Of a stretch of 64,000 nt of DNA, positions 1 through 64,000 are shown one piece after another. The notes below the pieces were generated by a model that saw nothing but the letters and a program-made list of their open reading frames with translations, did not search any database and had not been told where the DNA came from. The stretch is from Paenibacillus sonchi (GTDB taxonomy: Bacteria > Bacillota > Bacilli > Paenibacillales > Paenibacillaceae). Positions within the stretch are counted from its first letter, which is position 1; every line of letters starts with the position of its first letter. The stretch is taken from assembly GCF_016772475.1 (NCBI RefSeq), contig NZ_CP068595.1, positions 310,001-374,000 of the forward strand, read 5' to 3'. A program made the translations under genes and the position numbers.

Positions 1-1158
1 TTCACCCAGAATTGCCGTATACCGTGCATTCATCCGGTCCGCCGATTTCATCTGCGCCTTCATCTTGCGGCCGAGGTAATCGCGTTCCGCCGCGTACCCC
101 AGACTGCGCAGGGTGAACAGCTGCTTCGTAATCTCCTTATCTGCAGCTTCGCCAAGAGCAACAAAATACACATCCAGCGGTTTGGCCGCCTCCAGCTCTA
201 CACCCTGGTTCTCCAGAATCAGCAGAATCCGCTCCAGACCAATTCCGAAGCCAATGCCCGGCTGATCGGGCCCGCCGATTTCTTCCACCAGTCCATTGTA
301 CCGGCCGCCACCGCCAACCGTGTCGATGGAGCCGATGCCTGCCGCTTTATATTCAAACGCGGTGTGCGTGTAATAATCTAGTCCGCGTACAAGACGGGGG
401 TTAATGCTGTATTCCACACCCATAACATCCAGGTGGGCCTTGACCTGCTCAAAATGTGTAGTGCATTCCTCGTCCAAGCTGTCCAGAATGGACGGAGCGC
501 CGCCAAACTTGTCCTGATCCACCTTGCAGTCCAGCACACGCAGCGGATTGCGTTCCATTCTGCGCTGGCAGTCGCTGCACAAGGTATCTCTCATCGGCCG
601 CAGAAAATTCAGCAGCTTCTCCCGGTAAGCCGCGCGGCTGGGCGCATTCCCTACGGAATTCAGCTCCACCTTCACGTCCTTAAGCCCCAGATCCTTGTAG
701 AACTGATATCCCATCGAAACCACTTCTGCATCAATGGCCGGATCTACCGCTCCAAAAGCTTCAATCCCGAACTGGTGGAACTGGCGGTATCTTCCCGCCT
801 GCGGGCGTTCATACCGGAACATCGGTCCGATATAATACAGCTTGCTGACATCGGGTTCACCATAAAGCTTGTTCTGAACGTAGGCGCGTACTACACCTGC
901 TGTCCCTTCGGGACGAAGCGCCAAATCACGGTCACCCTTGTCCTTGAAGGTATACATTTCGCCTTCCACGATATCTGTTGTTTCCCCAACGCCGCGTTCG
1001 AAGAGTCCTGTGTGCTCGAACATCGGTGTGCGGATCTCACGGTAGTTGAAACGCCGGCAGAGATCTCTTGCCTTGCTCTCCACAACCAGCCATTTCTCCA
1101 CAGCACCCGGCAGCACATCCTGCGTGCCCGTAGGTTTCTCGAATCTTTCCTTTGCCAC
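1..1158 (-). CDS. hisS: Histidyl-tRNA synthetase, C-terminus cut by window edge
   Basis: Attaches histidine to tRNA-His in the cytoplasm. The reading frame runs off the left edge: 386 codons are present against roughly 420 in the family. Visible class II and HisRS motifs in order toward the edge are RGLDYYTHTA, IDTVGGGGRYNGLV and GIGFGIGLER. The start is GTG at 1158, with AGGAGGG at 1166-1172 just upstream; the protein begins MAKERFEKPTGTQDVLPG, which is the usual HisRS opening. A T-box leader lies directly upstream, so expression is expected to respond to uncharged tRNA. The position next to dtd/relA matches Bacillus gene order. Confidence 0.96.
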   Translation of the reverse strand, partial: MAKERFEKPTGTQDVLPGAVEKWLVVESKARDLCRRFNYREIRTPMFEHTGLFERGVGETTDIVEGEMYTFKDKGDRDLALRPEGTAGVVRAYVQNKLYGEPDVSKLYYIGPMFRYERPQAGRYRQFHQFGIEAFGAVDPAIDAEVVSMGYQFYKDLGLKDVKVELNSVGNAPSRAAYREKLLNFLRPMRDTLCSDCQRRMERNPLRVLDCKVDQDKFGGAPSILDSLDEECTTHFEQVKAHLDVMGVEYSINPRLVRGLDYYTHTAFEYKAAGIGSIDTVGGGGRYNGLVEEIGGPDQPGIGFGIGLERILLILENQGVELEAAKPLDVYFVALGEAADKEITKQLFTLRSLGYAAERDYLGRKMKAQMKSADRMNARYTAILGE

Positions 1159-1182
1159 AGCCTATCCCTCCTGAAAATAACA

Positions 1183-1525
1183 AAAAATCCCCCGACCCTG
1201 TTTGTGCACAAACAGGGACGAGGGATTATCATAACCAATAATTCACCCGTGGTACCACCCACATTCCGGATTCAGGCAAACTGCCCTACACCCGCTCTAA
1301 GCGGTTAACGCCCGCCTACGCGCTCCGGCTACTGACGGCGGCAATCCTGTGACTGCCAGCTTTCGCCGTGCGTTCTCGGGGAAGTCATTCATCCGTTCAT
1401 TAACAGAATCCTTACAGCCTGGGCAGAAACGGTTCACACCTCCTACTGGATGTGCAGCCGGTTCTGTGGGATTCCTCTCTGGAGTCATGGGTTACGGATT
1501 ACTTGGTCCCGTCATCAAAACACTA
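1183..1525 (-). promoter_or_regulatory. T-box leader of hisS
   Basis: On the minus strand the leader carries the T-box core GGGTGGTACCACGGG (1246-1260). It is followed by a terminator stem (about 1183-1226, CCCTCGTCCCTG / CAGGGTCGGGGG) ending in a T run 25-30 bases before the hisS GTG. Upstream, 1261-1525 is GC-rich and folds into stem I-like hairpins. Known biology: an uncharged cognate tRNA base-pairs with the T-box and specifier loop and prevents termination. I could not place the specifier codon with certainty, so tRNA-His specificity is inferred from the downstream gene. A possible -10 (TATAGT) lies near 1522-1530. Confidence 0.88.
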
Positions 1526-1613
1526 TAACATATCGTATACTGTTAGATTCTACTGAACCACTGCACTAAAGTCAAGGAGTGAAATAAAATACAGCCGCAA
1601 ATTTCATCCCCAA

Positions 1614-1711
1614 AGATTTTTGGAAAAATAAGGGCTCCTCTGTCCGCTTCAGTCCGCGGATGGAGCCCCATCCTCCTGCATCGCTTATATTCTGTGAGGC
1701 TTCCAAGATCT
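1614..1711. repeat. 98-bp dispersed repeat, copy A
   Basis: This stretch is about 92% identical (8 mismatches, no gaps by eye) to 25551-25648. It contains an internal inverted repeat GGGCTCC...GGAGCCC and sits in an intergenic space. It holds no convincing ORF. The function is unknown; it could be a structured RNA, a terminator-like element or a small non-autonomous repeat. Confidence 0.85.
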
Positions 1712-1790
1712 CCACCACACTTTTTTACACTGTATTACAGTTAAATAAGGGGGAAGTCGCTTCCCCCAAAACATATAAATTCTTATCTTT

Positions 1791-1826
1791 TCAAAAAAAA
1801 TGACCTGCAGCCGATTGCTGCAGGTC
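1791..1826 (-). terminator. Hairpin with T run, likely terminator
   Basis: Stem GACCTGCAGC / GCTGCAGGTC (1802-1826) is followed on the minus strand by a run of eight Ts. No recognised gene ends immediately upstream; it may back up the terminator at 2040-2081. Confidence 0.6.
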
Positions 1827-2037
1827 CATCATCATATATTATAAAAAAGGGGGTCATGCTTCTATTATAAACAGGCTATATTAAGGAATCATGAATGAAT
1901 TATTACGGTTACATTGCAGAAAAGAAAGCGTTTTATTTCTTAGGACATTCCCCGGTTTCCTGCCCAAAAACCACTTTACACTACAACATTATTCTCTGTC
2001 CAGAAATTTATTACAATTTTTAATCATTATATTCAAA

Positions 2038-2083
2038 AAAGCTCCAAGAAAACCCTTCCAGGTTTTCTTGGAGCTTTTTTTGA
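2038..2083. terminator. Bidirectional rho-independent terminator
   Basis: A 16-bp stem (AGCTCCAAGAAAACC and its complement) with a 6-nt loop is flanked by A/T runs on both sides. It lies about 75 bases past the stop of the minus-strand gene ending at 2159. Confidence 0.85.
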
Positions 2084-2158
2084 TAGCCACATCCAATACT
2101 GATTTGGTGCTTATATAGCAAGATATGCGGTCTTTTGCTTATCCGGACTTTTACTTAA

Positions 2159-2605
2159 CTACCCTTCAAAAATCTCTACAAAAGCTTGTTTGCCGCGCAG
2201 AACCTCAACGACTTCATTGCGCTTCTCTTCAGGGACTCTAAGGTCCATGACGTAATGTACATCGCTCAAATCCCTGTCATCCACATCCGTGGCACTGCGT
2301 ACATCTCCGGCACGGCTCGTGTCGGTATTGTCGCCAAGATCATTGTCTACCCCGATGCCCGGTACAATGGCAGCTCCAGAAACCGTGCCTGTTGCACCTG
2401 CAACGCCATAAGCACCGCCCGTCATGGCTGAATTGTTGTAAGGAACAAACGGCAGCAGAATATTACGGCTCCGGTGGTCGCCTTTATCCAAAGGATCTGT
2501 TAATTCGGATACCTCAATGCCTTCCACACCGTAAGGAATCAAAGCCGTCTTCGCACCTTCTGCTTCACTTTCGGTTCTGAAATACGCTTGAATTCTTGTA
2601 GTCAT
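2159..2605 (-). CDS. Conserved hypothetical protein, 148 aa
   Basis: Not recognised. The N-terminus (MTTRIQAYFRTESEAEG) and C-terminus (HYVMDLRVPEEKRNEVVEVL) look like the two halves of a small alpha/beta domain. They are split by a Gly/Ala-rich middle (residues about 60-85) and an Asp-rich stretch (about 86-112). This layout resembles small stress-type proteins of the YflT/general-stress kind, but no signature motif is visible. No signal peptide is seen. The ATG at 2605 has a strong AAGGAGGG 6-7 bases upstream. It is monocistronic: a terminator follows and about 590 empty bases precede it. Confidence 0.8.
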   Translation of the reverse strand: MTTRIQAYFRTESEAEGAKTALIPYGVEGIEVSELTDPLDKGDHRSRNILLPFVPYNNSAMTGGAYGVAGATGTVSGAAIVPGIGVDNDLGDNTDTSRAGDVRSATDVDDRDLSDVHYVMDLRVPEEKRNEVVEVLRGKQAFVEIFEG

Positions 2606-3194
2606 GGTCGTTCCCTCCTTATGAATGGTTAGATCATTGAATCCTTAAGCCTCGATATCATGTATTACAACACCTGGAGCAGCTCACGCATTATTGCGGG
2701 TTCTGTTCTAGCTACATTCTGTCTTCGTCATTCTATTACCCGCATTCACAGGCTTTCTAACGATTTAAGAACAACTCCGGTATTATTTACAGCAAGCCGC
2801 CATCCCCTAGTTCTCAGGTGCGCGGCAGAAGGCTGCGGCTGTTCCCTTTTAACACTTGAAGCTCTTTATAGTCTTCAGCACCCTTCGCCGCCGTCACCGC
2901 TTCGGAACAGCAGCCAACATTATAGGCCGGAATGCTGCTCCAGCACCGCGCTTTTTCTGATTGTCTCATGCCCAGACTCCCTGTTATTCGTAAATACCCG
3001 CTCCCCATAGTTTACCCACCCCGTGGTGGCCCTATCCGCACAATTGCGGAGAAGGGGATCTTTACTTTCTGATTTGAGCCGATCTGGACAGCAAAAAAAA
3101 GTGCCATTGCCCATCCCTCCCGGAATCCCGCATGACACTCTTATCGCAAATATGTTCTATCGATTGGTTAAGTCCGTGCTGAAGGCTACAGGGG
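2606..3194. other. Intergenic region, no gene supported
   Basis: About 590 bases between the hypothetical gene and dtd. Short ORFs occur on both strands but none has a ribosome binding site or recognisable sequence. GC-rich inverted repeats are present (for example around 3018-3058). A minus-strand AGAACTAGGG (about 2809-2818) recalls a T-box, but no terminator follows it. The region may be an untranslated leader of the downstream gene. Confidence 0.4.
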
Positions 3195-3638
3195 TTAGCC
3201 ACGGCTGTCCAGCAAAAGCGTTACCGGCCCCCAGTTGGTCAGGGACACATCCATCATCGCTCCAAAAACACCGGTCTCCACTTGAAGCCCGCCGTTCCGC
3301 AATTCCTGATTGAAGTAATCGTACAGCCGCTCTGCTTCGGCAGGTCCAGCCGCAGCCATAAAGTTCGGCCGCCGGCCTTTGCGGCAGTCTCCATACAGCG
3401 TGAACTGTGACACGGACAATATCGCGCCTCCTGTATCGGTGACGCTGAAATTCATCTTGCCGGCTTCATCCTCAAAAATGCGGAGTCCGGCAATTTTATC
3501 CGCCAAATACTTGGCGTCCTGCTCTGTATCTTCATGGGTAACGCCGACCAGCAGCATCAATCCTTGTCCGATCGCTCCGGTCACTGTATCCTCTACGCTT
3601 ACCCTGGCTTCCTTGCAGCGCTGCACCACTACTCTCAT
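3195..3638 (-). CDS. dtd: D-aminoacyl-tRNA deacylase
   Basis: Hydrolyses D-amino acids from mischarged tRNAs (D-Tyr-tRNA and others) as a cytosolic homodimer. Length is 147 aa, as usual for the family. The two cross-subunit active-site motifs are present: [12 protein letters not shown] near residue 78, and the GP motif near the C-terminus as NWGPVTLLL, where most family members have an acidic residue in place of Trp. ATG at 3638 is preceded by AAGGAG. The gene is 21 bases downstream of relA on the same strand, and the relA-dtd pair is conserved in Firmicutes. Confidence 0.96.
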
Positions 3639-3659
3639 TACGTCTTTCAGCTCCTTGCT

Positions 3660-5840
3660 TTACTGCATAATGCGGTTAACGGTGTATACATCCTTGACCC
3701 GCTTCACCCGATCAACCACAGATTGCAGATGATCGGTGTTGCGGATCAGAATCGTCATATGAATCATCGCCATTTTGTTCTTGTCGCTTCGTCCGGTGAC
3801 GGCCGATATATTGGTCTTGCTCTCCGACACTGCCTGCAGCACCTCATTGAGCAGCCCGTTGCGGTCATGGCCGGTAATCTCAATGTCCACGCTGTAGTTA
3901 GCCTCCATGCTGCCTTCCCATTCCACTTCGATCACCCGCGCCGACTCCTCTCCATCACCATCTGTAGGAATATTCGGACAGTCTTCACGATGGACAGAAA
4001 CGCCGCGGCCGCGGGTCACATAGCCGACAATATCATCGCCGGGCACCGGATTGCAACATCGGGCAAAGCGGACAAGCAGATTGTCGATGCCTTTTACACG
4101 GACCCCGTTGGTCGGCTGATTGCGCTTCTCCCCGCTGGACTTGATTTCCTTCATTTGGGTGGTAAGCTCCAGATGTCCTGCCGCTTCTTCCTGTTCCTTG
4201 CGCAGCTTCTCTGTAAGCTTGGAAGCGATTTGCGCGGCGGTAATTCCGCCAAAGCCCACGGCCGAGAGCATATCTTCGACATCATTGAAAGCAAATTTCT
4301 TGGCCGCATCCGACAATTTATCCTCTGTCAGCCAATCCGATACCTCCACGTTCTGACGCTTCAGCTCCCGTTCGATCGCTTCCCGGCCTTTTTCAACATT
4401 CTCCTCACGTTTCTCCTTCTTGAACCACTGCTTGATCTTGCTGCGGGCATGGGAAGATTGGGCAATCTTCAGCCAGTCCCGGCTTGGGCCATAAGAGTTC
4501 TTCGAGGTCAGAATCTCCACGATATCCCCGGTCTTCAGCTTATGATCGAGCGGCACGATCCGCCCGTTCACCTTGGAACCGATCGTCCGGTTCCCTACCT
4601 CAGTATGAATCCGGAAGGCAAAGTCGAGCGGTACAGAACCTGCCGGAAGCTCCACAACCTCGCCTTTGGGTGTAAAAACAAACACGAGATCGGAGAAAAA
4701 GTCCATCTTCAGCGACTCAACAAATTCCTCGGCATCCTTGGCTTCATGCTGCAGCTCCAGAATCTCGCGGAAAAACGGCATCCGGTTCTCCGGATTGACA
4801 TTATTGCTGCTGCCTTCCTTGTAAGCCCAGTGGGCCGCAATCCCGAACTCAGCAGTCCGGTGCATCTCCCACGTGCGGATCTGCACTTCTGTTGGCTCTC
4901 CGCCCGGGCCCACCACAGTGGTGTGCAGCGACTGGTACATATTCGCTTTGGGCATAGCAATATAATCCTTGAAACGGCCAGGCATTGGCTTCCAAAGAGT
5001 ATGAATAATCCCGAGTGTGGCATAACAATCCTTAATATTGTCGACGATAATGCGGATGGCAAGCAGATCGTAGATTTCATTGAACTGCTTGTTCTTGGTG
5101 TTCATCTTGTTATAGACACTGTAAATATGCTTCGGACGGCCCGAGAGATCCCCTTCGATCCCCATTTCGTCCAGCTTGGCACGGATGCGGCCGATCACGC
5201 TGTCGATGAACTGCTCCCGTTCCGCCCGCTTCTTGTGGACCAGGTTGGCAATGCGGTAATACTGCTGCGGGTTCAAATAGCGGAGGGCAATATCCTCCAT
5301 CTCCCATTTGATTGCCGAAATCCCCAGCCGGTCCGCAATGGGACAAAAAATCTCCAGCGTTTCATAAGAAATACGGCGCTGGCTTTCTTCGGATTGATAT
5401 TTAAGGGTACGCATATTATGCAAACGGTCCGCCAGCTTAATCACAATCACCCGGATATCCTGAGCCATGGCGATGAACATTTTGCGGTAGTTCTCGTTCT
5501 GCTGCTCTTCCTTGGAGCGGAAGCGAATGCGTTCCAGCTTGGTTAAACCGTCCACCAGCATCGCGCAGGTATCGCCAAATTTCTCGCGGATCTGCTCCAG
5601 GGAGACAGTGGTATCCTCTACGACATCATGCAGAAGCGCAGCAATAATGGAGATGACATCCATTTGCATATTGACGACAATATCTGCGACCGCGAGCGGA
5701 TGCAGGATGTATGGCTCCCCCGATTTCCGAACCTGCCCGTGATGAGCCTGATCGGCAAACTCATAAGCTTCCCGGATGCGGAGAAGATCTTTTTCTTTTA
5801 TATAGGCGCCGGCCTTTTCGGTTAATTGCTCTATGCCCAT
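3660..5840 (-). CDS. relA: Bifunctional (p)ppGpp synthetase/hydrolase RelA/SpoT
   Basis: Makes and degrades the stringent-response alarmone in the cytoplasm and at the ribosome. The 726-aa protein has the long-RSH layout: an HD hydrolase domain (HPLAVADIVV and LHDVVEDT near residues 50-75), a synthetase domain (GRPKHIYSVYNKM, EIYDLLAIRI, MPKANMYQSLHTTV), a TGS domain (VFTPKGEVVELPAGSVPLDF), a helical/CC region (RFARCCNPVPGDDIVGYVT) and a C-terminal ACT domain. The open frame extends 23 codons further upstream, but ATG 5840 (MGIEQLTEKAG) aligns with the Bacillus start and has AAAGGA upstream. Both catalytic halves look intact. The gene is followed closely by dtd. Confidence 0.97.
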   Translation of the reverse strand: MGIEQLTEKAGAYIKEKDLLRIREAYEFADQAHHGQVRKSGEPYILHPLAVADIVVNMQMDVISIIAALLHDVVEDTTVSLEQIREKFGDTCAMLVDGLTKLERIRFRSKEEQQNENYRKMFIAMAQDIRVIVIKLADRLHNMRTLKYQSEESQRRISYETLEIFCPIADRLGISAIKWEMEDIALRYLNPQQYYRIANLVHKKRAEREQFIDSVIGRIRAKLDEMGIEGDLSGRPKHIYSVYNKMNTKNKQFNEIYDLLAIRIIVDNIKDCYATLGIIHTLWKPMPGRFKDYIAMPKANMYQSLHTTVVGPGGEPTEVQIRTWEMHRTAEFGIAAHWAYKEGSSNNVNPENRMPFFREILELQHEAKDAEEFVESLKMDFFSDLVFVFTPKGEVVELPAGSVPLDFAFRIHTEVGNRTIGSKVNGRIVPLDHKLKTGDIVEILTSKNSYGPSRDWLKIAQSSHARSKIKQWFKKEKREENVEKGREAIERELKRQNVEVSDWLTEDKLSDAAKKFAFNDVEDMLSAVGFGGITAAQIASKLTEKLRKEQEEAAGHLELTTQMKEIKSSGEKRNQPTNGVRVKGIDNLLVRFARCCNPVPGDDIVGYVTRGRGVSVHREDCPNIPTDGDGEESARVIEVEWEGSMEANYSVDIEITGHDRNGLLNEVLQAVSESKTNISAVTGRSDKNKMAMIHMTILIRNTDHLQSVVDRVKRVKDVYTVNRIMQ

Positions 5841-6140
5841 TCTCGTCGTATCCGTTTCCTTTCTATAATAAAATGAACCCGCAAGCATTGCAGAATTTGC
5901 AGGTTCCATATGTCCAAATCTGCGCTAGCGCATTTAAAGTTGTCTATAATTATGACGCTTGCGATGGATTACGTCAACACTTGCCATAGCATGGCACCAG
6001 GGGAAAAGAATGTGTCAAGAATAGACAATTTCGTGGCACTTGAAAAATGTTGTTGTAAAAAGACGCCGTTCTATTTAATCTAGTAAAGGCGGTTTTTTGG
6101 AACCTCACCTAAAATAGAGACGAAAGAGAAGTGAACACCA

Positions 6141-7445
6141 TTGCAACGCGAAATTCAAGTTAACGAGAAACTCCCTTGGGGCCCGGGCTTTCTGCTGAGT
6201 CTGCAGCATTTGTTCGCCATGTTCGGCAGCACGGTGCTTGTTCCTAACCTGTTCGGGGTAGACCCCGGTATGATCCTGTTGATGAACGGTATCGGCACAT
6301 TGCTCTATATCCTGATCTGCCGCGGCAAAATTCCGGCATATCTCGGTTCAAGCTTTGCCTTTATCTCTCCGGTGCTAGGCGTGCTGGAAAAGCATCAGGG
6401 TGATCATCAGCATGGATATTCGCTTGCTCTGGGCGCTTTTATCGTAACTGGCGTGATCTTCATCCTTGTCGCATTGATTGTCCGTTATGCCGGAACCGGC
6501 TGGATTGATGTTGTTTTTCCTCCGGCGGTTATGGGCGCTATCGTAGCGACCATCGGACTGGAGCTGGTGCCGGTTGCAGCCCGCATGTCGGGGCTCATTG
6601 CTCCTGAAGGTGCAACCGACTGGACGCCGGATGGCAAAGCGATCACCCTCTCCATGGTAACACTGGGCGTAACTGTTATTGGTGCAGTGCTCTTCCGCGG
6701 CTTTCCCAAAATCATTCATATCCTCATCGGTATCGTAACCGGTTATGTTCTGGCTTATATTATGCAAGTGGTAAACACAGATGCGATTTCCAGCGCGCAC
6801 TTCTTTTCCCATCCCACTATTATCACTCCTTCCTTCGACTGGCAGGTTATCTTCACCATTATTCCGGTATCGCTTGTTGTCATTGTTGAACATATCGGCC
6901 ATTTGCTTGTTACGAGCAACATTGTCGGCAAAGACCTGACCAAGGAGCCTGGACTTGACCGCTCGCTGATGGGCAACGGGATTTCCACTATTCTTTCCGG
7001 ATTTTTCGGTTCCACACCCAATACCACCTATGGTGAAAATATCGGCGTTATGGCGCTGACCAAAGTATATTCGGTCTATGTCATTGGCGGTGCGGCAGTA
7101 ATTGCGATCCTGCTCTCGTTCTCGGGAACTTTCTCCTCGATTATAGCCAATATTCCCCAGCCGGTTATGGGCGGTGTGTCGCTCCTGCTGTTCGGTGTAA
7201 TCGCTGCATCCGGTCTGCGCATCTTTGTCGAGCAGAAGGTTGATTTCTCCAAGGCGACCAACATGATCCTGGCTACTTTGGTTCTGGTGGTCGGCATCAG
7301 CGGCATCTCGCTTACCATTGGCGGTGTTCAGCTTAAAGGTATGGCGCTGGCGACCATTGTCGGCATGGTTCTGTCCCTGCTCTTCAAATTAATCGAGGTT
7401 CTCGGCTTGTCCAACGAGCAGGACAGTGAAAAATCTGCACATTAA
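6141..7445 (+). CDS. uraA: Uracil permease, NCS2 family
   Basis: Proton-coupled uracil importer of the inner membrane, 434 aa, very similar throughout to E. coli UraA. Diagnostic segments are LSLQHLFAMFGSTVLVP, KIPAYLGSSFAFISPVL and FFGSTPNTTYGENIGVMA, plus some 12-14 hydrophobic segments. The start is TTG at 6141 with a purine-rich GAAAGAGAAG upstream. The preceding 6063-6097 region has a weak GC stem followed by six Ts (GGCGGTTTTTT), which could be an attenuator; PyrR control would be typical for this gene but is not demonstrated. It is transcribed divergently from relA and monocistronic, with a strong terminator after it. Confidence 0.95.
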   Translation: MQREIQVNEKLPWGPGFLLSLQHLFAMFGSTVLVPNLFGVDPGMILLMNGIGTLLYILICRGKIPAYLGSSFAFISPVLGVLEKHQGDHQHGYSLALGAFIVTGVIFILVALIVRYAGTGWIDVVFPPAVMGAIVATIGLELVPVAARMSGLIAPEGATDWTPDGKAITLSMVTLGVTVIGAVLFRGFPKIIHILIGIVTGYVLAYIMQVVNTDAISSAHFFSHPTIITPSFDWQVIFTIIPVSLVVIVEHIGHLLVTSNIVGKDLTKEPGLDRSLMGNGISTILSGFFGSTPNTTYGENIGVMALTKVYSVYVIGGAAVIAILLSFSGTFSSIIANIPQPVMGGVSLLLFGVIAASGLRIFVEQKVDFSKATNMILATLVLVVGISGISLTIGGVQLKGMALATIVGMVLSLLFKLIEVLGLSNEQDSEKSAH

Positions 7446-7489
7446 CCATAAATAGTTCAACAGGCCAATTTGATTTATAAGCTCCAATA

Positions 7490-7534
7490 TAAAAGCGGAC
7501 AGTTGTCAACAATCGACAGCTGTCCGCTTTTTAT
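7490..7534 (+). terminator. Terminator of uraA
   Basis: Stem AAGCGGACAG.TGTC / GACAGCTGTCCGCTT is followed by a T run. It lies between the convergent uraA and apt genes and could serve both. Confidence 0.88.
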
Positions 7535-7561
7535 TTCCCGGGAAAAGATAACCGGGTCTGC

Positions 7562-8080
7562 TTAGTCTTCGTAAGTAAGGAGCGAATGAACCTCGATACC
7601 GGAAAGCTTGTTCCGTCCGGCAAGCTGGGTCAATTCGATCAGGAAGGCTGCTCCGGCCACATTGCCGCCAAGCTGTTTCACCAGGCTGACCGAAGTGGCG
7701 ATGGTGCCTCCCGTTGCCAGCAAATCATCGGCAATAAGTACGTTCTGTCCAGGCTTGACCGCATCCGTGTGGATAGCCAGTGTGTCCTTGCCGTATTCCA
7801 GATCATAACCTACCTCAATCGTATCATACGGCAGTTTGCCGCTTTTGCGGATCGGCACGAAACCGACGCCCAGTGCATATGCCAGAGGTGCGCCCACCAC
7901 GAATCCGCGGGCCTCAGGTCCAGCAATCACATCAATTTGCAGATGCGCTACCAAAGCCTTCAGCTCATCAATGGCGCGGCGGTAAGCTTCGCCATCCTTC
8001 AGCAAAGTCGTGATATCCTTGAAGCTGATGCCCGGCTGCGGGAAATCCGGAATCACACGAATATTGTTTTTAAAATCCAT
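7562..8080 (-). CDS. apt: Adenine phosphoribosyltransferase
   Basis: Converts adenine plus PRPP to AMP (purine salvage, cytosolic). At 172 aa it is the usual length. The PRPP-binding signature [16 protein letters not shown] is at about residues 114-129, and [18 protein letters not shown] is the purine-binding region. ATG at 8080 has TTTTAGGAGATG upstream. Downstream partner of recJ on the minus strand, as in Bacillus; a cluster of about 62-bp repeats lies between recJ and apt. Confidence 0.97.
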
Positions 8081-8096
8081 ATTGTCATCTCCTAAA

Positions 8097-8281
8097 AGTT
8101 TGTGAGCGTTACCTCACTGAATGATCTTCGGACAAACTTGCAGCGGAAGCATACGCTTAGTTTTGTTGGCATAGCTTCTTAGCGACATCTTCGTACAAAA
8201 CTAGCTTCGAAAGCATACGCTTAGTTTGTGAGCGTTACCTCACTGAATGATCTTCGGACAAACTTACTGCGGAAGCATACC
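8097..8281. repeat. Three tandem ~62-bp hairpin repeats between recJ and apt
   Basis: Units are 8097-8158, 8159-8222 and 8223-8281. Units 1 and 3 share 43 identical bases (8097-8139 and 8223-8265). Unit 2 is divergent but ends in the same AAGCATACGCTT. Each unit begins and ends its first part with an inverted repeat: AGTTTGT/ACAAACT in units 1 and 3, AGTTTTGT/ACAAAACT in unit 2. The stem changes are compensatory, which suggests that structure is preserved. Confidence 0.85.
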
Positions 8282-8284
8282 GCA

Positions 8285-10696
8285 TTATCCCACCCGGGAT
8301 ACATCCAGGCGGCGGGACAACATCCACTCCTGCAGCTCACTGCGGCTGCTCTCCATGAAATACTGCTCCATTTCGGCAGTTTTGCCAAGCCTCACAAAAT
8401 GCTGCGAAGCTGTAAGGCTTTTAGCGGAGGGCTGCGTAACAAACATAATCGTCCCCCGGCTGCGGTCTATGAACTCAAGCTCCTCGAACACGTCGAGCAT
8501 TTTGGCCAGCATCCGCATCCCCATGGAAGACTGCCGGGTAAGCCGCCGCAGCAGCTCATGCTCAGGAACCGGAGCCGTCGCTAGAGCGGCTATTGATTTA
8601 TAAAGTACTTTGAAATGGTCTCGTGTCGGCATCTGCAGCCGGTCGCGGCCATCCCGGATCGAATGCAGCAGGGCAATGTTGTCCGCCTGCGGGAACGCAG
8701 CTAGCAGCGCATCAAGCTGCTCCGGCGTTTCGGGCATATCAAGCAGACAGAGCAAAGATACCTGTGCATCCTCTGAATCCGCCGGATGATGCCGAACCGG
8801 GGAGATTCCAGCGTCTTCATCATATACCCAAAGGGACATTCCTTGGAGAGCGCCCATAGGGGATAAACGGCTGTTCTGGAAGACCGCCGCTGTTCTGAGC
8901 GGCTTAGCACCGCTATAAGGCTTGAGCAGCTCATGAAGCTGTGCGGCCTGCTTCACCGCATCCGCTGCACCGCGCAGATCAAAGAGCTGTGGCTTCGGCA
9001 CGGCCAAATCCTGCAGCATCAGCTGCGGTTTCCGCGAGCCGTTCCATTCATTCACCGACAGTTCTGCCAGAATATCAATCAGCGTTCCGCCTGGAAGCAG
9101 TTCGGCAAGCCCTCCTTTGCCGAAGGCAACCACTTCAATCGTATGGCCGCCTTGTTGAAGGACAAGCTTCAAATGCTTGCCGTCCTGCCCCATCTTGCGG
9201 GTTTCTTTGACAGCTGCGCCGCGGACAATGAATTTCGGTACCGGATTAGCCATACCGAATGGAGCCAGCTTATCCAGTTCGAGCGCAGCCTGCAGCGACA
9301 AATCGGCAATAGCCGCCTCTTCGTCAGCATCCGTCACTGGGAGAAAATGCTCCGGTGTCAGTACCTTAGCGGCATAGTCATTTAATGCCGCTGCAAATTC
9401 TTTCAGCCTATCCTGATGGAGACTCATACCCGCAGCAGCCGGGTGACCGCCGAAATGATCCATTAAATCTGCGCATGAGGATAAAGCCTCATAGATATCC
9501 AGGCCCGGAATGGAACGGGCCGACCCTTTGCACATGCCTGTCTCCGGGTGAATATCCAGAATAATCACCGGCCGGTAATAACGCTCCAGCAGCTTGGAGG
9601 CAACGATGCCCACTACCCCGACATTCCAGCCCTGTTGGGCAAGCACGATGATATCGGGCAGCTTATCCTGCTGAATCTGCAGCTCCAGCATGGCGGCAGC
9701 TTCCGTTACAATTCTTTCGACGACCAGCTGGCGTTCTTTGTTCAGCAAATCCAGCTCTCCGGCAAGCTCTTCAGCCTCATCTCGATTCTCCGTAGTCAGC
9801 AGAGTAACTGCCCGCCCGGCATGATCCAGACGGCCGCTGGCGTTGATGCGCGGTGCCATGCCAAAAGCAATATTCACCGCACTCACGGTCTCCATCGGGA
9901 TTCCGCTCACCCCAAGCAGAGCCCGGATACCAGGGAAGGGGGAGTTCCGCATGCTTGAGAGGCCTTTCCGCACAATACTCCGGTTCTCGTCCAGAAGCGG
10001 CATCAAGTCAGCAACCGTGCCAATGGCAGCGATTTCGTGCCACTCCACCGGAACCTTATCCCCAAGCAGCGCCTGAGCAAGCTTGTATGCCACTCCGACT
10101 CCGGCCAATCCCTTGAACGGGTAAGGACAGTCCGGCAGCTTAGGATTGATTAAGGCATACGCTTCAGGCAGAAGCTCCGGCGGTTCATGGTGATCTGTCA
10201 CGATCACATCCATTCCCAGCTCATTTGCATAAGCAATCTGATGGTACGCACTGATTCCGGTATCTACAGTGATGATAAGTGATACGCCTTGCTGCTTCGC
10301 CCAGTCCAGAGCATGATTATGCAGCCCGTAGCCTTCATTTGCGCGGTGTGGAATATAAATATCAAAAGAAGCGCCCAGGTAGCGCAGCAAATAGATCATC
10401 AGCGCAGTACTGGACACTCCGTCCGCATCATAATCGCCATATACCAGAATATGTTCATCATCCTGCAGCGCCTTTCTGATTCGGGGAACCGCTTCCGCCA
10501 TCCCTTTAAGCAGGAAGGGGTCATGCCCTTCGCCGTCCCCGCCCTCCATGAACAGAAGCGCTTTGTCAGGCGTGTTCATGCCTCTCTTGACAAGCAGCGA
10601 CGACAAGAGCGGAGAAACCGAAAGGCTCTGGGCCAAATTCCGGACTACTTCAGGATCGGCTTCCGGAGATTGCCATCTTGATTTTGAATGGAGCAA
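8285..10696 (-). CDS. recJ: Single-stranded-DNA-specific exonuclease RecJ
   Basis: A 5'-3' ssDNA exonuclease for recombination and repair, 803 aa. It has the DHH phosphoesterase core: YGDYDADGVSSTALMIYLL (about residues 104-122), VTDHHEPPE and DHFGGHPAAAGMSL (the DHHA1 motif), then OB-fold and a longer C-terminal region typical of Firmicute RecJ. The start is TTG at 10696 with AAAGGTGA six bases upstream. It follows the CDF gene by only 29 bases and precedes apt, matching Bacillus order. Confidence 0.95.
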   Translation of the reverse strand: MLHSKSRWQSPEADPEVVRNLAQSLSVSPLLSSLLVKRGMNTPDKALLFMEGGDGEGHDPFLLKGMAEAVPRIRKALQDDEHILVYGDYDADGVSSTALMIYLLRYLGASFDIYIPHRANEGYGLHNHALDWAKQQGVSLIITVDTGISAYHQIAYANELGMDVIVTDHHEPPELLPEAYALINPKLPDCPYPFKGLAGVGVAYKLAQALLGDKVPVEWHEIAAIGTVADLMPLLDENRSIVRKGLSSMRNSPFPGIRALLGVSGIPMETVSAVNIAFGMAPRINASGRLDHAGRAVTLLTTENRDEAEELAGELDLLNKERQLVVERIVTEAAAMLELQIQQDKLPDIIVLAQQGWNVGVVGIVASKLLERYYRPVIILDIHPETGMCKGSARSIPGLDIYEALSSCADLMDHFGGHPAAAGMSLHQDRLKEFAAALNDYAAKVLTPEHFLPVTDADEEAAIADLSLQAALELDKLAPFGMANPVPKFIVRGAAVKETRKMGQDGKHLKLVLQQGGHTIEVVAFGKGGLAELLPGGTLIDILAELSVNEWNGSRKPQLMLQDLAVPKPQLFDLRGAADAVKQAAQLHELLKPYSGAKPLRTAAVFQNSRLSPMGALQGMSLWVYDEDAGISPVRHHPADSEDAQVSLLCLLDMPETPEQLDALLAAFPQADNIALLHSIRDGRDRLQMPTRDHFKVLYKSIAALATAPVPEHELLRRLTRQSSMGMRMLAKMLDVFEELEFIDRSRGTIMFVTQPSAKSLTASQHFVRLGKTAEMEQYFMESSRSELQEWMLSRRLDVSRVG

Positions 10697-10725
10697 TTGA
10701 TTTCACCTTTTTCTCCCTTAGCGGG

Positions 10726-11688
10726 CTACTGAAGCAGCGTAGGGATTTCATTATCTACAAGCTCATGGTTGCTTTTGTAAGGATAACCCGGATCATACGG
10801 CACAACATCCATATGAACCTCACCCACATGGACAAAACGGTGCTGCAGGAGCTTTCTGGCACATTCCGAAATGTCCTGGGCCTCCATAACTGTGATGCGC
10901 GGATTCACACTGATTTTGACCTGCAGATTTACATAACGCCCTTGCTCCAGAGCCTGCAAATATTCCACACGGATTACACCATGTACGCGCTGTACCGTTT
11001 CAATGAAACCTGCAGCCTCCTCGGAAGGAAGCTCCTGAAGCTTCTTGCCATACACAGAAGTTGCTATAAGCGAATAGCCTTTGCGGATAATAAGACATCC
11101 GGTCAACAGAGCTGCAATGGGGTCCATGTACAGCAGCGGATGCAAGTTGAACGCCCCTCCGGCCATGGCCAGTGATATCCCGATAAATACAGTAATAGAA
11201 GTATATAGACTGAAGCGGTGGTTATCTGCATATGCGGCATGACTGCCATCGCCCAATTTTTTGAAATAACGGTACTGGTACTGAAAAACTGCCTCTTTCA
11301 CAACAATAGAGATGAGAACGGTGATAAGTGCTGCCTGCCCGGGTGCGGACAGATGTCCTCTGGTCAGATCCCGAATCGCCGAGAAGGCAATTTGCAATCC
11401 GCCCATCAAGATCAGCACGGAAAAAAGTATGGCAATAATCGGTCCTTTATTATTCTGGGGATTGCGTGGTGCTATCCTGTTCTTCTTCTCTGGTTCCCTA
11501 CGCCACGGAAACGGAAGAATCTCTGCCAGCTTGGCAGCTGCATCCGATCCCGAATATAACGCATCGCCCATTAATGCCTTACTGCCTGAAAGATAACCCA
11601 TGGTTCCTTTGGCTGCAGCCAGCGCAAGATCACTGGCAACCCCCGTCCAGACCATTTTATCACTTTGCGGTGATTGTTTGTCATTCAT
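10726..11688 (-). CDS. Cation diffusion facilitator (CDF) metal efflux transporter
   Basis: Membrane antiporter expected to export divalent metals (Zn, Mn, Co or Fe; specificity not readable). About 320 aa. The N-terminal half has six hydrophobic segments with the family metal site (GDALYSGSDAAAK near residue 40, HAAYADNHRFSLYTS near 150) and a C-terminal cytosolic ferredoxin-like domain (VQRVHGVIRVEYLQAL, VHVGEVHMDV). The open frame extends 60 codons upstream across the secF terminator. The real start is ATG 11688 (MNDKQSPQS) with AAGGAGGG eight bases before it. Confidence 0.9.
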   Translation of the reverse strand: MNDKQSPQSDKMVWTGVASDLALAAAKGTMGYLSGSKALMGDALYSGSDAAAKLAEILPFPWRREPEKKNRIAPRNPQNNKGPIIAILFSVLILMGGLQIAFSAIRDLTRGHLSAPGQAALITVLISIVVKEAVFQYQYRYFKKLGDGSHAAYADNHRFSLYTSITVFIGISLAMAGGAFNLHPLLYMDPIAALLTGCLIIRKGYSLIATSVYGKKLQELPSEEAAGFIETVQRVHGVIRVEYLQALEQGRYVNLQVKISVNPRITVMEAQDISECARKLLQHRFVHVGEVHMDVVPYDPGYPYKSNHELVDNEIPTLLQ

Positions 11689-11771
11689 TACGAGGCCCTC
11701 CTTACCACTGGCAAGTATCTCATGTTGACCGCTCCGCCCTGACATCCCACTCCAAAGATTTCGAAAAGCCG

Positions 11772-11806
11772 CGTCGTCTTTGACGCGGCTTTTCGGGTGT
11801 GACGGC
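11772..11806 (-). terminator. Terminator of secDF
   Basis: Stem AAGCCGCGTC / GACGCGGCTT begins immediately after the secF stop and ends in TTTT on the minus strand. It separates secDF from the CDF-recJ genes. Confidence 0.8.
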
Positions 11807-11807
11807 T

Positions 11808-12719
11808 TTAGGCTTTCGCCGGATTGCTCTTCACGGGCTGCTTCTGGCGTTTCTTCAGCAGCAGCCAAAGCGGACTTGCGATAAAGATCGATGAGTAGGC
11901 TCCGAAGAGCAAACCGATAACCATAGCAAGCGAGAACATTTTGATCGATTCTCCACCCATAACAAGCAGGAAGAACGCGGCAATAAATACCGTAAAGGCT
12001 GTGTACAGAGAGCGCATAAGCGTCTGGGCCACACTTTTATTAACCAGCACCTTAAGATCCTCATAGGTCTTCTGCTTGCCGAAACGCAGATTCTCGCGGA
12101 TCCGGTCAAAGATAACAATCGTATCGTTGATCGAATAACCGATGATCGTCAGCACCGCGACAATGAAGGTCAGGTCAACCTCCAGGCGGAAGATCGAGAA
12201 GATGGCTACGACGATAAAAGCATCATGCACAAGGGCCACAATCGCAGCCAAGGCAAACCGCCATTCAAAACGGATACTTACATAAATGATAATCCCGAGA
12301 CAAGAGATTAGAACCGAATAGATGGCATTGCGCGCCAGCTCTTTGGCCATTTCCGTATCGACGGTGTTGATCTCGAAGGAAGCTTTGTCATCCAGCTTGG
12401 TTACCGCAGCTTTCAAAGCCTCGTCCTGATTACTGTCAAGCACTTCATCATAACGGATGTTCACCCGGTTCTCACCTAAGGTAATGTCCGGCTCATGGGA
12501 GATGCCCAGATCCTTCAGAGCCGGCTTAAGCTGCTCCAGCGTGATGTTCTTCGACAGCGCCACGTCCACATTAGAGCCTGCTTTGAAATCAACGCTGTAA
12601 TTCAGACCCATGGTTGCCAGAAAGATCAGGCCGGCTACCGTAATGGCAATGGAGAAAATATAGAAAAATCTGCTCAGATGTACAAAATCAAGCTCTTTCT
12701 TAAAGCGCACGGATGTCAC
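11808..12719 (-). CDS. secF: Protein translocase subunit SecF
   Basis: Membrane partner of SecD that uses the proton gradient to assist SecYEG protein export. About 300 aa with six membrane segments and the periplasmic P4-type domain. Family motifs are GLNYSVDFKAGSNVDV near the N-terminus and GYSINDTIVIFDRIREN in the fourth membrane segment. The frame opens with GTG 12719, which would overlap secD by 20 bases. AAAGGAG lies only about 3 bases from it but about 10 from the next GTG (12707, MRFKKELDF), which may be the true start. In B. subtilis secD and secF are fused; here they are separate. Confidence 0.95.
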   Translation of the reverse strand: MTSVRFKKELDFVHLSRFFYIFSIAITVAGLIFLATMGLNYSVDFKAGSNVDVALSKNITLEQLKPALKDLGISHEPDITLGENRVNIRYDEVLDSNQDEALKAAVTKLDDKASFEINTVDTEMAKELARNAIYSVLISCLGIIIYVSIRFEWRFALAAIVALVHDAFIVVAIFSIFRLEVDLTFIVAVLTIIGYSINDTIVIFDRIRENLRFGKQKTYEDLKVLVNKSVAQTLMRSLYTAFTVFIAAFFLLVMGGESIKMFSLAMVIGLLFGAYSSIFIASPLWLLLKKRQKQPVKSNPAKA

Positions 12720-13953
12720 TCTCCTTTACCCCAAATTGCTTCGGCTTTTTCAGAGCGCCGGCTTTGACCAGCACGGTAAGCAGCCAATGGGCAAAATAAA
12801 GGTTCGTCACGATACTAAGCACAATTTCCACGATCAGGATCAGGGCAAAGCCCTTAACCGCACCCGTACCAAAAGCGAACATTACGGCCGCAACGATAAT
12901 AGTGGTTACGTTCGCGTCCATAACTGTGCGGAAAGAGGTTTTGTTCCCTGCCTTGACAGAAGACAAAATACTCTTGCCGTTGCGCATTTCTTCCCTTATC
13001 CGTTCATTGGTAATGATATTGGCATCGACCGCCATCCCTATACCGAGAATAAATGCGGCGATACCGGGGAGAGTCAAGGTAAAGTCGGCAACGACGAATA
13101 CCGCAATCAGCAGCCAGGTATGAAGGATCAGCGCGAAGCTGGCCAGAAGACCCGGCAACCGGTACATGCCGATCATGAATATCAGAATGATTACAGAGCC
13201 TACAAGGCCGGCTTTGATGGTCTGGTCAAGAGACTGTTTACCGAGGGTTGCGCCAACGCTTTGGGAATATTTCTCCGTCAGCTTCAGCGGCAAAGCACCA
13301 AGGTTAATGGTATCGGCCAGTTCGCGTGCTCCATCTATAGTATAATTACCGGAGATTGAAGCAGTGCCGTCTGTCAATACCGCTCTAACGACTGGTGGAT
13401 TACCCAACAGCTGATCATCGAGATAGATAGCCATTTCTTTACCAAGCAAACGCTTGGTAATTTCCGCAAATTTGTCTTTATCTTTGATCTTGATGCTGAT
13501 CTCAGGCTGATTCAAATTGTTGCGTTGAACCTCCGCCGCTCCCTCAACAAAGTCACTTCCTACAAGCTCAATCTTGCTGAAGGTGCCTTGCGGATCCCCC
13601 GGAGCAGCGCTGCGGAAGGTCAAAACTGCGGGTTCTTTCATCTTCTTGCGGACTTCGGCCTCATCGGTAACGCCCGCGATCTTCAGACGGATGCGGTCCG
13701 TTCCCTCTGTAGTAACCTCAGGCTCGCTTGTTCCGAGTGCGTTCGCCCGTTTTTCCAGGCTCTCTGCAGTCTTCTGCAGCGAAGCACGGGATAATTCTGC
13801 TCCCGCCTCCATAGGCTCGGCGTGATACAGAATCTCGAAGCCGCCCTTCAGGTCAAGCCCCAGACGGACCTTGTCCAGCAGCCCGGGAGTTGTAAATACC
13901 ATAACCCCGGTTAATACGAGCACGGTAATAATAAAGCTCAACATTCTCTTCAT
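12700..13953 (-). CDS. secD: Protein translocase subunit SecD
   Basis: Forms the SecDF accessory complex in the membrane. 417 aa. It has an N-terminal membrane segment, GLDLKGGFEILYHAEP (the SecD D-hairpin motif), the P1 domain, and a C-terminal five-helix bundle with GIGMAVDANIITNERIREE. The frame is open for 43 codons upstream, but MKRMLSFIITVLVLTG at 13953 is the natural signal-like start; GAAAGGGGAA lies upstream. It overlaps secF and is transcribed first. Confidence 0.95.
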   Translation of the reverse strand: MKRMLSFIITVLVLTGVMVFTTPGLLDKVRLGLDLKGGFEILYHAEPMEAGAELSRASLQKTAESLEKRANALGTSEPEVTTEGTDRIRLKIAGVTDEAEVRKKMKEPAVLTFRSAAPGDPQGTFSKIELVGSDFVEGAAEVQRNNLNQPEISIKIKDKDKFAEITKRLLGKEMAIYLDDQLLGNPPVVRAVLTDGTASISGNYTIDGARELADTINLGALPLKLTEKYSQSVGATLGKQSLDQTIKAGLVGSVIILIFMIGMYRLPGLLASFALILHTWLLIAVFVVADFTLTLPGIAAFILGIGMAVDANIITNERIREEMRNGKSILSSVKAGNKTSFRTVMDANVTTIIVAAVMFAFGTGAVKGFALILIVEIVLSIVTNLYFAHWLLTVLVKAGALKKPKQFGVKESDIRAL

Positions 13954-14169
13954 GCTCTTGCTAGTTCCCCTTTCATTACTCAATATTCCTATTATAGCTA
14001 CGTGCGAAATCACCGTCAATTCAAGCAGAAATGACGTTACGGTTCTCACACAAAGAAACGGCCGGCTCTGCTCAAGCGGCAAGCCATCCGTTTATCATAG
14101 GAAATGCTGAATGCTCTTCTCTTACTTTAACGCTTCCTGAACCTGTTTGCAAAAGTAAATCGTTCCTTT

Positions 14170-14424
14170 TTATACGTTCAAACCGCGATAAGCGGCAATA
14201 GTCAAATAGTTCATATAACTATTAGCCTTGAGTGAATAGATATCATTCACCAGCTTATGCAGGGCGGGTCTGCCTTCCTTGTCATAATTGCGGCTGACAC
14301 AGTCCCAGATATCCTTGCCCGTTACATATTCATAGCCGAGGAGCCGAAATTCCTCCGCTTTGCTGCGGCACATGGCTTCGATTTCATCACTAAGCTGTTC
14401 ATAACTCCACTCTTCCGATTCCAC
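14170..14424 (-). CDS. comN: Post-transcriptional regulator ComN family
   Basis: 84-aa protein. In B. subtilis the equivalent gene (yrzD/comN) lies between spoVB and secDF, exactly the position here, and acts post-transcriptionally on the comE competence mRNA. No membrane segment. Conserved-looking core SKAEEFRLLGYEYVTGKD with a C-terminal TIAAYRGLNV. The start is GTG at 14424 with TTTGGAGGTG seven bases upstream. The family call rests on sequence resemblance plus position. Confidence 0.8.
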   Translation of the reverse strand: MESEEWSYEQLSDEIEAMCRSKAEEFRLLGYEYVTGKDIWDCVSRNYDKEGRPALHKLVNDIYSLKANSYMNYLTIAAYRGLNV

Positions 14425-14601
14425 GTGTTGACACCTCCAAAGATACCTCGCTTATGCATGTTCACAAATAGGTATTCGACCAGACTTCCCTTGTTTCCTT
14501 CTTCCGGCTGAAAAGTTGTCACGGATAAAGCTTGTCATGGAAAAGCCTATCATCCGCATATCAATGTAAGAGAGACTACTTGTGGGAAGAAGGAGTGCCC
14601 T

Positions 14602-16197
14602 TTGAGGAAACAGAGCTTTATTCAAGGAACCTTGATACTGCTGGCCGCAGGCATCATTAACCGGATGCTCGGCTTTATTCCGCGAATTATTCTGCCGCGT
14701 GTGATCGGCGCCGAGGGGGTAGGTCTGTATCAGCTCGGATATCCGTTTTTCATTGTGCTGATTACGATCATCACCGGCGGAATTCCGCTGGCCATTGCCA
14801 AAATGGTCGCTGAGGCCGAAGGAGAAGGACGCCCTGAGGAATCCCGGCGGATTCTGCACAGCGGACTGGCCCTTAGTCTTGGACTTGGTGTTTTTTTCAC
14901 GCTGCTCGCATTGTTCAGCGCTTCCTGGGTCTCCAATGTGATTCTGACAGACAGCCGTGTCTATTACACCTTTGTCAGCATGACACCGATGATCGCTATA
15001 GTTGCCGTTTCTGCGATCTACAGGGGGTATTTTCAGGGCAGACAGAACATGGTTCCTTCGGCGCTGTCCTCGGTCCTGGAATCGGTCATCCGGATTGTTT
15101 TTATGCTGTGGTTCTCCTGGCTGCTGCTTCCCAGAGGGGTTGCTTATGCGGCGGCAGGAGCGATGCTGGGTGTAACGGTTGGAGAGATTGTCGGCATGCT
15201 GGCGCTCTTGTGGCAATATTATTATATCGTAAAAAGGGACAAGAAAGCAGACTTATCTCCTACAGCAAATACACCGGCCCCTGTTGAAAACCCGGAAAAA
15301 ACAGCCGCTCCTGCCAAAAATCATTCCATCTTCAAGCGGCTGATCCGAATTTCCGTGCCCGTCACTGCCGGACGGCTGGTGGGTTCGTTCTCTTATCTGC
15401 TGGAATCCATTATCACCGCCCGCAGTCTTGCCCTCGCCGGAATTGCCACGGCAGCCGCTACAGCGCAGTACGGGTCACTGCAGGGGATGGTGATTCCTTT
15501 GCTGCTGCTGCCGGGGGTGCTCAGCTCTTCGCTTGCGGTATCGCTTGTGCCTTCCTTGTCGGAAGCTTCGGCGCGCCGTGATCTGCCCACGATTCACAAA
15601 AGAATGCACCAGGCGCTGCGCCTGGCCATGGTGACCGGCGCCCCGTTTGCTGCGGTTATGTACATTTTTGCCGTACCGCTCTGTACGCTGATGTACGGCA
15701 ATGCCGACACGGCTCCGATGCTGCGGATGATGGCCCCTTTTGCATTGTTTTTATATGTCCAAGCACCTTTGCAGGCTGCCTTGCAGGCTATGGAGCGCCC
15801 AGGCAGGGCACTGGTTAACACGCTGATTGGAGCGGTCGTCAAAATCGCGCTTATCCTTCTTCTTGCCTCACAGCCCGAGTATGGCATCTACGGGGCAATC
15901 ATCGCTATTATCGTCAACAGTATTCTGGTGACTATGCTTCATGGGTACAGCCTGGTCCGGCTGATATCATTGTCAATCAGGCTGGCCGATCTGCTCAAGA
16001 CACTTGCTGCGATGATTATCATGGCTGCCGGAATGTCTTATATCTATACCTCTGTGCCAATCGCCCCTGCGCAGTGGGCCCAATTCCTGTTCGCCGCCGG
16101 CAGCGGGATGGCGCTCTATTTCGGAATCTGCCTCTTATCGGGCCTAATCTCCATCCGGGATCTGGACCGGGTGCCTTTTATCAAAAAATGGCGCTGA
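14602..16197 (+). CDS. spoVB: Stage V sporulation protein B, MOP-superfamily flippase
   Basis: Polytopic membrane protein of the MATE/MOP exporter superfamily, required in Bacillus for spore cortex peptidoglycan and a likely lipid II or polysaccharide flippase. 531 aa with about 14 hydrophobic segments. The N-terminal GTLILLAAGIINRMLGFIPR and AEGVGLYQLGYPFFI are typical. A soluble insert at about residues 215-245 is rich in Pro, Ala and Lys. TTG at 14602 is preceded by AAGGAG seven bases away. The gene runs opposite to comN-secDF and converges with the DUF421 gene 5 bases beyond its stop. Confidence 0.93.
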   Translation: MRKQSFIQGTLILLAAGIINRMLGFIPRIILPRVIGAEGVGLYQLGYPFFIVLITIITGGIPLAIAKMVAEAEGEGRPEESRRILHSGLALSLGLGVFFTLLALFSASWVSNVILTDSRVYYTFVSMTPMIAIVAVSAIYRGYFQGRQNMVPSALSSVLESVIRIVFMLWFSWLLLPRGVAYAAAGAMLGVTVGEIVGMLALLWQYYYIVKRDKKADLSPTANTPAPVENPEKTAAPAKNHSIFKRLIRISVPVTAGRLVGSFSYLLESIITARSLALAGIATAAATAQYGSLQGMVIPLLLLPGVLSSSLAVSLVPSLSEASARRDLPTIHKRMHQALRLAMVTGAPFAAVMYIFAVPLCTLMYGNADTAPMLRMMAPFALFLYVQAPLQAALQAMERPGRALVNTLIGAVVKIALILLLASQPEYGIYGAIIAIIVNSILVTMLHGYSLVRLISLSIRLADLLKTLAAMIIMAAGMSYIYTSVPIAPAQWAQFLFAAGSGMALYFGICLLSGLISIRDLDRVPFIKKWR

Positions 16198-16201
16198 AGC
16201 T

Positions 16202-16969
16202 TCAACGCATATCCATACGGTCTACATAAATTTCTCCCTTATGGTTAATGGAGCAGAGAAACACATCCCTGAAGTCCGAGACGCCTTTTTGGCGAATCTG
16301 GGTTCTCAGCCAGAATCGCGTCTTGCCGATCATCTCCAGATTGTGGTCCTGAACCTTGCCGTCCATGATAAGCGGAATCGGCAGGCCTTCATATCTGATT
16401 TTATGGCTCGGAAGCTTAACGCTGCCTGCGCTATTCTCTTCGGAAGGCTTGGTCTTCTCTCTGACTTCGGCGGTTGAACTGCTGTTGCCGCTCTGATTGC
16501 TGGAGGATATTCCCTTGTTCTTTTCAATAACTGTTAGCTGTCCGCTGGTTTCTAAGATTGCAAACTCCACATCGGCGGGACTGTCGATATTTTGTCCGCG
16601 AAGCTGAAGCAGCAGATCATCAATATTATACCGCTGCTTGCGCATTTCCCCGCGATGCAGCTTGCCATTGGAGATCAGAATGCTGGGTTTGCCGTCGATC
16701 AGGAGCCGCAGCTTTCTGCTCTTCAGGCTGAACTGGGCCACCAGGACCTGAATCAGCACCAAGGTTGCCATTGGCACCAACCCATCATAAATCGGGCGTT
16801 CAATATCTTCTATCGAAAATATGGCAATCTCGGCAATCATGATGGAGATCGTCAAATCAAATACCGAGAGCTTGCCGATTTCCCGTTTGCCCATAATACG
16901 CATACACAGGAAAATGAAGATATACATCAGCACAGTCATCAAGATACGGCCAGAAATATGCTGGAACAT
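16202..16969 (-). CDS. DUF421 (YetF/YrbG-type) membrane protein
   Basis: 255 aa. Three N-terminal membrane segments (about residues 8-80) and the family block MRIMGKREIGKLSVFDLTI are followed by a cytosolic YetF domain (LIDGKPSILISNGKL; RYNIDDLLLQLRGQNI). In spore formers members are linked to spore envelope or stress; exact function unknown. A Ser/Thr/Glu-rich insert (about residues 155-195) splits the C-terminal part. The start is ATG 16969 with AAGGAGAG upstream rather than the TTG/ATG 17 codons earlier. It corresponds to B. subtilis yrbG in order. Confidence 0.88.
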   Translation of the reverse strand: MFQHISGRILMTVLMYIFIFLCMRIMGKREIGKLSVFDLTISIMIAEIAIFSIEDIERPIYDGLVPMATLVLIQVLVAQFSLKSRKLRLLIDGKPSILISNGKLHRGEMRKQRYNIDDLLLQLRGQNIDSPADVEFAILETSGQLTVIEKNKGISSSNQSGNSSSTAEVREKTKPSEENSAGSVKLPSHKIRYEGLPIPLIMDGKVQDHNLEMIGKTRFWLRTQIRQKGVSDFRDVFLCSINHKGEIYVDRMDMR

Positions 16970-17191
16970 ATTTTCTTCGCTCTCCTTCCATTGGTCACCC
17001 GCCGCCATCGTACCGGGCAAAATAATGTACCCCTATTCTGGCCCCTCAACCAAGGGAACATTCGGAAGCGGGCTTATTAATTAATGGTAAAAGGGCTTTA
17101 AGCCCTTTTCGTGTACTATTGGGGCAAGCCCCCCCATACAATAGTTAGTAATCATACCTTGTGTACTAAAAACTTTTTAGGAGGTCGTACC

Positions 17192-17584
17192 ATGTATTTA
17201 ATCCGGCGTCTATTCTCGTGGAGAATATCTAGTCCAGTGTTATCAGGTTTATGCCGCGCTTTTATGTGGATGCTGCTGGGGGCGATGGTTCTCTCCCTTT
17301 TACTCTGGGGAAGCGGACTGGAAGAACAGGACCTTACTATGTACACTTATATCGTACACGGTATTGCTGCCGCCTTCGGCGGATTAACGGCAGGACGGAG
17401 AGCCCCCGGCAAAGGCTGGTATCATGGGGGAATTACGGGAGCGTTCTACGGTATTATTGTCCTGCTGATTGGCTTTCTGGCGCTGGATAGTGCTCCTGCC
17501 GGCATCGATTGCTTGTGGGTTCTGGCAGCTGCGGGCATCGCTGCATTCGGCGGAATATTCGGGGTTAATTTACATAAATCCTAA
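17192..17584 (+). CDS. TIGR04086 family membrane protein (YrzE-like)
   Basis: 130 aa with four hydrophobic segments and Gly-rich turns (GGLTAGRRAPGKGWYHGG). The position next to the DUF421 gene matches B. subtilis yrzE, which lies beside yajC. Function unknown. ATG 17192 has a strong TTTAGGAGGT. An upstream hairpin with a T run (about 17088-17110) could be the end of the divergent transcript or an attenuator. Here the expected neighbour yajC is about 8 kb away because PAP2 and the peptide cluster intervene. Confidence 0.85.
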   Translation: MYLIRRLFSWRISSPVLSGLCRAFMWMLLGAMVLSLLLWGSGLEEQDLTMYTYIVHGIAAAFGGLTAGRRAPGKGWYHGGITGAFYGIIVLLIGFLALDSAPAGIDCLWVLAAAGIAAFGGIFGVNLHKS

Positions 17585-17674
17585 AATTTCAATATAATCG
17601 AATCCTGCTCCTGAAAATATGGTAAACTGGATGCATCTGACTTTACATGCGGGATCAAGGAGGCTTCGATTGTT

Positions 17675-18514
17675 TTGCTTTACCAATCTATGAACTATGT
17701 AGTGCTGTACACCGTTGTAATTGTAGCTGTATTGATGTGGCTCGGTGCCCGTCGCAATCCTCTGCTGGCTTTTGTGGAGATCGGAAAGGAACTTATCCAC
17801 TCTTATAAATTTCTGCTGCTCGTAGCAGGAATGTTCGGTGTGCTGGCCGTAAATAAATACGAACTGCAAATTGAGAAAAAGCTTCATATTACTTCCGATT
17901 ACACGTCTTTTGTTTTTGGGCTTGAAGGTCATTTTGTCAGGGACCTGCAGCATTTGTTCTTTGCTCCCTGGCTGACGCCAATCATTGTATTCTTCTACAT
18001 TTTTATGCTTCAAGCCGTGCTGGCTGCTTCTCTGGGTGTCTACCTGCTTGATAAGAACCGTGTCATGCTCTACGCAACCTGCTATGCGATTATCATCAAC
18101 TATGCCATTGCCATTCCGTTTTATTTGTATTTCCCGGTGAATGAAGTATGGTCCTATGTACCGGCAGGCGTCCGGTTTACCATGCTGGATGTCTTCCCGA
18201 GATTTGAGCAGGAGTACAGGCCGCTCTCAGGTCTGGACAATTGCTTCCCGAGCCTTCACACCGCAATCTCTGTAACCACCGCCCTGCTCGCCTTCCGCTC
18301 CGGCAACCGCCGCTGGATGGCGATCACCACTGTGTCTGCAGTCATTATAGTGTTCGGCATCTTCTATCTCGGCATTCACTGGCTGACTGACATGCTTGGC
18401 GGCACCCTGCTGGCCGTGCTGTCAACCACAGTTGCCGTTCAACTCGCCAAGCTGACGCTGCGCAGCAGCGAGGGACGGCTGACCATTCCCAGCCGGGCAA
18501 CGGATACACGCTGA
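17675..18514 (+). CDS. PAP2-family membrane phosphatase
   Basis: 279 aa, six or so hydrophobic segments. C-terminal phosphatase motifs: CFPSLHTAISVTTALL (PSxHT form of motif 2, about residues 190-205) and YLGIHWLTDMLGG (motif 3, about 229-241). This Aur1/Ipt1-like subgroup dephosphorylates or transfers lipid head groups; the substrate is not readable. The start is TTG 17675, with AAGGAGG 11 bases upstream. It is in line with the TIGR04086 gene and ends at a strong terminator shared with the converging peptide cluster. Confidence 0.88.
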   Translation: MLYQSMNYVVLYTVVIVAVLMWLGARRNPLLAFVEIGKELIHSYKFLLLVAGMFGVLAVNKYELQIEKKLHITSDYTSFVFGLEGHFVRDLQHLFFAPWLTPIIVFFYIFMLQAVLAASLGVYLLDKNRVMLYATCYAIIINYAIAIPFYLYFPVNEVWSYVPAGVRFTMLDVFPRFEQEYRPLSGLDNCFPSLHTAISVTTALLAFRSGNRRWMAITTVSAVIIVFGIFYLGIHWLTDMLGGTLLAVLSTTVAVQLAKLTLRSSEGRLTIPSRATDTR

Positions 18515-18523
18515 TTACTTTAT

Positions 18524-18568
18524 AGAAAAAGGCCGGGAGCCCATACCATGGGTTCCCGGCCTTTTTCC
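18524..18568. terminator. Strong bidirectional terminator
   Basis: Long stem AAAAAGGCCGGGA...TCCCGGCCTTTTT with an inner CCCAT/ATGGG extension. It separates the + strand PAP2 gene from the end of the minus-strand peptide cluster, whose last gene stops inside the flank at 18570. Confidence 0.92.
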
Positions 18569-18569
18569 T

Positions 18570-19169
18570 TCAACTTGTTAATACTTTTTGAATGGATTTA
18601 TAAGTGGTTCTAACGTCTTTGCTTAATGACTTTTGATCTGCATATACCGAAACGCCCATAATTTCCTCTTGTAGTTTATAATCATAAACAAAATGTTTTT
18701 TATGCGAATCATTTCTTTCCAACAGATGAATTGTAATATCAAACTGGTAATGTTCAACGTCTTCTGAATCAGAGGCTTCACTTGCAAAAATAATTACATC
18801 ACATTTGTATTTTTGGTGAATGAATCCGAAAAACGCTGAGCAGCCGATACCTTCAGATAAGTATTCGAACCCATCAAAGATATCGGGAGAATGATCCGAA
18901 ACAATCACTGAGTAGAATTTATCCTTATGGAAAAAATGATTAAGGATAATTGAGAATTCCTTTCTTAAGTAACCTTTAATTAATATGACAGGAACAGGAG
19001 GATCAACCGTTTTCATTTTTTCCAGCAACTTATGGATATAAGCTCCATAGAACTCACTGCTCCATATCCTAACTTTTGGATCGTTCAAGTTCCCTGGTGA
19101 GAGCATTCTTATTTCATGAACACCATCTTTTACGGCAGATATGCTGTATTCCTTTTTTTCATCATACAA
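18570..19169 (-). CDS. Unrecognised 199-aa protein, last gene of the peptide cluster
   Basis: No family recognised. Predicted soluble, acidic, mixed alpha/beta; a core such as PPVPVILIKGYLRKEFSII and CDVIIFASEASDSEDVEHY suggests a Rossmann-like or hydrolase-like fold, but no catalytic motif is clear. The frame opens with TTG 19169, overlapping the protease gene by 40 bases. No good ribosome binding site is visible there, so translation is probably coupled to the protease; an internal ATG (MLSPGNL, codon 22) is an alternative. AT-rich like the rest of the cluster. Co-transcription suggests a role in maturation, immunity or regulation of the peptide. Confidence 0.75.
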   Translation of the reverse strand: MYDEKKEYSISAVKDGVHEIRMLSPGNLNDPKVRIWSSEFYGAYIHKLLEKMKTVDPPVPVILIKGYLRKEFSIILNHFFHKDKFYSVIVSDHSPDIFDGFEYLSEGIGCSAFFGFIHQKYKCDVIIFASEASDSEDVEHYQFDITIHLLERNDSHKKHFVYDYKLQEEIMGVSVYADQKSLSKDVRTTYKSIQKVLTS

Positions 19170-19912
19170 TCTGTACTTATAATTAAGTAAGGGTTATAGC
19201 TGCTTTCATTTGAAATTGAATGAGTATAAAGTTCTTTTTTGATATCTTCTACAGTAAAAAAGGGATTCTCAGTGAGTATCCCATGAACTCTGCTGGTTAT
19301 AAAAGGAGCAGCGAAACTGTTGGAACTATTCGTCTCAAAAACTTCACCTTGTTCTGATGGAATAGAATGTTTACCGCTTGTAATCACATCTACTCCATCA
19401 TAAGGATAAGGATCAAAAACATATGGATTGGAGTTTAGGTCATCAGAACTTTTTACTCCAATTACATTGGTTAAACTGGCCGGCAAAGTAAAGAGACCGT
19501 TATTATTAGAGGCGGCTACCATAATAAGGCCCTGTTCCGCCACTTCATTTACACAATCCCGAATGGCAGCAAAATCCAAAAAATAGGTTGACCCTAAGCT
19601 GAGATTGACGATTTTGATATGGTTAGCCAGACACCAATATAATGCTGTGATCAATTGTTTGGTTGTGCCTTTGCGGTTATTTTTTTCATTTAAGATTTTA
19701 ACGCTGGAGAGTCTGGCGGCGGGTGCATATTTTTTAATGATGCCCGCACAAACCGTACCGTGGCTTTTTAGATGCTTATCATAATGCTTCCGATCGATAA
19801 TTTTTAAATTACCTTTTATTTCTTTATTATATTTCAGAGTGCCAATCTGAAACGGGTATTCATTTACTCCGTCATCAATGAGGCAGACATCTATCGGATT
19901 GTGCCCTTTCAT
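19130..19912 (-). CDS. Subtilisin-like (S8) serine protease of the peptide cluster
   Basis: 260 aa, no signal peptide, so probably cytoplasmic. The catalytic triad is in order: Asp13 in LIDDGV, His51 in SHGTVCAGI, Ser199 in SSNSFAAPF, with the oxyanion Asn136 in AASNNNG. Compact: no prodomain is seen before the Asp motif. Inferred role is removing the leader from the modified precursor, because the exporter in this cluster lacks a peptidase domain. It follows the acyl-carrier-related gene by 10 bases. S8 proteases in related Clostridium/Bacillus peptide clusters are known from memory; the substrate here is inferred. Confidence 0.9.
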   Translation of the reverse strand: MKGHNPIDVCLIDDGVNEYPFQIGTLKYNKEIKGNLKIIDRKHYDKHLKSHGTVCAGIIKKYAPAARLSSVKILNEKNNRKGTTKQLITALYWCLANHIKIVNLSLGSTYFLDFAAIRDCVNEVAEQGLIMVAASNNNGLFTLPASLTNVIGVKSSDDLNSNPYVFDPYPYDGVDVITSGKHSIPSEQGEVFETNSSNSFAAPFITSRVHGILTENPFFTVEDIKKELYTHSISNESSYNPYLIISTDCMMKKRNTAYLP

Positions 19913-19922
19913 TCCACTACCA

Positions 19923-20228
19923 CTACCTAGTAGTTTTATTTTTCATTTCCCGAAGAATAATTGCAGAAATATTGGATATGGTGTTGAATCCGCCCGAAAC
20001 AATATCTTTTTCCGGAATAGAAATGCCGAAATTTTCTTCAATTTCAATATATAATTTAAGCAGATGCCTTGCTTTCAAATTCACGTCCCGTTCCAGAAAA
20101 TTCCGGTTATATTTGTCTTGCCCCCATAAATCGGTATCAATCAGCAGTTTGCTCTTTAATATCTTATCCAGCGACTCTGCGATTTCTTTAACAGTGATTT
20201 CCTGGCTTATAGTCCCCAAGTGTACCAT
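19923..20228 (-). CDS. Acyl-carrier-related protein of a peptide maturation system
   Basis: 101 aa. The C-terminal half follows the acyl carrier protein pattern: HLLKLYIEIEENFGISIPE, then a helix ending ISNISAIILREM. The Asp-Ser-Leu phosphopantetheine site expected before the second helix is replaced by VNLKAR, with no Ser there. This fits my memory of TIGR04069 (peptide maturation system acyl carrier-related protein), found with CcpM-type radical SAM enzymes. A scaffold or recognition role is inferred rather than carrier chemistry. It has GGAAAGGGATGG before the start codon region. Confidence 0.8.
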   Translation of the reverse strand: MVHLGTISQEITVKEIAESLDKILKSKLLIDTDLWGQDKYNRNFLERDVNLKARHLLKLYIEIEENFGISIPEKDIVSGGFNTISNISAIILREMKNKTTR

Positions 20229-20267
20229 CCCTTTCCTGGCGGTTTGCGATGTCTAATAATTAAGCTT

Positions 20268-21407
20268 CTAGAAATTGACTGCCATTTCAGCTTCCGATAA
20301 TTTGTCTACAATTAAATCGGCAATTTTCGCCGTGTCTCCTTTATCCAGAACATTAAATACAGGTACTGAAGATACAACACTGCATTCCTCAATGCTCTTT
20401 TGCATAAAATCTTGATTAAGCGTTAATGTGTTTACAGAACTTGGCTTAGAGTTCGTCATTTCGACCCAATCAATCTGCCTGTTGGTTATATTCAAGGCAT
20501 CAATATCCAAGCCGAATTTATATTTGATGGAATTTATAATTCCATCCAAATATTCTGCTGTATACTTCTCGTGAAACAGGCTTACTACTACAGCATCGGG
20601 AACAACCGCCTGAAAAATTTCATATGCCGTAATTCCAAAGCCATTGGTGATTTTGTTGTTATAGCGCATAAAGCCGCCAGGCACGGCTACGATAATTAAG
20701 TCAGGTTCCTCAGTGGATTCAATCTGTTTGATGTACCGGTTATAGCACAAGATTTTATCTGATTCACTTATTAATTCTTTCATGAACCCCGGAAACGAAT
20801 GAAACCCCAAAAATTCACAATAGGATCTGGAGCCAACCACACTCACTTTATAACCCATATTTTCAAAAGTGGATTTTAAATCCAATTGCAATTGAAACTT
20901 ATGAGTGTTCTCGGCTATCCCAACGACTGCAAGGATGGGGGTAGTACAATCTATAATTTCTTTTTGTCCAAACACCAGATCATTTAAGAAATCTGCATGA
21001 CCCAGATGATTGTCCCCATAATTTATAAAATAGCTGCCCTTCTTCCCGCACTTTTCTTGTACTTCTTCTAATTTCTCATTCAATGGAACTAGAGTAATAA
21101 TATTTTTCCCTGCTTCAATTGCACTCAAGAGTTTGGGATAGATGTTCTTTTCCAGCGTATATGAATTGTCGGCTTCAGCAAAGATTACAGTATCAATTCC
21201 ACCCAAAATCTGTTCAAATTCCTGATTCACAGTAATGCCAAGGAATCCGCCGCCATCAGCATAGCTGGCATCCTTGCCGCATAACCCCCATCCGGGTAAA
21301 GAGGAAAGCTGGATATCGCTATAATGGTCAACAAAACCTTTGTCTCTTAACAAGGGAGTAAAATGGGAGTCGTAAGGGTAAATTAATACACTTTCTTTAT
21401 TCAACAT
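20268..21407 (-). CDS. TIGR04066-like peptide maturation system protein
   Basis: 379 aa, soluble. From memory it resembles the TIGR04066 'peptide maturation system protein' that accompanies CcpM and the CLI_3235 precursor family. Visible blocks: VLIYPYDSHFTPLL and SLPGWGLCGKDASY at the N-terminus; ILAVVGIAENTHKFQLQLDL followed by YKVSVVGSRSYCEFLGFHS near the middle, which looks like a P-loop NTPase/DUF1611 fold whose Walker A has lost its GKT; and a C-terminal IIVAVPGGFMRYNN. The biochemical role is unknown. The start is ATG 21407 because GGAGGG lies six bases upstream; the TTG 12 bases earlier is inside that site. It begins 16 bases after the radical SAM gene. Confidence 0.85.
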   Translation of the reverse strand: MLNKESVLIYPYDSHFTPLLRDKGFVDHYSDIQLSSLPGWGLCGKDASYADGGGFLGITVNQEFEQILGGIDTVIFAEADNSYTLEKNIYPKLLSAIEAGKNIITLVPLNEKLEEVQEKCGKKGSYFINYGDNHLGHADFLNDLVFGQKEIIDCTTPILAVVGIAENTHKFQLQLDLKSTFENMGYKVSVVGSRSYCEFLGFHSFPGFMKELISESDKILCYNRYIKQIESTEEPDLIIVAVPGGFMRYNNKITNGFGITAYEIFQAVVPDAVVVSLFHEKYTAEYLDGIINSIKYKFGLDIDALNITNRQIDWVEMTNSKPSSVNTLTLNQDFMQKSIEECSVVSSVPVFNVLDKGDTAKIADLIVDKLSEAEMAVNF

Positions 21408-21423
21408 ACTTCCCTCCAAATCA

Positions 21424-22851
21424 TTATCCTGTAATCTTCTGAACCATTTCTTTTTTCAATCCGCATTCTTTAAGGGTGCATACGTCCTTCAGCATTTCAT
21501 CAAAATTGTAGCGGACATCCCGGCAGGCTTTTTGTTTTGCTTCCTTGCTCAGTTGATTTCCATCATCGGACAATGAAGCACATACTCTGCAGTTCCGGAA
21601 TGCATAGCACTCCTTACAGCTTTCTTCCGTAAGTTGTCCTACATTCAATAATTTTTCTATTTTGTCAAAAAAGAACCCCTCTTCAATATTGCCGATTCTC
21701 ATAATATCCGATGTCTCACTAACCCTTTCACATGGATAAAAATGGGCATCCGTACTCATAAACAACCGGATTTGTCCCGGTACGCAAGGTCCGGAATGGT
21801 GATCCTGTTTGGCTAATGGGGCAATATTCCGGTGCGAGTTGCTGATATACTCAAAATGCTCCCGGTAGGCGGCTCTGATTAATTGTGAATTGTTTGCTTT
21901 GGAAACCTTTCCCAATACAAACAACAAATATTTAAATTTGCTGTATTCCCATTCCCCTACAAAATTTTCGCTGAATTGAACGCGGTCATTCCGGTAATTA
22001 TTGGATACAAAACTTCCGATCACCGCTGATTCATTGAAAAATTCTTCTTCACTGGCGATGAAATCATCCAGACAATTAAATTGTGCTGTTGGGTCCATAA
22101 CCATAGAAAAGGAGAGATTTTTTTTGATGTCCGGGTACTTTTCCACAATTCTTTTGATGTTATCATACACAGCGTTGAAGGTTCCGCAACCGGTTGAGGC
22201 AAACGTACGGTGCTTATCATGAATTTCTTGAGGCCCATCCATACTGACGGTAATTCTCAAATTGTAGCCCAGTAATCTCTTCACATTAGCTTCATTGAGC
22301 AGGCTGCCGTTCGTGGTCAGACTAAAAGAAACGTTTTTCCCTTCTGCCGCTTTTATCGCGTAGTCCATACATTGAATAATCAGGTTCATCTCCAGCAGCG
22401 GCTCGCCGCCATAAAAACTGATATCGATGTCCTTGGCATCCTTAGAATGCTCGATCAGAAAATCTATTCCCTTTTGGGCAGTGGCAAAATCCATTCGTTT
22501 ATTGCTATGTACCCGATTTACATAAGACCCGGAATACACACAATAATTGCATCTGAAATTACAATTTTGGGTGACTTGAAGAATGATTTTTTTTAAATTA
22601 TAGCCTAAAAGCTCATCAAGCATTTTTCCATTGCTATGCTTTATTTCTTCTACGCGGTTGTTTGACAGATATCCTTGATCCTTTAATTTTTGGATAACCG
22701 GATGCCCGCTTGAACGTATTGCGTCAGGATCATTGATAATTTGATAAGTATCCTCATCGACATTGATAATTTTATTTTTATTTACATCAAAAAAATAATA
22801 CTTATCCATATTTTCGAACGAATAGATCAACGGATTTTCTTTGGTCAACAA
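21424..22851 (-). CDS. ccpM: Radical SAM peptide maturase, CcpM-like
   Basis: 475 aa. The radical SAM cluster site CNFRCNYC (Cys97, Cys101, Cys104) is followed by GGEPLL (149-154), LTTNGSLL and VSMDGP, the standard peptide-maturase core. The C-terminal part carries SPASM-type Cys: Cys356, Cys374, Cys412, Cys415, Cys421, Cys424, Cys443, Cys458 and Cys463, expected to hold auxiliary Fe-S clusters. Residues 1-85 form a leader-binding-like domain. It probably crosslinks Cys of the precursor (thioether formation by analogy with related maturases; inferred). The start is TTG 22851 with AAAGGAGA eight bases upstream. It follows the precursor after a hairpin. Confidence 0.9.
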   Translation of the reverse strand: MLTKENPLIYSFENMDKYYFFDVNKNKIINVDEDTYQIINDPDAIRSSGHPVIQKLKDQGYLSNNRVEEIKHSNGKMLDELLGYNLKKIILQVTQNCNFRCNYCVYSGSYVNRVHSNKRMDFATAQKGIDFLIEHSKDAKDIDISFYGGEPLLEMNLIIQCMDYAIKAAEGKNVSFSLTTNGSLLNEANVKRLLGYNLRITVSMDGPQEIHDKHRTFASTGCGTFNAVYDNIKRIVEKYPDIKKNLSFSMVMDPTAQFNCLDDFIASEEEFFNESAVIGSFVSNNYRNDRVQFSENFVGEWEYSKFKYLLFVLGKVSKANNSQLIRAAYREHFEYISNSHRNIAPLAKQDHHSGPCVPGQIRLFMSTDAHFYPCERVSETSDIMRIGNIEEGFFFDKIEKLLNVGQLTEESCKECYAFRNCRVCASLSDDGNQLSKEAKQKACRDVRYNFDEMLKDVCTLKECGLKKEMVQKITG

Positions 22852-22899
22852 TGAACTGTCTCCTTTACCGTTTTGTAGTCATGCTTCTGCTTAAGGAAT

Positions 22900-22948
22900 A
22901 AAAAGACTAGGGCTCTGCTGACAGGTAGCTTTGTCTTTAGAACCCTAG
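22900..22948 (-). terminator. Attenuator hairpin between precursor and maturase
   Basis: On the minus strand CTAGGGTTCT pairs with AGAGCCCTAG (9 of 10 positions) across a 22-nt loop, followed by TCTTTTT. It lies 9 bases after the precursor stop and about 50 before the maturase start. It probably stops most transcripts after the precursor, so peptide outnumbers enzyme; inferred. Confidence 0.8.
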
Positions 22949-22957
22949 CATTTTCGG

Positions 22958-23152
22958 TTAACCTCTCACTTGAGCGGTTGCAGTCGGAGTGTAGTTTTGC
23001 GATCCGCTATCCGCGCTAGTATTGCTAACATGCAAGAAATCAGGACCCCAGCAGCTGCAAGTGGCGCAATAACATGCACAAGAAAGATGGCAATCGGCAT
23101 AAGCCTCAACAGTATGCATTTGCGAAAAATTCTTTTTATTTAATTTTCTCAT
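22958..23152 (-). CDS. Cys-rich RiPP precursor, CLI_3235 family-like
   Basis: 64 aa. Leader-like residues 1-20 are basic then acidic (MRKLNKKNF...VEAYAD). The core has six Cys at 21, 25, 27, 29, 32 and 34, spaced C-x3-C-x-C-x-C-x2-C-x-C and followed by WGPD. A Ser/Thr-rich tail without Cys (about residues 43-64, ending ATAQVRG) follows. ATG 23152 has GGAGG eight bases upstream, so translation is well supported. The position between the exporter and the radical SAM gene, and resemblance from memory to TIGR04065, identify it as the substrate. The tail is longer than I expect for the family. Confidence 0.88.
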   Translation of the reverse strand: MRKLNKKNFSQMHTVEAYADCHLSCACYCATCSCWGPDFLHVSNTSADSGSQNYTPTATAQVRG

Positions 23153-23221
23153 TCATTTCGCCTCCCTTCGTATGTAATAGATTATATAAATTCCAGAGTG
23201 ACAGGCACTCCGAAAAGTATA

Positions 23222-24982
23222 TCAACTAATCAGTTCTCTGCATTCCAGTTCGCTTTCATATAACTTTTTATATGTAAAATTGTTATTCAGAAGATTTCTA
23301 TGGCTTCCTTGGCCTACCAGTTTGCCGGCATCAATAACCAGAATTTCATCTGAATCAATAATGCTTGACAGCCTGTGGGCAATCACGACAACGGTATGGT
23401 CATGAGAAATGGAACTTATTAATTCCTTGACCAGCTGCTGGGTTTCATTATCCAATGATGAGGTTGCTTCATCGAATAAAATAATTTTGGATTTTTTCAA
23501 CATCGCTCTTGCGATGGCTATCCTTTGTTTTTGGCCGCCTGACAGATTCGCGCCATTCTCCTCAATGACTGTTTTATATCCATGCGGAAGACTCATGATG
23601 TAATCATGAATTTTTATCTGTTTGCAAATGGCTATCATTTCTTCCTCAGTTGCCTCTTGGTTCGCGATCAGCATATTATCAGCAAATGTTGCATTAAATA
23701 AATATGGAGCTTGGTGCACTACCGATATATGCTGGCGCAGTGTTTCTTCATTAAAATGATTAATATCTATTCCATCAATCAGAATGGCTCCTGTATCAGC
23801 CTCATAAAAATGGAGCAGCAGATTAAAAATTGTAGTTTTCCCGCCGCCGCTGCTGCCTACAATTGCTGTTGTATTATTCTTTGCGATGGTAAAGCTCAGG
23901 TTGTCAACAACCCGCAAATCGTCTCCGTACCCAAAGGAAATATTACAAAACTTAATTTCCCCCTCAATATGCTGCATTTCCATATCCCCAAACTTTTCTC
24001 TCTTATATCCAAATTCATCCAGCAAGTTGAATATTCTTTCAAGCGAAGTCAGCGCCTTCTGGATGTTGCTGCTGATTTGGGTAATGTTCATTAATGAACC
24101 CGTCAGCTGGCTGGAGTAAGAGGTAAATGCAATAAAGTATTCAATGTTCAGCTGTCCTTTATATATCAGAAACCCTGCTATAGCCATAACACTAAGCTGT
24201 GAGAGAAAAGAAGTGAACTGTGATAATGACCGGGCCACAGTACTTATAATATTAATATTTATATTTTTTCCTTTAAGCAGGATGGCCAGATCCAGAAATT
24301 GATTAATTTTTATCTTCTTGATGCCCAAACTCTTTATCTCTCTGATCCCGGTTATGGACTGCTGTAGATTACTGAAATAGCTATCGTTTAACTTAGCCAG
24401 TTCTTCACTTTGCTTCCTTATTTTTTTCCCGGAGAAGGTGAAAATAAAAAATGTAACCGGAAAGCTTATTAGAATCACCAAAGATAGTGGAATACTAATT
24501 TGAAAAACAACAATACATATGATGGCCACTCGAAGAATGTCGATTGCAGTATTAATCAATTGGTTGGTGAGGATGCTGGCTACAGTCGCAGTATCTCCCT
24601 GCAAACGGGATATAAATTCCCCCACCTTCATTTGGTCATAAGCCTTTACAGGAAGTTCAATGATCTTTTGAAACATATCTCTTTTCAAGTCATAAATAAT
24701 ATTTTCACTTAGTGAGGAAAATAAATAGGATTGAAAGAAACTTAGAATGGTTACAAAAAGCTCTGTTATAAACAGATAAATTAACATTACACTGAGCTTT
24801 TCAAATTCCTTAGAGAACAATAACGCTATGACCTTACCTAATATCAATGGCTCAATAATTTGCAGAATCAGACAAAACACAATACAAAAAAAAGTAGTAA
24901 TCACACGCAATTTGTAAGGAAAGAGATACATCAAACATCTTTTCAGCAAACCGATATCCTTTTTATTAACTATGGATTTCAT
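23222..24982 (-). CDS. ABC exporter (fused permease-ATPase) of the peptide cluster
   Basis: 586 aa half-transporter: six N-terminal membrane segments (about residues 20-310), then an ATPase domain with VGSSGGGKTT (Walker A), LSGGQKQRIAIARAM (signature), IILFDEATSSLD (Walker B) and VVIAHRLSSI (H-loop). No C39 peptidase domain precedes the membrane part, so leader cleavage must be done by another enzyme, most simply the cluster's S8 protease. First gene of the operon; the precursor start lies 69 bases after its stop. A sigma-A-like promoter is at 25070-25098. Exports the mature peptide; self-immunity is possible. Confidence 0.93.
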   Translation of the reverse strand: MKSIVNKKDIGLLKRCLMYLFPYKLRVITTFFCIVFCLILQIIEPLILGKVIALLFSKEFEKLSVMLIYLFITELFVTILSFFQSYLFSSLSENIIYDLKRDMFQKIIELPVKAYDQMKVGEFISRLQGDTATVASILTNQLINTAIDILRVAIICIVVFQISIPLSLVILISFPVTFFIFTFSGKKIRKQSEELAKLNDSYFSNLQQSITGIREIKSLGIKKIKINQFLDLAILLKGKNININIISTVARSLSQFTSFLSQLSVMAIAGFLIYKGQLNIEYFIAFTSYSSQLTGSLMNITQISSNIQKALTSLERIFNLLDEFGYKREKFGDMEMQHIEGEIKFCNISFGYGDDLRVVDNLSFTIAKNNTTAIVGSSGGGKTTIFNLLLHFYEADTGAILIDGIDINHFNEETLRQHISVVHQAPYLFNATFADNMLIANQEATEEEMIAICKQIKIHDYIMSLPHGYKTVIEENGANLSGGQKQRIAIARAMLKKSKIILFDEATSSLDNETQQLVKELISSISHDHTVVVIAHRLSSIIDSDEILVIDAGKLVGQGSHRNLLNNNFTYKKLYESELECRELIS

Positions 24983-25069
24983 AAGCCATACCTCTGATGG
25001 TAATATTTAATTAATAAATTATTTATTTCATGTTTTTACACTTTGTAATAACTTTCACTTGCAAAGCCA

Positions 25070-25098
25070 ATTCTACATCTTTCGATATAAATTGTAAA
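25070..25098 (-). promoter_or_regulatory. Predicted promoter of the peptide cluster
   Basis: On the minus strand TTTACA (25093-25098), a 17-base spacer and TAGAAT (25070-25075), about 90 bases upstream of the exporter start, in very AT-rich DNA. This is a good housekeeping-type match; no operator was recognised. Confidence 0.65.
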
Positions 25099-25099
25099 C

Positions 25100-25550
25100 A
25101 TATTTTTACTATATTTCAATTTTTAGTATATTTATTTATGACAGCTAAACTATAATTGTTGAACATTTAAATTTATTCCTCATTTATCCAATTAATCAAT
25201 ATACTATTGTGTTTTTATTTTTGCAAATATGTAAAATAGGCCAACCCGAAGCTTCGGGCTGACATGAGTACCAGAACAAAATCACCCTGGCGGGTGAATA
25301 ACAACACGGGGCTTACGGCCGCAGAGATTCCCCACCGCTCCAAAATCAACGGGTGCATGCTGAAGACGGATCGCCCCATTCCTTCGTGATCGATCCGCAG
25401 CCGTTACGGACAGGAAAGCCTTTATTGAGAGAAGATTCGGCTATTCCGCAGGACTTCGGACTGAGATGCCTTTATTTGTTCCTTTTCCCTTTATTCCAGG
25501 CTCCATCGAACGATATAACGACTCCTGAGTCCGTAACTGCTGAAAAAGTA
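25100..25550. other. Intergenic region with base-composition switch, no gene supported
   Basis: About 25100-25230 is extremely AT-rich and belongs with the peptide cluster. From about 25238 composition returns to the genomic level. The perfect palindrome CCCGAAGCTTCGGG (25245-25258) and further GC-rich inverted segments follow. Short ORFs on both strands have no recognisable sequence and no ribosome binding site. It may hold the edge of the inserted cluster or a structured RNA. Confidence 0.4.
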
Positions 25551-25648
25551 AGATTTTTGGCAAAATAAGGGCTCCTCTGTCCGCTTCAGCCTGCGGATGG
25601 AGCCCAATCCTTCTGCATCGCTTATATCCTCTGAGGCTTCCAAGAACT
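25551..25648. repeat. 98-bp dispersed repeat, copy B
   Basis: Second copy of the element at 1614-1711 (about 92% identical), again intergenic and in the same orientation. It carries the GGGCTCC/GGAGCCC inverted repeat. Confidence 0.85.
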
Positions 25649-25698
25649 TTAATCATACTTTTACACACATGCGGAAGTAATCATAGTTTCCTATACCA

Positions 25699-25742
25699 CG
25701 AAAAAAGCACCGTCTCTCTTGTGAGAAACGGCGCTTTTTATG
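25699..25742 (-). terminator. Terminator of the queA-tgt-yajC operon
   Basis: On the minus strand AAGCGCCGTTTCTC pairs with GAGACGGTGCTT, followed by TTTTTT. It lies 19 bases after the yajC stop. Confidence 0.9.
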
Positions 25743-25760
25743 TAATGCTGTACTAAACGG

Positions 25761-26075
25761 CTACTCTTTATCTTCTACATCCACAACCGAATGGCTGATG
25801 GAACCCCGGTCAAAGGTCAGTTTGGTCACATCGTTTACCCGCAGGACTACGATGTCATCGGAAATTTCCATGATCGTCCCGTGAAGGCCTCCAATGGTCA
25901 CTACCTTATCGCCTTTTTTCAGAGCTTTCAGCATTGCGTTGCGCGTTTTGGTCTTCTTCTGCTGCGGACGGATGAGCAGGAAGTAGAACACCACAAACAT
26001 CAGCACAAACGGGCCTACAAGACCCAGGATGCTTCCGCCGCTCCCTGCTGTTGCTGCATATTGAAACTGTAACAT
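25761..26075 (-). CDS. yajC: Preprotein translocase subunit YajC
   Basis: 104 aa single-span membrane protein associated with SecDF. Residues about 15-37 form the membrane segment (VGPFVLMFVVFYFLLIRPQ), followed by the family's RPQQKKTK and GDKVVTIGGLHGTIMEI. The start is ATG 26075 with GGGGGAGA upstream; the open frame extends 13 codons further but lacks a site there. It follows tgt by 42 bases, as in Bacillus. Confidence 0.95.
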   Translation of the reverse strand: MLQFQYAATAGSGGSILGLVGPFVLMFVVFYFLLIRPQQKKTKTRNAMLKALKKGDKVVTIGGLHGTIMEISDDIVVLRVNDVTKLTFDRGSISHSVVDVEDKE

Positions 26076-26117
26076 AATTCTCCCCCTTTCAAAAGACAAT
26101 GAAACACTGCCCATTAC

Positions 26118-27275
<1,158 letters not shown>

Positions 27276-28304
27276 TTAATAGATAAACATTGCATCGCCG
27301 AAGCTGAAAAAGCGGTAACGCTGCTGAATCGCGGCTTCATAGGCGGCAAGTATATTCTCCCGTCCGGCCAAAGCGCTCACCAGCATCACCAGTGTAGACT
27401 TGGGCAGATGAAAATTGGTAATCAGTGCGTTTACAACGGTAAATGTATAGCCCGGGTAAATAAAAATATCCGTCCAGCCGCTGCATTCTTGAATCGGACC
27501 GCCTCCGGCCTGTCTGCCGGCCGTTTCCAGTGTCCGGCAGGACGTTGTGCCCACGGCTATGATCCGTCCGCCCCGGGCTCTGGCAGCATTGAGCATATCC
27601 GCTGTCTCCTGGGACAAGACGAAATACTCGGCATGCATCACATGCTCTTCCACCTTCTCTACTGACATAGGACGGAAGGTGCCTAGTCCGACATGAAGCG
27701 TAATATAGGCAATCGTTACACCTTTTGCCTTGATCTGCTCCAGCAGCTCCCGGGTGAAATGCAGGCCTGCGGTCGGTGCGGCCGCCGAGCCTTCATGCTT
27801 GGCATACACCGTCTGGTAACGCTCGCGGTCATCCAGCGTCTCCTTGATATACGGCGGAAGCGGCATGCTTCCCAATCTGTCCAGAATTTCCTGAAATATT
27901 CCTGTATAGATGAAGCGGAGTGTCCGCCCGCCCATGTCAGCCTCGTCTTCAATCACTGCCTTGAGCTCCTCGCTGAAGATAATCACAGCTCCGGTCTTCA
28001 GCTTCTTGCCGGGCTTCACCAGCGCTTCCCAGCGGTCTTCGCCCAGACTCTTCAGCAGCAGGACCTCCGCCTTCGCACCGGTGTCTTCCTTGACGCCGAA
28101 GAGCCGGGCGGGAATCACCCGTGTATCATTCAGAACCAGCGTATCACCTGGCTGAAATTGCTCCAGTATATCCGTAAAATGCCGGTGCTCCAGTTGGCCA
28201 TTCTCCTTGTTCACGAGCAGCAGCCGCGATGCACTGCGGTCGGACAGCGGAGTCTGGGCGATGAGCTCCTCCGGCAAATGGAAGTCATAATCATCTACAT
28301 TCAT
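27276..28304 (-). CDS. queA: S-adenosylmethionine:tRNA ribosyltransferase-isomerase
   Basis: Transfers and isomerises the ribosyl group of SAM onto preQ1 in tRNA to form epoxyqueuosine. 342 aa, full length. Typical blocks: [20 protein letters not shown] at the start, [28 protein letters not shown]-type [13 protein letters not shown], and [18 protein letters not shown]. It directly precedes tgt. The ribosome binding site is weak (AAGGAATG), and the start lies 9 bases after the SpoIID-like gene's stop, so coupling is possible. Confidence 0.97.
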
Positions 28305-28313
28305 GGTCAGTCT

Positions 28314-30395
28314 TCATTCCTTATTTATAGTAACGTTATTAAAGTAGTGTTGCAATATTCGCTTGTAATCATACCCTTTGTCGGCCATGCCCTTTACGCC
28401 CCATTGGGACATGCCAAGCCCGTGGCCGTTGCCCCAGCCCATAAAATAGAATCCGGGGCTGGCCGTGACTACTCTGGACGAAGCATCTGCGCCCATAACT
28501 ACCGTACCGCTGCCGCCCGCTGTTCCTTTGCCGGAAGCAGAGAGTATTCCAGCGCTCTGGGAGCTGTTAACCGCTGCCGTAGAGCCGTTAGCGCCTAATA
28601 CAGTATAACTGCCGGCAGGTACAATATCAAACAAAGTACTCGGCAATCCGCCGAACGCTGAACGGAACAGATCAGGATATTTCACCTGCAGAATCTCCCC
28701 GTTGGCTTTTACTTGAGTGACTCTACCCGAAGGCCCGCGCTGCGAAACCTGCAGACTGCTGATGGAAGAGGGCAATGAATTGCTGACCTTGCCCGACAGG
28801 CTTTTGAGCAGCTCCGCTGAAGTGTAAGGCCCTCTAATCCAGCTGTAGCTTCCGTTCTCATAGAACTGATCCAGAACTACGGCATTTTCGCCGGGATTCA
28901 GCTTGCCAAGCGGACTTGTACTGCTCTCAACGACAGGCAGCGGGCGGATGTTCACATCTTTGGTGCTCGCAGTAGCTATAGCCAGGCCAGCCGCAGTCTT
29001 GCCGCCGGTCAATTGGATATTGTCCTCCCGGGCATAACCCGAGACGCCGCTGGCCAGCAGCAAATAATACCATTTCTTTGATGCCGCTGCAGCGGAGTCT
29101 TCAGCACTGGCAACACTGACAAAGGTGGCACCGCCGTTACCCCATACCTCCGAAGGGTCGGCGGTCACACCGCCACTGTTGGAGGAGAACACTGCCTCCA
29201 CAATCTTGCCGCCGCTCATCAGCACCTCGCCGGCGGTAGCATCTACAGCTTTAGTAATTGTGGGTGCTTCAGCACCAATACCGTAGTACACCTGGCTGAG
29301 TGTGGTATCCACCACATTCGCCACATCAAAACGGTTGCCCTGCGACAGCGCATAGCTCCGCGCCGCTACAGCCTGGGCCTTAAGCGCTTCTTCGGGCCAG
29401 CCTGAAGAAACTTCTCCGCCGACAACCGCATATAAATACTGCTCCAGCGGAACTTCGTTAATGACAGCCAGTGATCCTGAGAGTCCGCTGAGCTCCAGAT
29501 TGCCGCGGTAAACGCGCTTGGAACGCTCAGCTAGTTGAATCCCGGCGGAATTGCCGGAGACTATGAACTTGGCTCCTGTACCGGACACCTGGTAATGAAA
29601 CGCCTGGCTTTCGCTGCTCCAGTCCAGTCCCGCATCTGTACGGATCATCATCCCCGGTGTCGCAGCCGCTCCGGCGGATACGGCAAGCTGCGGAAGCGCA
29701 GCTGTAACTGCAGTCCGCAGCGCGGCAAGATCACTGTCGTTTGCCGCTTCGCCGACCCATACTTCCACTTGTGCGCTGCCGTCTGATCCGCTCACCAGCG
29801 TCTTCCAGGCATCAAAACCAGCCGCTGTAATCGTGCCGGCCACAGCATCCGCTTCCTCCTGGGTAGCAAAGGAGCCTGCGGACAGATGTTTGCTTCCAGC
29901 CAAGGCCGGAGCCTGTCCCTGGGCAAGGGACAAGCCTGCTTTGCTTACCCGGTTCAGCCCTTCCTTCGCCGCACTTTCACTGGTGTAAGGGCCCGTGTAC
30001 AGCTGATAGACCGTCGCGCCATTCCGCGAAGCCACAAACAGCATCGGCTTATCGGAGGTTGATTGAAGCTTCTTGGCGGCTTCTGCGGCCGCCTGCCATG
30101 TAGGGCTGTCCATCACCTTGACCTTGTATCCGTCGAGGCTGACGCGGATTTTGTTATTTGCCGGAATGGGCAGCAGCTGCGCACTGCCTGACATCAGGCT
30201 GAAGCCCATCGTCGAACTCAGCGTCACGAAAGGGACGGTAGATTTATATTTGCTGCCAATATCGGCAAACAGCGCAACCCGGATGGTTGCGTTCGGATCG
30301 GCATGGCTGTCAGCGGCAGGAAGCAGCAGGCCGCCTGCCATCAGGGCGCCTGCAAGCAGGCTCATTCCTGTCTTTTTCCACCTGGCAAGATTCAT
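28314..30395 (-). CDS. Secreted SpoIID/LytB-domain protein
   Basis: 693 aa. Signal peptide at residues 1 to about 33 (MNLARWKKTGMSLLAGAL, then a cleavage region near ADSHADP). Two SPOR-like repeats (VYQLYTGPYTSESAAKEGL and a copy after it) in residues 80-190 suggest peptidoglycan binding. The SpoIID domain begins near YRGNLELSGL, with VPLEQYLYAVVGGEV, ALKAQAVAARSYAL and a C-terminal GHGLGMSQWGVKGMADKG. SpoIID is a lytic transglycosylase acting on stem-peptide-free glycan; this larger paralogue probably remodels wall outside engulfment (inferred). The start is ATG 30395 with AGGAGG seven bases upstream. Confidence 0.9.
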   Translation of the reverse strand: MNLARWKKTGMSLLAGALMAGGLLLPAADSHADPNATIRVALFADIGSKYKSTVPFVTLSSTMGFSLMSGSAQLLPIPANNKIRVSLDGYKVKVMDSPTWQAAAEAAKKLQSTSDKPMLFVASRNGATVYQLYTGPYTSESAAKEGLNRVSKAGLSLAQGQAPALAGSKHLSAGSFATQEEADAVAGTITAAGFDAWKTLVSGSDGSAQVEVWVGEAANDSDLAALRTAVTAALPQLAVSAGAAATPGMMIRTDAGLDWSSESQAFHYQVSGTGAKFIVSGNSAGIQLAERSKRVYRGNLELSGLSGSLAVINEVPLEQYLYAVVGGEVSSGWPEEALKAQAVAARSYALSQGNRFDVANVVDTTLSQVYYGIGAEAPTITKAVDATAGEVLMSGGKIVEAVFSSNSGGVTADPSEVWGNGGATFVSVASAEDSAAAASKKWYYLLLASGVSGYAREDNIQLTGGKTAAGLAIATASTKDVNIRPLPVVESSTSPLGKLNPGENAVVLDQFYENGSYSWIRGPYTSAELLKSLSGKVSNSLPSSISSLQVSQRGPSGRVTQVKANGEILQVKYPDLFRSAFGGLPSTLFDIVPAGSYTVLGANGSTAAVNSSQSAGILSASGKGTAGGSGTVVMGADASSRVVTASPGFYFMGWGNGHGLGMSQWGVKGMADKGYDYKRILQHYFNNVTINKE

Positions 30396-30436
30396 CTTGA
30401 TGCCTCCTATTAATAGAGATGATAGCAAAAAAAGAT

Positions 30437-31443
30437 TTATTGCGGCTGCGGAGGAAGCGGAAGGCCCAAATGCTGATAAGCGGCAGGAGTCACAACTCTC
30501 CCCCGAGGCGTCCGCTGCAGAAATCCGATCTGCAGCAAATAAGGCTCATATACATCCTCAATGGTCTGGCTCTCTTCTCCGATCGTCGCAGCTATGGTAT
30601 CCAGTCCGACAGGTCCGCCGCGGAAGGAACTGATCATGGAATGAAGCATCTTGTGGTCGATGCTGTCCAGCCCGCGCGGGTCCACCTGCAGCATCTTCAG
30701 CGATTCTCCGGCAATCTCCGGCGTAATGATCCCGTCGCCGCGCACCTGTGCGAAATCGCGGACCCGCTTCAGCAGGCGGTTGGCAATCCGCGGAGTTCCC
30801 GGGACCGCAGGGCGATCTCTTCGGCAGCATCGCCCAGAATCTCGATGCCGAGCAGTTCGGCATTGCGGGATACGATGAAGCTCAGCTCGTCGATCGTATA
30901 ATACTCCAGCCGGCTGACCACTCCGAAACGGTCGCGCAGCGGCGCAGACAACAGCCCGGCGCGGGTAGTGGCGCCGATTAGCGTAAAGGGCGGCAGGTCC
31001 AGGCGCACCGAGCGGGCGCTCGGCCCCTTGCCGATCATAATATCCAGCGCGAAATCCTCCATCGCCGGATACATCACCTCTTCCACCGTCCGGTGCAGCC
31101 GGTGAATCTCGTCAATGAACAGCACATCGCCCTGCTGGAGATTGGTCAGCAGCGCGGCCAGATCGCCGGGCCGCTCAATGGCAGGCCCGGATGTTGTCCT
31201 GAGGTTCACACCAAGCTCATTGGCGATAATATTCGCGAGTGTCGTTTTGCCCAGACCGGGAGGCCCGTACAGCAGCACATGGTCCAGCGCTTCACTGCGC
31301 ATTTTGGCAGCTTCTATATATATTTTCAGATTCTCTTTCACCTGGTTCTGTCCGATATACTCTCCCAGATAGCGGGGGCGCAGGCTCAATTCTACAGCTT
31401 GCTCGTCCATCATCAGGTTAGCCGATATAATCCGGTCATCCAT
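30437..31443 (-). CDS. ruvB: Holliday junction helicase RuvB, frameshifted
   Basis: AAA+ motor that drives branch migration with RuvA. Two adjoining frames together give about 335 aa, the normal length. The first part has [14 protein letters not shown] (Walker A) and [11 protein letters not shown] (Walker B), [19 protein letters not shown]; the second has [23 protein letters not shown]. The frame breaks at 30798-30803: CCCGGGAAC needs one more G to restore RSRGTPRIAN. This single homopolymer loss is probably a sequencing error because ruvA and ruvC beside it are intact; a true mutation cannot be excluded. Confidence 0.93.
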
Positions 31444-31472
31444 TTATCCATCACTCCGTTCTGTCAAGCAGC

Positions 31473-32096
31473 CTATTTGGCTGTATACAGCAATCCCAAC
31501 GCCTTCTTCATCAGCACATCAACCGGCCCTGAATCGGCACCTTCCTTCTTCATGGTCAGCCATACCCGGTCCAGTTCGGCTTCGGTATAACCGAGCGCCC
31601 TCAGCCCGTCGCGGGCTTCCTCCCAAGGCAGCGCCTCCGCCGCAGCCTGGGCTTCAGCCGCTACAGCGAACAATCCGGTCTGCATGGATACCGCGCTCAG
31701 GCCGTCCAGCTTGTCCCGCAGATCCAGAATCATCCGCTGGGCCGTCTTCTTGCCGATCCCCGGCAGCTTGGTCAGGAAGGTGATATTCTCCTGGTAAATC
31801 GCCGAGATCAGCTGATCCGGTGTTCCGCCGGTCAGAATCCCCAGGGCTACGCGCGGGCCAATCCCGGATACTTCAATCAGCTTGCGGAACAGCTTCTGCT
31901 CTTCTCTTGTCGGGAACCCGAAGAGCAGGGTAGCATCCTCGCGTGTCTGGTAATGAATGTAGATCGTCACCGGCCCCTCCAGCTTGGCAAAAGCATACGG
32001 ATTCGGGCAGAATACCCGGTACCCTATGCCCTGGACATCCACCACCACATATTCCGGCTCCAAATGGACAACCGGACCTCTTAAGTAATCTATCAT
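31473..32096 (-). CDS. ruvA: Holliday junction DNA helicase subunit RuvA
   Basis: Tetrameric junction-binding protein that loads RuvB. 207 aa. Domain I is an OB-fold (MIDYLRGPVVHLEPEYVVVD). Two helix-hairpin-helix motifs, LIEVSGIGPRVALGIL and LTKLPGIGKKTAQRMI, form domain II. C-terminal domain III binds RuvB (EARDGLRALGYTEAELDRVW). The start ATG overlaps the ruvC stop by 4 bases (ATGA), so translation is coupled. Confidence 0.97.
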   Translation of the reverse strand: MIDYLRGPVVHLEPEYVVVDVQGIGYRVFCPNPYAFAKLEGPVTIYIHYQTREDATLLFGFPTREEQKLFRKLIEVSGIGPRVALGILTGGTPDQLISAIYQENITFLTKLPGIGKKTAQRMILDLRDKLDGLSAVSMQTGLFAVAAEAQAAAEALPWEEARDGLRALGYTEAELDRVWLTMKKEGADSGPVDVLMKKALGLLYTAK

Positions 32097-32596
32097 TTTC
32101 GCAATACCTCATTTAATTTGGAATTAAGACTCACCGAATGGGCGTGGCATACCGCCACCGCCAGCGCATCCGCCACATCATCGGGCTTCGGCACAGCCGC
32201 GAGCTTCAGCAGCAGCTTGACCATCTCCTGCACCTGTTTCTTCTCGGCCTTGCCATAGCCCACCACAGCCTGCTTCACCATCATCGGAGTATACTCCGCG
32301 ACGGGAAGCCCGCGCTGGACAGCAGCCAGGATCAGCACACCTCTTGCTTGCGCCACCGGCAGTGCAGTGGTTACATTGCGGCTGAAAAACAGCTTCTCCA
32401 CCGCGACCGCATCAGGCTGGTATTTATCAATAAGCTGCACCATACCCTCGTAGACATGCAGCAGACGTTCCTCCTCCGGCGTGTGCGCCTCCGTCTGGAT
32501 GCACCCGTACTGAACCGGCGTTAATTTGTTTCCTACCTTATCCACGAAGCCGAAGCCGACAATCGCCAGCCCCGGGTCAATGCCCAGGATGCGCAA
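32093..32596 (-). CDS. ruvC: Crossover junction endodeoxyribonuclease RuvC
   Basis: Resolves Holliday junctions by symmetrical cuts. The protein begins MRILGIDPGLAIVGFG with the catalytic Asp of IDPG; other acidic residues are in VAVEKLFF and DDVADALAVAVCHAH. The frame is open far upstream, but TTG 32596 gives the canonical start and a length of 167 aa, with AGGAG eight bases upstream; a TTG two codons earlier is too close to that site. B. subtilis lacks ruvC (it uses RecU), while Paenibacillus-type genomes keep ruvC before ruvA. Confidence 0.95.
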   Translation of the reverse strand: MRILGIDPGLAIVGFGFVDKVGNKLTPVQYGCIQTEAHTPEEERLLHVYEGMVQLIDKYQPDAVAVEKLFFSRNVTTALPVAQARGVLILAAVQRGLPVAEYTPMMVKQAVVGYGKAEKKQVQEMVKLLLKLAAVPKPDDVADALAVAVCHAHSVSLNSKLNEVLRK

Positions 32597-32837
32597 ATCC
32601 AATCTCTCCTCTAAGCAGGCAGGATATTCCTGCTGTTTCATCCATTTCTCCGCCTTGAAGCGAACATATGTATTCCTTCTAACCATTATAGCAAAAAACC
32701 TTCTTCCGGGAGAATAAAAGTTTGCCGCCGCCCGGGAAAAGAAGGTCAATCTCCAGGGTCAACACCGGCTTGCGGACAGAGAATCCGCTAATCCGCAAGG
32801 AAAAAAGCTGGAGTGTCCGGGCACGCCCTACTACAGC

Positions 32838-32884
32838 ACAAAAAAGCCGCCCCAGCCATATATCAGCTAAAGAGGCGGCCTTCA
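32838..32884 (-). terminator. Terminator after bofC
   Basis: On the minus strand GCCGCCTC pairs with GGGGCGGC around an inner TAGC/GGCT, followed by TTTTTT. It lies directly after the bofC stop. Confidence 0.85.
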
Positions 32885-32895
32885 TACCCTATCTG

Positions 32896-33665
32896 TTATT
32901 CTTCGCTTTGCATCACCTGTTCCGACGAGTCCCGCGCATAATCGCTGAAGGTGGACAGCACGCTGTTGTACTCTTCTACATCCTGCACGCGGATGCCTTC
33001 ATGGAGCTGCTCTAAGATATCATCCGGCAGCGAAGACTTCATCGAGCCCATGTCCATTTGAAAAAAGGTTTTCAGCACCTTCTCCTGCGCCGGCGGACCT
33101 TTGAACAAGGTCAGATTGCCATGCTCGTCCACACCGATAAAAGCGTCCTTCTTAATCAGCGGCGATAAGTCGTTGACCATACGCTCCAACCAGAGATCCC
33201 CGTCTGCGCTGATCCAGCCGTTCCAGCCCGGATGTGCAGCGATGACCTGCCTAAGCTGGACGAGGGACTTGTCCCGGGAAGGGTTACGATCTCCTCCCCG
33301 GAAATATAGGTTGTCTTCAAGTGAACCGTCCGGCTGACCGGTTCCTGACCAAGGGCCTCCAGCAGCTGCTTACGATCCAGAGCTGAAGTCCCTTCAGTCC
33401 CTTCTTCTTGGGCCTGGCTGTACACAGCCGCTGCAGCCGGCACGCTTCCGCCCGGATCACCGGATGAGGCCTGTTCCTGCAGCCCGCTCAGATGGCCAGG
33501 CACATTCCATGCCGTATTACTCAGCAAGCCGCTGAGCTCTTCCGGGACCTGCATGCCGCGCCAAGCAAGCAGCGTTAAGACAATACAGGCCGCTCCTACC
33601 CAGGGGGCTTTTTTCCAACGTCTCCAACGCCGCCACAATTGTTTCTTTAAGCGAAAAGCATTCAC
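32896..33665 (-). CDS. bofC: BofC-like sporulation checkpoint protein, frameshifted
   Basis: In Bacillus, BofC is a forespore intermembrane protein that restrains SpoIVB signalling. The N-terminus has a basic region and one membrane segment (WVGAACIVLTLLAWRGM). After a variable linker comes TTYISGEEIVTLP, then in a shifted frame SLVQLRQVIAAHPGWNGWIS and NDLSPLIKKDAFIGVDEHGN with VLKTFFQMDMGSM, the BofC C-terminal domain. The break lies at CCCGGG, 33273-33278; one extra C restores a continuous 256-aa protein. The start is GTG 33665 with AAGGGA six bases upstream. The N-terminal linker is longer than in B. subtilis. Confidence 0.82.
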
Positions 33666-33758
33666 GTTGATCCCTTCATTCTGCTTTTTTCCTATTGTGA
33701 CCTGCAAAGGGAGCAATTATGCGCTTAGCCCTGAAAGTTTGACTAATTGCTCTGTTTT

Positions 33759-33935
33759 CTACTGGGACAACAGCGGATTTTCGATCGCACCGAGGAACAG
33801 CCAGACTCCGGTCTGCCGGTCTTCGATCACAAAAAGAAAGGGCCGGTCCACTGTCATGTGGAAGGGGGTTCCCACAGATTCCGCCGTCTCCCCGGCGCTG
33901 CCATTATAAGCAAGTGCAAAATATAAAAAATACAT
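33759..33935 (-). pseudogene. C-terminal remnant of a serpin
   Basis: Only the last ~50 residues survive: GTPFHMTVDRPFLFVIEDRQ followed by TGVWLFLGAIENPLLSQ and a stop. This is the strongly conserved serpin C-terminal signature (FxxDRPFLFxI...GxxLFxGxxxNP). The upstream part, including the reactive-centre loop, is missing: the frame closes at 33936 in AT-rich DNA that leads to fabV. Probably a relic of a full serine-protease-inhibitor gene deleted on its 5' side. It is not translated from any visible ribosome binding site. Confidence 0.82.
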
Positions 33936-34018
33936 TCATACTTATCTTTCTAAGCCATCATTTGCTATACTCTATATTAGCGAAAATGTTAAAAACTAAA
34001 ATAAAGGGGTAATCCTTG

Positions 34019-35209
34019 ATGATCATTCAGCCAAAAACACGCGGCTTCATCTGCACAACCGCCCATCCGGAAGGGTGCGCCAAACAAATACAGGAACAAA
34101 TTGATTTCGTAAAAGCCCAAAAGAAGCTGACCGGACCCGTGAACGTACTTGTTATCGGCGCTTCCACCGGGTACGGGCTGGCTTCACGGATTACTGCCGC
34201 TTTCGGCGCTGGAGCGAATACCATCGGTGTCTTCTTCGACAAAGCCGCTGAAGGTACGCGGACTGCTTCGGCAGGCTGGTACAACTCGGCCGCATTCGAG
34301 AAGGCTGCTGCACAGCAGGGCCTCAAATCCCACAGCATTGTTGGAGATGCTTTCTCCGATGCCATCAAGACCAAAACGATTGACCTGATCAAAGCGGAAT
34401 ACGGCACCGTAGACCTTGTGGTCTACAGCGTCGCATCCCCGCGCCGCACACATCCCGTAACGGGAGAAACCTTCTCCTCCGTGATTAAGCCGGTTGGCGC
34501 CGCCTACACGAATAAGACAATGAACTTCCATACCGGAGAGGTATCCACGGTCACCATTGAGCCGGCAACGGAGGATGAAGTCCGCCAGACCATCGCCGTT
34601 ATGGGCGGGGAAGACTGGGCAATGTGGATTGACCAGCTGCAGGAGGCCGGTGTGCTGGCCGACGGGGCAACCACGGTAGCCTACTCCTATGTTGGACCGA
34701 AGATCACCCATCCGATCTACCGGGATGGAACGATTGGGCTGGCCAAAAACGACCTGGAGCAGACCGCCATCGCGCTCCATGAGAAGCTGAGTGCAACGGG
34801 CGGACGCGCTTTTGTCTCAGTCAACAAAGCCCTTGTTACACAGTCGAGTTCCGCAATTCCGGTGGTTCCACTGTACATTTCCGCTCTGTATAAAGTGATG
34901 AAGGAAAAGGATCTGCACGAAAACTGCATTCAGCAAATGTATCGCTTGTTCACGGATCATCTGTATAACGGCGGTGAAGCGTCCGCGGACGGCAGCCACC
35001 TGATCCGTATCGACGACTGGGAAATGCGCGAGGATGTGCAGATCGAAGTTATACGGCGCTGGAACGAGCTCGAAACCGGCAGTGTTCCTGAGCTTGCCGA
35101 TCTGGAAGGCTACCGCGAAGATTTCTTCCATCTGTTCGGCTTCCAGACCGAAGGCGTGGATTACGAAGCCGATACCGATCCTGCGGTCGAGATTCCGAAT
35201 CAGGTGTAA
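34019..35209 (+). CDS. fabV: Trans-2-enoyl-CoA / enoyl-ACP reductase FabV
   Basis: NADH-dependent reduction of the enoyl intermediate in fatty acid elongation; FabV enzymes are insensitive to triclosan. 396 aa, normal for this large SDR. NAD-binding segment VNVLVIGASTGYGLASRITA (about residues 42-61). Catalytic Tyr-x8-Lys is in YRDGTIGLAK, preceded by YSYVGPKITHP. TTG and ATG are adjacent; ATG 34019 has AAGGGG nine bases upstream. Stand-alone, with a strong terminator after it. Confidence 0.96.
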   Translation: MIIQPKTRGFICTTAHPEGCAKQIQEQIDFVKAQKKLTGPVNVLVIGASTGYGLASRITAAFGAGANTIGVFFDKAAEGTRTASAGWYNSAAFEKAAAQQGLKSHSIVGDAFSDAIKTKTIDLIKAEYGTVDLVVYSVASPRRTHPVTGETFSSVIKPVGAAYTNKTMNFHTGEVSTVTIEPATEDEVRQTIAVMGGEDWAMWIDQLQEAGVLADGATTVAYSYVGPKITHPIYRDGTIGLAKNDLEQTAIALHEKLSATGGRAFVSVNKALVTQSSSAIPVVPLYISALYKVMKEKDLHENCIQQMYRLFTDHLYNGGEASADGSHLIRIDDWEMREDVQIEVIRRWNELETGSVPELADLEGYREDFFHLFGFQTEGVDYEADTDPAVEIPNQV

Positions 35210-35215
35210 CTAGCT

Positions 35216-35270
35216 AAAGGGGGTGCCCCAAAAGCCGGAATTGCGGCTTGGGGCACCCCCTCGTTTTTGA
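35216..35270. terminator. Strong terminator between fabV and the ABC permease
   Basis: Stem GGGGGTGCCCCAA / TTGGGGCACCCCC with an inner AAGCCG/CGGCTT, followed by CGTTTTTG. It can serve the two converging genes. Confidence 0.92.
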
Positions 35271-35283
35271 TTGATATCCTCCC

Positions 35284-37169
35284 TTATGATCCGGACAGCG
35301 CCGATCTGATCTGTCTGGTATAGAACAGGCGGACAATGAAGAAGTAGATGACCTGAATGAAGAAGAACAACCCCAACACAATCAGGGATTCCCGGAACAT
35401 AGAATACTGGAACATGTGTGACAACGCTGTAAGGGCCACGGCTCCATGCACAAGCGCAACAACAATGGGTGCGAAGAAAAGCAGGCCGATCTGGCGGTTC
35501 AGTATTTTGCCAAGCTCTTTGTCACTCAGCCCCAGCTTGGAAATAGCCTTGAACTTTTGTTTATCCTCATCCAGATCGCTGTACAGCCGGAAATAGAGAA
35601 AGCTGCCGGCCGAGACAAAAAATACGATCCCGATAAAAAACCCCATGAACATCAGCGGCCCAAAGTTATCATTAATTTTGGAGGTCTGATACTCGAGCGC
35701 ATAGAAATTATAGTGCTCATCATAGGGAAGCTCATTCGTCAGTTTGCCGCCCACTGTCTGTACTCCCTGCTGTCCAATCGCCCCGTGCCAAGCGTAATAG
35801 CGGCTCACTTTCAGCGGCTGTACAAGCCGGCCAATCAGTTCATCGGAGACAACGTAATAACCGCTGAAAGCCCGTACCGCCGGAGACACAACGGCCTGAT
35901 CCGCCTCGATGACTATCCCTGGCTGCAGCTTTACCGGCTGGTGAAGCATCTCCTCCCCCTTGCGCGACAGCCCGAAATCTACAATTGCGGCTTTCCCTGC
36001 GGTAAGCTGGATGGACTTAAGCCCCATCAGCTTTGCTACGTTGTTATATTCGGATTGTTTCACTAGAATTAGTGTCTCGCTGCTATCCGCAGCTTGGTAA
36101 TAGTTAAGCTCCAAACCCGTTTTTTCCGCAGCAATCCCGGCTTTGCTGAGGCTCTGGTCAATAAGCTGTATATGGGCTTGGGCCTGGCCGTCTCCGTCCG
36201 CAGACATATACGTAAAAAGATAGGGATTTTTCTGCGTAAGCGCTCCGTTCAGCATGGACTGAAACCCGTACAATGCCCCTATCGCGCTGAAGGAAACGGT
36301 TGAGATGATGGCGACCAGAAAAAGGAACGCGCGTTGTCCTTCATCCGGTAGGAAAGGTCAGAGAGCAGCAGCATATTGGTTCTGCGCCAGAAAAAACGCT
36401 CCCGGCCCTTCAGCTTGCGGATCAGATACACGCTGAGCTGGGTGAACAGCAGATAGGTGCCGATAATGACCATAATGGCAACCGGAGCGAGCAGCATGAC
36501 CACATTCAACCCGCTTGCCCGAAGAGACAGGAAGTAGCTCGTCCCCAGCAGCAATACCACCAGCAAGGATAGCAGAAGCGAAGCCTTCGGCTCCTGTTTG
36601 GGCTGACTATTTGCTTTGATGAGCGTGATCAGCTTGCCGCTGCGGAGCACCGCCGAAATAAACAGGGAGATCAGAATGAAGAGCAGCATAAACGAAATCA
36701 GTGTCAGCAGGATCGCCTTGATTGGAAAATAGAATTGCAATGGCTCCTTAAGCGCAAGCGCATTTGTCCCCGCAAGCAGAATCCCCTTCGCGAATACAAT
36801 CCCGAGACCGATGCCGCCGGCAGTGGCGCTTAACCCGATCAGCATATTCTCCCAAAAAATCATCCGCCGCAGCTGCCGGGTGGTCATTCCCTGCATCATC
36901 ATCAGCCCGAACTCCCTTTTCCGCGATTGCAGAAATGCACTCATGGAGTAGAGCACGAAGAAGAAGGAGAACACATAGATGATCCACTTGGAGACCGAAA
37001 GCCCAATAACCGCACTCGATTGTAAGTTTTCCGCGCTAAGCACCGGATGATAGGCAAAAATGGCAAAGGTAAAGAAGACCATCACCGTAAACATGCTGCT
37101 GAGAAAATAGGCGGTATACAGCCTTTTGTTCCGGGTGACGTTACGGAATGCGAACTGGCGGAACGTCAT
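35284..37169 (-). CDS. BceB-like peptide-detoxification ABC permease, frameshifted
   Basis: Large permease of the BceAB group, which removes or senses cell-wall-active peptide antibiotics. Restored length is 628 aa, with an FtsX-like N-terminal block (MTFRQFAFRNVTRNKRLYTA), about ten membrane segments and a big extracellular domain around residues 300-510. The frame breaks near 36316-36323: TTTTTCTGG needs one more base to read RSFFLVAIISTVSFSAIG, as in relatives. It overlaps the ATPase gene by 29 bases, and GCTAGGAGGA precedes its ATG. Substrate not readable. Confidence 0.9.
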
Positions 37170-37908
37170 TGCTGTATCCTCCTAGCAGCGAAAGTGTATC
37201 GATAATCTTCTGAAAAAAACTCTGGCGGTTGTTCCCGCTGTGGATCTCTGTATAGAATCTTCCATCCTTAATGAACACCACACGGTGACAATAGCTGGCG
37301 GCTACAGCATCATGTGTAACGAGCATCATCGTCGTTGACTGCTCCCGGTTGATCGCTTCCAGCAGATCCATCACATCCTTGGCTGCTTTGGAATCCAGAT
37401 TGCCGGTAGGTTCATCCGCTAGCAGCAGCTTAGGGGAATGGATCATCGCTCTGGCGATCGCTGTCCGCTGGGCTTGTCCCCCGGAGATCTCATAGGTGCG
37501 TTTTTTCATAATGGCGCTGATCCCCAGCTTCCCGGCAATCTCCTGGGCCTTCTGCTTCATTTCACTCACCCGGGTTCCATCCAGCGTCAACGGCAGGACC
37601 ATATTTTCCTCCACTGTCAGGGTATTCAGCAGATTGAAATCCTGAAAGACAAATCCCAGCTCCCGCCGGCGGAATACCGCCAATTCGTTTTTATCCAGCT
37701 TGCCGGTGTCCTTGCCATCGATCATAATACTTCCGGTAGTCGGGCTGTCAACCGTGGCAATCATATTCAGGAGGGTTGTTTTTCCGCTGCCGGACGGCCC
37801 CATAATGCCCACGAATTCACCGGCTTCTATGGTTAGATCAATATCGGTCAAAGCCCGGTAAGCCACGTTTCCCTCATATATTTTACTGACCTGCCTTACC
37901 TCAAGCAT
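37141..37908 (-). CDS. BceA-like ABC transporter ATPase
   Basis: 255-aa ATPase partner of the downstream permease. GIMGPSGSGKTTLLNMI (Walker A, about residue 34), FVFQDFNLLNTLTVEEN (Q-loop), YEISGGQAQRTAIARAM (signature; Gln-Ala where Gln-Gln is usual), LLLADEPTGNLDS (Walker B) and MLVTHD. It has a C-terminal extension of about 25 residues overlapping the permease gene. It is preceded by a BceR-type operator and a promoter, so a neighbouring two-component system probably induces it. Confidence 0.93.
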   Translation of the reverse strand: MLEVRQVSKIYEGNVAYRALTDIDLTIEAGEFVGIMGPSGSGKTTLLNMIATVDSPTTGSIMIDGKDTGKLDKNELAVFRRRELGFVFQDFNLLNTLTVEENMVLPLTLDGTRVSEMKQKAQEIAGKLGISAIMKKRTYEISGGQAQRTAIARAMIHSPKLLLADEPTGNLDSKAAKDVMDLLEAINREQSTTMMLVTHDAVAASYCHRVVFIKDGRFYTEIHSGNNRQSFFQKIIDTLSLLGGYSNDVPPVRIP

Positions 37909-37956
37909 ATGGCTTTACGCCCCTTTCTTGGTATGCACAGCATTGGTTCTGTAACC

Positions 37957-38021
37957 AATATACCGGAGACGGCAGCACATCAACTATCGATTTAGGTTTC
38001 ACTTTTATTACACGCTTGTAA
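37957..38021 (-). promoter_or_regulatory. BceR-type operator and promoter of the ABC genes
   Basis: TTACA-AGCG-TGTAA (38008-38021) is a perfect inverted repeat matching, from memory, the TnACA-N4-TGTAA consensus of BceR-like regulators. A plausible -10, TATATT, is at 37957-37962 with ATAGTT 17 bases further upstream. It begins at the histidine kinase stop codon, so the ABC genes can be induced separately from the regulators. Confidence 0.7.
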
Positions 38022-39020
38022 GCAAAGGATTCGCCGCCAAAATAATCCGCAGCACCGTTCCCTCGCCAACCGCCGATTCCAGCTCAAGCCGGTGCCCGAG
38101 ACGGTCGGCAGACTCCTTCGTCAAATACAGCCCCATTCCCGTAGACTCCCGCAGTCCGCGCCCGTTGTCGCCGGTGAAAAAGGGGTCAAATACCCGTTTG
38201 AGATCAGACTTCTGAATGCCGATCCCCTGGTCCTTAACCTCAATGACTGCATCCGCTCCCCTGAGATAACAGGATACATTAATCTTCTGGCCGCCCCCGT
38301 ATTTTTTGCTGCTGAATATTTGATGGCATTGTTGATAATTTGCGACAGCATAAAGAACAGCCATTTCTCATCGGTCTGGGCGGTAATTCCGGGAGAGGCG
38401 GCCTTTACCTCGGGAAAGATATGATTGCGGATGAAGAGCCGTTTGTGATCATGGACGACCTCGCCCACAAGCTTCGGCAGGACGACAGGCTTGATGTGAA
38501 AATCCTTTTCAAAAGCCCGCAGCCTGGCCATATACAGAACGGTATGCAGACCGCCGCGCATACGCTCCAGCTCCTCACGGATACTGGCAAACTCGGGCTC
38601 GTCCATATTCTGTACAGTCAGCTCAATCACCGACAGCGGTGTTTTCATCTGATGCACCCATTGGTCAATAAAGGTTAAGTGCTGCTCCTGCTGCAGCTTC
38701 ACCGCAGTCAGCTGCTGCTGATAGTGGCGGTATTGTGTGTGCAGCAACAGCTCCAGCGCTTTGGAAACGGGGTTATTCTCAATCTTCTGAAAGGATTCGT
38801 CCAGCGTCTCAAGAGGTCTGCTGAGGCGAAGATAATAGCGGCGCCTGCTAAGATATTGATAGATCAAGTAGCAGCTGAGAAAGAAGAAACCAATAAAGAC
38901 TGAATAGAGCGCGGTCGGAAGATTGCGATAGCCGTCAAGCCAGTAAATCGACAACATTGCGCCGAATTGCACGATCTGAACAGCGAACAGCAACGCATGC
39001 TCACGGATAAACAGCTTCAT
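38008..39020 (-). CDS. BceS-like sensor histidine kinase, frameshifted
   Basis: Intramembrane-sensing kinase: two N-terminal membrane segments (about residues 10-56) with almost no extracellular loop, so signals come through the partner transporter. H-box FIDQWVHQMKTPLSVIEL (about residue 124), N-box SQIINNAIKYS, G-boxes VKDQGIGI and STGMGLYLTK. Restored length is 337 aa. The break is at the A run 38302-38307 (plus-strand Ts): one extra A restores KYSAAKKYGGGQKI. It overlaps the response regulator by 4 bases. Confidence 0.9.
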
Positions 39021-39719
39021 GGCGTAGCCTCTGCCCAGCTGATGTTCAGCCGGTATCCTGAACCTCTGACAGTAAGCACGGCATCTTCAATCCCAAGCTC
39101 CTGAAATTTCTTCCGGACCCGTGCAATATTCACATTAAGCGTGTTCTCATCCACAAAAGCCTGCGGGTCCCACAGCTTCTCCAGCAGGGCCTCCCGGCTG
39201 GCCACCCTTGGATAACGCTCCATAAGACTCTCTATAAGATCTGATTCCTTTCTGGTGAGGGCCACGACCGCCTGTCCATACAGCAATTCGAGCCTTTCAG
39301 GATACAGGACCAGCCCTTCCTTCTCCAGCATCAGCTCCTCACGCTTGGCCGCATACTCCCCGTAAGCCCGGCGGAGGTGGCTGTGGATTTTGGCGAGCAC
39401 AATCCCTGAATGGAACGGCTTGGTGATATAATCATCCCCCGTTTTCCAGCGCCATGATCTGGTCCATCTCACCGTCCCGCGCGGAGATGAACAGCACAGG
39501 GCAAGTAGAGATATTGCGGATTTGCCGGCACCAGTAATAGCCGTCATAGCTGGGCAGATTCACATCAAGCAGAACCAGCTCCGGTCTTATCTGTTCAAAT
39601 TCCTGGAGCACCTGAGCAAAATCCTCGACCTTTACCACATCATATCCGTACTTTTTAACCGCTGACAGCAGGAGGTCCGCAATCTTCGGATCATCTTCCA
39701 CAATCATGATTCTGAACAT
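39017..39719 (-). CDS. BceR-like OmpR-family response regulator, frameshifted
   Basis: Receiver domain with MIVEDD, LVLLDVNLPSYDGYYW (phospho-Asp in LLDVN) and VLFISA, then a winged-helix domain (LTRKESDLIESLMERYPR; VNIARVRKKFQELG; VRGSGYRLN). The frame breaks at 39436-39440: AAC-GGGGG-ATGAT. The conserved GADDYITKPF requires two more bases (for example GGGGCGG), or one fewer. The restored protein is about 234 aa. The start is ATG 39719 (MFRIMIVEDD) with AAGGAGAG upstream. Expected to bind the TTACA-N4-TGTAA site at 38008-38021. Confidence 0.9.
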
Positions 39720-39765
39720 ATTCACGCTCTCCTTGTCTCGTTCATCTGTGTAAATATATAACAAA

Positions 39766-40662
39766 CTATAGCATATGTAAGCTTACCGGCGGCAGGCCCA
39801 TAGAAAGATGCTTACGGCACACATCCATAAGAGCATGATAGCTGTCCATGAAATCAAGCTGCTGCAGAATGGACAAATAGCTGCATAATTTTGACGTGTC
39901 CTGACTTTGCTTCAGGCAGATTACAGTGATTTCATATAACACTAAGGTCACGATCTTGTCGTAGAGCAGATTGGTTTTATCCGCCAAAGGCAGAGCCTTT
40001 GTAAGAAAAAACAGGCTTTTCTCATAATTCCGCTCCGCCAGGCAGATATTGGAGATGTTCTGGAGCAAATGCTGCTGGATGGTTCTGCTCTCGGCAAAGC
40101 AATGATATTTATTAAATTCCTGCACAGCTCTCAGTCCAAAAAAGATGGCATCGTCACTGTTCAGTGTGAACAAAAAGTTGTTAAGCAGCTTGAATTCATA
40201 CAGATACCAGGTATCTACCCCAAGCAGATAGGGTTTGATGTAATCGGCAATCTCGCTCAGTTGCCTGATTTGATCCCCGTGGCCATACTGAATCAGCAGT
40301 CCCTGTCCAAGCAAATACAGATGGTAAAAAGCTTCCGTCCGCGTAGTCTTATACAACATATGGCATTCATAGCTGACGTCCCTGACCTTCTCGAATTCGT
40401 AACGGTTCCCCGCTTCAACGAGGGTCAGGTGGAGTGTCCGTTTGACCGGCTGGGCATAGTCATGATGCAAGAATAACAGCTCCTCCAGAGACATTTCGAG
40501 CTTGTCCAGAATCAGAATCAGCTTGTCGTAACCGGGGAAATACTTTCCTCCTTCAAAACGTGACAGATTGGAACGGCTCATAATTCCCCCTGCCAGGTCC
40601 GACTGATTCATCCCTTTAGACTTTCGAATCCGCTTAACCGTCTCCCCCAGAACCCTTCCCAT
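39766..40662 (-). CDS. Rgg/PlcR-like HTH transcriptional regulator
   Basis: 298 aa. N-terminal XRE-type helix-turn-helix (about residues 7-60: VKRIRKSKGMNQSDLAGGI; RSNLSRFEGGKYFPGYDKL), followed by an all-helical TPR-like region typical of Rgg/GadR/MutR regulators that may bind short peptides. It ends 47 bases before the response regulator's start and is divergent from the MFS gene (109-base gap), its likely target. No pheromone-like short ORF was identified with confidence. Confidence 0.82.
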   Translation of the reverse strand: MGRVLGETVKRIRKSKGMNQSDLAGGIMSRSNLSRFEGGKYFPGYDKLILILDKLEMSLEELLFLHHDYAQPVKRTLHLTLVEAGNRYEFEKVRDVSYECHMLYKTTRTEAFYHLYLLGQGLLIQYGHGDQIRQLSEIADYIKPYLLGVDTWYLYEFKLLNNFLFTLNSDDAIFFGLRAVQEFNKYHCFAESRTIQQHLLQNISNICLAERNYEKSLFFLTKALPLADKTNLLYDKIVTLVLYEITVICLKQSQDTSKLCSYLSILQQLDFMDSYHALMDVCRKHLSMGLPPVSLHML

Positions 40663-40771
40663 TTCACTTCACTCCCGCAAATGTGAGTATACAGCACAAT
40701 TTCCTTACCTATTTTTCATTGTATGCTACATTCGAGCCAATGAAAAATACATTACAGGAAGAAGGATCGGT

Positions 40772-42010
40772 ATGAACAATCCGGCAAACCGGAAACTGAA
40801 CAGCAAAGTATGGAATATCTTGCTTGGAACGCTTTTCACCAGAACGGCACTCTTTATGAGCACTCCTTTTCTGGCCATATTTCTGACGACTCAAAAGGAT
40901 ATTTCCCTCCTCCACACCGGCTATATTCTCAGCATTAATCCGCTCATCAATGTGTTGTTCGGCAGTTTTGGCGGGAGGCTTGCTGATAAGCTCTCCTTGA
41001 AAAAAATAATAGGCGGAATCCCGCTTGTCTGGGGTTCCGCCTTCATCCTGTTTTATTTTGCCGGCAGCTTCTGGCATTTTCTTCTGCTTAGCGGCCTTAA
41101 CGGCTTGTGCTATTCTATCTTTGAGCCTGCCAGCAAAAAAGTGCTGTCTGCCCAAACCGCCCCGGACAACCGGCTGCTGGTATTCAACCTGAGATATTCC
41201 GCGATTAATCTGGGAGCTTTTATCGGCCCCCTCCTAAGTTTGCTCTTCAATATGAAGCTGACACTGTTTCCCTACGTGATCCTAGGCATTCTGTATATTC
41301 TATATGGGGTATCAACCCGGTTTTTCTTCCGGGATATGCCGGCCGGAGCACCAGCTTCGCCGCCCGTACCGCTCCCCCGCCCGCGAGCCTTCACCATAAT
41401 CCGCAAAGATCATGTTTTCCTTCTGCTGCTGGCCGGCATGAGCTTCTCTTTCTTCGGTTATTCCCAGCTGAATGCAACCGTTTCGCAGTATCTGGCTAAC
41501 ACCAGTGCTTTAACGAATGGCGTTCAACTGTACTCCACCCTTCTATCTGCCAATGCCCTGATCATCCTCGCTGCCCAATTTGTGCTGCTGCGCTGGATCT
41601 CCGGCTGGAATCCCTTTACCGTCGTGCTTGTCAGCAATTTGCTGATCGGCCTAAGCTTTTTGCCCTTTATCTTACCGCCTGCTGTGCTGCCGCTCCTTGC
41701 ATTTATCGTCCTCTTCAGTGTGGGAGAGCTGCTGATCGGCGCCCGCTTCGATGCCTTGGTGGATGAGCTGGCCAGAGCAGAGGTCAAAGGCCTGTATTTC
41801 GGCTGCTCGGAATTGATCAAGGCGGGGACCATCGCCGGGCCATTAGCAGGAACCCGCCTGCTGGGCCATTTCGGAGTACAGGCCGGATTTCCCGTCTTTG
41901 CCTTGTTATGCGCCATCACGATCACCGGTGCAGGGCTGATTGGCATAGCCAAGTCCAGGCACGGCAGCATTACTCATGCGCAGAAGCCTCAGGAAGAATA
42001 TCCCGCTTGA
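40772..42010 (+). CDS. MFS transporter
   Basis: 412 aa with about 12 membrane segments and a central cytosolic loop (about residues 190-210). The motif-A-like loop between segments 2 and 3 reads FGSFGGRLADKLSLKK. Resembles drug/metabolite efflux MFS proteins; the substrate is unknown. ATG 40772 has AAGGATCGG upstream. It is divergent from the Rgg-like regulator. Its last 41 bases overlap, tail to tail, the end of the minus-strand tandem KdpD-like gene. Confidence 0.87.
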   Translation: MNNPANRKLNSKVWNILLGTLFTRTALFMSTPFLAIFLTTQKDISLLHTGYILSINPLINVLFGSFGGRLADKLSLKKIIGGIPLVWGSAFILFYFAGSFWHFLLLSGLNGLCYSIFEPASKKVLSAQTAPDNRLLVFNLRYSAINLGAFIGPLLSLLFNMKLTLFPYVILGILYILYGVSTRFFFRDMPAGAPASPPVPLPRPRAFTIIRKDHVFLLLLAGMSFSFFGYSQLNATVSQYLANTSALTNGVQLYSTLLSANALIILAAQFVLLRWISGWNPFTVVLVSNLLIGLSFLPFILPPAVLPLLAFIVLFSVGELLIGARFDALVDELARAEVKGLYFGCSELIKAGTIAGPLAGTRLLGHFGVQAGFPVFALLCAITITGAGLIGIAKSRHGSITHAQKPQEEYPA

Positions 42011-44336
42011 TGTGAGGATCGTAGTTGGCAACAATCAGAATATCCATATGCCTTGCGGTGCGCAGCAGTTTTTTGATGATCGTGCCTTCCCATAACCGCT
42101 TCCATGCCGGTCGGTCACATTGGCCGATAATAAGCTGGGTGGCATGGTGTTCGTCAGCTTTCGCCTGAATGACCTCCGCAAGCCTTGATGAAGGCCCTGA
42201 TGAGGAGATCATTTCAAATTTTCCGCCCAGCCGAAGGGTCAGGTTTTCAATGCTCGCTTTCATTTTCAGCTCGTCCTCGGTCAGTTCTTTCGCTGAATGT
42301 ACATAAGCAACAATCCAATCCGCCTTCAACCGGAAAGCCGTCCTGAATCCCCGGCGGATTAGTTTCCCGGCACTCTGGCTAAGCTTCACACAGACAAAAA
42401 TAACCTCCTGCTTATTCCAGGGCCCGCGCAGAGAGCTGACACGTTCCCATGCCTCCAGCCGTTCATCTACGTCATCGGCAATTTCCCGGAGCGACAGCTC
42501 TCTCAAGGCAATCAAATTCCCTATTTTAAAAAAGTTGTCCAGCGCTTGATCGATTTTTTCCCGGGCATAAATCTTCCCGTCCTTCATGCGGGCTTGCAGC
42601 GCCTGTGGCGCCACATCGATAAGCTCCACCTCATCCGCCAGCCGGAGAATGGAATCCGGGACGGTTTCCCTCACACGAACCCCGGTGATTTGGGCCACCG
42701 CATCATTCAAGCTTTCCAGATGCTGCACATTGACGGTTGAAATCACGGAAATGCCCGCGTTCAGAATTTCCATTACATCTTCATAACGCTTTTTGTACTT
42801 GCTCCCGGGAACGTTAGTGTGAGCCAGCTCATCGACCAGTACTACTTCAGGGTTGCGCCTCAGGATGGCCCCGGTATCCATTTCCTCCAGCACAGTTTCT
42901 GAATATTTGATTTTTGCCCGTTCGATAAGCGGCAGTTCAGCCACCTGCTGGCCCGTTTCCTGCCGGCCGTGCGTTTCCAGCAGGCCGATAACAACATCCA
43001 CTCCCTTCTTGAGCAGATGATTGCCTTCCCGCAGCATGGTATAGGTTTTGCCTACTCCGGGTGCCGCACCAATAAAGACCTTGAACCGCCCCCGCCGGAT
43101 CCGCCCGATTTTTTCGTCTACTTCCCGTGAGCTTAACCGGTGATACAGCGGGTTATCCGCGGGAACGGCCAGTTTTGCGGGCAGGATCCGCTCCCCTTGG
43201 TGCTCCGCCCGGTCGGCAACCATGAAGATATCCATATTCCTGGACTTCCGGATGATGTCATTGACAACAGAGCCTTGCCAGAACTCCTGCCACCTCGACT
43301 GCCGGGAATGGCCCAGCATAATCCTGGTAACATTATGTTCAAGCGCATACTGGATCAGCCGCTCCGGCAATCTTCTCCGGGAATGGAAAGGCAGTTCTTC
43401 GAACGCTGCCCCGACCTTCCGGACAAGCTTAACGAGCGACTCCTTAAAAGCTGCCTGCTCTTTCGTCAGCGGACGTTTTGGGTTCGTAAAGGTAATGATA
43501 ATGAGTTCACCGTTCAGCCGTTTCGCCACCTGCTGGCCGCGCCGGACATAAATCGAGCCGTTCCAGTGATATTGGGTGGAGACCAGGATGCGTTCCGCCG
43601 CGCCGGACGGACCGAGCATTCCCATCTGCTCACGGTGCTTCTCCAGGGAGTCATTCACCCCTTCCGCCACAAGCCGCAGAGCCAGCTCGCGCAGCACCCC
43701 CAGCGTTCCCCGCTGAAACAGTGCGGCGGTTTTGCTGTTGCGCACATGCCCTTCCGAGACACGCTGGAGCAGCGTTTCAGGCGTTACATCAATCAGACGG
43801 ATTTCATCTGCAAGCTCCAGTGTATGGGCAGAGACAGTCTCCTCCACCTCAATCCCCATATATTTCTGGGCCAGTTCCCTTACGCCTTCCAGCTCATATA
43901 CGTTTACCGTAGTCATTACACTGATTCCGTGACCCAGCAGAAAGTGGATATCTTCCAGTCTGGTCTTATGCACCGCATCTGGACGGTTCCGGTGCGCCAG
44001 GCCATCCACCAGCACCACCTCCGGATTCCGCTGGATTAAGGCTTCCACATTCAGATCCTTTTTTTCCGTGCCGTCGTGGACCCAATGAATGCTCGGGATC
44101 CGTTCGAGCTGCCCGATTTGTTCAATCGTTTCAGGACGCTGGAGCGTGGATACCGCACAGATGACGACATCTATTCCCTGCTGCTGGAGCGCTGTTCCTT
44201 CCCGCAGCATATGATAGGTTTTGCCCGACCCGCTTACTGCACCAATAAAAATTTTCAACCGTCCGCGATGCAGCTTGGAGATGGATAACAAGATTTCCTC
44301 CGGACTTTTCCGCTTGAAGTTTTCCACCTTGTCCAT
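41970..44336 (-). CDS. Tandem-duplicated KdpD sensor protein without kinase domain
   Basis: 788 aa made of two copies of the KdpD N-terminal module (KdpD ATP-binding domain plus USP domain), offset by 390 residues. Copy 1: Walker A GAVSGSGKT at 32-40, VDGLAHRN at 110-117, MTTVNVYELEGV, USP with LGHSRQSRWQ. Copy 2: GAAPGVGKT at 422-431, VDELAHTN at 500-507, ISTVNVQHLESL, USP with IIGQCDRPAWKRLW. Copy 1 has lost the Glu of DELAH and is more divergent. There are no membrane segments, no HisKA and no ATPase. Last gene of the kdp structural operon, 15 bases after kdpC. Probably a soluble potassium, ATP or c-di-AMP sensor acting on KdpFABC or the full KdpD; inferred. Confidence 0.9.
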   Translation of the reverse strand: MDKVENFKRKSPEEILLSISKLHRGRLKIFIGAVSGSGKTYHMLREGTALQQQGIDVVICAVSTLQRPETIEQIGQLERIPSIHWVHDGTEKKDLNVEALIQRNPEVVLVDGLAHRNRPDAVHKTRLEDIHFLLGHGISVMTTVNVYELEGVRELAQKYMGIEVEETVSAHTLELADEIRLIDVTPETLLQRVSEGHVRNSKTAALFQRGTLGVLRELALRLVAEGVNDSLEKHREQMGMLGPSGAAERILVSTQYHWNGSIYVRRGQQVAKRLNGELIIITFTNPKRPLTKEQAAFKESLVKLVRKVGAAFEELPFHSRRRLPERLIQYALEHNVTRIMLGHSRQSRWQEFWQGSVVNDIIRKSRNMDIFMVADRAEHQGERILPAKLAVPADNPLYHRLSSREVDEKIGRIRRGRFKVFIGAAPGVGKTYTMLREGNHLLKKGVDVVIGLLETHGRQETGQQVAELPLIERAKIKYSETVLEEMDTGAILRRNPEVVLVDELAHTNVPGSKYKKRYEDVMEILNAGISVISTVNVQHLESLNDAVAQITGVRVRETVPDSILRLADEVELIDVAPQALQARMKDGKIYAREKIDQALDNFFKIGNLIALRELSLREIADDVDERLEAWERVSSLRGPWNKQEVIFVCVKLSQSAGKLIRRGFRTAFRLKADWIVAYVHSAKELTEDELKMKASIENLTLRLGGKFEMISSSGPSSRLAEVIQAKADEHHATQLIIGQCDRPAWKRLWEGTIIKKLLRTARHMDILIVANYDPHIKRDILPEASAHE

Positions 44337-44351
44337 TCCTCACGTTCCGAT

Positions 44352-44924
44352 TTATTTTCCATTCACCGTCTTCTGCACATCGATGTTGAGCAGGAGCACA
44401 TTGACAACCCGCTCTCCCAAGACTCCTAGTTCTCTTTCCTGGGTATGCTTGGCTACCAATTCCTTCAATTGTTCTTCAGGTATGCCAGTGCTTCGGCTGA
44501 TACGCGGGATTTGAACCTGCGCCGCCTCCACACTGATGTGCGGATCTAATCCGGAGCCGGAATTGGTGATCAGATCCACCGGCAATTCAGACACGGGAAT
44601 CCCGGGGTTCTCCGACTTCCAGGCCTCTACTGACGCCTTCGTGCGTTCAAGCATATCCGGATTGGAAGGTGCATAGTTCGGCGTACCTGAGGAAACCGCG
44701 TTATATTCAATACTAGAGATCCGGCCATGGAAGTAACCCGGGGACGTGAAATTCTGTCCGATCCATTTGGAGCCAATGACTTCATGTTTATCATTATAGA
44801 TCAGGCTTCCATCCGCCTTATCCGGCATGACTGCCTGGGCAATTCCCGTCACAACCAGCTGATACGCCAGAATAATAATCATGAGTGCGACAGTTGTTCT
44901 TATTGAAACAGCGATAGTCTTCAT
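44352..44924 (-). CDS. kdpC: Potassium-transporting ATPase subunit KdpC
   Basis: 190 aa, one N-terminal membrane segment (about residues 7-30) and an extracytoplasmic domain. Typical blocks are [40 protein letters not shown] and [11 protein letters not shown]. It couples KdpA and KdpB in the high-affinity K+ pump. ATG 44924 ([11 protein letters not shown]) is preceded by GAGAGGATG; the open frame starts 12 codons earlier but overlaps kdpB without need. Confidence 0.95.
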
Positions 44925-44940
44925 ACCGCATTCATCCTCT

Positions 44941-46967
44941 CTATACCCAGAATTGGACAACCAAGTCTATCAGCTTAATGCCGGCAAACGGGACAATCAC
45001 ACCGCCCAAGCCATAAATAATCAGGTTGCGGCTCAGAAGCTGTGACGAGCTCATCGGCTTATAAGCTACCCCTTTCATCGCCAGCGGAATCAGCAGCGGA
45101 ATAATCACCGCATTAAAGATCAAGGCCGAAAGGATGGCAGACAGAGGGGAATGCAGTCTCATCACATTCAAGACTTCCATTTCAGGAATCGCCACCATGA
45201 ACATCGCTGGAATAATCGCAAAATATTTGGCGATATCATTCGCAATACTGAATGTAGTTAATGCTCCGCGGGTCATCAGCAGCTGCTTGCCGATAGAGAC
45301 CACTTCAATAATTTTGGAAGGATCGGAGTCAAGGTCCACCATGTTGGCGGCCTCCTTGGCAGCAACCGTTCCGCTGTTCATGGCAATCCCCACATCGGCC
45401 TGGGCCAAGGCAGGAGCATCATTAGTGCCGTCACCGGTCATGGCTACCAGCTTGCCTTCCGCTTGTTCACGGCGGATAACTGCAATTTTATCTTCCGGTT
45501 TGCTTTCGGCGATGAAATCGTCCACTCCAGCCTCAGCGGCTATAGTCGCAGCTGTCAGTGGATTGTCCCCCGTACACATAATCGTCTTGATTCCCATCTT
45601 CCGCATCTGCTCGAACCGTTCCCGCATCCCTGGTTTTACAGTATCCTTCAGGTAAATGAGGCCGTATATCGTCTGATCGACCGCGACAGCAAGCGGTGTT
45701 CCCCCGCCGACGCAATAGCGTTGCTGTTAGCCTGCAAATCGTCCGGGATGATCCCGCCCTGGCCGGCGACCCATTGCTTTACCGCATCTACCGCCCCCTT
45801 GCGGATATGGCGTCCATCCGGCAGGTCAATGCCGCTCATGCGGGTCTCCGCCTTGAACTCCACGAATTCCGCACCATCAGCAACGGACTCCTGAAAAGAC
45901 AGATTCTGATTCTTCAGCAGCTCCAGCACAGACCGCCCCTCAGGCGTCTCATCGCGAACTGAACTTAAGGCTGCCCAAGCCGCCACATCCTGCAGGGAGT
46001 GCTTGCCTACCGGGATAAATTCACTGGCCATGCGGTTTCCGTAAGTAATGGTCCCTGTTTTATCAAGAATGATCGTGTTGATATCCCCGGATGCTTCCAC
46101 CGCTTTACCGGACATAGCCAATACATTGAACTGTGTGACCCGGTCCATTCCGGCAATACCGATGGCCGACAGCAACCCTCCGATGGTGGTGGGAATCAGG
46201 CAGACCAGCAGGGCAATCAGCACAGGAACTTCCAGGCGGATATCCAGATAATCGGCAAAGAAAGGCAGCGTAATGACTACAATCAGGAAAATAATCGTCA
46301 GACTGACCAGCACGGTATTTAGCGCAATCTCGTTTGGTGTTTTTTGACGTTTGGCCCCTTCCACCAGAGAAATCATCCGGTCCAGAAAAGACTCTCCGGG
46401 ATCACTGGTAATGCGGACCTTAATCCGGTCGCTGATTACCTTGGTTCCTCCGGTTACAGAGCTGAAGTCACCGCCAGCCTCTTTGATCACCGGAGCAGAT
46501 TCGCCCGTAATGGCCGATTCATCGACCGAGGCCAGGCCCTCAATAACTTCCCCGTCACCCGGAATCATTTCACCCTGGGCCACAATAACAACATCGCCTT
46601 TGCGCAGTTCCGTGGAAGGCACTTCTTTGACCGAGCTTCCGCTCACCTTGTTTGCGGTGATCTCTTTTTTTGATTTTTTGAGGGAATCAGCTTGCGCCTT
46701 GCCCCGGCCTTCAGCCAGTGCTTCCGCAAAGTTGGCAAAGAGTACCGTGAACAGCAAAATGAACGCTACCGCAAGATTAAAGCCCGTGGAGACATCCCCG
46801 CCAAATGCATCAGGCACAAATACAAGAAATAAGGTAATGATGAAGCCGATCTCCACCACAAACATGATCGGATTGCGCAGCATAATGCGCGGGTCCAGCT
46901 TAATAAACGCCTGCTTGGCAGCCTGAATGACGATATCTTTATTGATTGCACTTTTCTTTGTACTCAT
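44941..46967 (-). CDS. kdpB: Potassium-transporting ATPase subunit KdpB, frameshifted
   Basis: P-type ATPase subunit that powers KdpFABC. First part: TGES(A) loop [16 protein letters not shown], phosphorylation site [13 protein letters not shown]; second part: [20 protein letters not shown] and [19 protein letters not shown]. Restored length is 675 aa, as usual. The break is at the C run 45701-45705: one more G on the coding strand gives [17 protein letters not shown]. It is probably a sequencing error because all other kdp genes are open. The start is ATG 46967 with GGAGGAAAG upstream. Confidence 0.95.
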
Positions 46968-46991
46968 TTTTCTTTCCTCCATCCATAGCCT

Positions 46992-48668
46992 CTAAGGTTT
47001 CAGCGTCAAGAATTCAGCAATCGGTCCCAGTGCAAGCGCCGGAAAGAATGTCAATGCCCCGACAATCAGTACCGTACCCAGAAAAACAGTACCAAACAGA
47101 GCCTTGTCCGTACGGAACGTCCCTGAGGTTTCCGGTACAGTTTTCTTGGCTGCCAGTGAACCGGCTACAGCCAGCATCGCAATGATGGAGAAATACCGGC
47201 CAAGGAACATCACAATTCCGGTGGAGATATTCCAGAACGGCGTTGCATCGCCAAGCCCCTCAAAACCGGAGCCATTGTTGGCGGCAGCGGAAGTGAATTC
47301 ATACAGCGCCTGTGTCAGCCCGTGAAAGCCGGGATTCGAAAGGGTATCGGACTGGGTGAGCAGCGCCAGGGCCGTAGGCAGCAGAATAAGCATCGGATTG
47401 ATAATCAGCGTGACTGCAATCAGCTTCATTTCCTTACCTTCTATTTTTTTACCAAGAAACTCCGGTGTTCGTCCTACCATCAGACCCGATAGAAATACGG
47501 CAATCATCGTATACATTAGCACGTTAACAAAGCCTACCCCGACACCGCCAAATACTGTATTCAGCATCATATTGCCGATCGTAATCAATCCGCCTATAGG
47601 CGTCAGCGTATCATGCATCGTATTGACCGCTCCTGTCTCTGATGCTGTCGTAACAACCGAGTACAGGGCAGACTGGGCAACGCCGAACCTGGCCTCCTTC
47701 CCTTCCATGGAGCCTTGCTGATGCTGAATCCCCAGAGCGTTGACGGCCGGATTTCCTGCATTTTCACTCGCCAGCGAAATCCCCAGGAAGACTATGAACA
47801 TCATGGCCATCGATACGAACAGCACCCGGCCCTGTTTTTTATTGCCGACCATTTTCCCGTAGGTAAAAGGAAGCCCCGTACCCAGCAGCAGCATGAGCAG
47901 AATTTGCAGCAGGTTGCTGACCGCATCCGGATTTTCGAAAGGATGGGCAGAATTGACACCAAAGAATCCGCCGCCGTTGTTGCCCAGCTCTTTAATGGAC
48001 AGGAAAGAGGCTACAGGACCGCGCGCGATCTCTTGTGTCACACCTTCCAGCGTATGGCCCAGAGCAGTAGGCTCCAGCGTTTGGGGCACACCAAGAGCCA
48101 CGAAAACAAATGCCAGGACAAAACAGATCGGCAGCAGAATCCGGGTGATTGCCCGGACCATATCCACGAAGAAGTTCCCCAGGGGTTTCCCGGTCAAACC
48201 GCGGATAATGGCGATTCCCACAGCAAGCCCGGTAGCGGGGGAGGTAAACATCATAAATACGATAGCCAGCATTTGCGACAGATAGGATAGCCCGCTTTCG
48301 CCGCTGTAATGCTGAAGATTAGTATTTGCCATAAAGCTGATTACCGTATTAAAAGCAAGTGTCGGCTCCATCGAAGCAATCCCGCTTGGATTTAACGGCA
48401 GCGCACCCTGAAACCTGAAAATCAGATAGACCAGCAGCATCATCACTGCATTGCTGAGGACCGCAGCCAGAGCGTATTGCTTCCAGTTATAGTTCTCCTT
48501 ACGTATTCCGCCAATCGCATAAATCGGTTTCTCCAGCCAGCCGAACCAGCGGTCCAGCCCTGTTCGCTCATAATTGAAGACTTGAGCCATATACAGTCCC
48601 GCAGGACGGGCAAGCAGCAAGGAGAGCAATAAGGTTATAGCAATTGCGATATAAGAAATCATGGTCAC
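46992..48668 (-). CDS. kdpA: Potassium-transporting ATPase subunit KdpA
   Basis: K+ channel-like subunit, 558 aa with about ten membrane segments. Selectivity-filter-type stretches: MANTNLQHYSGESGLSY, ELGNNGGGFFGVNSAHPFEN, TASETGAVNTM and SAAANNGSGFEGLG. The start is GTG 48668 with AGGAGGGA eight bases upstream (ATG two codons later is an alternative). It follows kdpF by 23 bases. Confidence 0.96.
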   Translation of the reverse strand: MTMISYIAIAITLLLSLLLARPAGLYMAQVFNYERTGLDRWFGWLEKPIYAIGGIRKENYNWKQYALAAVLSNAVMMLLVYLIFRFQGALPLNPSGIASMEPTLAFNTVISFMANTNLQHYSGESGLSYLSQMLAIVFMMFTSPATGLAVGIAIIRGLTGKPLGNFFVDMVRAITRILLPICFVLAFVFVALGVPQTLEPTALGHTLEGVTQEIARGPVASFLSIKELGNNGGGFFGVNSAHPFENPDAVSNLLQILLMLLLGTGLPFTYGKMVGNKKQGRVLFVSMAMMFIVFLGISLASENAGNPAVNALGIQHQQGSMEGKEARFGVAQSALYSVVTTASETGAVNTMHDTLTPIGGLITIGNMMLNTVFGGVGVGFVNVLMYTMIAVFLSGLMVGRTPEFLGKKIEGKEMKLIAVTLIINPMLILLPTALALLTQSDTLSNPGFHGLTQALYEFTSAAANNGSGFEGLGDATPFWNISTGIVMFLGRYFSIIAMLAVAGSLAAKKTVPETSGTFRTDKALFGTVFLGTVLIVGALTFFPALALGPIAEFLTLKP

Positions 48669-48691
48669 TTAAATCCCTCCTGAAATCGTTA

Positions 48692-48772
48692 CTAGAATTT
48701 TTCCGGATTAATCAGCGCGTAAGTTAAATACACAAAGAGAGCTGCTACGATTATTCCCAGTACCCACATCAT
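48692..48772 (-). CDS. kdpF: KdpF, small stabilising subunit of the Kdp pump
   Basis: 26 aa, a single membrane helix ending in the family's YALINPEKF. It begins MMWVLGIIVAALF, overlaps the preceding small gene by 4 bases (ATGA) and has AAGG before the ATG. Position directly before kdpA is canonical. Confidence 0.9.
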   Translation of the reverse strand: MMWVLGIIVAALFVYLTYALINPEKF

Positions 48773-48876
48773 CCTTGGTCACTCCCTTTATCGATGGTTC
48801 CGGAAGCCCATTGCGCCAGCCCGACCATGAGCAGGGTGAGTATGATTAGTGCGGCAATCATATAAATGTCCAACAT
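48769..48876 (-). CDS. 35-aa single-span membrane peptide upstream of kdpF
   Basis: Reads MLDIYMIAALIILTLLMVGL followed by AQWASGTIDKGSDQG. One hydrophobic helix with a short charged tail. ATG 48876 has the strong AAGGAGGTC upstream, and the stop overlaps the kdpF start, so it is translated and coupled to kdpF. No family known to me; possibly an extra Kdp accessory subunit or a duplicated KdpF-like helix. Confidence 0.75.
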   Translation of the reverse strand: MLDIYMIAALIILTLLMVGLAQWASGTIDKGSDQG

Positions 48877-48901
48877 GTGTATAGACCTCCTTCTGAAATT
48901 T

Positions 48902-49303
48902 TCATTTATCCAGCAAAAAAGAATGGTTATTGCTGGTCGTTCGAATCACGAAATCTGCACCCAGTGCCTTATAAATGAGTTGCGGGTAATGATTTTTCGT
49001 GATGATGTAAATGGTTCCGTGTGTCCATTGGCGGATGAGCTCAAGCAACTCACAGCATGGGCCGAGTGCTTCTTCAAAAAAATACACTGCGGTGAACTCA
49101 TTTATTGGCAGCTGCCCTAACTGCTTCTTTTTAATGTCTGCATCAATAACATTCAATACTCCCAATTCTTGCAGGCGTTCTCGTTCACCCGGACTGCATG
49201 CCAGAGCAGCAAACGACTTGTTCTCCTCACTTAGCGTTAGTACAAACTGTTCTCCGGCCGGGTTAGGAGCGAACACCAATACCATGGCATTCTGGCCCAT
49301 CAT
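48902..49303 (-). CDS. RCK/TrkA-N-like hypothetical protein in the kdp operon
   Basis: 133 aa, soluble. Alternating strands and helices (MVLVFAPNPAG; FAALACSPGERERLQELGV; FTAVYFFEE; GTIYIITKNHYPQLIYKALG then ADFVIRT) follow the order of a Rossmann RCK-N domain, including the typical KALGADFVIRT end. The GxGxxG nucleotide loop is missing. RCK domains gate K+ channels and transporters, so a role in K+ sensing is plausible from fold and position but unproven. Two ATGs in tandem follow AAGGGAA. It lies 25 bases before the small membrane gene. Confidence 0.72.
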   Translation of the reverse strand: MMGQNAMVLVFAPNPAGEQFVLTLSEENKSFAALACSPGERERLQELGVLNVIDADIKKKQLGQLPINEFTAVYFFEEALGPCCELLELIRQWTHGTIYIITKNHYPQLIYKALGADFVIRTTSNNHSFLLDK

Positions 49304-49331
49304 TTCCCTTCTTTCTGAGGTTAACCCCTTG

Positions 49332-49667
49332 TCAAACGTAGTATCTGTCTTCGCCCAGCACCTGGTTCACAGCCTTGAGGAAGGCTGCATAACCTCCATC
49401 CCTATCCTGCCGGGAAGCCAGCGCCAGCAGCATCGTCTGCCCGATTTGCCTGCCGTCCAGCTCATAGCTGCCTGACAGGATTTCTCTAACCTCGTCCTCG
49501 GGCGCTCCCTGGGCGAACTTTCGGGCCGCTTTATAAATGTCTTTATTTTCATAGCAGCCTTGCACTCCCGCCTTCCGCATGTCGGCAACATCGTATAGTT
49601 TTTTTATCGAATACAGCACCACCAGCAGAATTGAGATCAGCCCCGTGTTTCTTAACAATCCTTCCAT
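49332..49667 (-). CDS. Hypothetical membrane-anchored protein, first gene of kdp operon
   Basis: 111 aa. One N-terminal hydrophobic segment (about residues 5-24, GLISILLVVLYSIKKLYDV) and a cytosolic helical domain (DIYKAARKFAQGAPEDEVRE; GYAAFLKAVNQVLGEDRYYV). No family recognised. ATG 49667 has AGAGGTGGTGG upstream. It follows the KdpE-like direct repeats at 49774-49792 and opens the operon containing kdpFABC, suggesting a role in the potassium response. Confidence 0.7.
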   Translation of the reverse strand: MEGLLRNTGLISILLVVLYSIKKLYDVADMRKAGVQGCYENKDIYKAARKFAQGAPEDEVREILSGSYELDGRQIGQTMLLALASRQDRDGGYAAFLKAVNQVLGEDRYYV

Positions 49668-49725
49668 CCCCCACCACCTCTTTCCTGATCCGCCAGCCCG
49701 ACTTATGCTTTTGCTTCCGAGATTC

Positions 49726-49792
49726 AGAGTAACACTTCCGCCATAAGTTTAGGGTTAGGGTTTTCTTGGAGGTATTAAGATCATCTAAAGAT
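49726..49792 (-). promoter_or_regulatory. Candidate KdpE operator and promoter of the kdp structural operon
   Basis: Minus strand: ATCTTTAG and ATCTTAAT at an 11-base spacing (49785-49792 and 49774-49781), then a possible -10, TACTCT (49726-49731). The same ATCTTAAT pair with the same spacing and nearly the same distance to a -10 precedes kdpD. No good -35 is visible, which fits activation. Confidence 0.55.
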
Positions 49793-49811
49793 TCAAATGG
49801 GAAGTGGAACG

Positions 49812-49845
49812 CCAAAAAACCATGCCCTCAAAAGGGCATGGTTGA
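49812..49845 (-). terminator. Terminator of kdpDE
   Basis: Minus-strand stem AACCATGCCCT / AGGGCATGGTT with a 4-base loop, then TTTT. It lies 27 bases after the kdpE stop and separates kdpDE from the structural operon. Confidence 0.9.
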
Positions 49846-49869
49846 TCACGCAGGTTAAATTAAAACCGG

Positions 49870-50577
49870 TCAGCTATCGTCACCGACTTGAAGCATCCGG
49901 TAGCCAATTCCGATATGTGTTTGAATATACTTGAATTGCGCGGGGGTTTTTTCGATTTTTTTCCTTAAGGTTGCCATAAATACCCGCAAGGAAGGGATAT
50001 CCACGGTAGGACTGCCCCAAATTTCATGCAGGATATAATTATGGGTCAGCACCTTGCCTACATTTTTGGCCAGCAGACACAGAAGCTTGTATTCACTTGG
50101 GGTCAGATGGATTTCTTCTTCACCGATCCATACGCATCCGGCGGCATAATCAATCCTCAGGTTTCCGTTGACGAAGCTGGATGCATCCTTGAGAAGCTTG
50201 TCACTGTCGTACCGGATTCTCCGCAGACTGACCCGCAGTCTGGCCAGCAGTTCCTCCACACTGAAGGGCTTGGTCAGATAATCATCCGCCCCCGCATCCA
50301 GCGCCTCTATTTTGTCCCGGTCTTCGCTGCGTGCACTGACCACGATAATCGGCAAATTCGACCATGTGCGGATCTTTTTAATGATGTCCACACCATCCAT
50401 ATCCGGCAACCCCAAGTCGAGGATCATCAGCTCCGGCTGGCTGGATACCGCTTCTAATATGGAGGCTTCGCCCGTCTCAGCCGTATGATATTTATACCCT
50501 TGGGTCTCCAGCGTGGTTGTAATCAGCTTGCGGATGGGCTTGTCGTCCTCCACGACAAGAATTAAAGGCTTATTCAT
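49870..50577 (-). CDS. kdpE: KdpE response regulator
   Basis: OmpR-family regulator of the kdp genes, 235 aa. Receiver: LVVEDDKPIRKLI, MILDLGLPDMDGVDII with phospho-Asp in LDLGLP, IIVVSARSEDRDKIEALDAG, DDYLTKPFSVEELLAR. The DNA-binding half has LTPSEYKLLCLLAKNVGKVL and LRKKIEKTP, IGIGYRML. ATG 50577 (MNKPLILVVEDD) is nine bases after AGGAGG and overlaps the kdpD stop by 8 bases, so the two are co-translated. Likely target sites are the direct repeats at 53368-53388 and 49774-49792. Confidence 0.95.
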   Translation of the reverse strand: MNKPLILVVEDDKPIRKLITTTLETQGYKYHTAETGEASILEAVSSQPELMILDLGLPDMDGVDIIKKIRTWSNLPIIVVSARSEDRDKIEALDAGADDYLTKPFSVEELLARLRVSLRRIRYDSDKLLKDASSFVNGNLRIDYAAGCVWIGEEEIHLTPSEYKLLCLLAKNVGKVLTHNYILHEIWGSPTVDIPSLRVFMATLRKKIEKTPAQFKYIQTHIGIGYRMLQVGDDS

Positions 50578-53269
50578 GAACATTGACCTCCTCAGCGTGC
50601 AGGGTGAAATAAAATACCGTGCCTTTGGGGACATTATCCCTCACGCCTATCGTCCCTCCATGGGCATTCACAATGGACTTGCACAAAGACAGCCCCAGGC
50701 CCAGGCCACGGCGGCCATCCCCGCGAATGTTATCCGCTGTATAAAACATCTCAAACAGCCTGGCCTTGGCTTCCTCAGAAATACCCGGACCATCATCGGA
50801 GATTTCCACAATGACCCGATGCCCGTCCTGTCTGGCCGAAACCGTAATGTGGGAACCCTGTTGGGTATACTTAATGGCGTTATCCACAATATTGATCAGA
50901 ACCTGCACAATCAGCCGGGAATCCATCCGGGCCATAAGAAGCTCATCATCGAGTTTCGTGTGAATCACATGCTTCTCACTGTTGCGGTTCACGTGAAGGA
51001 GTGCTTCGGAGATCACCTCCTCCATTAATTCTGCCTGAAAATTAAGATTCAGTGTGCCATTTTCAATCCGGCTGATCGACAGCAAATTTTCCACCAAATG
51101 AATCAGCCAGATAGAGTCATCATAAATATCCGTGTACAGTCCTTTTTTCTGTTCCTCGCTAAGGACCCCGGAATTTCCCACCAGAATTCCTGCGTTCCCC
51201 GAGATGCTGGTAAGGGGGGTCCGCAGATCATGAGAGATCGAGCGGAGCAGATTGGCACGCAGATGCTCCTGCTGAATTTGCATGGAAATTTCTTTTTGTT
51301 TTTCGTTCAGTTTTTCTTTTTCCAGCGCAAGTGCACATTCTCCCAGCATGGCAATCATCAGGCCCTTCTCAAAAACCTCTAATGGCTCTTCCTGCTCCAT
51401 CACAATAGCGGCCACTGCAAAAACCGTGTCGCCTCCGCGCACAGCATGATACAGGCAATTTGCGCCAAAAAATGTATCCGTGGTCGCTCCCGCACGCTTG
51501 TTGTTCTTCAATACCCAATCTGCAACGGCACGTTCATTGCTGCCCGTGTACGTATGCGGATCAACTTCAGAGCCTTCCTTTGGAAAAATCAGCGGTGTGC
51601 TCAATGCGCCTTCCTGAACCGAATAAAAAATAACCGTCCTGTCCAGCAGCTTAACCATCTGATGGGCCATTTCATCAATGATCGCCGGGGAATCCTTCGC
51701 CTGCTGCAGCTTCCGGCTGGTTTCCAGAAGAACCTCCGTCCGGTAGGCTTTTTGTGCGGATTGACGGGCCTGCTCGCTTACCCGCATGGTCAGTGTACTG
51801 GTTATGAACGAGGCCGCCAGCATCACCAGAAAAGTAACCGGATACCCTGCTTCATACGCATTCAGAGAATAGTAAGGCTCGGTAAAAAAGTAATTGAACA
51901 CAAGCACACTCATCACCGAAGAAACGGCGCTGTACACCCTTCCCTTGGTCACAATTGCGCTTAACAGAACCCCCAGAATATATACAGTAATAATATTGGA
52001 TTCCAGAAACCCCAGATAGCGAAACCAGATGCCGATCAGGGTGCAGACCACTAGAATGGCAATCGTCTTGTTGGTATCTGCCAGCGACAGCTTGGGATAT
52101 CTCGCGTATAGAGGTAATCTTTTGTAAAAAGAGGGTTGAGTATAGGGAATAATATAGATTTCAATATTGGGAAGCAGAGTGGTGAGCTTATCTACGAGAT
52201 TAGATTTAGCATACCCTCTCTTTTTAAAGGGAGAGCGGCCGAGGACAATTTTGGAAACCCGGCTTGTTTTGGCATATTCCGCGATCTGTCCCGGAACATC
52301 CTCTCCATACACCGTCGCGATATTCGCCCCCATTTGCTCAGCCAGCCTTAAATTATCCCTCAGCTCGGTTTTGTTTTTTTGGGTTAATTTTTGGGTTTGC
52401 GGTGTTTCTACAAAAAGTGCCGTAAACTGTCCATGGAAGGCTTCAGCCATTCTCGCAGCCGCCCTGATCACTTTCTTATTGGAAGCGGCCGAGGATAGGC
52501 AGACCAAAATATGATCTTTGGTATCATAATCATTTTTCTTCGCCTGTTCACTAATTTGTATGGCGATCCGGTTTAGCTGGCTTGCCGTATTGCGCAGAGC
52601 AATTTCACGCAGCGCCGTCAGCTTCTCCTTGGTGAACAACTGCCCTATTGCCTGTTCATCAGCATTGTCACGATAAATTTTCCCTTTATTCAAACGGTCT
52701 ATTAAGTCATTAGGTTCAATATCAACCAATTCCACCTGATCCGCACTATCGAATACGCTATCCGGAATGCGTTCCTGAACAGTCATACCGGTAATAGAGT
52801 AGACAATGTCCGTCAGGCTCTCAATCTGCTGGACATTAATCGTCGTATAGACATGAATTCCCGCGCGGAGAAGCTCCTCCACGTCCTGATATCTTTTTTT
52901 GTGGCGGCATCCGGCCGTGTTCGCATGAGCCAAATCGTCCAGCAAAATAAGCTCAGGGCTGCGCTGGAGTGCACGGTCCAGGTCAAATTCCGGAATGACA
53001 GAAGCTTCATAGGACATTTTTATTGGAGGTACAAGCTCCAGGCCTTCCAGCATAGCCAGAGTATCCGGCCGGGCATGGGTTTCTATAAACCCGCCTACCA
53101 CATCGGTCCCCTCTTTTTGCTCCTCATGGGCCGCCTTCAGCATCGCACAGGTTTTTCCTGCACCCGGCGCATACCCAATAAAAATTTTCAGCCTTCCTCT
53201 TCGTCGTCCTGTCTTCATGCCTGTTAACTGTTCAAGTATGGAACCGTCACCGGTCTGATTGATCTCCAT
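50570..53269 (-). CDS. kdpD: KdpD sensor histidine kinase, full length
   Basis: 899 aa. Layout: KdpD ATP-binding domain (IGYAPGAGKTCAML near residue 30; LLDDLAHANTAGCRHKKRYQ; YTTINVQQIESL), USP domain (HILVCLSSAASNKKVIRAA; VLGRSPFKKRG), four membrane segments (about residues 395-495), a GAF region, then HisKA with SISHDLRTPLTSISGNAG and HATPase with NIVDNAIKYT, ISDDGPGIS and RGLGLGLSLCKSI. It senses low K+ or osmotic stress and phosphorylates KdpE. Transcribed as kdpD-kdpE from its own promoter, unlike the usual position after kdpC. Confidence 0.95.
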   Translation of the reverse strand: MEINQTGDGSILEQLTGMKTGRRRGRLKIFIGYAPGAGKTCAMLKAAHEEQKEGTDVVGGFIETHARPDTLAMLEGLELVPPIKMSYEASVIPEFDLDRALQRSPELILLDDLAHANTAGCRHKKRYQDVEELLRAGIHVYTTINVQQIESLTDIVYSITGMTVQERIPDSVFDSADQVELVDIEPNDLIDRLNKGKIYRDNADEQAIGQLFTKEKLTALREIALRNTASQLNRIAIQISEQAKKNDYDTKDHILVCLSSAASNKKVIRAAARMAEAFHGQFTALFVETPQTQKLTQKNKTELRDNLRLAEQMGANIATVYGEDVPGQIAEYAKTSRVSKIVLGRSPFKKRGYAKSNLVDKLTTLLPNIEIYIIPYTQPSFYKRLPLYARYPKLSLADTNKTIAILVVCTLIGIWFRYLGFLESNIITVYILGVLLSAIVTKGRVYSAVSSVMSVLVFNYFFTEPYYSLNAYEAGYPVTFLVMLAASFITSTLTMRVSEQARQSAQKAYRTEVLLETSRKLQQAKDSPAIIDEMAHQMVKLLDRTVIFYSVQEGALSTPLIFPKEGSEVDPHTYTGSNERAVADWVLKNNKRAGATTDTFFGANCLYHAVRGGDTVFAVAAIVMEQEEPLEVFEKGLMIAMLGECALALEKEKLNEKQKEISMQIQQEHLRANLLRSISHDLRTPLTSISGNAGILVGNSGVLSEEQKKGLYTDIYDDSIWLIHLVENLLSISRIENGTLNLNFQAELMEEVISEALLHVNRNSEKHVIHTKLDDELLMARMDSRLIVQVLINIVDNAIKYTQQGSHITVSARQDGHRVIVEISDDGPGISEEAKARLFEMFYTADNIRGDGRRGLGLGLSLCKSIVNAHGGTIGVRDNVPKGTVFYFTLHAEEVNVHE

Positions 53270-53321
53270 CCCCTGCCCGCTTTCTGCTTATCACTTTGGT
53301 TGCACACGCCTTCATCTACTT

Positions 53322-53388
53322 AGTATAACATGTGCAAAATCAGCATCGTATTATGACTTTGGCTGCCGCATTAAGATTGCATTAAGAT
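53322..53388 (-). promoter_or_regulatory. Promoter and candidate KdpE operator of kdpDE
   Basis: Minus strand: two copies of ATCTTAATGC (53379-53388 and 53368-53377) one helical turn apart, then TATACT (53322-53327) as -10 with a poor -35 (TACGAT). The arrangement fits an activator-dependent promoter bound by an OmpR-type dimer, suggesting that KdpE controls its own operon. Confidence 0.62.
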
Positions 53389-53552
53389 CCGCTCAGCCCC
53401 CGGAACACCAACCCTGCCAGCTTGAATCTCCGGATAATGCGGGACAACCTATGAAAAAAGAAAACCGCTCCAAAGGAACGGAACTCAGTACGCTTGCTTA
53501 CCCCATTCTTCAAGGATTTGGGCGAAAATCCACCATATATCTATCTTTCCCA

Positions 53553-54800
53553 CTAATCTTCTTCCTCCTGCAGACCACTGTACGCAATGTTCTCTTTCAC
53601 ATCGGTACTATGGTCATCCACCCATGTCTGTGGTCCACGAGTATGAATAATCTCCAGCAAACGCTCAATTCGCCCGCGCAGAGCCTGGCAAATAGCATTT
53701 GAGCGGGCTTCGTCCACAAAGAGCGAATCACGGAAAATATCCTGCACCTCTTCTTCAATGCCGTCCAGTGCAGACAAGTCCAGCCAATCGAAGGAGGTCA
53801 CCAGCTTGATCTGCTCACTATGATCCGGCTTGAACGGCTTGCAGGTCAGCTTACCATCTGCACGAATCAAGCCGAGCGGCTTGGAAAACCAAAGCGATGA
53901 TCCGCTATCATAAATCGGCGATGGCCCAATCCACTTCAGCGTCTCTGCATGGCGAATCACACCAAAATTGTTCTGATGACGATCCTCATTGGCAATCAGG
54001 TAGTCCACTACCATCATCTGGTCAAGCGCCTTAACAATGCCGGGAATGCCCAGCTCCTCACAGCAGCTCACGTAATGCTGATACACCGAAACATGATTCG
54101 GCTTTTGCTGGGTGTGCATCACATACCAGGCGGTAATAAGTTCTGTCTGAGGGGTAATGAAGTTTTCACACACACTATATGGGTAATCTTCTTGCTCCAT
54201 CAGCGTATAGGGGACATGGGGAATTCCGAGCCGTTCCATGATCTTGCTGGCAATTACCTCATTGTATGGTTCTTGCTGGGTGGCCCCGCTTCCCCCTTTG
54301 ATCAAACAACGTTTGCCATTAATAATGGCCCATTTCTTTTTCAGCCAGCCATCGGAGGTATTGTCCGGTGACACCAGGCTCACAGCATCTGACGAGCCTT
54401 TCCCGAACAACACATTCCCCACATCCTCCGAAAAGGGATTGCCGAAAAAGTTAATGGTGTTCCACTTTAACGCCGAGGCTGACGGGCGAATCCAATATTG
54501 ATCGGACAAGCTGAGTCCGTAGCTTTTATCCAGCAGTTTTTGTGTCGCAGACAAGTTCAGTTCAAGCAGCGCTTCTTTAATCCCGTCCCGGCTAGCCGGA
54601 ATTGCACGGCCTCTCCACCATTCATTCAATCCCGCACGGTCTATTTTACCTTTCTTAACAGGTATCCCAACGGGTACATGCTGCTTCGCATACACTTGTC
54701 CAATTGCTGAAATAGAGACTGTCGCTTCATCCAGTTCAATCTCAGCCACGGGTTCATTCTTGTGCATGAGTGTGTAGGATTTATTCCAAGAATCCGCCAT
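53553..54800 (-). CDS. HipA/CtkA-like protein kinase
   Basis: 415 aa, soluble. The C-terminal half carries HipA-fold kinase motifs: CLIKGGSGATQQEPYNEV (nucleotide-binding and Glu), DYLIANEDRHQNNFGV (catalytic Asp-Arg-His and Asn) and PIYDSGSSLW (metal-binding Asp). The N-terminal ~190 residues (ARAIPASRDGIKEAL; TINFFGNPFSEDVGNVLF) are typical of this stand-alone group, related to H. pylori CtkA. No HipB-like antitoxin gene lies beside it. The start is ATG 54800 (MADSWNKSYTLMHK) with GGAG eight bases upstream, not the TTG/ATG 31 codons earlier. Substrate unknown. Confidence 0.82.
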   Translation of the reverse strand: MADSWNKSYTLMHKNEPVAEIELDEATVSISAIGQVYAKQHVPVGIPVKKGKIDRAGLNEWWRGRAIPASRDGIKEALLELNLSATQKLLDKSYGLSLSDQYWIRPSASALKWNTINFFGNPFSEDVGNVLFGKGSSDAVSLVSPDNTSDGWLKKKWAIINGKRCLIKGGSGATQQEPYNEVIASKIMERLGIPHVPYTLMEQEDYPYSVCENFITPQTELITAWYVMHTQQKPNHVSVYQHYVSCCEELGIPGIVKALDQMMVVDYLIANEDRHQNNFGVIRHAETLKWIGPSPIYDSGSSLWFSKPLGLIRADGKLTCKPFKPDHSEQIKLVTSFDWLDLSALDGIEEEVQDIFRDSLFVDEARSNAICQALRGRIERLLEIIHTRGPQTWVDDHSTDVKENIAYSGLQEEED

Positions 54801-54972
54801 ACTGTTCACTCCATTTCTCGGTTCCTTACTTCCATTACTTTTATTATAACAAGCCTGCAAAAATTTCGTCATGAAGACTTCAAAATTCTCCATTTCCTGG
54901 CAAGGTAAATCATTTTTAAGCTTCAGTTTGCAGGCCCATAATCAATTGCAACTAATATCTCGACAGGTCAGA

Positions 54973-55857
54973 TCATTGTATTCCAAATACATTTTGCAGA
55001 TAGTTATCAAGAATACGAAGGGGCTCGTGTAAAGCCTGGTTTGGAAACTTATGAGTTACCTTATAGCATGTTCTTGGAGGCACCGATACCGATAGTTTCT
55101 GAAGAACAAAATCTCCCATCCGCATCATATGTGCGCCAATCGAAGCGGGAACGATCGTCCATTGTCTGGCGTCCTTCAAAAAAGTAGTGATTAGTCCCGC
55201 TGTGTCCAGATGAACACGGGACGGGCAAAGAGGGTCCCACCACTGGTCATGTCTGAATTGAAACTCTCTATTCCAATTTATGAAGACTTCGTGCTCTGCC
55301 GCCAGTTCTTCCATTTCCACAGTATCTCCAGCCTGCCGCCCCGGCACAGCCAGGCGCAACAGCACTATTTCTTCAGTAAAAAACGGTTTAACAGTGACAC
55401 TAGGCGACACGATTTCCCGCACTACAAACGCCACATCCATCTCGCGCCGCTCAATACTATCAAAAGCCTCCTGAGTATGTTGCGTACGAATTTGCAGTCG
55501 GATTGACGGGGAATACTGATTAAGCATTCTATATACAGGAGGCAAAACAAAGTGACTTATACTTTCGGCAGCGCTTATTGCCAGACTTAACTGCGAACCG
55601 CTAGCCTGTAAGATTTGTGTTTCCCTCCAGAGAGCATCCCATCTTTCCGCAATGCTAAAAAAGTTTTCCCCTTTTGGGGTCAGACTGATTTTGGGTGCCC
55701 CTTTTCTTCGCTCAACCAAAAGGCCGCCCATTTCCTGCTCCAATGTCTTTAACCGATAGCTTACCGTAGCTTGTGACAGGTGCAGCAATTCGGCCGCTTT
55801 GCTTATACTCTCGGTCCGTACGATAGCTAAAAACGCTTCAATCCCAGGAAAATACAT
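54973..55857 (-). CDS. LysR-family transcriptional regulator
   Basis: 294 aa. N-terminal winged helix-turn-helix (residues 1-60: AFLAIVRTESISKAAELLHL; SQATVSYRLKTLEQEMGGLL; then RRKGAPKISLTPKGENF) and a two-lobed effector domain. The start is ATG 55857 (MYFPGIEAFLA) with AAGGAGATA upstream; the open frame extends across the divergent promoter region. Probably regulates the divergent D-2-hydroxyacid dehydrogenase gene 180 bases away; the effector is unknown. Confidence 0.92.
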   Translation of the reverse strand: MYFPGIEAFLAIVRTESISKAAELLHLSQATVSYRLKTLEQEMGGLLVERRKGAPKISLTPKGENFFSIAERWDALWRETQILQASGSQLSLAISAAESISHFVLPPVYRMLNQYSPSIRLQIRTQHTQEAFDSIERREMDVAFVVREIVSPSVTVKPFFTEEIVLLRLAVPGRQAGDTVEMEELAAEHEVFINWNREFQFRHDQWWDPLCPSRVHLDTAGLITTFLKDARQWTIVPASIGAHMMRMGDFVLQKLSVSVPPRTCYKVTHKFPNQALHEPLRILDNYLQNVFGIQ

Positions 55858-56038
55858 AAAATATCTCCTTAATATATAGAAATAATTAATATAGTTCACA
55901 AAATATTTGAGTTTTACAACATTATTCTTTATGTTTAAAATTATCATTAATAAAGACGAGGGGTCAAATGTTTTTTCACGGAGAGTCCTCGTCCTGATTG
56001 CTGCTAGAATGGTAAAGGTTATGAAAGGTGGTTTAGCA
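55858..56038. promoter_or_regulatory. Divergent promoter region of LysR gene and dehydrogenase
   Basis: AT-rich 180-base spacer between two divergent genes. Interrupted palindromic A/T stretches (for example around 55870-55895) could be LysR sites, but no clear T-N11-A box or promoter hexamers were fixed. Confidence 0.4.
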
Positions 56039-56986
56039 ATGAAGATTCTCATCGTCGGCCATTTTAACGAGACCGCAAAATCAAATATTGCAAAGTATTT
56101 TCCGCAAGACTGGAACGTTGTAGTTGTCCCGCCCGGAAAAGAAATGCTGCATCATATTGAAGATTGCCAGGTAATCATCCCTGAACATATTAAAGTGGAT
56201 CACAGCCTGCTTTCTATCGCGAAAAAATTAAAGTTGGTACAGACGGGTGCAGGATTTGATAATGTAGATGTCCCTGCCTGTACACAGCTCGGCATTTGGG
56301 TGGCCAATGCTGCAGGAGTGAATGCGCAGGCAGTGGCCGAGCACGTAATGGCACTGATATTGTCTTATTATAAAAACATACCGTTTCTTGATACTTTCAT
56401 GAAAAACAAGATGGATGAAAGCCAATTGGACTATACAGGGAGTGAATTAAAGGGCAAAACGATTGGGATTATCGGTTTTGGCGCTATCGGAAAAAAAGTA
56501 GCTGCGTTTTGCAGGGTTTTTGATATGAATGTGCAGGCTTATGCAAGAAAGGCCGCCGTACAATCTGACGGTATTGTAAAAATGACGGATTTCGATACTC
56601 TTCTAAGCACATCGGATATAGTCAGTGTACATGTACCCTTGAATGAGCAAACCAAACAGCTGATCAACAAAGCAGCATTCAAAAAAATGAAAAATACCAC
56701 TCTTTTTATCAATACAGCCCGCGGCGGGATTGTCAACGAAAGAGACTTGATTGATGCATTAAAAAACGGGGATATTTCAGGCGCATGCCTGGATGTGTTT
56801 GAATCTGAACCGCTTCCTATTGACAGTGAGCTCCGGAATCTGGGTAATGTGATACTTACTCCCCATACAGCAGGAATGCCTGATGGCCGAAAATTTCATA
56901 AAAAAAGATATGATTTCTTTATAAATAATATAAAACGTATAGAGAATGGTGAAGAGCCTGAAAGCAAGCTCAATCAGCTATTATAG
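56039..56986 (+). CDS. D-isomer 2-hydroxyacid dehydrogenase
   Basis: NAD-dependent oxidoreductase of the phosphoglycerate/D-lactate dehydrogenase group, 315 aa. Nucleotide loop GKTIGIIGFGAIGKKVAAFC (about residues 140-160). Catalytic Arg in INTARGGIVNERDL, Glu in DVFESEPLP and His in LTPHTAGM. ATG 56039 (MKILIVGHFN) has AAAGGTGG seven bases upstream; the frame is open 44 codons further into the regulatory spacer. The specific 2-hydroxy acid is not readable; control by the adjacent LysR protein is inferred. Confidence 0.92.
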   Translation: MKILIVGHFNETAKSNIAKYFPQDWNVVVVPPGKEMLHHIEDCQVIIPEHIKVDHSLLSIAKKLKLVQTGAGFDNVDVPACTQLGIWVANAAGVNAQAVAEHVMALILSYYKNIPFLDTFMKNKMDESQLDYTGSELKGKTIGIIGFGAIGKKVAAFCRVFDMNVQAYARKAAVQSDGIVKMTDFDTLLSTSDIVSVHVPLNEQTKQLINKAAFKKMKNTTLFINTARGGIVNERDLIDALKNGDISGACLDVFESEPLPIDSELRNLGNVILTPHTAGMPDGRKFHKKRYDFFINNIKRIENGEEPESKLNQLL

Positions 56987-57039
56987 TTTTGGTGCAATAA
57001 AATGGCATGACGCGCAGAACGCTCCATACGATGAAGTCA

Positions 57040-58825
57040 CTAGAGTAAAGGGATTGGATTCAAACCAGCCCCTCCTCATCAAACCGTACGTGACCACCTG
57101 GTTAATCTCTGCAGAATATACCAATCCAACTTAGCTAATCTCTTTTGGCTGTAATTCGTGTAGTAATAATTTCTCTATCCTTGAATCTTTGGATTGAGCC
57201 ATTCCACCTGTTCCGCGAACGTTCTTGAGCGCATGCTCGGAGAGGCTAGTCTTTCTTTGACCACGCCTCGAATACGTTCCTCTGCCTTCTTCGTTAGCCA
57301 CTGCTGCGTGGTATAGTATACCTTCCCTTGAGACGTTTCTGCTTTCGTTTTTCGGTGGTGCATTCCTAAGAAGTCGAATCCTTCGTCTCCTGTCCATAGA
57401 CCGACAATGCGGGTTTTGGTTGGGTGTAGCGTGAGTTCCAGACGTTCCATGATTCTGCGGATAAGTTCATACGCATGTTCGGCGTCCTTTTTGGTTTTAC
57501 AGACCACTACAAAATCGTCTGCATACCTGGTCAGTTCTCCCACTCCACTTCCGTGTTTTTCCCATAGCCGGTCAAAGTAGTTCAGATAGATATTCGCGAG
57601 TAGCGGTGAGATGACGCCACCTTGTGGTGTCCCTAAATCGGAACGCCTCACGTTTCCTTCTTCCATAACCCCCGCCTGAAGCCATTTCCGTATTAACTTC
57701 AAGATTCTCCTGTCATTGATACGCATCTGTACCAGCTTCATGAGCTTCTCTTGATTAATGTTGTCGAAGTAGCCTTGGATATCGACGTCGACTACCCAAT
57801 TTCCTTTACGGTTGCAGGCTTTCCGGATTCGTTCCAATGCTTGTTTTGCACTTCGCTTCGGGCGAAATCCGAAGGATACGTCCTCAAAATCCGCTTCAAA
57901 GATGGGTTCAATGATAAGTTTCGTTGCCATTTGTATGACTCGATCGCGCACGGTGGGTATGCCCATTTGCCTTGGCTTCCCGTCTTTCTTTGGGATATAG
58001 TGCCGCCGCACGGGCTGCGGATGGTAGCTGCCTTCTTTCAATTCTCGCTCACAGGTCTTAAGGAAGTTCGTTTCTCCTCGTTCCTCGATGTCTGCCAGCG
58101 TCACCGCATCTACTCCTGCCGCTCCCTTATTTGCCTTCACTCGTCTCCATGCTTCACACAGCACATCCGGGCAGTAGACCTTGTCATACAGCGCATGAAA
58201 TTTACGCTTCTTGTTCTCCTTGGCCGCATGACCTAGCTTTTCTTGGAGTTCTTGAACTTTTTCCTTGGGTGTCGTTAGCCGGTTGGCATTCACTCACTCT
58301 TTCCTCCTCCAAATGCATAAACAAAGCAGGGCCCCTTCCATCCCTAAGGTTATGTTGTCCTTAGATTCTTTGGTACTATGAGCCCCTCGGACTCCCTTCC
58401 CACAGGCGGTTCATTTCGTCTTTTGGACTTATAGAGCGCCTCTTTACGGATTCCTAAAAAAAAAATTTCCGTGTGGGGGAGGGTCTCGTAAGTATCACTG
58501 CATCCTCTTTACTACCATGCCGATCCCTTTACGCTGGAGGATTCTTCCCTGTTGCTCCAAGTTCTTGACAGCTTCCTTGGCCTTCACCCAATTGCTCGAG
58601 GCTCGGCTTCCTCTCTTCCCTCTTGCAAGGCCTTTTTGACAACGCGGCAGGATTCACTTCATGTTACGGCCTGGCAGTTTGCTCGCCCTATCTCTGACAG
58701 GTACTTTTGTCGATTCGCTTTTACGTACGGCTTTCACCATGCGCAAGAATCCTAGCTACGTGGGGGCTTGGCCCCTCCCACGACCGGACTTTCACCGGCT
58801 AGACGATCCGTGCTTAGCTGGGCAC
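57040..58825 (-). mobile_element. Group II intron, decayed
   Basis: The 5' end GTGCCC at 58825 begins a structured 530-base region, including GCCGGTGAAAGTCCGG, ahead of the maturase ORF. At the other end, the 3' half of domain V is seen as CACGTACGGTTTGATGAGG (about 57073-57091), but its 5' partner (GAGCCGTATG-like) is absent; the ORF runs directly into it. The intron-encoded protein also has an in-frame TAG. The 3' boundary is approximate. It lies just past a terminator-like hairpin (58838-58860), the insertion preference of bacterial class C introns. Splicing competence is doubtful. Confidence 0.82.
57175..58293 (-). pseudogene. ltrA: Group II intron reverse transcriptase/maturase, truncated
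   Basis: 372 aa before the stop. RT core: VKANKGAAGVDAVTL, IPKKDGKPRQMGIPTVRDR, SFGFRPKRSAKQALE, VVDVDIQGYFDNIN, LGTPQGGVISPLLANIYLN, ELTRYADDFVVVC (YADD catalytic Asp pair). At 57175-57177 a TAG replaces the expected Trp of QGWRNYY; the same frame continues as RNYYYTNYSQKRLAKLDW, then closes at 57079-57081 in the domain V remnant. Most of the maturase X domain end and any endonuclease domain are therefore lost. Confidence 0.9.
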
Positions 58826-58837
58826 GCAACAATCATA

Positions 58838-59556
58838 ACCACCCGTCCAACGGGTGGTTTGCTCTGAGGCTATAAGCCTCTGGTGCCGGCTAGCGTCTAA
58901 AGGCGCTGGCTTTCACTTCGTTCAAGCCACTATGCCTTTGCCTCTTTTGCCTACCCCTGAAGGGGTGCTTGGACTACCAGCTACCCCTTAAAGGGGTTTT
59001 CATACTCTTTCACACTCAGCTTATCCAGTGCAATATCGTGACTTTCCTGCTCCTGGATATACTTTTTAATCGTTGCTTCATTGAGACCTACCGTGCTTAC
59101 ATAGTACCCTTCTGCCCAAAAATGGCGATTCCCGTACTTATACTTCAAGTTTGCATGCTTATCGAAGATCATGAGCGCACTTTTCCCTTTCAGATATCCC
59201 ATAAAACTCGAGACGCTCATTTTCGGTGGAATACTCACCAACATATGAATATGATCGGGCATGAGGTGTCCTTCGATAATCTCTACTCCTTTGTAGCCAC
59301 AGAGTTGCTTTAGGATATCTCGGATACTTTCTTTGTATTGATTGTAGATCACCTTTCGTCTATACTTTGGGGTGAATACGATAGGGTACTTGCACATCCA
59401 CTTGGGTTGTGCCATGCCTTCTCTGGCTTGTGCCACAAAAACCACCTTCTCCTTTCGTTAGACATAGTAGCTTGAACACTCCTATTATAACGATCGCATC
59501 AGGCGGTTTTTTGCTATAAGCATCACTACACCACCCGCATAGCAGGTGGTTTTTTG
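58838..59556 (-). mobile_element. IS200/IS605-family insertion sequence
   Basis: Contains one Y1 transposase gene (tnpA) and no tnpB. Similar hairpins lie at both ends: ACCACCCG...CGGGTGG at 58840-58858 and ACCACCCG...CAGGTGG at 59530-59549, as expected for the subterminal palindromes of this family. Additional small hairpins (TACCCC/GGGGTA) lie just after tnpA. Exact ends are uncertain because such elements make no target duplication. Confidence 0.75.
58981..59445 (-). CDS. tnpA: IS200/IS605 transposase TnpA
   Basis: HUH single-strand transposase, 154 aa, apparently intact. HUH motif is in HLMPDHIHMLVSI; the catalytic Tyr is in ATIKKYIQEQ. The N-terminal KYPIVFTPKYRRKV is typical. The frame starts with GTG 59445; AAAGGAG is only three bases away, so GTG 59436 may be the real start. 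Intact ends and gene suggest the element may still move. Confidence 0.92.
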   Translation of the reverse strand: MVFVAQAREGMAQPKWMCKYPIVFTPKYRRKVIYNQYKESIRDILKQLCGYKGVEIIEGHLMPDHIHMLVSIPPKMSVSSFMGYLKGKSALMIFDKHANLKYKYGNRHFWAEGYYVSTVGLNEATIKKYIQEQESHDIALDKLSVKEYENPFKG

Positions 59557-59596
59557 TTTCGCACGCTTCGCGTACTCAACTGGCTAAAGCCACTAA

Positions 59597-59645
59597 TAAA
59601 AAAGGCTCATACATTGTATTTTGTACAATGTCATGAGCCTTTTGT
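59597..59645 (-). terminator. Terminator after tRNA-Leu fragment
   Basis: Minus-strand stem AAAGGCTCAT.ACATTGT with its complement, followed by TTTTTT. It directly follows the 3' tRNA-Leu fragment at 59649-59697. Confidence 0.85.
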
Positions 59646-59646
59646 T

Positions 59647-59697
59647 TGATACCGGCGAGAGGACTCGAACCTCCACGGTTTCCCACTCGATTTTGAG
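59647..59697 (-). pseudogene. tRNA-Leu 3'-end fragment (candidate att site)
   Basis: 51 bases identical to 63322-63372, the part of intact tRNA-Leu(CAA) from the anticodon loop to the 3' end plus two flanking bases, in the same orientation. Identity stops in the anticodon loop. It cannot form a tRNA. The pattern fits the displaced 3' end left by an element integrated in the tRNA gene. Confidence 0.88.
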
Positions 59698-59750
59698 CCG
59701 CGACTGTTATTAAGAAGATAGCAGAAGTTAAGTCCAAGAAGAGGAATTTA

Positions 59751-59796
59751 AAAACCGCGAAAATCCTTGTAGAATCAAGGTTTTTCGCGGTTTTTT
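59751..59796. terminator. Strong hairpin with T run
   Basis: Stem AACCGCGAAAA.CCTTG / CAAGG.TTTTCGCGGTT followed by TTTT, with A-rich sequence on the other side. It lies between the tRNA fragment and the pectinase-like gene; no gene is attached to it on either side. Confidence 0.75.
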
Positions 59797-60043
59797 GGGT
59801 TTTGCCCAAGCCCCGTAAGGGTTCCCGGCATCAGGTCAAAATGAAGCCATTTTTGGACGTTGGAGAGAACTTGGGAAGAACTCAGGAAGAACTCAGAAAG
59901 AACAACAACAGACCGGCCCGCTCCAGTAGATATTGTGTGTTAATTGGTCAGTCGTAGAAAAAAACTTTAGCTGAATGAAGAGGCATATCATTTGATATAC
60001 CCCTTTATCCATCTTATTGCAATTAAATCAAACAGTTTCCATT

Positions 60044-62002
60044 CTATTTGAACTGGAACCAAGTTAAATTTGCAACTGTGGTTGAATCTGATTTAACAAA
60101 AGTAACATATACAGTATGGGTTCCTACAGCTGTCCCGGCATTAAGCGGGATATTCTTGACTGACCATGTCTGCCATCCGCCTGTGCTTTCTGCCGTCCAA
60201 TAACCCAGCATAGTGCCTGTAGGACTGTCCAAGTGGAATTCGATCCTTCCGCCGGAGTTAGCGGATGCAACCTTCAAATCAATACTTGTTTTAGCTGTAC
60301 TACCAAAGTCTACATTTTTAAATGCTATATAGTCGCCATTACTTCCTCCACCAACATCCAGCCCACCATCAGTGCTTGCCTCATAGGATATAACACCTGA
60401 ACTAAGGTTATAGCCTTCCGCTTCAAATTTCAATGTGTTGAATTTGGGAGCTGCAGCATAGCTGTTCGTATCTGTTATTTTCAATTCTGCCAATGTAGTT
60501 GCCGGAACTCCACCGACGCGAACATTGTTTAATGTAACTCCGGAGACAGTAGATGTATCACTCCAACCCTTCATTATTGAAACTTCACCTAAAGCGCGTA
60601 AATTGATATTATTATAGACCACATTTTTTATCGGACCGGTTTTTGCAGAAAGATCAAACCATCTGGAGTGAACACCGGATCTTGGCCAGAAGCCTTCTAC
60701 ATCTATATTGTCAAATATGATGTTTTGTGCTGCTGGAGTTCCATAAAGATGACCTACTGCTAAAGCACGCCAGCACCGGTATACATAAGAGTTTTTAACA
60801 ACTATGCCATCCTGAAGCTGTTTCACTCCATCTCCAACCTTGAATGCTCCACATCTGCTCCAAGCCAAAGCATCATCCACAACTACATTTGACTGGTTTT
60901 CAGGACTTCCAGGCCAGTTTGCAGCTATATCCGTAGTTGCTACATCCCATGTCTTAAATGAGTAGGTGTCATCCTCCGATACTGCTACAGTGTGCTTTAT
61001 GAGTACATTCTGGCTCTCTTGAACGTCTATTGCATCATTTTCATAATCAAGTTCATTGTTGTTGAAGTGCTTTGTATTCTGGAATGTTACGTTATTAGAT
61101 CTTGTAACGATTGTAGCCCAGCCACCGCTGTCTCTTATGGTTATGCCGTCAACCGTGAAGTTGCTGCACTGCAAGGGTACAAGAATATTGTTCAAATAAT
61201 TGTTTGTATTTCTCATATAATGGCCATTGCCGTCAATAGTCCCCCTGCCGTATATCTTAATATTGTTTGCATTTGTTTCGGTATAAATAAACCATGTTCC
61301 ATCCTTATTCAGAGAATTCTTATGGAAATGGGTAGTGTAATCGCTTGGATTTCCTGAACCCCTTATAACAGAACCACCCTCCAGATAAACCGAAACATTG
61401 CTTTTTAAAACAAGGTTTCCGCTCTTGTAAACTCCGGCTGGAACGTATACTATACCGCCACCTGCTGCGTTAGCCGCATTTATGGCGTTTTGTATTGCAG
61501 TTGTAGCCATAGCGGCACCGGTACTGTCGGCACCGTATTGAGTTTTAACATTGTATATACCTGTACCGGATGAAGCCGGTACATTGGTTTCAAGAGCATC
61601 TGATGCAATAACCAGATCTTTCAGGTTATTGATTTTAACTATAAGATAGGTTGGTGATGAAAGTGTAAAGGTAAGTGTATTTCCGCTCTTTGTTGCAGTG
61701 ATTCCCAAAGCTTTGGGAGAAATATTATAGGTATTGATTGTCTCGCTTGCTGTTATTGTGATTGTAGTAGTACCTGAAAAAGAGAAATTACAATAATTAT
61801 AGTTTACAAATACTTCCGAAGTGTCGATTACCGGTATATTTGTAGAGTCTGCTGTTACCGTGTATTGACTGGTCGTGGTATAGCTCGACGGTAATGGATA
61901 GGTTACAATTGTACCCGCCGCTCTTGCTGTCAAAGGAACGACAGCTAAAAGACTGGCGAGCATACAAACAATTAAACTTAATAATTTTAACTTTTTTAGC
62001 AT
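60044..62002 (-). CDS. Secreted beta-helix pectinase-like glycosidase with C-terminal CBM
   Basis: 652 aa. Signal peptide at residues 1-28 (MLKKLKLLSLIVCMLASLLA, cleavage after TARA). Residues 30-145 form an N-terminal beta-domain. A pectate_lyase_3/GH28-type right-handed helix follows, from YNVKTQYGADSTG and GGGIVYVPAGVYKSGNLVL through GRGTIDGNGHYM to NDAIDVQESQNVLIKH and VSEDDTYSFKTW, where paired Asp resemble GH28/GH49 catalytic Asp. The last ~130 residues (FEAEGYNLSSGV; GDYIAFKNVDFG; WQTWSVKNIPL) are a CBM6-like sugar-binding domain. Probably degrades plant or microbial polysaccharide; linkage unknown. AT-richer than the backbone and inside a tRNA-flanked region, so likely acquired. Confidence 0.85.
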   Translation of the reverse strand: MLKKLKLLSLIVCMLASLLAVVPLTARAAGTIVTYPLPSSYTTTSQYTVTADSTNIPVIDTSEVFVNYNYCNFSFSGTTTITITASETINTYNISPKALGITATKSGNTLTFTLSSPTYLIVKINNLKDLVIASDALETNVPASSGTGIYNVKTQYGADSTGAAMATTAIQNAINAANAAGGGIVYVPAGVYKSGNLVLKSNVSVYLEGGSVIRGSGNPSDYTTHFHKNSLNKDGTWFIYTETNANNIKIYGRGTIDGNGHYMRNTNNYLNNILVPLQCSNFTVDGITIRDSGGWATIVTRSNNVTFQNTKHFNNNELDYENDAIDVQESQNVLIKHTVAVSEDDTYSFKTWDVATTDIAANWPGSPENQSNVVVDDALAWSRCGAFKVGDGVKQLQDGIVVKNSYVYRCWRALAVGHLYGTPAAQNIIFDNIDVEGFWPRSGVHSRWFDLSAKTGPIKNVVYNNINLRALGEVSIMKGWSDTSTVSGVTLNNVRVGGVPATTLAELKITDTNSYAAAPKFNTLKFEAEGYNLSSGVISYEASTDGGLDVGGGSNGDYIAFKNVDFGSTAKTSIDLKVASANSGGRIEFHLDSPTGTMLGYWTAESTGGWQTWSVKNIPLNAGTAVGTHTVYVTFVKSDSTTVANLTWFQFK

Positions 62003-62344
62003 AAATAAACACCTCTTTTATATTTTTAGAAAATACTCTGTCATCAGTGAATAATGATTTCACCAGTGATGCTCTATTACTCTTTTCATAAAGTCAATAT
62101 ATCCCTGCTCAGCTTCGGAAGTGGCAGATTAATACTAACCTTTTCTGCATCAGCAAAGTTTCTAACGAAGCATATAAAAATTCATATACACTACTAACAT
62201 ATGTTGCTTGTGGTGTAATTAATCCATCCGCTGTAATAGATTTTTGTACAGAGTTTGGATTAGTTGTCCATATTAATTCTGGGTCAACATAATCAAGTGA
62301 CACATCATCATAGATCATCTTGTTGTTAGAATTGGTATTTGAAT

Positions 62345-62583
62345 ATGAGAAAAATGATTGTGGGGCTTTCCTTTTCCGTTTTAGGAATGGCAAGTATGCT
62401 TGTTCAAATTGTATGTGCGGTTCCACTTGTGCTTGAAGTCCATCAGTGGAGTGGGAGTCGATTTTGGCATATATTATTTTCTTCTGAGTATTTCAATCTA
62501 AGTGTTTTTTTACAGCGAGCGGGGTACTATTTTTGTTAGGAGTTATACTTTCCCTTATCTCGCTTATACACGATAAACGTTAA
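62345..62583 (+). CDS. Small hypothetical membrane protein, frameshifted
   Basis: Two frames join to about 79 aa: MRKMIVGLSFSVLGMASMLV with VHQWSGSRFWHILFSSEYF, then in the shifted frame GVLFLLGVILSLISLIHDKR and a stop. Two hydrophobic segments flank a WSGSRFW loop. The break is at the G run 62521-62524, where one more G joins them. The ribosome binding site is poor. It resembles small membrane proteins of unknown function in Paenibacillus, from memory only. Confidence 0.5.
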
Positions 62584-62616
62584 GTAACGTCTAGGTCTCC
62601 GACATTTCAAAGAGAC

Positions 62617-62665
62617 TCAAAATCGAGCGGGAAACCGTGGAGGTTCGAGTCCTCTCGCCGGTATT
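62617..62665 (+). pseudogene. tRNA-Leu 3'-end fragment, inverted copy
   Basis: 49 bases matching the same tRNA-Leu(CAA) 3' part with one mismatch, but on the plus strand. It is followed within 7 bases by its own terminator. The 59.65 and 62.62 kb copies form an inverted pair around the pectinase-like gene. Confidence 0.85.
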
Positions 62666-62671
62666 ACACGA

Positions 62672-62714
62672 AAAGTCCGTAGGAATGTACATCATACAAT
62701 TCTGCGGACTTTTT
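62672..62714 (+). terminator. Terminator after inverted tRNA-Leu fragment
   Basis: AAAAGTCCG / CGGACTTTT stem with an inner TGT/ACA pair and a T run. A group II intron 5' end follows three bases later. Confidence 0.82.
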
Positions 62715-62717
62715 ATA

Positions 62718-62858
62718 GTGTGCCCGGCATGGGCGATAACTAGGCGGTGAAAGTCCGCTACAGGCTTGGCAGTAGGAACTGTTAGCTGAAGGCAAGGGTG
62801 TCCGTCGCGAGGTGGAATCTGAAGGAAGCCGGAGGTAAACCCTCGGCCCCCAAACTCC
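62718..62858 (+). mobile_element. Group II intron 5' fragment
   Basis: Begins GTGTGCCCGGCATGGGCG and continues AACTAGGCGGTGAAAGTCCG, GGCAGTAGGAACTG, GGCAAGGGTGTCCGTCGCGA and GAAGGAAGCCGGAGG, the conserved domain I of bacterial group II introns. It ends abruptly near 62858; no maturase or domain V follows. It is a different intron from the one at 57-58.8 kb and is also inserted just after a terminator. Confidence 0.85.
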
Positions 62859-63270
62859 CCATTACATCCAGCTTTGGCAGCAGTAGATGCACTTTGATTT
62901 TCTGTGGTTTTATTCTATCAGTTGAATATATTTTCGTAAACAAATACCATATGAAGATATAGTCCTTTGCAATGACATCATTACTTATCAGGAGTGATAA
63001 CTATGGCCTCCCTTTGTTTTTTCATTGAATAAAGATTTGGGAGTATTGTAAAGGCAAGAATAGCAAAAATGTCATTTGGCGCAGGAAACCGCGTGGGAGT
63101 AAAATTCCCAACGACATTTTTAGGGTGTTCCTCCGGCAGCGGATATAGGTATGGATATGCTGCCGCGCCCAGATTGGAATTCTGTTATACTGTCACGAAG
63201 CGGTAAACCGTACGTAAACTCATATGCCCATAAAGTCACTTCCGCAAACCGAATGAATGAAGTGATTAAA
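62859..63270. other. Intergenic region, no gene supported
   Basis: About 410 bases between the intron fragment and the tRNA-Leu terminator. No ORF with a ribosome binding site. A minus-strand CATATGAGTTTACGTACGG (about 63208-63226) faintly recalls a group II domain V, but the stem is incomplete. Confidence 0.35.
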
Positions 63271-63272
63271 AT

Positions 63273-63315
63273 AAAAACAGCCCATTAGATTTTTCATCTA
63301 ATGAACTGTTCTTAG
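63273..63315 (-). terminator. Terminator of the tRNA array
   Basis: Minus-strand stem AACAGTTCATTAGAT / ATCTAATGGGCTGTT followed by TTTATTTT, 9 bases past the tRNA-Leu 3' end. Confidence 0.85.
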
Positions 63316-63324
63316 TAAAAATGA

Positions 63325-63403
63325 TACCGGCGAGAGGACTCGAACCTCCACGGTTTCCCACTCGATTTTGAGTCGAGCGCGTCTGCCATTCCGCCACGCC
63401 GGC
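63325..63403 (-). tRNA. tRNA-Leu(CAA)
   Basis: Complete cloverleaf with a type-II-like short variable region: acceptor GCCGGCG pairs with CGCCGGT, anticodon loop CTCAAAA (anticodon CAA), TTCGAGT arm. CCA is not encoded. The 3' 49 bases recur at 59649-59697 and, inverted, at 62617-62665. Confidence 0.95.
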
Positions 63404-63426
63404 AAAATTTGATGTTAGAATAAAAA

Positions 63427-63503
63427 TGGCGCGCCCTGAGAGATTCGAACTCCCGACCTTTTGATTCGTAGTCAAACGCTCTATCCAGCTGAGCTAAGGG
63501 CGC
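63427..63503 (-). tRNA. tRNA-Arg(ACG)
   Basis: Acceptor GCGCCCT pairs with AGGGCGC; anticodon loop CTACGAA (anticodon ACG, wobble A normally deaminated to inosine); TTCGAAT arm; CCA encoded. 23 bases upstream of tRNA-Leu in the same direction. Confidence 0.96.
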
Positions 63504-63509
63504 AAATTA

Positions 63510-63584
63510 TGGAGCGGACGACGGGAATCGAACCCGCGACCCTCGCCTTGGCAAGGCGATGCTCTACCGCTGAGCCACGTCCGC
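63510..63584 (-). tRNA. tRNA-Gly(GCC)
   Basis: Acceptor GCGGACG pairs with CGTCCGC; anticodon loop TTGCCAA (GCC); TTCGAAT arm; CCA encoded. Only 6 bases from tRNA-Arg, so co-transcribed. Confidence 0.97.
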
Positions 63585-63657
63585 ACACGGTATGTATAGC
63601 AGTTGATGCTTATGCTGTAATACTATGATGGATTCTCATCCCTGAAGTAAATTTTGA

Positions 63658-63735
63658 TGGCGGAACCGACGGGATTCGAACCCGCGATCTCCTGCGTGAC
63701 AGGCAGGCATGTTAGGCCAACTACACCACGGTTCC
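63658..63735 (-). tRNA. tRNA-Asp(GTC)
   Basis: Acceptor GGAACCG pairs with CGGTTCC; anticodon loop CTGTCAC (GTC); TTCGAAT arm; CCA encoded. Confidence 0.97.
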
Positions 63736-63811
63736 AAATTAAGCACTACTAGGGTCCCCGGAAAGTAATCGGAATACACTACAAAGCATATCTTCACTTT
63801 TTGGGGTTAAA

Positions 63812-63885
<74 letters not shown>

Positions 63886-63914
63886 TCAGTAAAAAATATT
63901 CAATTGGAGCCTCA

Positions 63915-63990
63915 TGGTGGAGGCTGAGGGGTTCGAACCCCCGACCCTCTGCTTGTAAGGCAGATGCTCTCCCAGCTGAGCTAAGCCTCC
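63915..63990 (-). tRNA. tRNA-Val(TAC)
   Basis: Acceptor GGAGGCT pairs with AGCCTCC; anticodon loop CTTACAA (TAC); TTCGAAC arm; CCA encoded. First tRNA of the array inside this window; more may lie beyond the right edge. Confidence 0.97.
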
Positions 63991-64000
63991 ATGAAAGAAG

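Follow-up and report, generated by a model that had tools for sequence, protein, structure and literature searches.

A CLI_3235/CcpM-type RiPP cluster of Paenibacillus sonchi that probably makes an antibacterial, thioether-bridged Cys-rich peptide

The DNA analysed here (the window, 64,000 nucleotides of Paenibacillus sonchi) contains a gene cluster that, judged from its family matches, is an additional member of the known CLI_3235/CcpM class, with fresh clues on the helper proteins. We think it fairly probable that this RiPP cluster makes an antibacterial, thioether-bridged Cys-rich peptide by the route proposed below. The bridged peptide would most likely be made by a cytoplasmic maturation complex, and by analogy it is very probably antibacterial like SacP23 of P. 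polymyxa #23, which comes from nearly the same gene set and, expressed in B. subtilis, is active against Gram-positive bacteria (PMC10731318). The CcpM class has an antibacterial member, and its helper families are now turned from names into testable parts. The features of the cluster are as follows.

23222-24982, minus strand: ABC exporter with membrane and ATPase domains, 586 aa (PF00664 and PF00005)
22958-23152, minus strand: precursor peptide of the CLI_3235 family, 64 aa (TIGR04065, purifying selection, layout over 17 precursors)
23051-23092, minus strand: Cys block C-x3-C-x-C-x-C-x2-C-x-C (sequence)
21424-22851, minus strand: CcpM radical SAM/SPASM maturase, 475 aa (TIGR04068)
20268-21419, minus strand: TIGR04066 protein with a degraded P-loop, 383 aa (TIGR04066)
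19923-20228, minus strand: acyl-carrier-related protein, 101 aa (TIGR04069, just below the cut-off)
19130-19912, minus strand: subtilase catalytic domain, candidate leader protease, 260 aa (PF00082)
19153-19159, minus strand: A-run at which the frame of the protease gene changes relative to relatives (DNA alignment)
18570-19169, minus strand: C-terminal domain of the subtilase, a 199-aa ORF (one ORF with S8 in relatives)
18526-18566, no strand: palindromic hairpin with T-runs on both strands (sequence; the hairpin scan lists part of it)

A sequence-only reading had recognized a CLI_3235/CcpM maturation system, and this assignment holds. Three of the four family models it named are passed, by the precursor (TIGR04065, 32.2 bits against a cut-off of 26, E 8.9e-8), the radical SAM enzyme (TIGR04068, 539.3 bits against 500) and the TIGR04066 protein (356.8 bits against 200); the carrier-related protein falls 0.7 bit short of the fourth (TIGR04069, 69.3 bits against 70, E 2.9e-19). 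The radical SAM enzyme is not an anSME, since TIGR03942 gives only 81.7 bits against a cut-off of 349.45, and small Cys-rich ORFs with a similar leader are present in 24 of the 33 relative loci scanned. The exporter, six-Cys peptide, radical SAM, TIGR04066, carrier-related and S8 ORFs each have HMM support, and the 199-aa ORF is the sole one of the seven that lacks it. An Rfam search over positions 17500-27500 returned no matches at E 0.1. PMC10731318, PMC7343975 and PMC4573289 deal with the CcpM family.

The precursor is composed of a leader (approximately residues 1-20), a six-Cys block (21-34) with gaps of 3, 1, 1, 2 and 1 residues, and a Cys-free tail (35-64) rich in Ser, Thr, Asn, Gly and Ala. 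The fraction of Ser, Thr, Asn, Gly, Ala and Gln is 0.62 in precursor tails, compared with 0.32 in the pooled radical SAM, TIGR04066 and ABC proteins. The peptide is under purifying selection and is more than a chance ORF: synonymous and nonsynonymous changes number 3 and 0 against L040, 5 and 1 against L041, and 7 and 1 against L042, and for the more distant L039 they are 21.7 and 30.3, with a dN/dS of 0.20.

The protease gene differs from its first description, in which an S8 protease and an orphan 199-aa protein were counted as two of seven genes. In 23 of 24 relatives the two form a single ORF, so the 199-aa ORF is not a separate family but the C-terminal domain of the subtilase, out of frame in the window. 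The frames part at the A-run 19153-19159, at which the window lacks one base relative to L040, L041 and L042; the run is longer in L040 and L041, and L042 has the same length as these two, although not as a pure run. The S8 ORF matches PF00082 with 70.2 bits, and its best NCBIfam match is QhpE (NF049966), at 84.9 bits and under the cut-off of 165. The Asp, His, Ser and oxyanion Asn motifs are all present in it, and the corresponding D13, H51, N137 and S199 are invariant in four intact relatives. Because the tail is out of frame, processing by the protease may be impaired in this strain, unless the break arose in assembly or is overcome by slippage. The frameshift could even mean that this copy is dying. 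A cluster rendered non-functional by a broken protease gene is a real possibility, but we consider it the less plausible reading: the catalytic motifs lie upstream of the break, L036 (a fragmented genome) also has the protease as two ORFs, and the C-terminal domain shows purifying selection (dN/dS of 0.18 against L040), so the break is either a recent event or a sequencing error. Nine of the 33 relative loci have no relative of the window S8 ORF, one of the nine, L055, being only a 6-kb contig; the protease is thus not present throughout the class.

The C-terminal domain of the protease also appears to be distantly related to TIGR04066. The protease tails match this family at 93.9% in hhalign, in a comparison run on a protease set free of TIGR04066 proteins; in plain hmmsearch the link is weak, with 7 of the 23 tails passing.

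The CcpM enzyme retains C97, C101 and C104 (CX3CX2C) as well as C356, C374, C412, C415, C421, C424 and C443 in all 33 proteins compared (the window and 32 relatives). We take the latter seven to be the SPASM cluster ligands. Such auxiliary-cluster-type cysteines are found in sactipeptide maturases, but they are common to other maturase classes and so are not specific. Scores against known maturases are similar, 185.7 bits for the sactipeptide maturase RumMC and 168.8 bits for the ranthipeptide maturase PapB, and therefore do not decide between the two chemistries. The closeness of the PapB score would suit a CcpM that forms other than sactionine bonds, either ranthipeptide-type thioethers to β or γ carbons or a different radical-based change confined to the Cys block. 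We regard this as unlikely, since the gaps in the Cys block are 1-4 residues long and inspection by eye showed no recurrent acceptor residue between the cysteines, which leaves little space for a pattern of the C-x3-D type. In the open-access literature searched, we found no demonstrated bond or solved product structure for any CcpM member. The earlier reading missed that SacP23 had already been expressed and is antibacterial (PMC10731318).

The two remaining helper proteins seem to be degraded relatives of known enzymes that have lost key residues. The window TIGR04066 protein has no Pfam match, PF07755 included. Among its homologues, PF07755 is matched by 4 of 23 TIGR04066 proteins (best 1.8e-4), and some members match both DUF1611 models (PF07755/PF17396), mostly weakly. 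Elsewhere, a subtilase is fused to a full TIGR04066-like domain; PF07755 scores over its cut-off in both of the subtilase fusions scanned, and two further bridging proteins were found. TIGR04066 also aligns, weakly but colinearly, with the P-loop region of structure 2g0t, an entry for a conserved hypothetical protein that we take to be a DUF1611 member. Through these homologues, TIGR04066 appears to be distantly related to the DUF1611 P-loop superfamily. The four subtilase fusions have the P-loop GTSxxQGKFT; the Walker A P-loop is degraded in the window and in nearly all of the TIGR04066 proteins aligned, with L038 coming closest. Of two relatives scanned with TIGR04069, L087 (89.4 bits) is over the cut-off of 70 and L039 (63.1) under it. 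The column of the phosphopantetheine Ser holds Ala in the window and Ser in 1 of the 31 CcpM-locus proteins aligned, whereas all five carriers in loci with intact subtilase–DUF1611 fusions keep the Ser. The protein that was earlier called acyl-carrier-related thus lacks the residue needed to hold an acyl group in the usual way.

These relationships raise the question of acylation. The DUF1611 superfamily includes DgcN, an N-acetyltransferase, and in the sister loci an intact P-loop fusion occurs together with a true carrier, one of these loci adjoining fatty-acid-like genes and a phosphopantetheinyl transferase. The TIGR04066 and carrier-like proteins might accordingly acylate the peptide N-terminus, and hence cause the Edman block of SacP23, whose N-terminus is blocked (PMC10731318). 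The DgcN–DgcA pathway is mentioned in a passage of PMC10845958. We find acylation improbable here, as the P-loop is degraded in nearly all of the TIGR04066 proteins aligned, the carrier Ser is absent in 30 of 31, and modified bacteriocins are often reported to resist Edman degradation (PMC10731318). It is a similarly speculative idea that TIGR04066, the protease tail and the carrier-like protein share an origin in a subtilase–DUF1611-type P-loop acyltransferase fusion. With the same small likelihood, the ancestral fusion would have cut the peptide and immediately transferred an acyl group from a carrier to the freshly exposed N-terminus, and CcpM systems would keep this acyltransferase machine as a scaffold or in an altered catalytic form. 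In the sister loci L105-L108, the intact fusion may to this day produce ribosomal peptides with an acylated N-terminus.

The DUF1611 relationship also casts doubt on the published suggestion that TIGR04066 acts as an immunity protein. This role was proposed for 23SacE, and the B. subtilis host survived SacP23 expression although the base strain is sensitive (PMC10731318). The same paper gives no transmembrane helices for 23SacE (PMC10731318), self-protection could come from the exporter, and kinship with DUF1611 and the protease tail points to maturation, so an immunity function seems doubtful at best. Finally, metal binding by the Cys block in place of thioether formation, in the manner of a metallothionein or metallophore, is very improbable: of the 17 precursors compared, every one contains CxC and 11 contain CxxC, but the radical SAM partner keeps all ten cluster-type cysteines and the homologue SacP23 is a secreted antibacterial.

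The exporter is MsbA-like, with no C39 peptidase match among the 18 Pfam rows and no NCBIfam family over its cut-off among the best 25 of 189. Transcription from one promoter, as first supposed, is not borne out. Promoter-like sites over 17000-26500 are at the chance level (25 found, 26.7 expected), and a terminator-like hairpin at 23215-23191 separates the exporter from the precursor; a single transcript is therefore not demonstrated. Over 24950-25780, such sites, counted over both strands, are commoner than in shuffles (7 compared with 2.8). The hairpin at 18526-18566 is likely a bidirectional terminator closing the cluster.

In the preferred reading, a thioether-bridged peptide matured in the cytoplasm, the 64-aa precursor would first be bound by CcpM through its leader. 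CcpM would then bond several sulphurs of the N-terminal Cys block with other residues. The simplest partners would be backbone carbons of the Cys-free tail, on the model of the hairpins in sactipeptides. The TIGR04066 protein, the carrier-like protein and the TIGR04066-like C-terminal domain of the protease would come together in the cytoplasm as a complex that keeps hold of the substrate and ties its modification to cleavage; given the lost motifs, this complex would have no carrier or NTP chemistry of its own. The leader would be removed by the cytoplasmic subtilase, by analogy with QhpE after QhpD cross-linking, and the product would be secreted by the ABC exporter. The parts of this scheme that comparison shows are the gene identities, the conserved cluster-type and catalytic residues, the selection on the precursor, the distant homology of the tail to TIGR04066, and the degraded P-loop and carrier.

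Apart from the DUF1611 proteins, three known systems resemble the cluster. In the maturation of QHNDH (QhpD, QhpE, QhpF), as described in part of PMC7876137, radical SAM thioether cross-linking, a cytoplasmic subtilisin-like leader protease and ABC export are combined as in the window, although the product is an enzyme subunit. There, QhpE cuts the leader of the radical SAM thioether-cross-linked peptide in the cytoplasm (PMC7876137, in the same part). Our S8 ORF is likened to QhpE in its working only, the QhpE model giving 84.9 bits for a cut-off of 165. The five-gene sactipeptide-like cluster of Roseburia intestinalis L1-82 shares the TIGR04068 radical SAM enzyme, TIGR04066, TIGR04069, a subtilase and an ABC transporter, and its authors, in the relevant passage, report no obvious structural or immunity gene (PMC4573289). 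SacP23, cited in a passage of PMC11594732, was expressed with secreted activity and a peak at 3404, and its linkages were left open (PMC10731318). Three stretches are compatible with this mass at 0-3 losses of 2 H, so that it is ambiguous and no proof of cross-links. The L091 precursor equals the printed SacP23 precursor plus a final Tyr. The SacP23 cluster includes an ECF sigma gene and 23sacG, neither of which is seen by eye in the ORFs that surround the window cluster, and its precursor has seven Cys with single-residue gaps, compared with six Cys and gaps of 3, 1, 1, 2 and 1 in the window. In the loci with SacP23-like precursors, L087 and L089-L093, the protease ORF is uninterrupted, unlike that of the window. 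The two clusters share the ABC exporter, TIGR04068, TIGR04066, TIGR04069 and subtilase, and their precursors, of the same family, both combine a CxC block with a Cys-free polar tail.

The cluster is a genuine member of the known, little-understood CLI_3235/CcpM class, and the most useful outcome of its analysis is a corrected gene model together with an evolutionary placement of the helper proteins. ORF reading gave the following:

24982 to 18570, minus strand: ORFs of 586, 64, 475, 383, 101, 260 and 199 aa

The class assignment, first made from the sequence alone, is borne out by NCBIfam: the 64-aa peptide matches TIGR04065 (32.2 bits, cut-off 26), the 475-aa protein TIGR04068, CcpM (539.3 bits, cut-off 500), and the 383-aa protein TIGR04066 (356.8 bits, cut-off 200), while the 101-aa protein falls just below the TIGR04069 cut-off (69.3 versus 70 bits). 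Pfam identifies the ABC transporter domains, the radical SAM enzyme and the subtilase. Neither NCBIfam nor Pfam matches the 199-aa ORF. The CX3CX2C cysteines of the radical SAM protein and seven further cysteines, which we take to be of SPASM type, are kept in all 33 aligned proteins (window and 32 relatives).

The 199-aa ORF had been read as a separate gene for an orphan protein, but it is half of the protease. A phmmer search with the S8 ORF returned 28 relatives, four of which are long fusions (loci L105–L108 from other genomes); among the other 24, compared for a C-terminal extension, both regions form a single ORF in 23, and the exception, L036, with two ORFs, is from a genome 72% complete in 630 contigs. 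The window frames part at an A-run (19153–19159, minus strand) that is one base shorter than the run in L040 and L041 and than that of L042, which has the same length as those but is not pure. The catalytic motifs lie upstream of the break; D13, H51, N137 and S199 are invariant in four intact relatives aligned, and the same motifs are present in the window S8 ORF. Since the downstream half is still under purifying selection against L040 (dS 0.127, dN 0.022), the break may have arisen recently, be an assembly error or be overcome by slippage. With its start about 12 residues before the catalytic Asp, the S8 ORF has no room for a signal peptide, so the predicted protein is in line with a cytoplasmic leader protease. 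Its best NCBIfam match is QhpE (84.9 bits, below the cut-off of 165), described as cleaving a 28-residue leader off radical-SAM-cross-linked QhpC in the cytoplasm (PMC7876137). By phmmer, nine of 33 loci have no relative of the S8 ORF (L044, L045, L054, L055, L056, L099, L101, L102 and L104). An extra gene lies between the carrier-like and protease genes in L087 (6453–7235, minus strand; no match over cut-off; perhaps the counterpart of 23sacG in the cluster for SacP23, an antibacterial peptide) and in L035 (10707–11342, plus strand; DUF6033, 43.7 bits); none of this type was seen in the window.

The protease tail appears to be a distant homologue of TIGR04066. The profiles of the two match in hhalign at 93.9% (E 1.6e-7 for the single pair, 157 columns), against 0.3% for the subtilase half as a control. 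Plain hmmsearch, its E-values referring to these very small sets, places 7 of the 23 tails above the inclusion threshold for the TIGR04066 profile; in the reverse direction, 18 of the 34 TIGR04066 proteins do so for the tail profile (best 1.4e-12). A family search found eight ORFs of 587–628 aa that match TIGR04066 weakly; in each of the four examined, from L105–L108, a subtilase is joined to a full-length TIGR04066-like domain (hhalign 99.8%). Two of these fusions were scanned and gave 97.6 and 94.4 bits end to end against TIGR04066 (cut-off 200) and 30.1 and 37.5 bits against PF07755, the C-terminal P-loop domain of DUF1611 (cut-off 25). Among 23 TIGR04066 proteins scanned, four match DUF1611_C (best 1.8e-4) and one matches DUF1611_N weakly (0.11); the window protein itself has no Pfam match. 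The structure 2g0t, presumably of a DUF1611 protein, gives a weak colinear match with the L106 domain (E 0.0089); against the TIGR04066 profile it reaches E 0.54, where the best match is SRP54 (0.052). A tandem pair of proteins encoded at another site in the window genome bridges the families, each protein matching both (DUF1611_C, 33.6 and 37.2 bits; TIGR04066, 25.8 and 31.8 bits). From these profile matches we conclude that TIGR04066 is related to DUF1611. The fusions keep an intact P-loop (GTSxxQGKFT); in nearly all TIGR04066 proteins aligned it is degraded, and NTP binding has probably been lost in TIGR04066. The published proposal that TIGR04066 confers immunity (PMC10731318) is harder to square with the presence of a related domain in the protease. 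The tandem pair (L142:7849–10151, plus strand, C1 about 3.874 Mb) lies near glycosyltransferase-like and FrhB-like genes and, by eye, an EPSP-synthase-like gene, an undescribed pathway.

The carrier-like protein of CcpM loci is, judging from its alignment, a pseudo-carrier. At the column of the phosphopantetheine Ser, the 31 proteins aligned (candidates of L045 and L102 left out) have Pro in 14, Ala in 11, Val in four, and Gly and Ser in one each; the five carriers of L105–L108 have Ser there, preceded by Asp or Glu. The cluster for SacP23 is active, and L091, whose precursor is that of SacP23, has Pro at this column; activity therefore probably does not require ordinary acyl carriage, as judged from the L091 protein and not from 23SacF itself. 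The fusion loci (L105:7463–9223 and L106:7607–9427, minus strand; L107:7022–8851 and L108:7145–8905, plus strand) each combine the subtilase–DUF1611/TIGR04066-like fusion with such a Ser-bearing carrier. L106 also has ketosynthases, an enoyl reductase, a phosphopantetheinyl transferase and a BtrH_N protein, and L105 a PqqD-like protein and two radical SAM proteins; loci of this type are possible acylated-peptide pathways.

The 64-aa precursor is a real gene. Compared with the close relatives L040, L041 and L042, its synonymous changes number 3, 5 and 7 and its nonsynonymous ones 0, 1 and 1; compared with the more distant L039, the respective counts are 21.7 and 30.3 (dN/dS 0.20). The sole residue changed among the close relatives sits in the leader, so conservation includes the Cys-free tail. 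When 33 relative loci were searched for small Cys-dense ORFs around a radical SAM gene, 24 proved to have one that resembles the precursor and shares its leader type (M-x-x-L-x-[KR]-[KR]), in keeping with the sequence-only reading. L056 has such an ORF of yet another type, and the scan found none in L055, which has a three-Cys ORF under the threshold, or in L098, where it was centred on a different radical SAM gene, the CcpM gene being a fragment. Six loci (L044:7213–7356, L045, L099:7247–7387, L101, L102 and L104:9457–9612) have a different candidate, of the 'NKNASQQ' type; this CcpM subgroup has no relative of the window subtilase, and its likely precursors are without the usual leader and carry FTEKRH...L after the Cys block. 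A terminator-like hairpin (23215–23191, minus strand) between the exporter and precursor genes recurs with few changes in L040, L041 and L042, is not conserved in L039, and may set the precursor dose relative to the exporter.

TIGR04068 is above cut-off in 10 of 100 genus genomes and three of 398 phylum genomes, and TIGR04066 in 27 of 394 family genomes, the window genome included each time. At E 1e-60 or better, TIGR04068 matches 27 of the 100 genus genomes, 12 with at least 478 bits and the other 15 with at most 316 bits; one of these weaker matches, examined in the window genome, is a second, RumMC-like peptide maturase (L046:7330–8904, minus strand, C1 about 0.487 Mb; 471.6 bits, cut-off 720), which adjoins a 70-aa Cys-containing ORF (7058–7270) and an ABC exporter. 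P. jilunlii is a close relative of the window genome (radical SAM protein 97% identical). The cluster is flanked by a PAP2 phosphatase-like gene and by yajC–tgt. PAP2 is matched in 89 of 100 genus genomes, and yajC lies within 0.5 kb of it in 25 (L114–L138) of 30 loci for the best PAP2 matches; no yajC shows up nearby in L109–L112, and L113 is cut off by the end of its contig. In L040, L041 and L042 (wider loci) the cluster lies between the two genes, and in L038 on the opposite side of PAP2; its most likely origin is therefore acquisition at this site.

Gene identities, residues, selection and homologies are direct results of the comparisons, and the following scheme of action is inferred in every step. 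CcpM would bridge the Cys block of the precursor, supported by a scaffold made up of the TIGR04066 protein, the pseudo-carrier and the TIGR04066-like protease tail. The subtilase would then take off the leader and the ABC protein would export the product.

Among known members, P. polymyxa Kp10 is reported to have a CLI_3235 precursor (PMC7343975), and a set of five genes, with no obvious precursor among them, is described for Roseburia intestinalis (PMC4573289). The SacP23 cluster of P. polymyxa #23 is described with eight genes (precursor, ECF sigma, ABC, TIGR04068, TIGR04066, TIGR04069, 23sacG and subtilase); its expression in B. subtilis inhibited several Gram-positive bacteria, and the purified peptide (m/z 3404) resisted Edman sequencing, its linkages being left open by the authors (PMC10731318). 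Candidate SacP23 stretches were required to be 25 residues or longer, to begin at residues 9–32 and to hold all seven Cys or reach the C-terminus; three of them fit this mass within 1.5 Da, all with seven Cys: residues 12–44, 16–48 and 20–51, with 0–1, 1–2 and 2–3 losses of 2 H, respectively, a fit that cannot prove cross-links. In 17 window-type precursors (the window and 16 of the 24, near-identical copies omitted), a block of 4–7 Cys, spaced by 1–4 residues, starts at residue 18–24 and is followed by a tail of 18–32 residues, Cys-free in 16 and with one Cys at its end in L097. Of the 467 tail residues, 289 (62%) are Ser, Thr, Asn, Gly, Ala or Gln, versus 32% in the pooled radical SAM, TIGR04066 and ABC proteins. 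A similar layout of Cys block and tail is described for hairpin sactipeptides such as thurincin H, where Cys 4, 7, 10 and 13 are linked to Ser28, Thr25, Thr22 and Asn19 (PMC8172795), and this likeness may point to the chemistry of the class.
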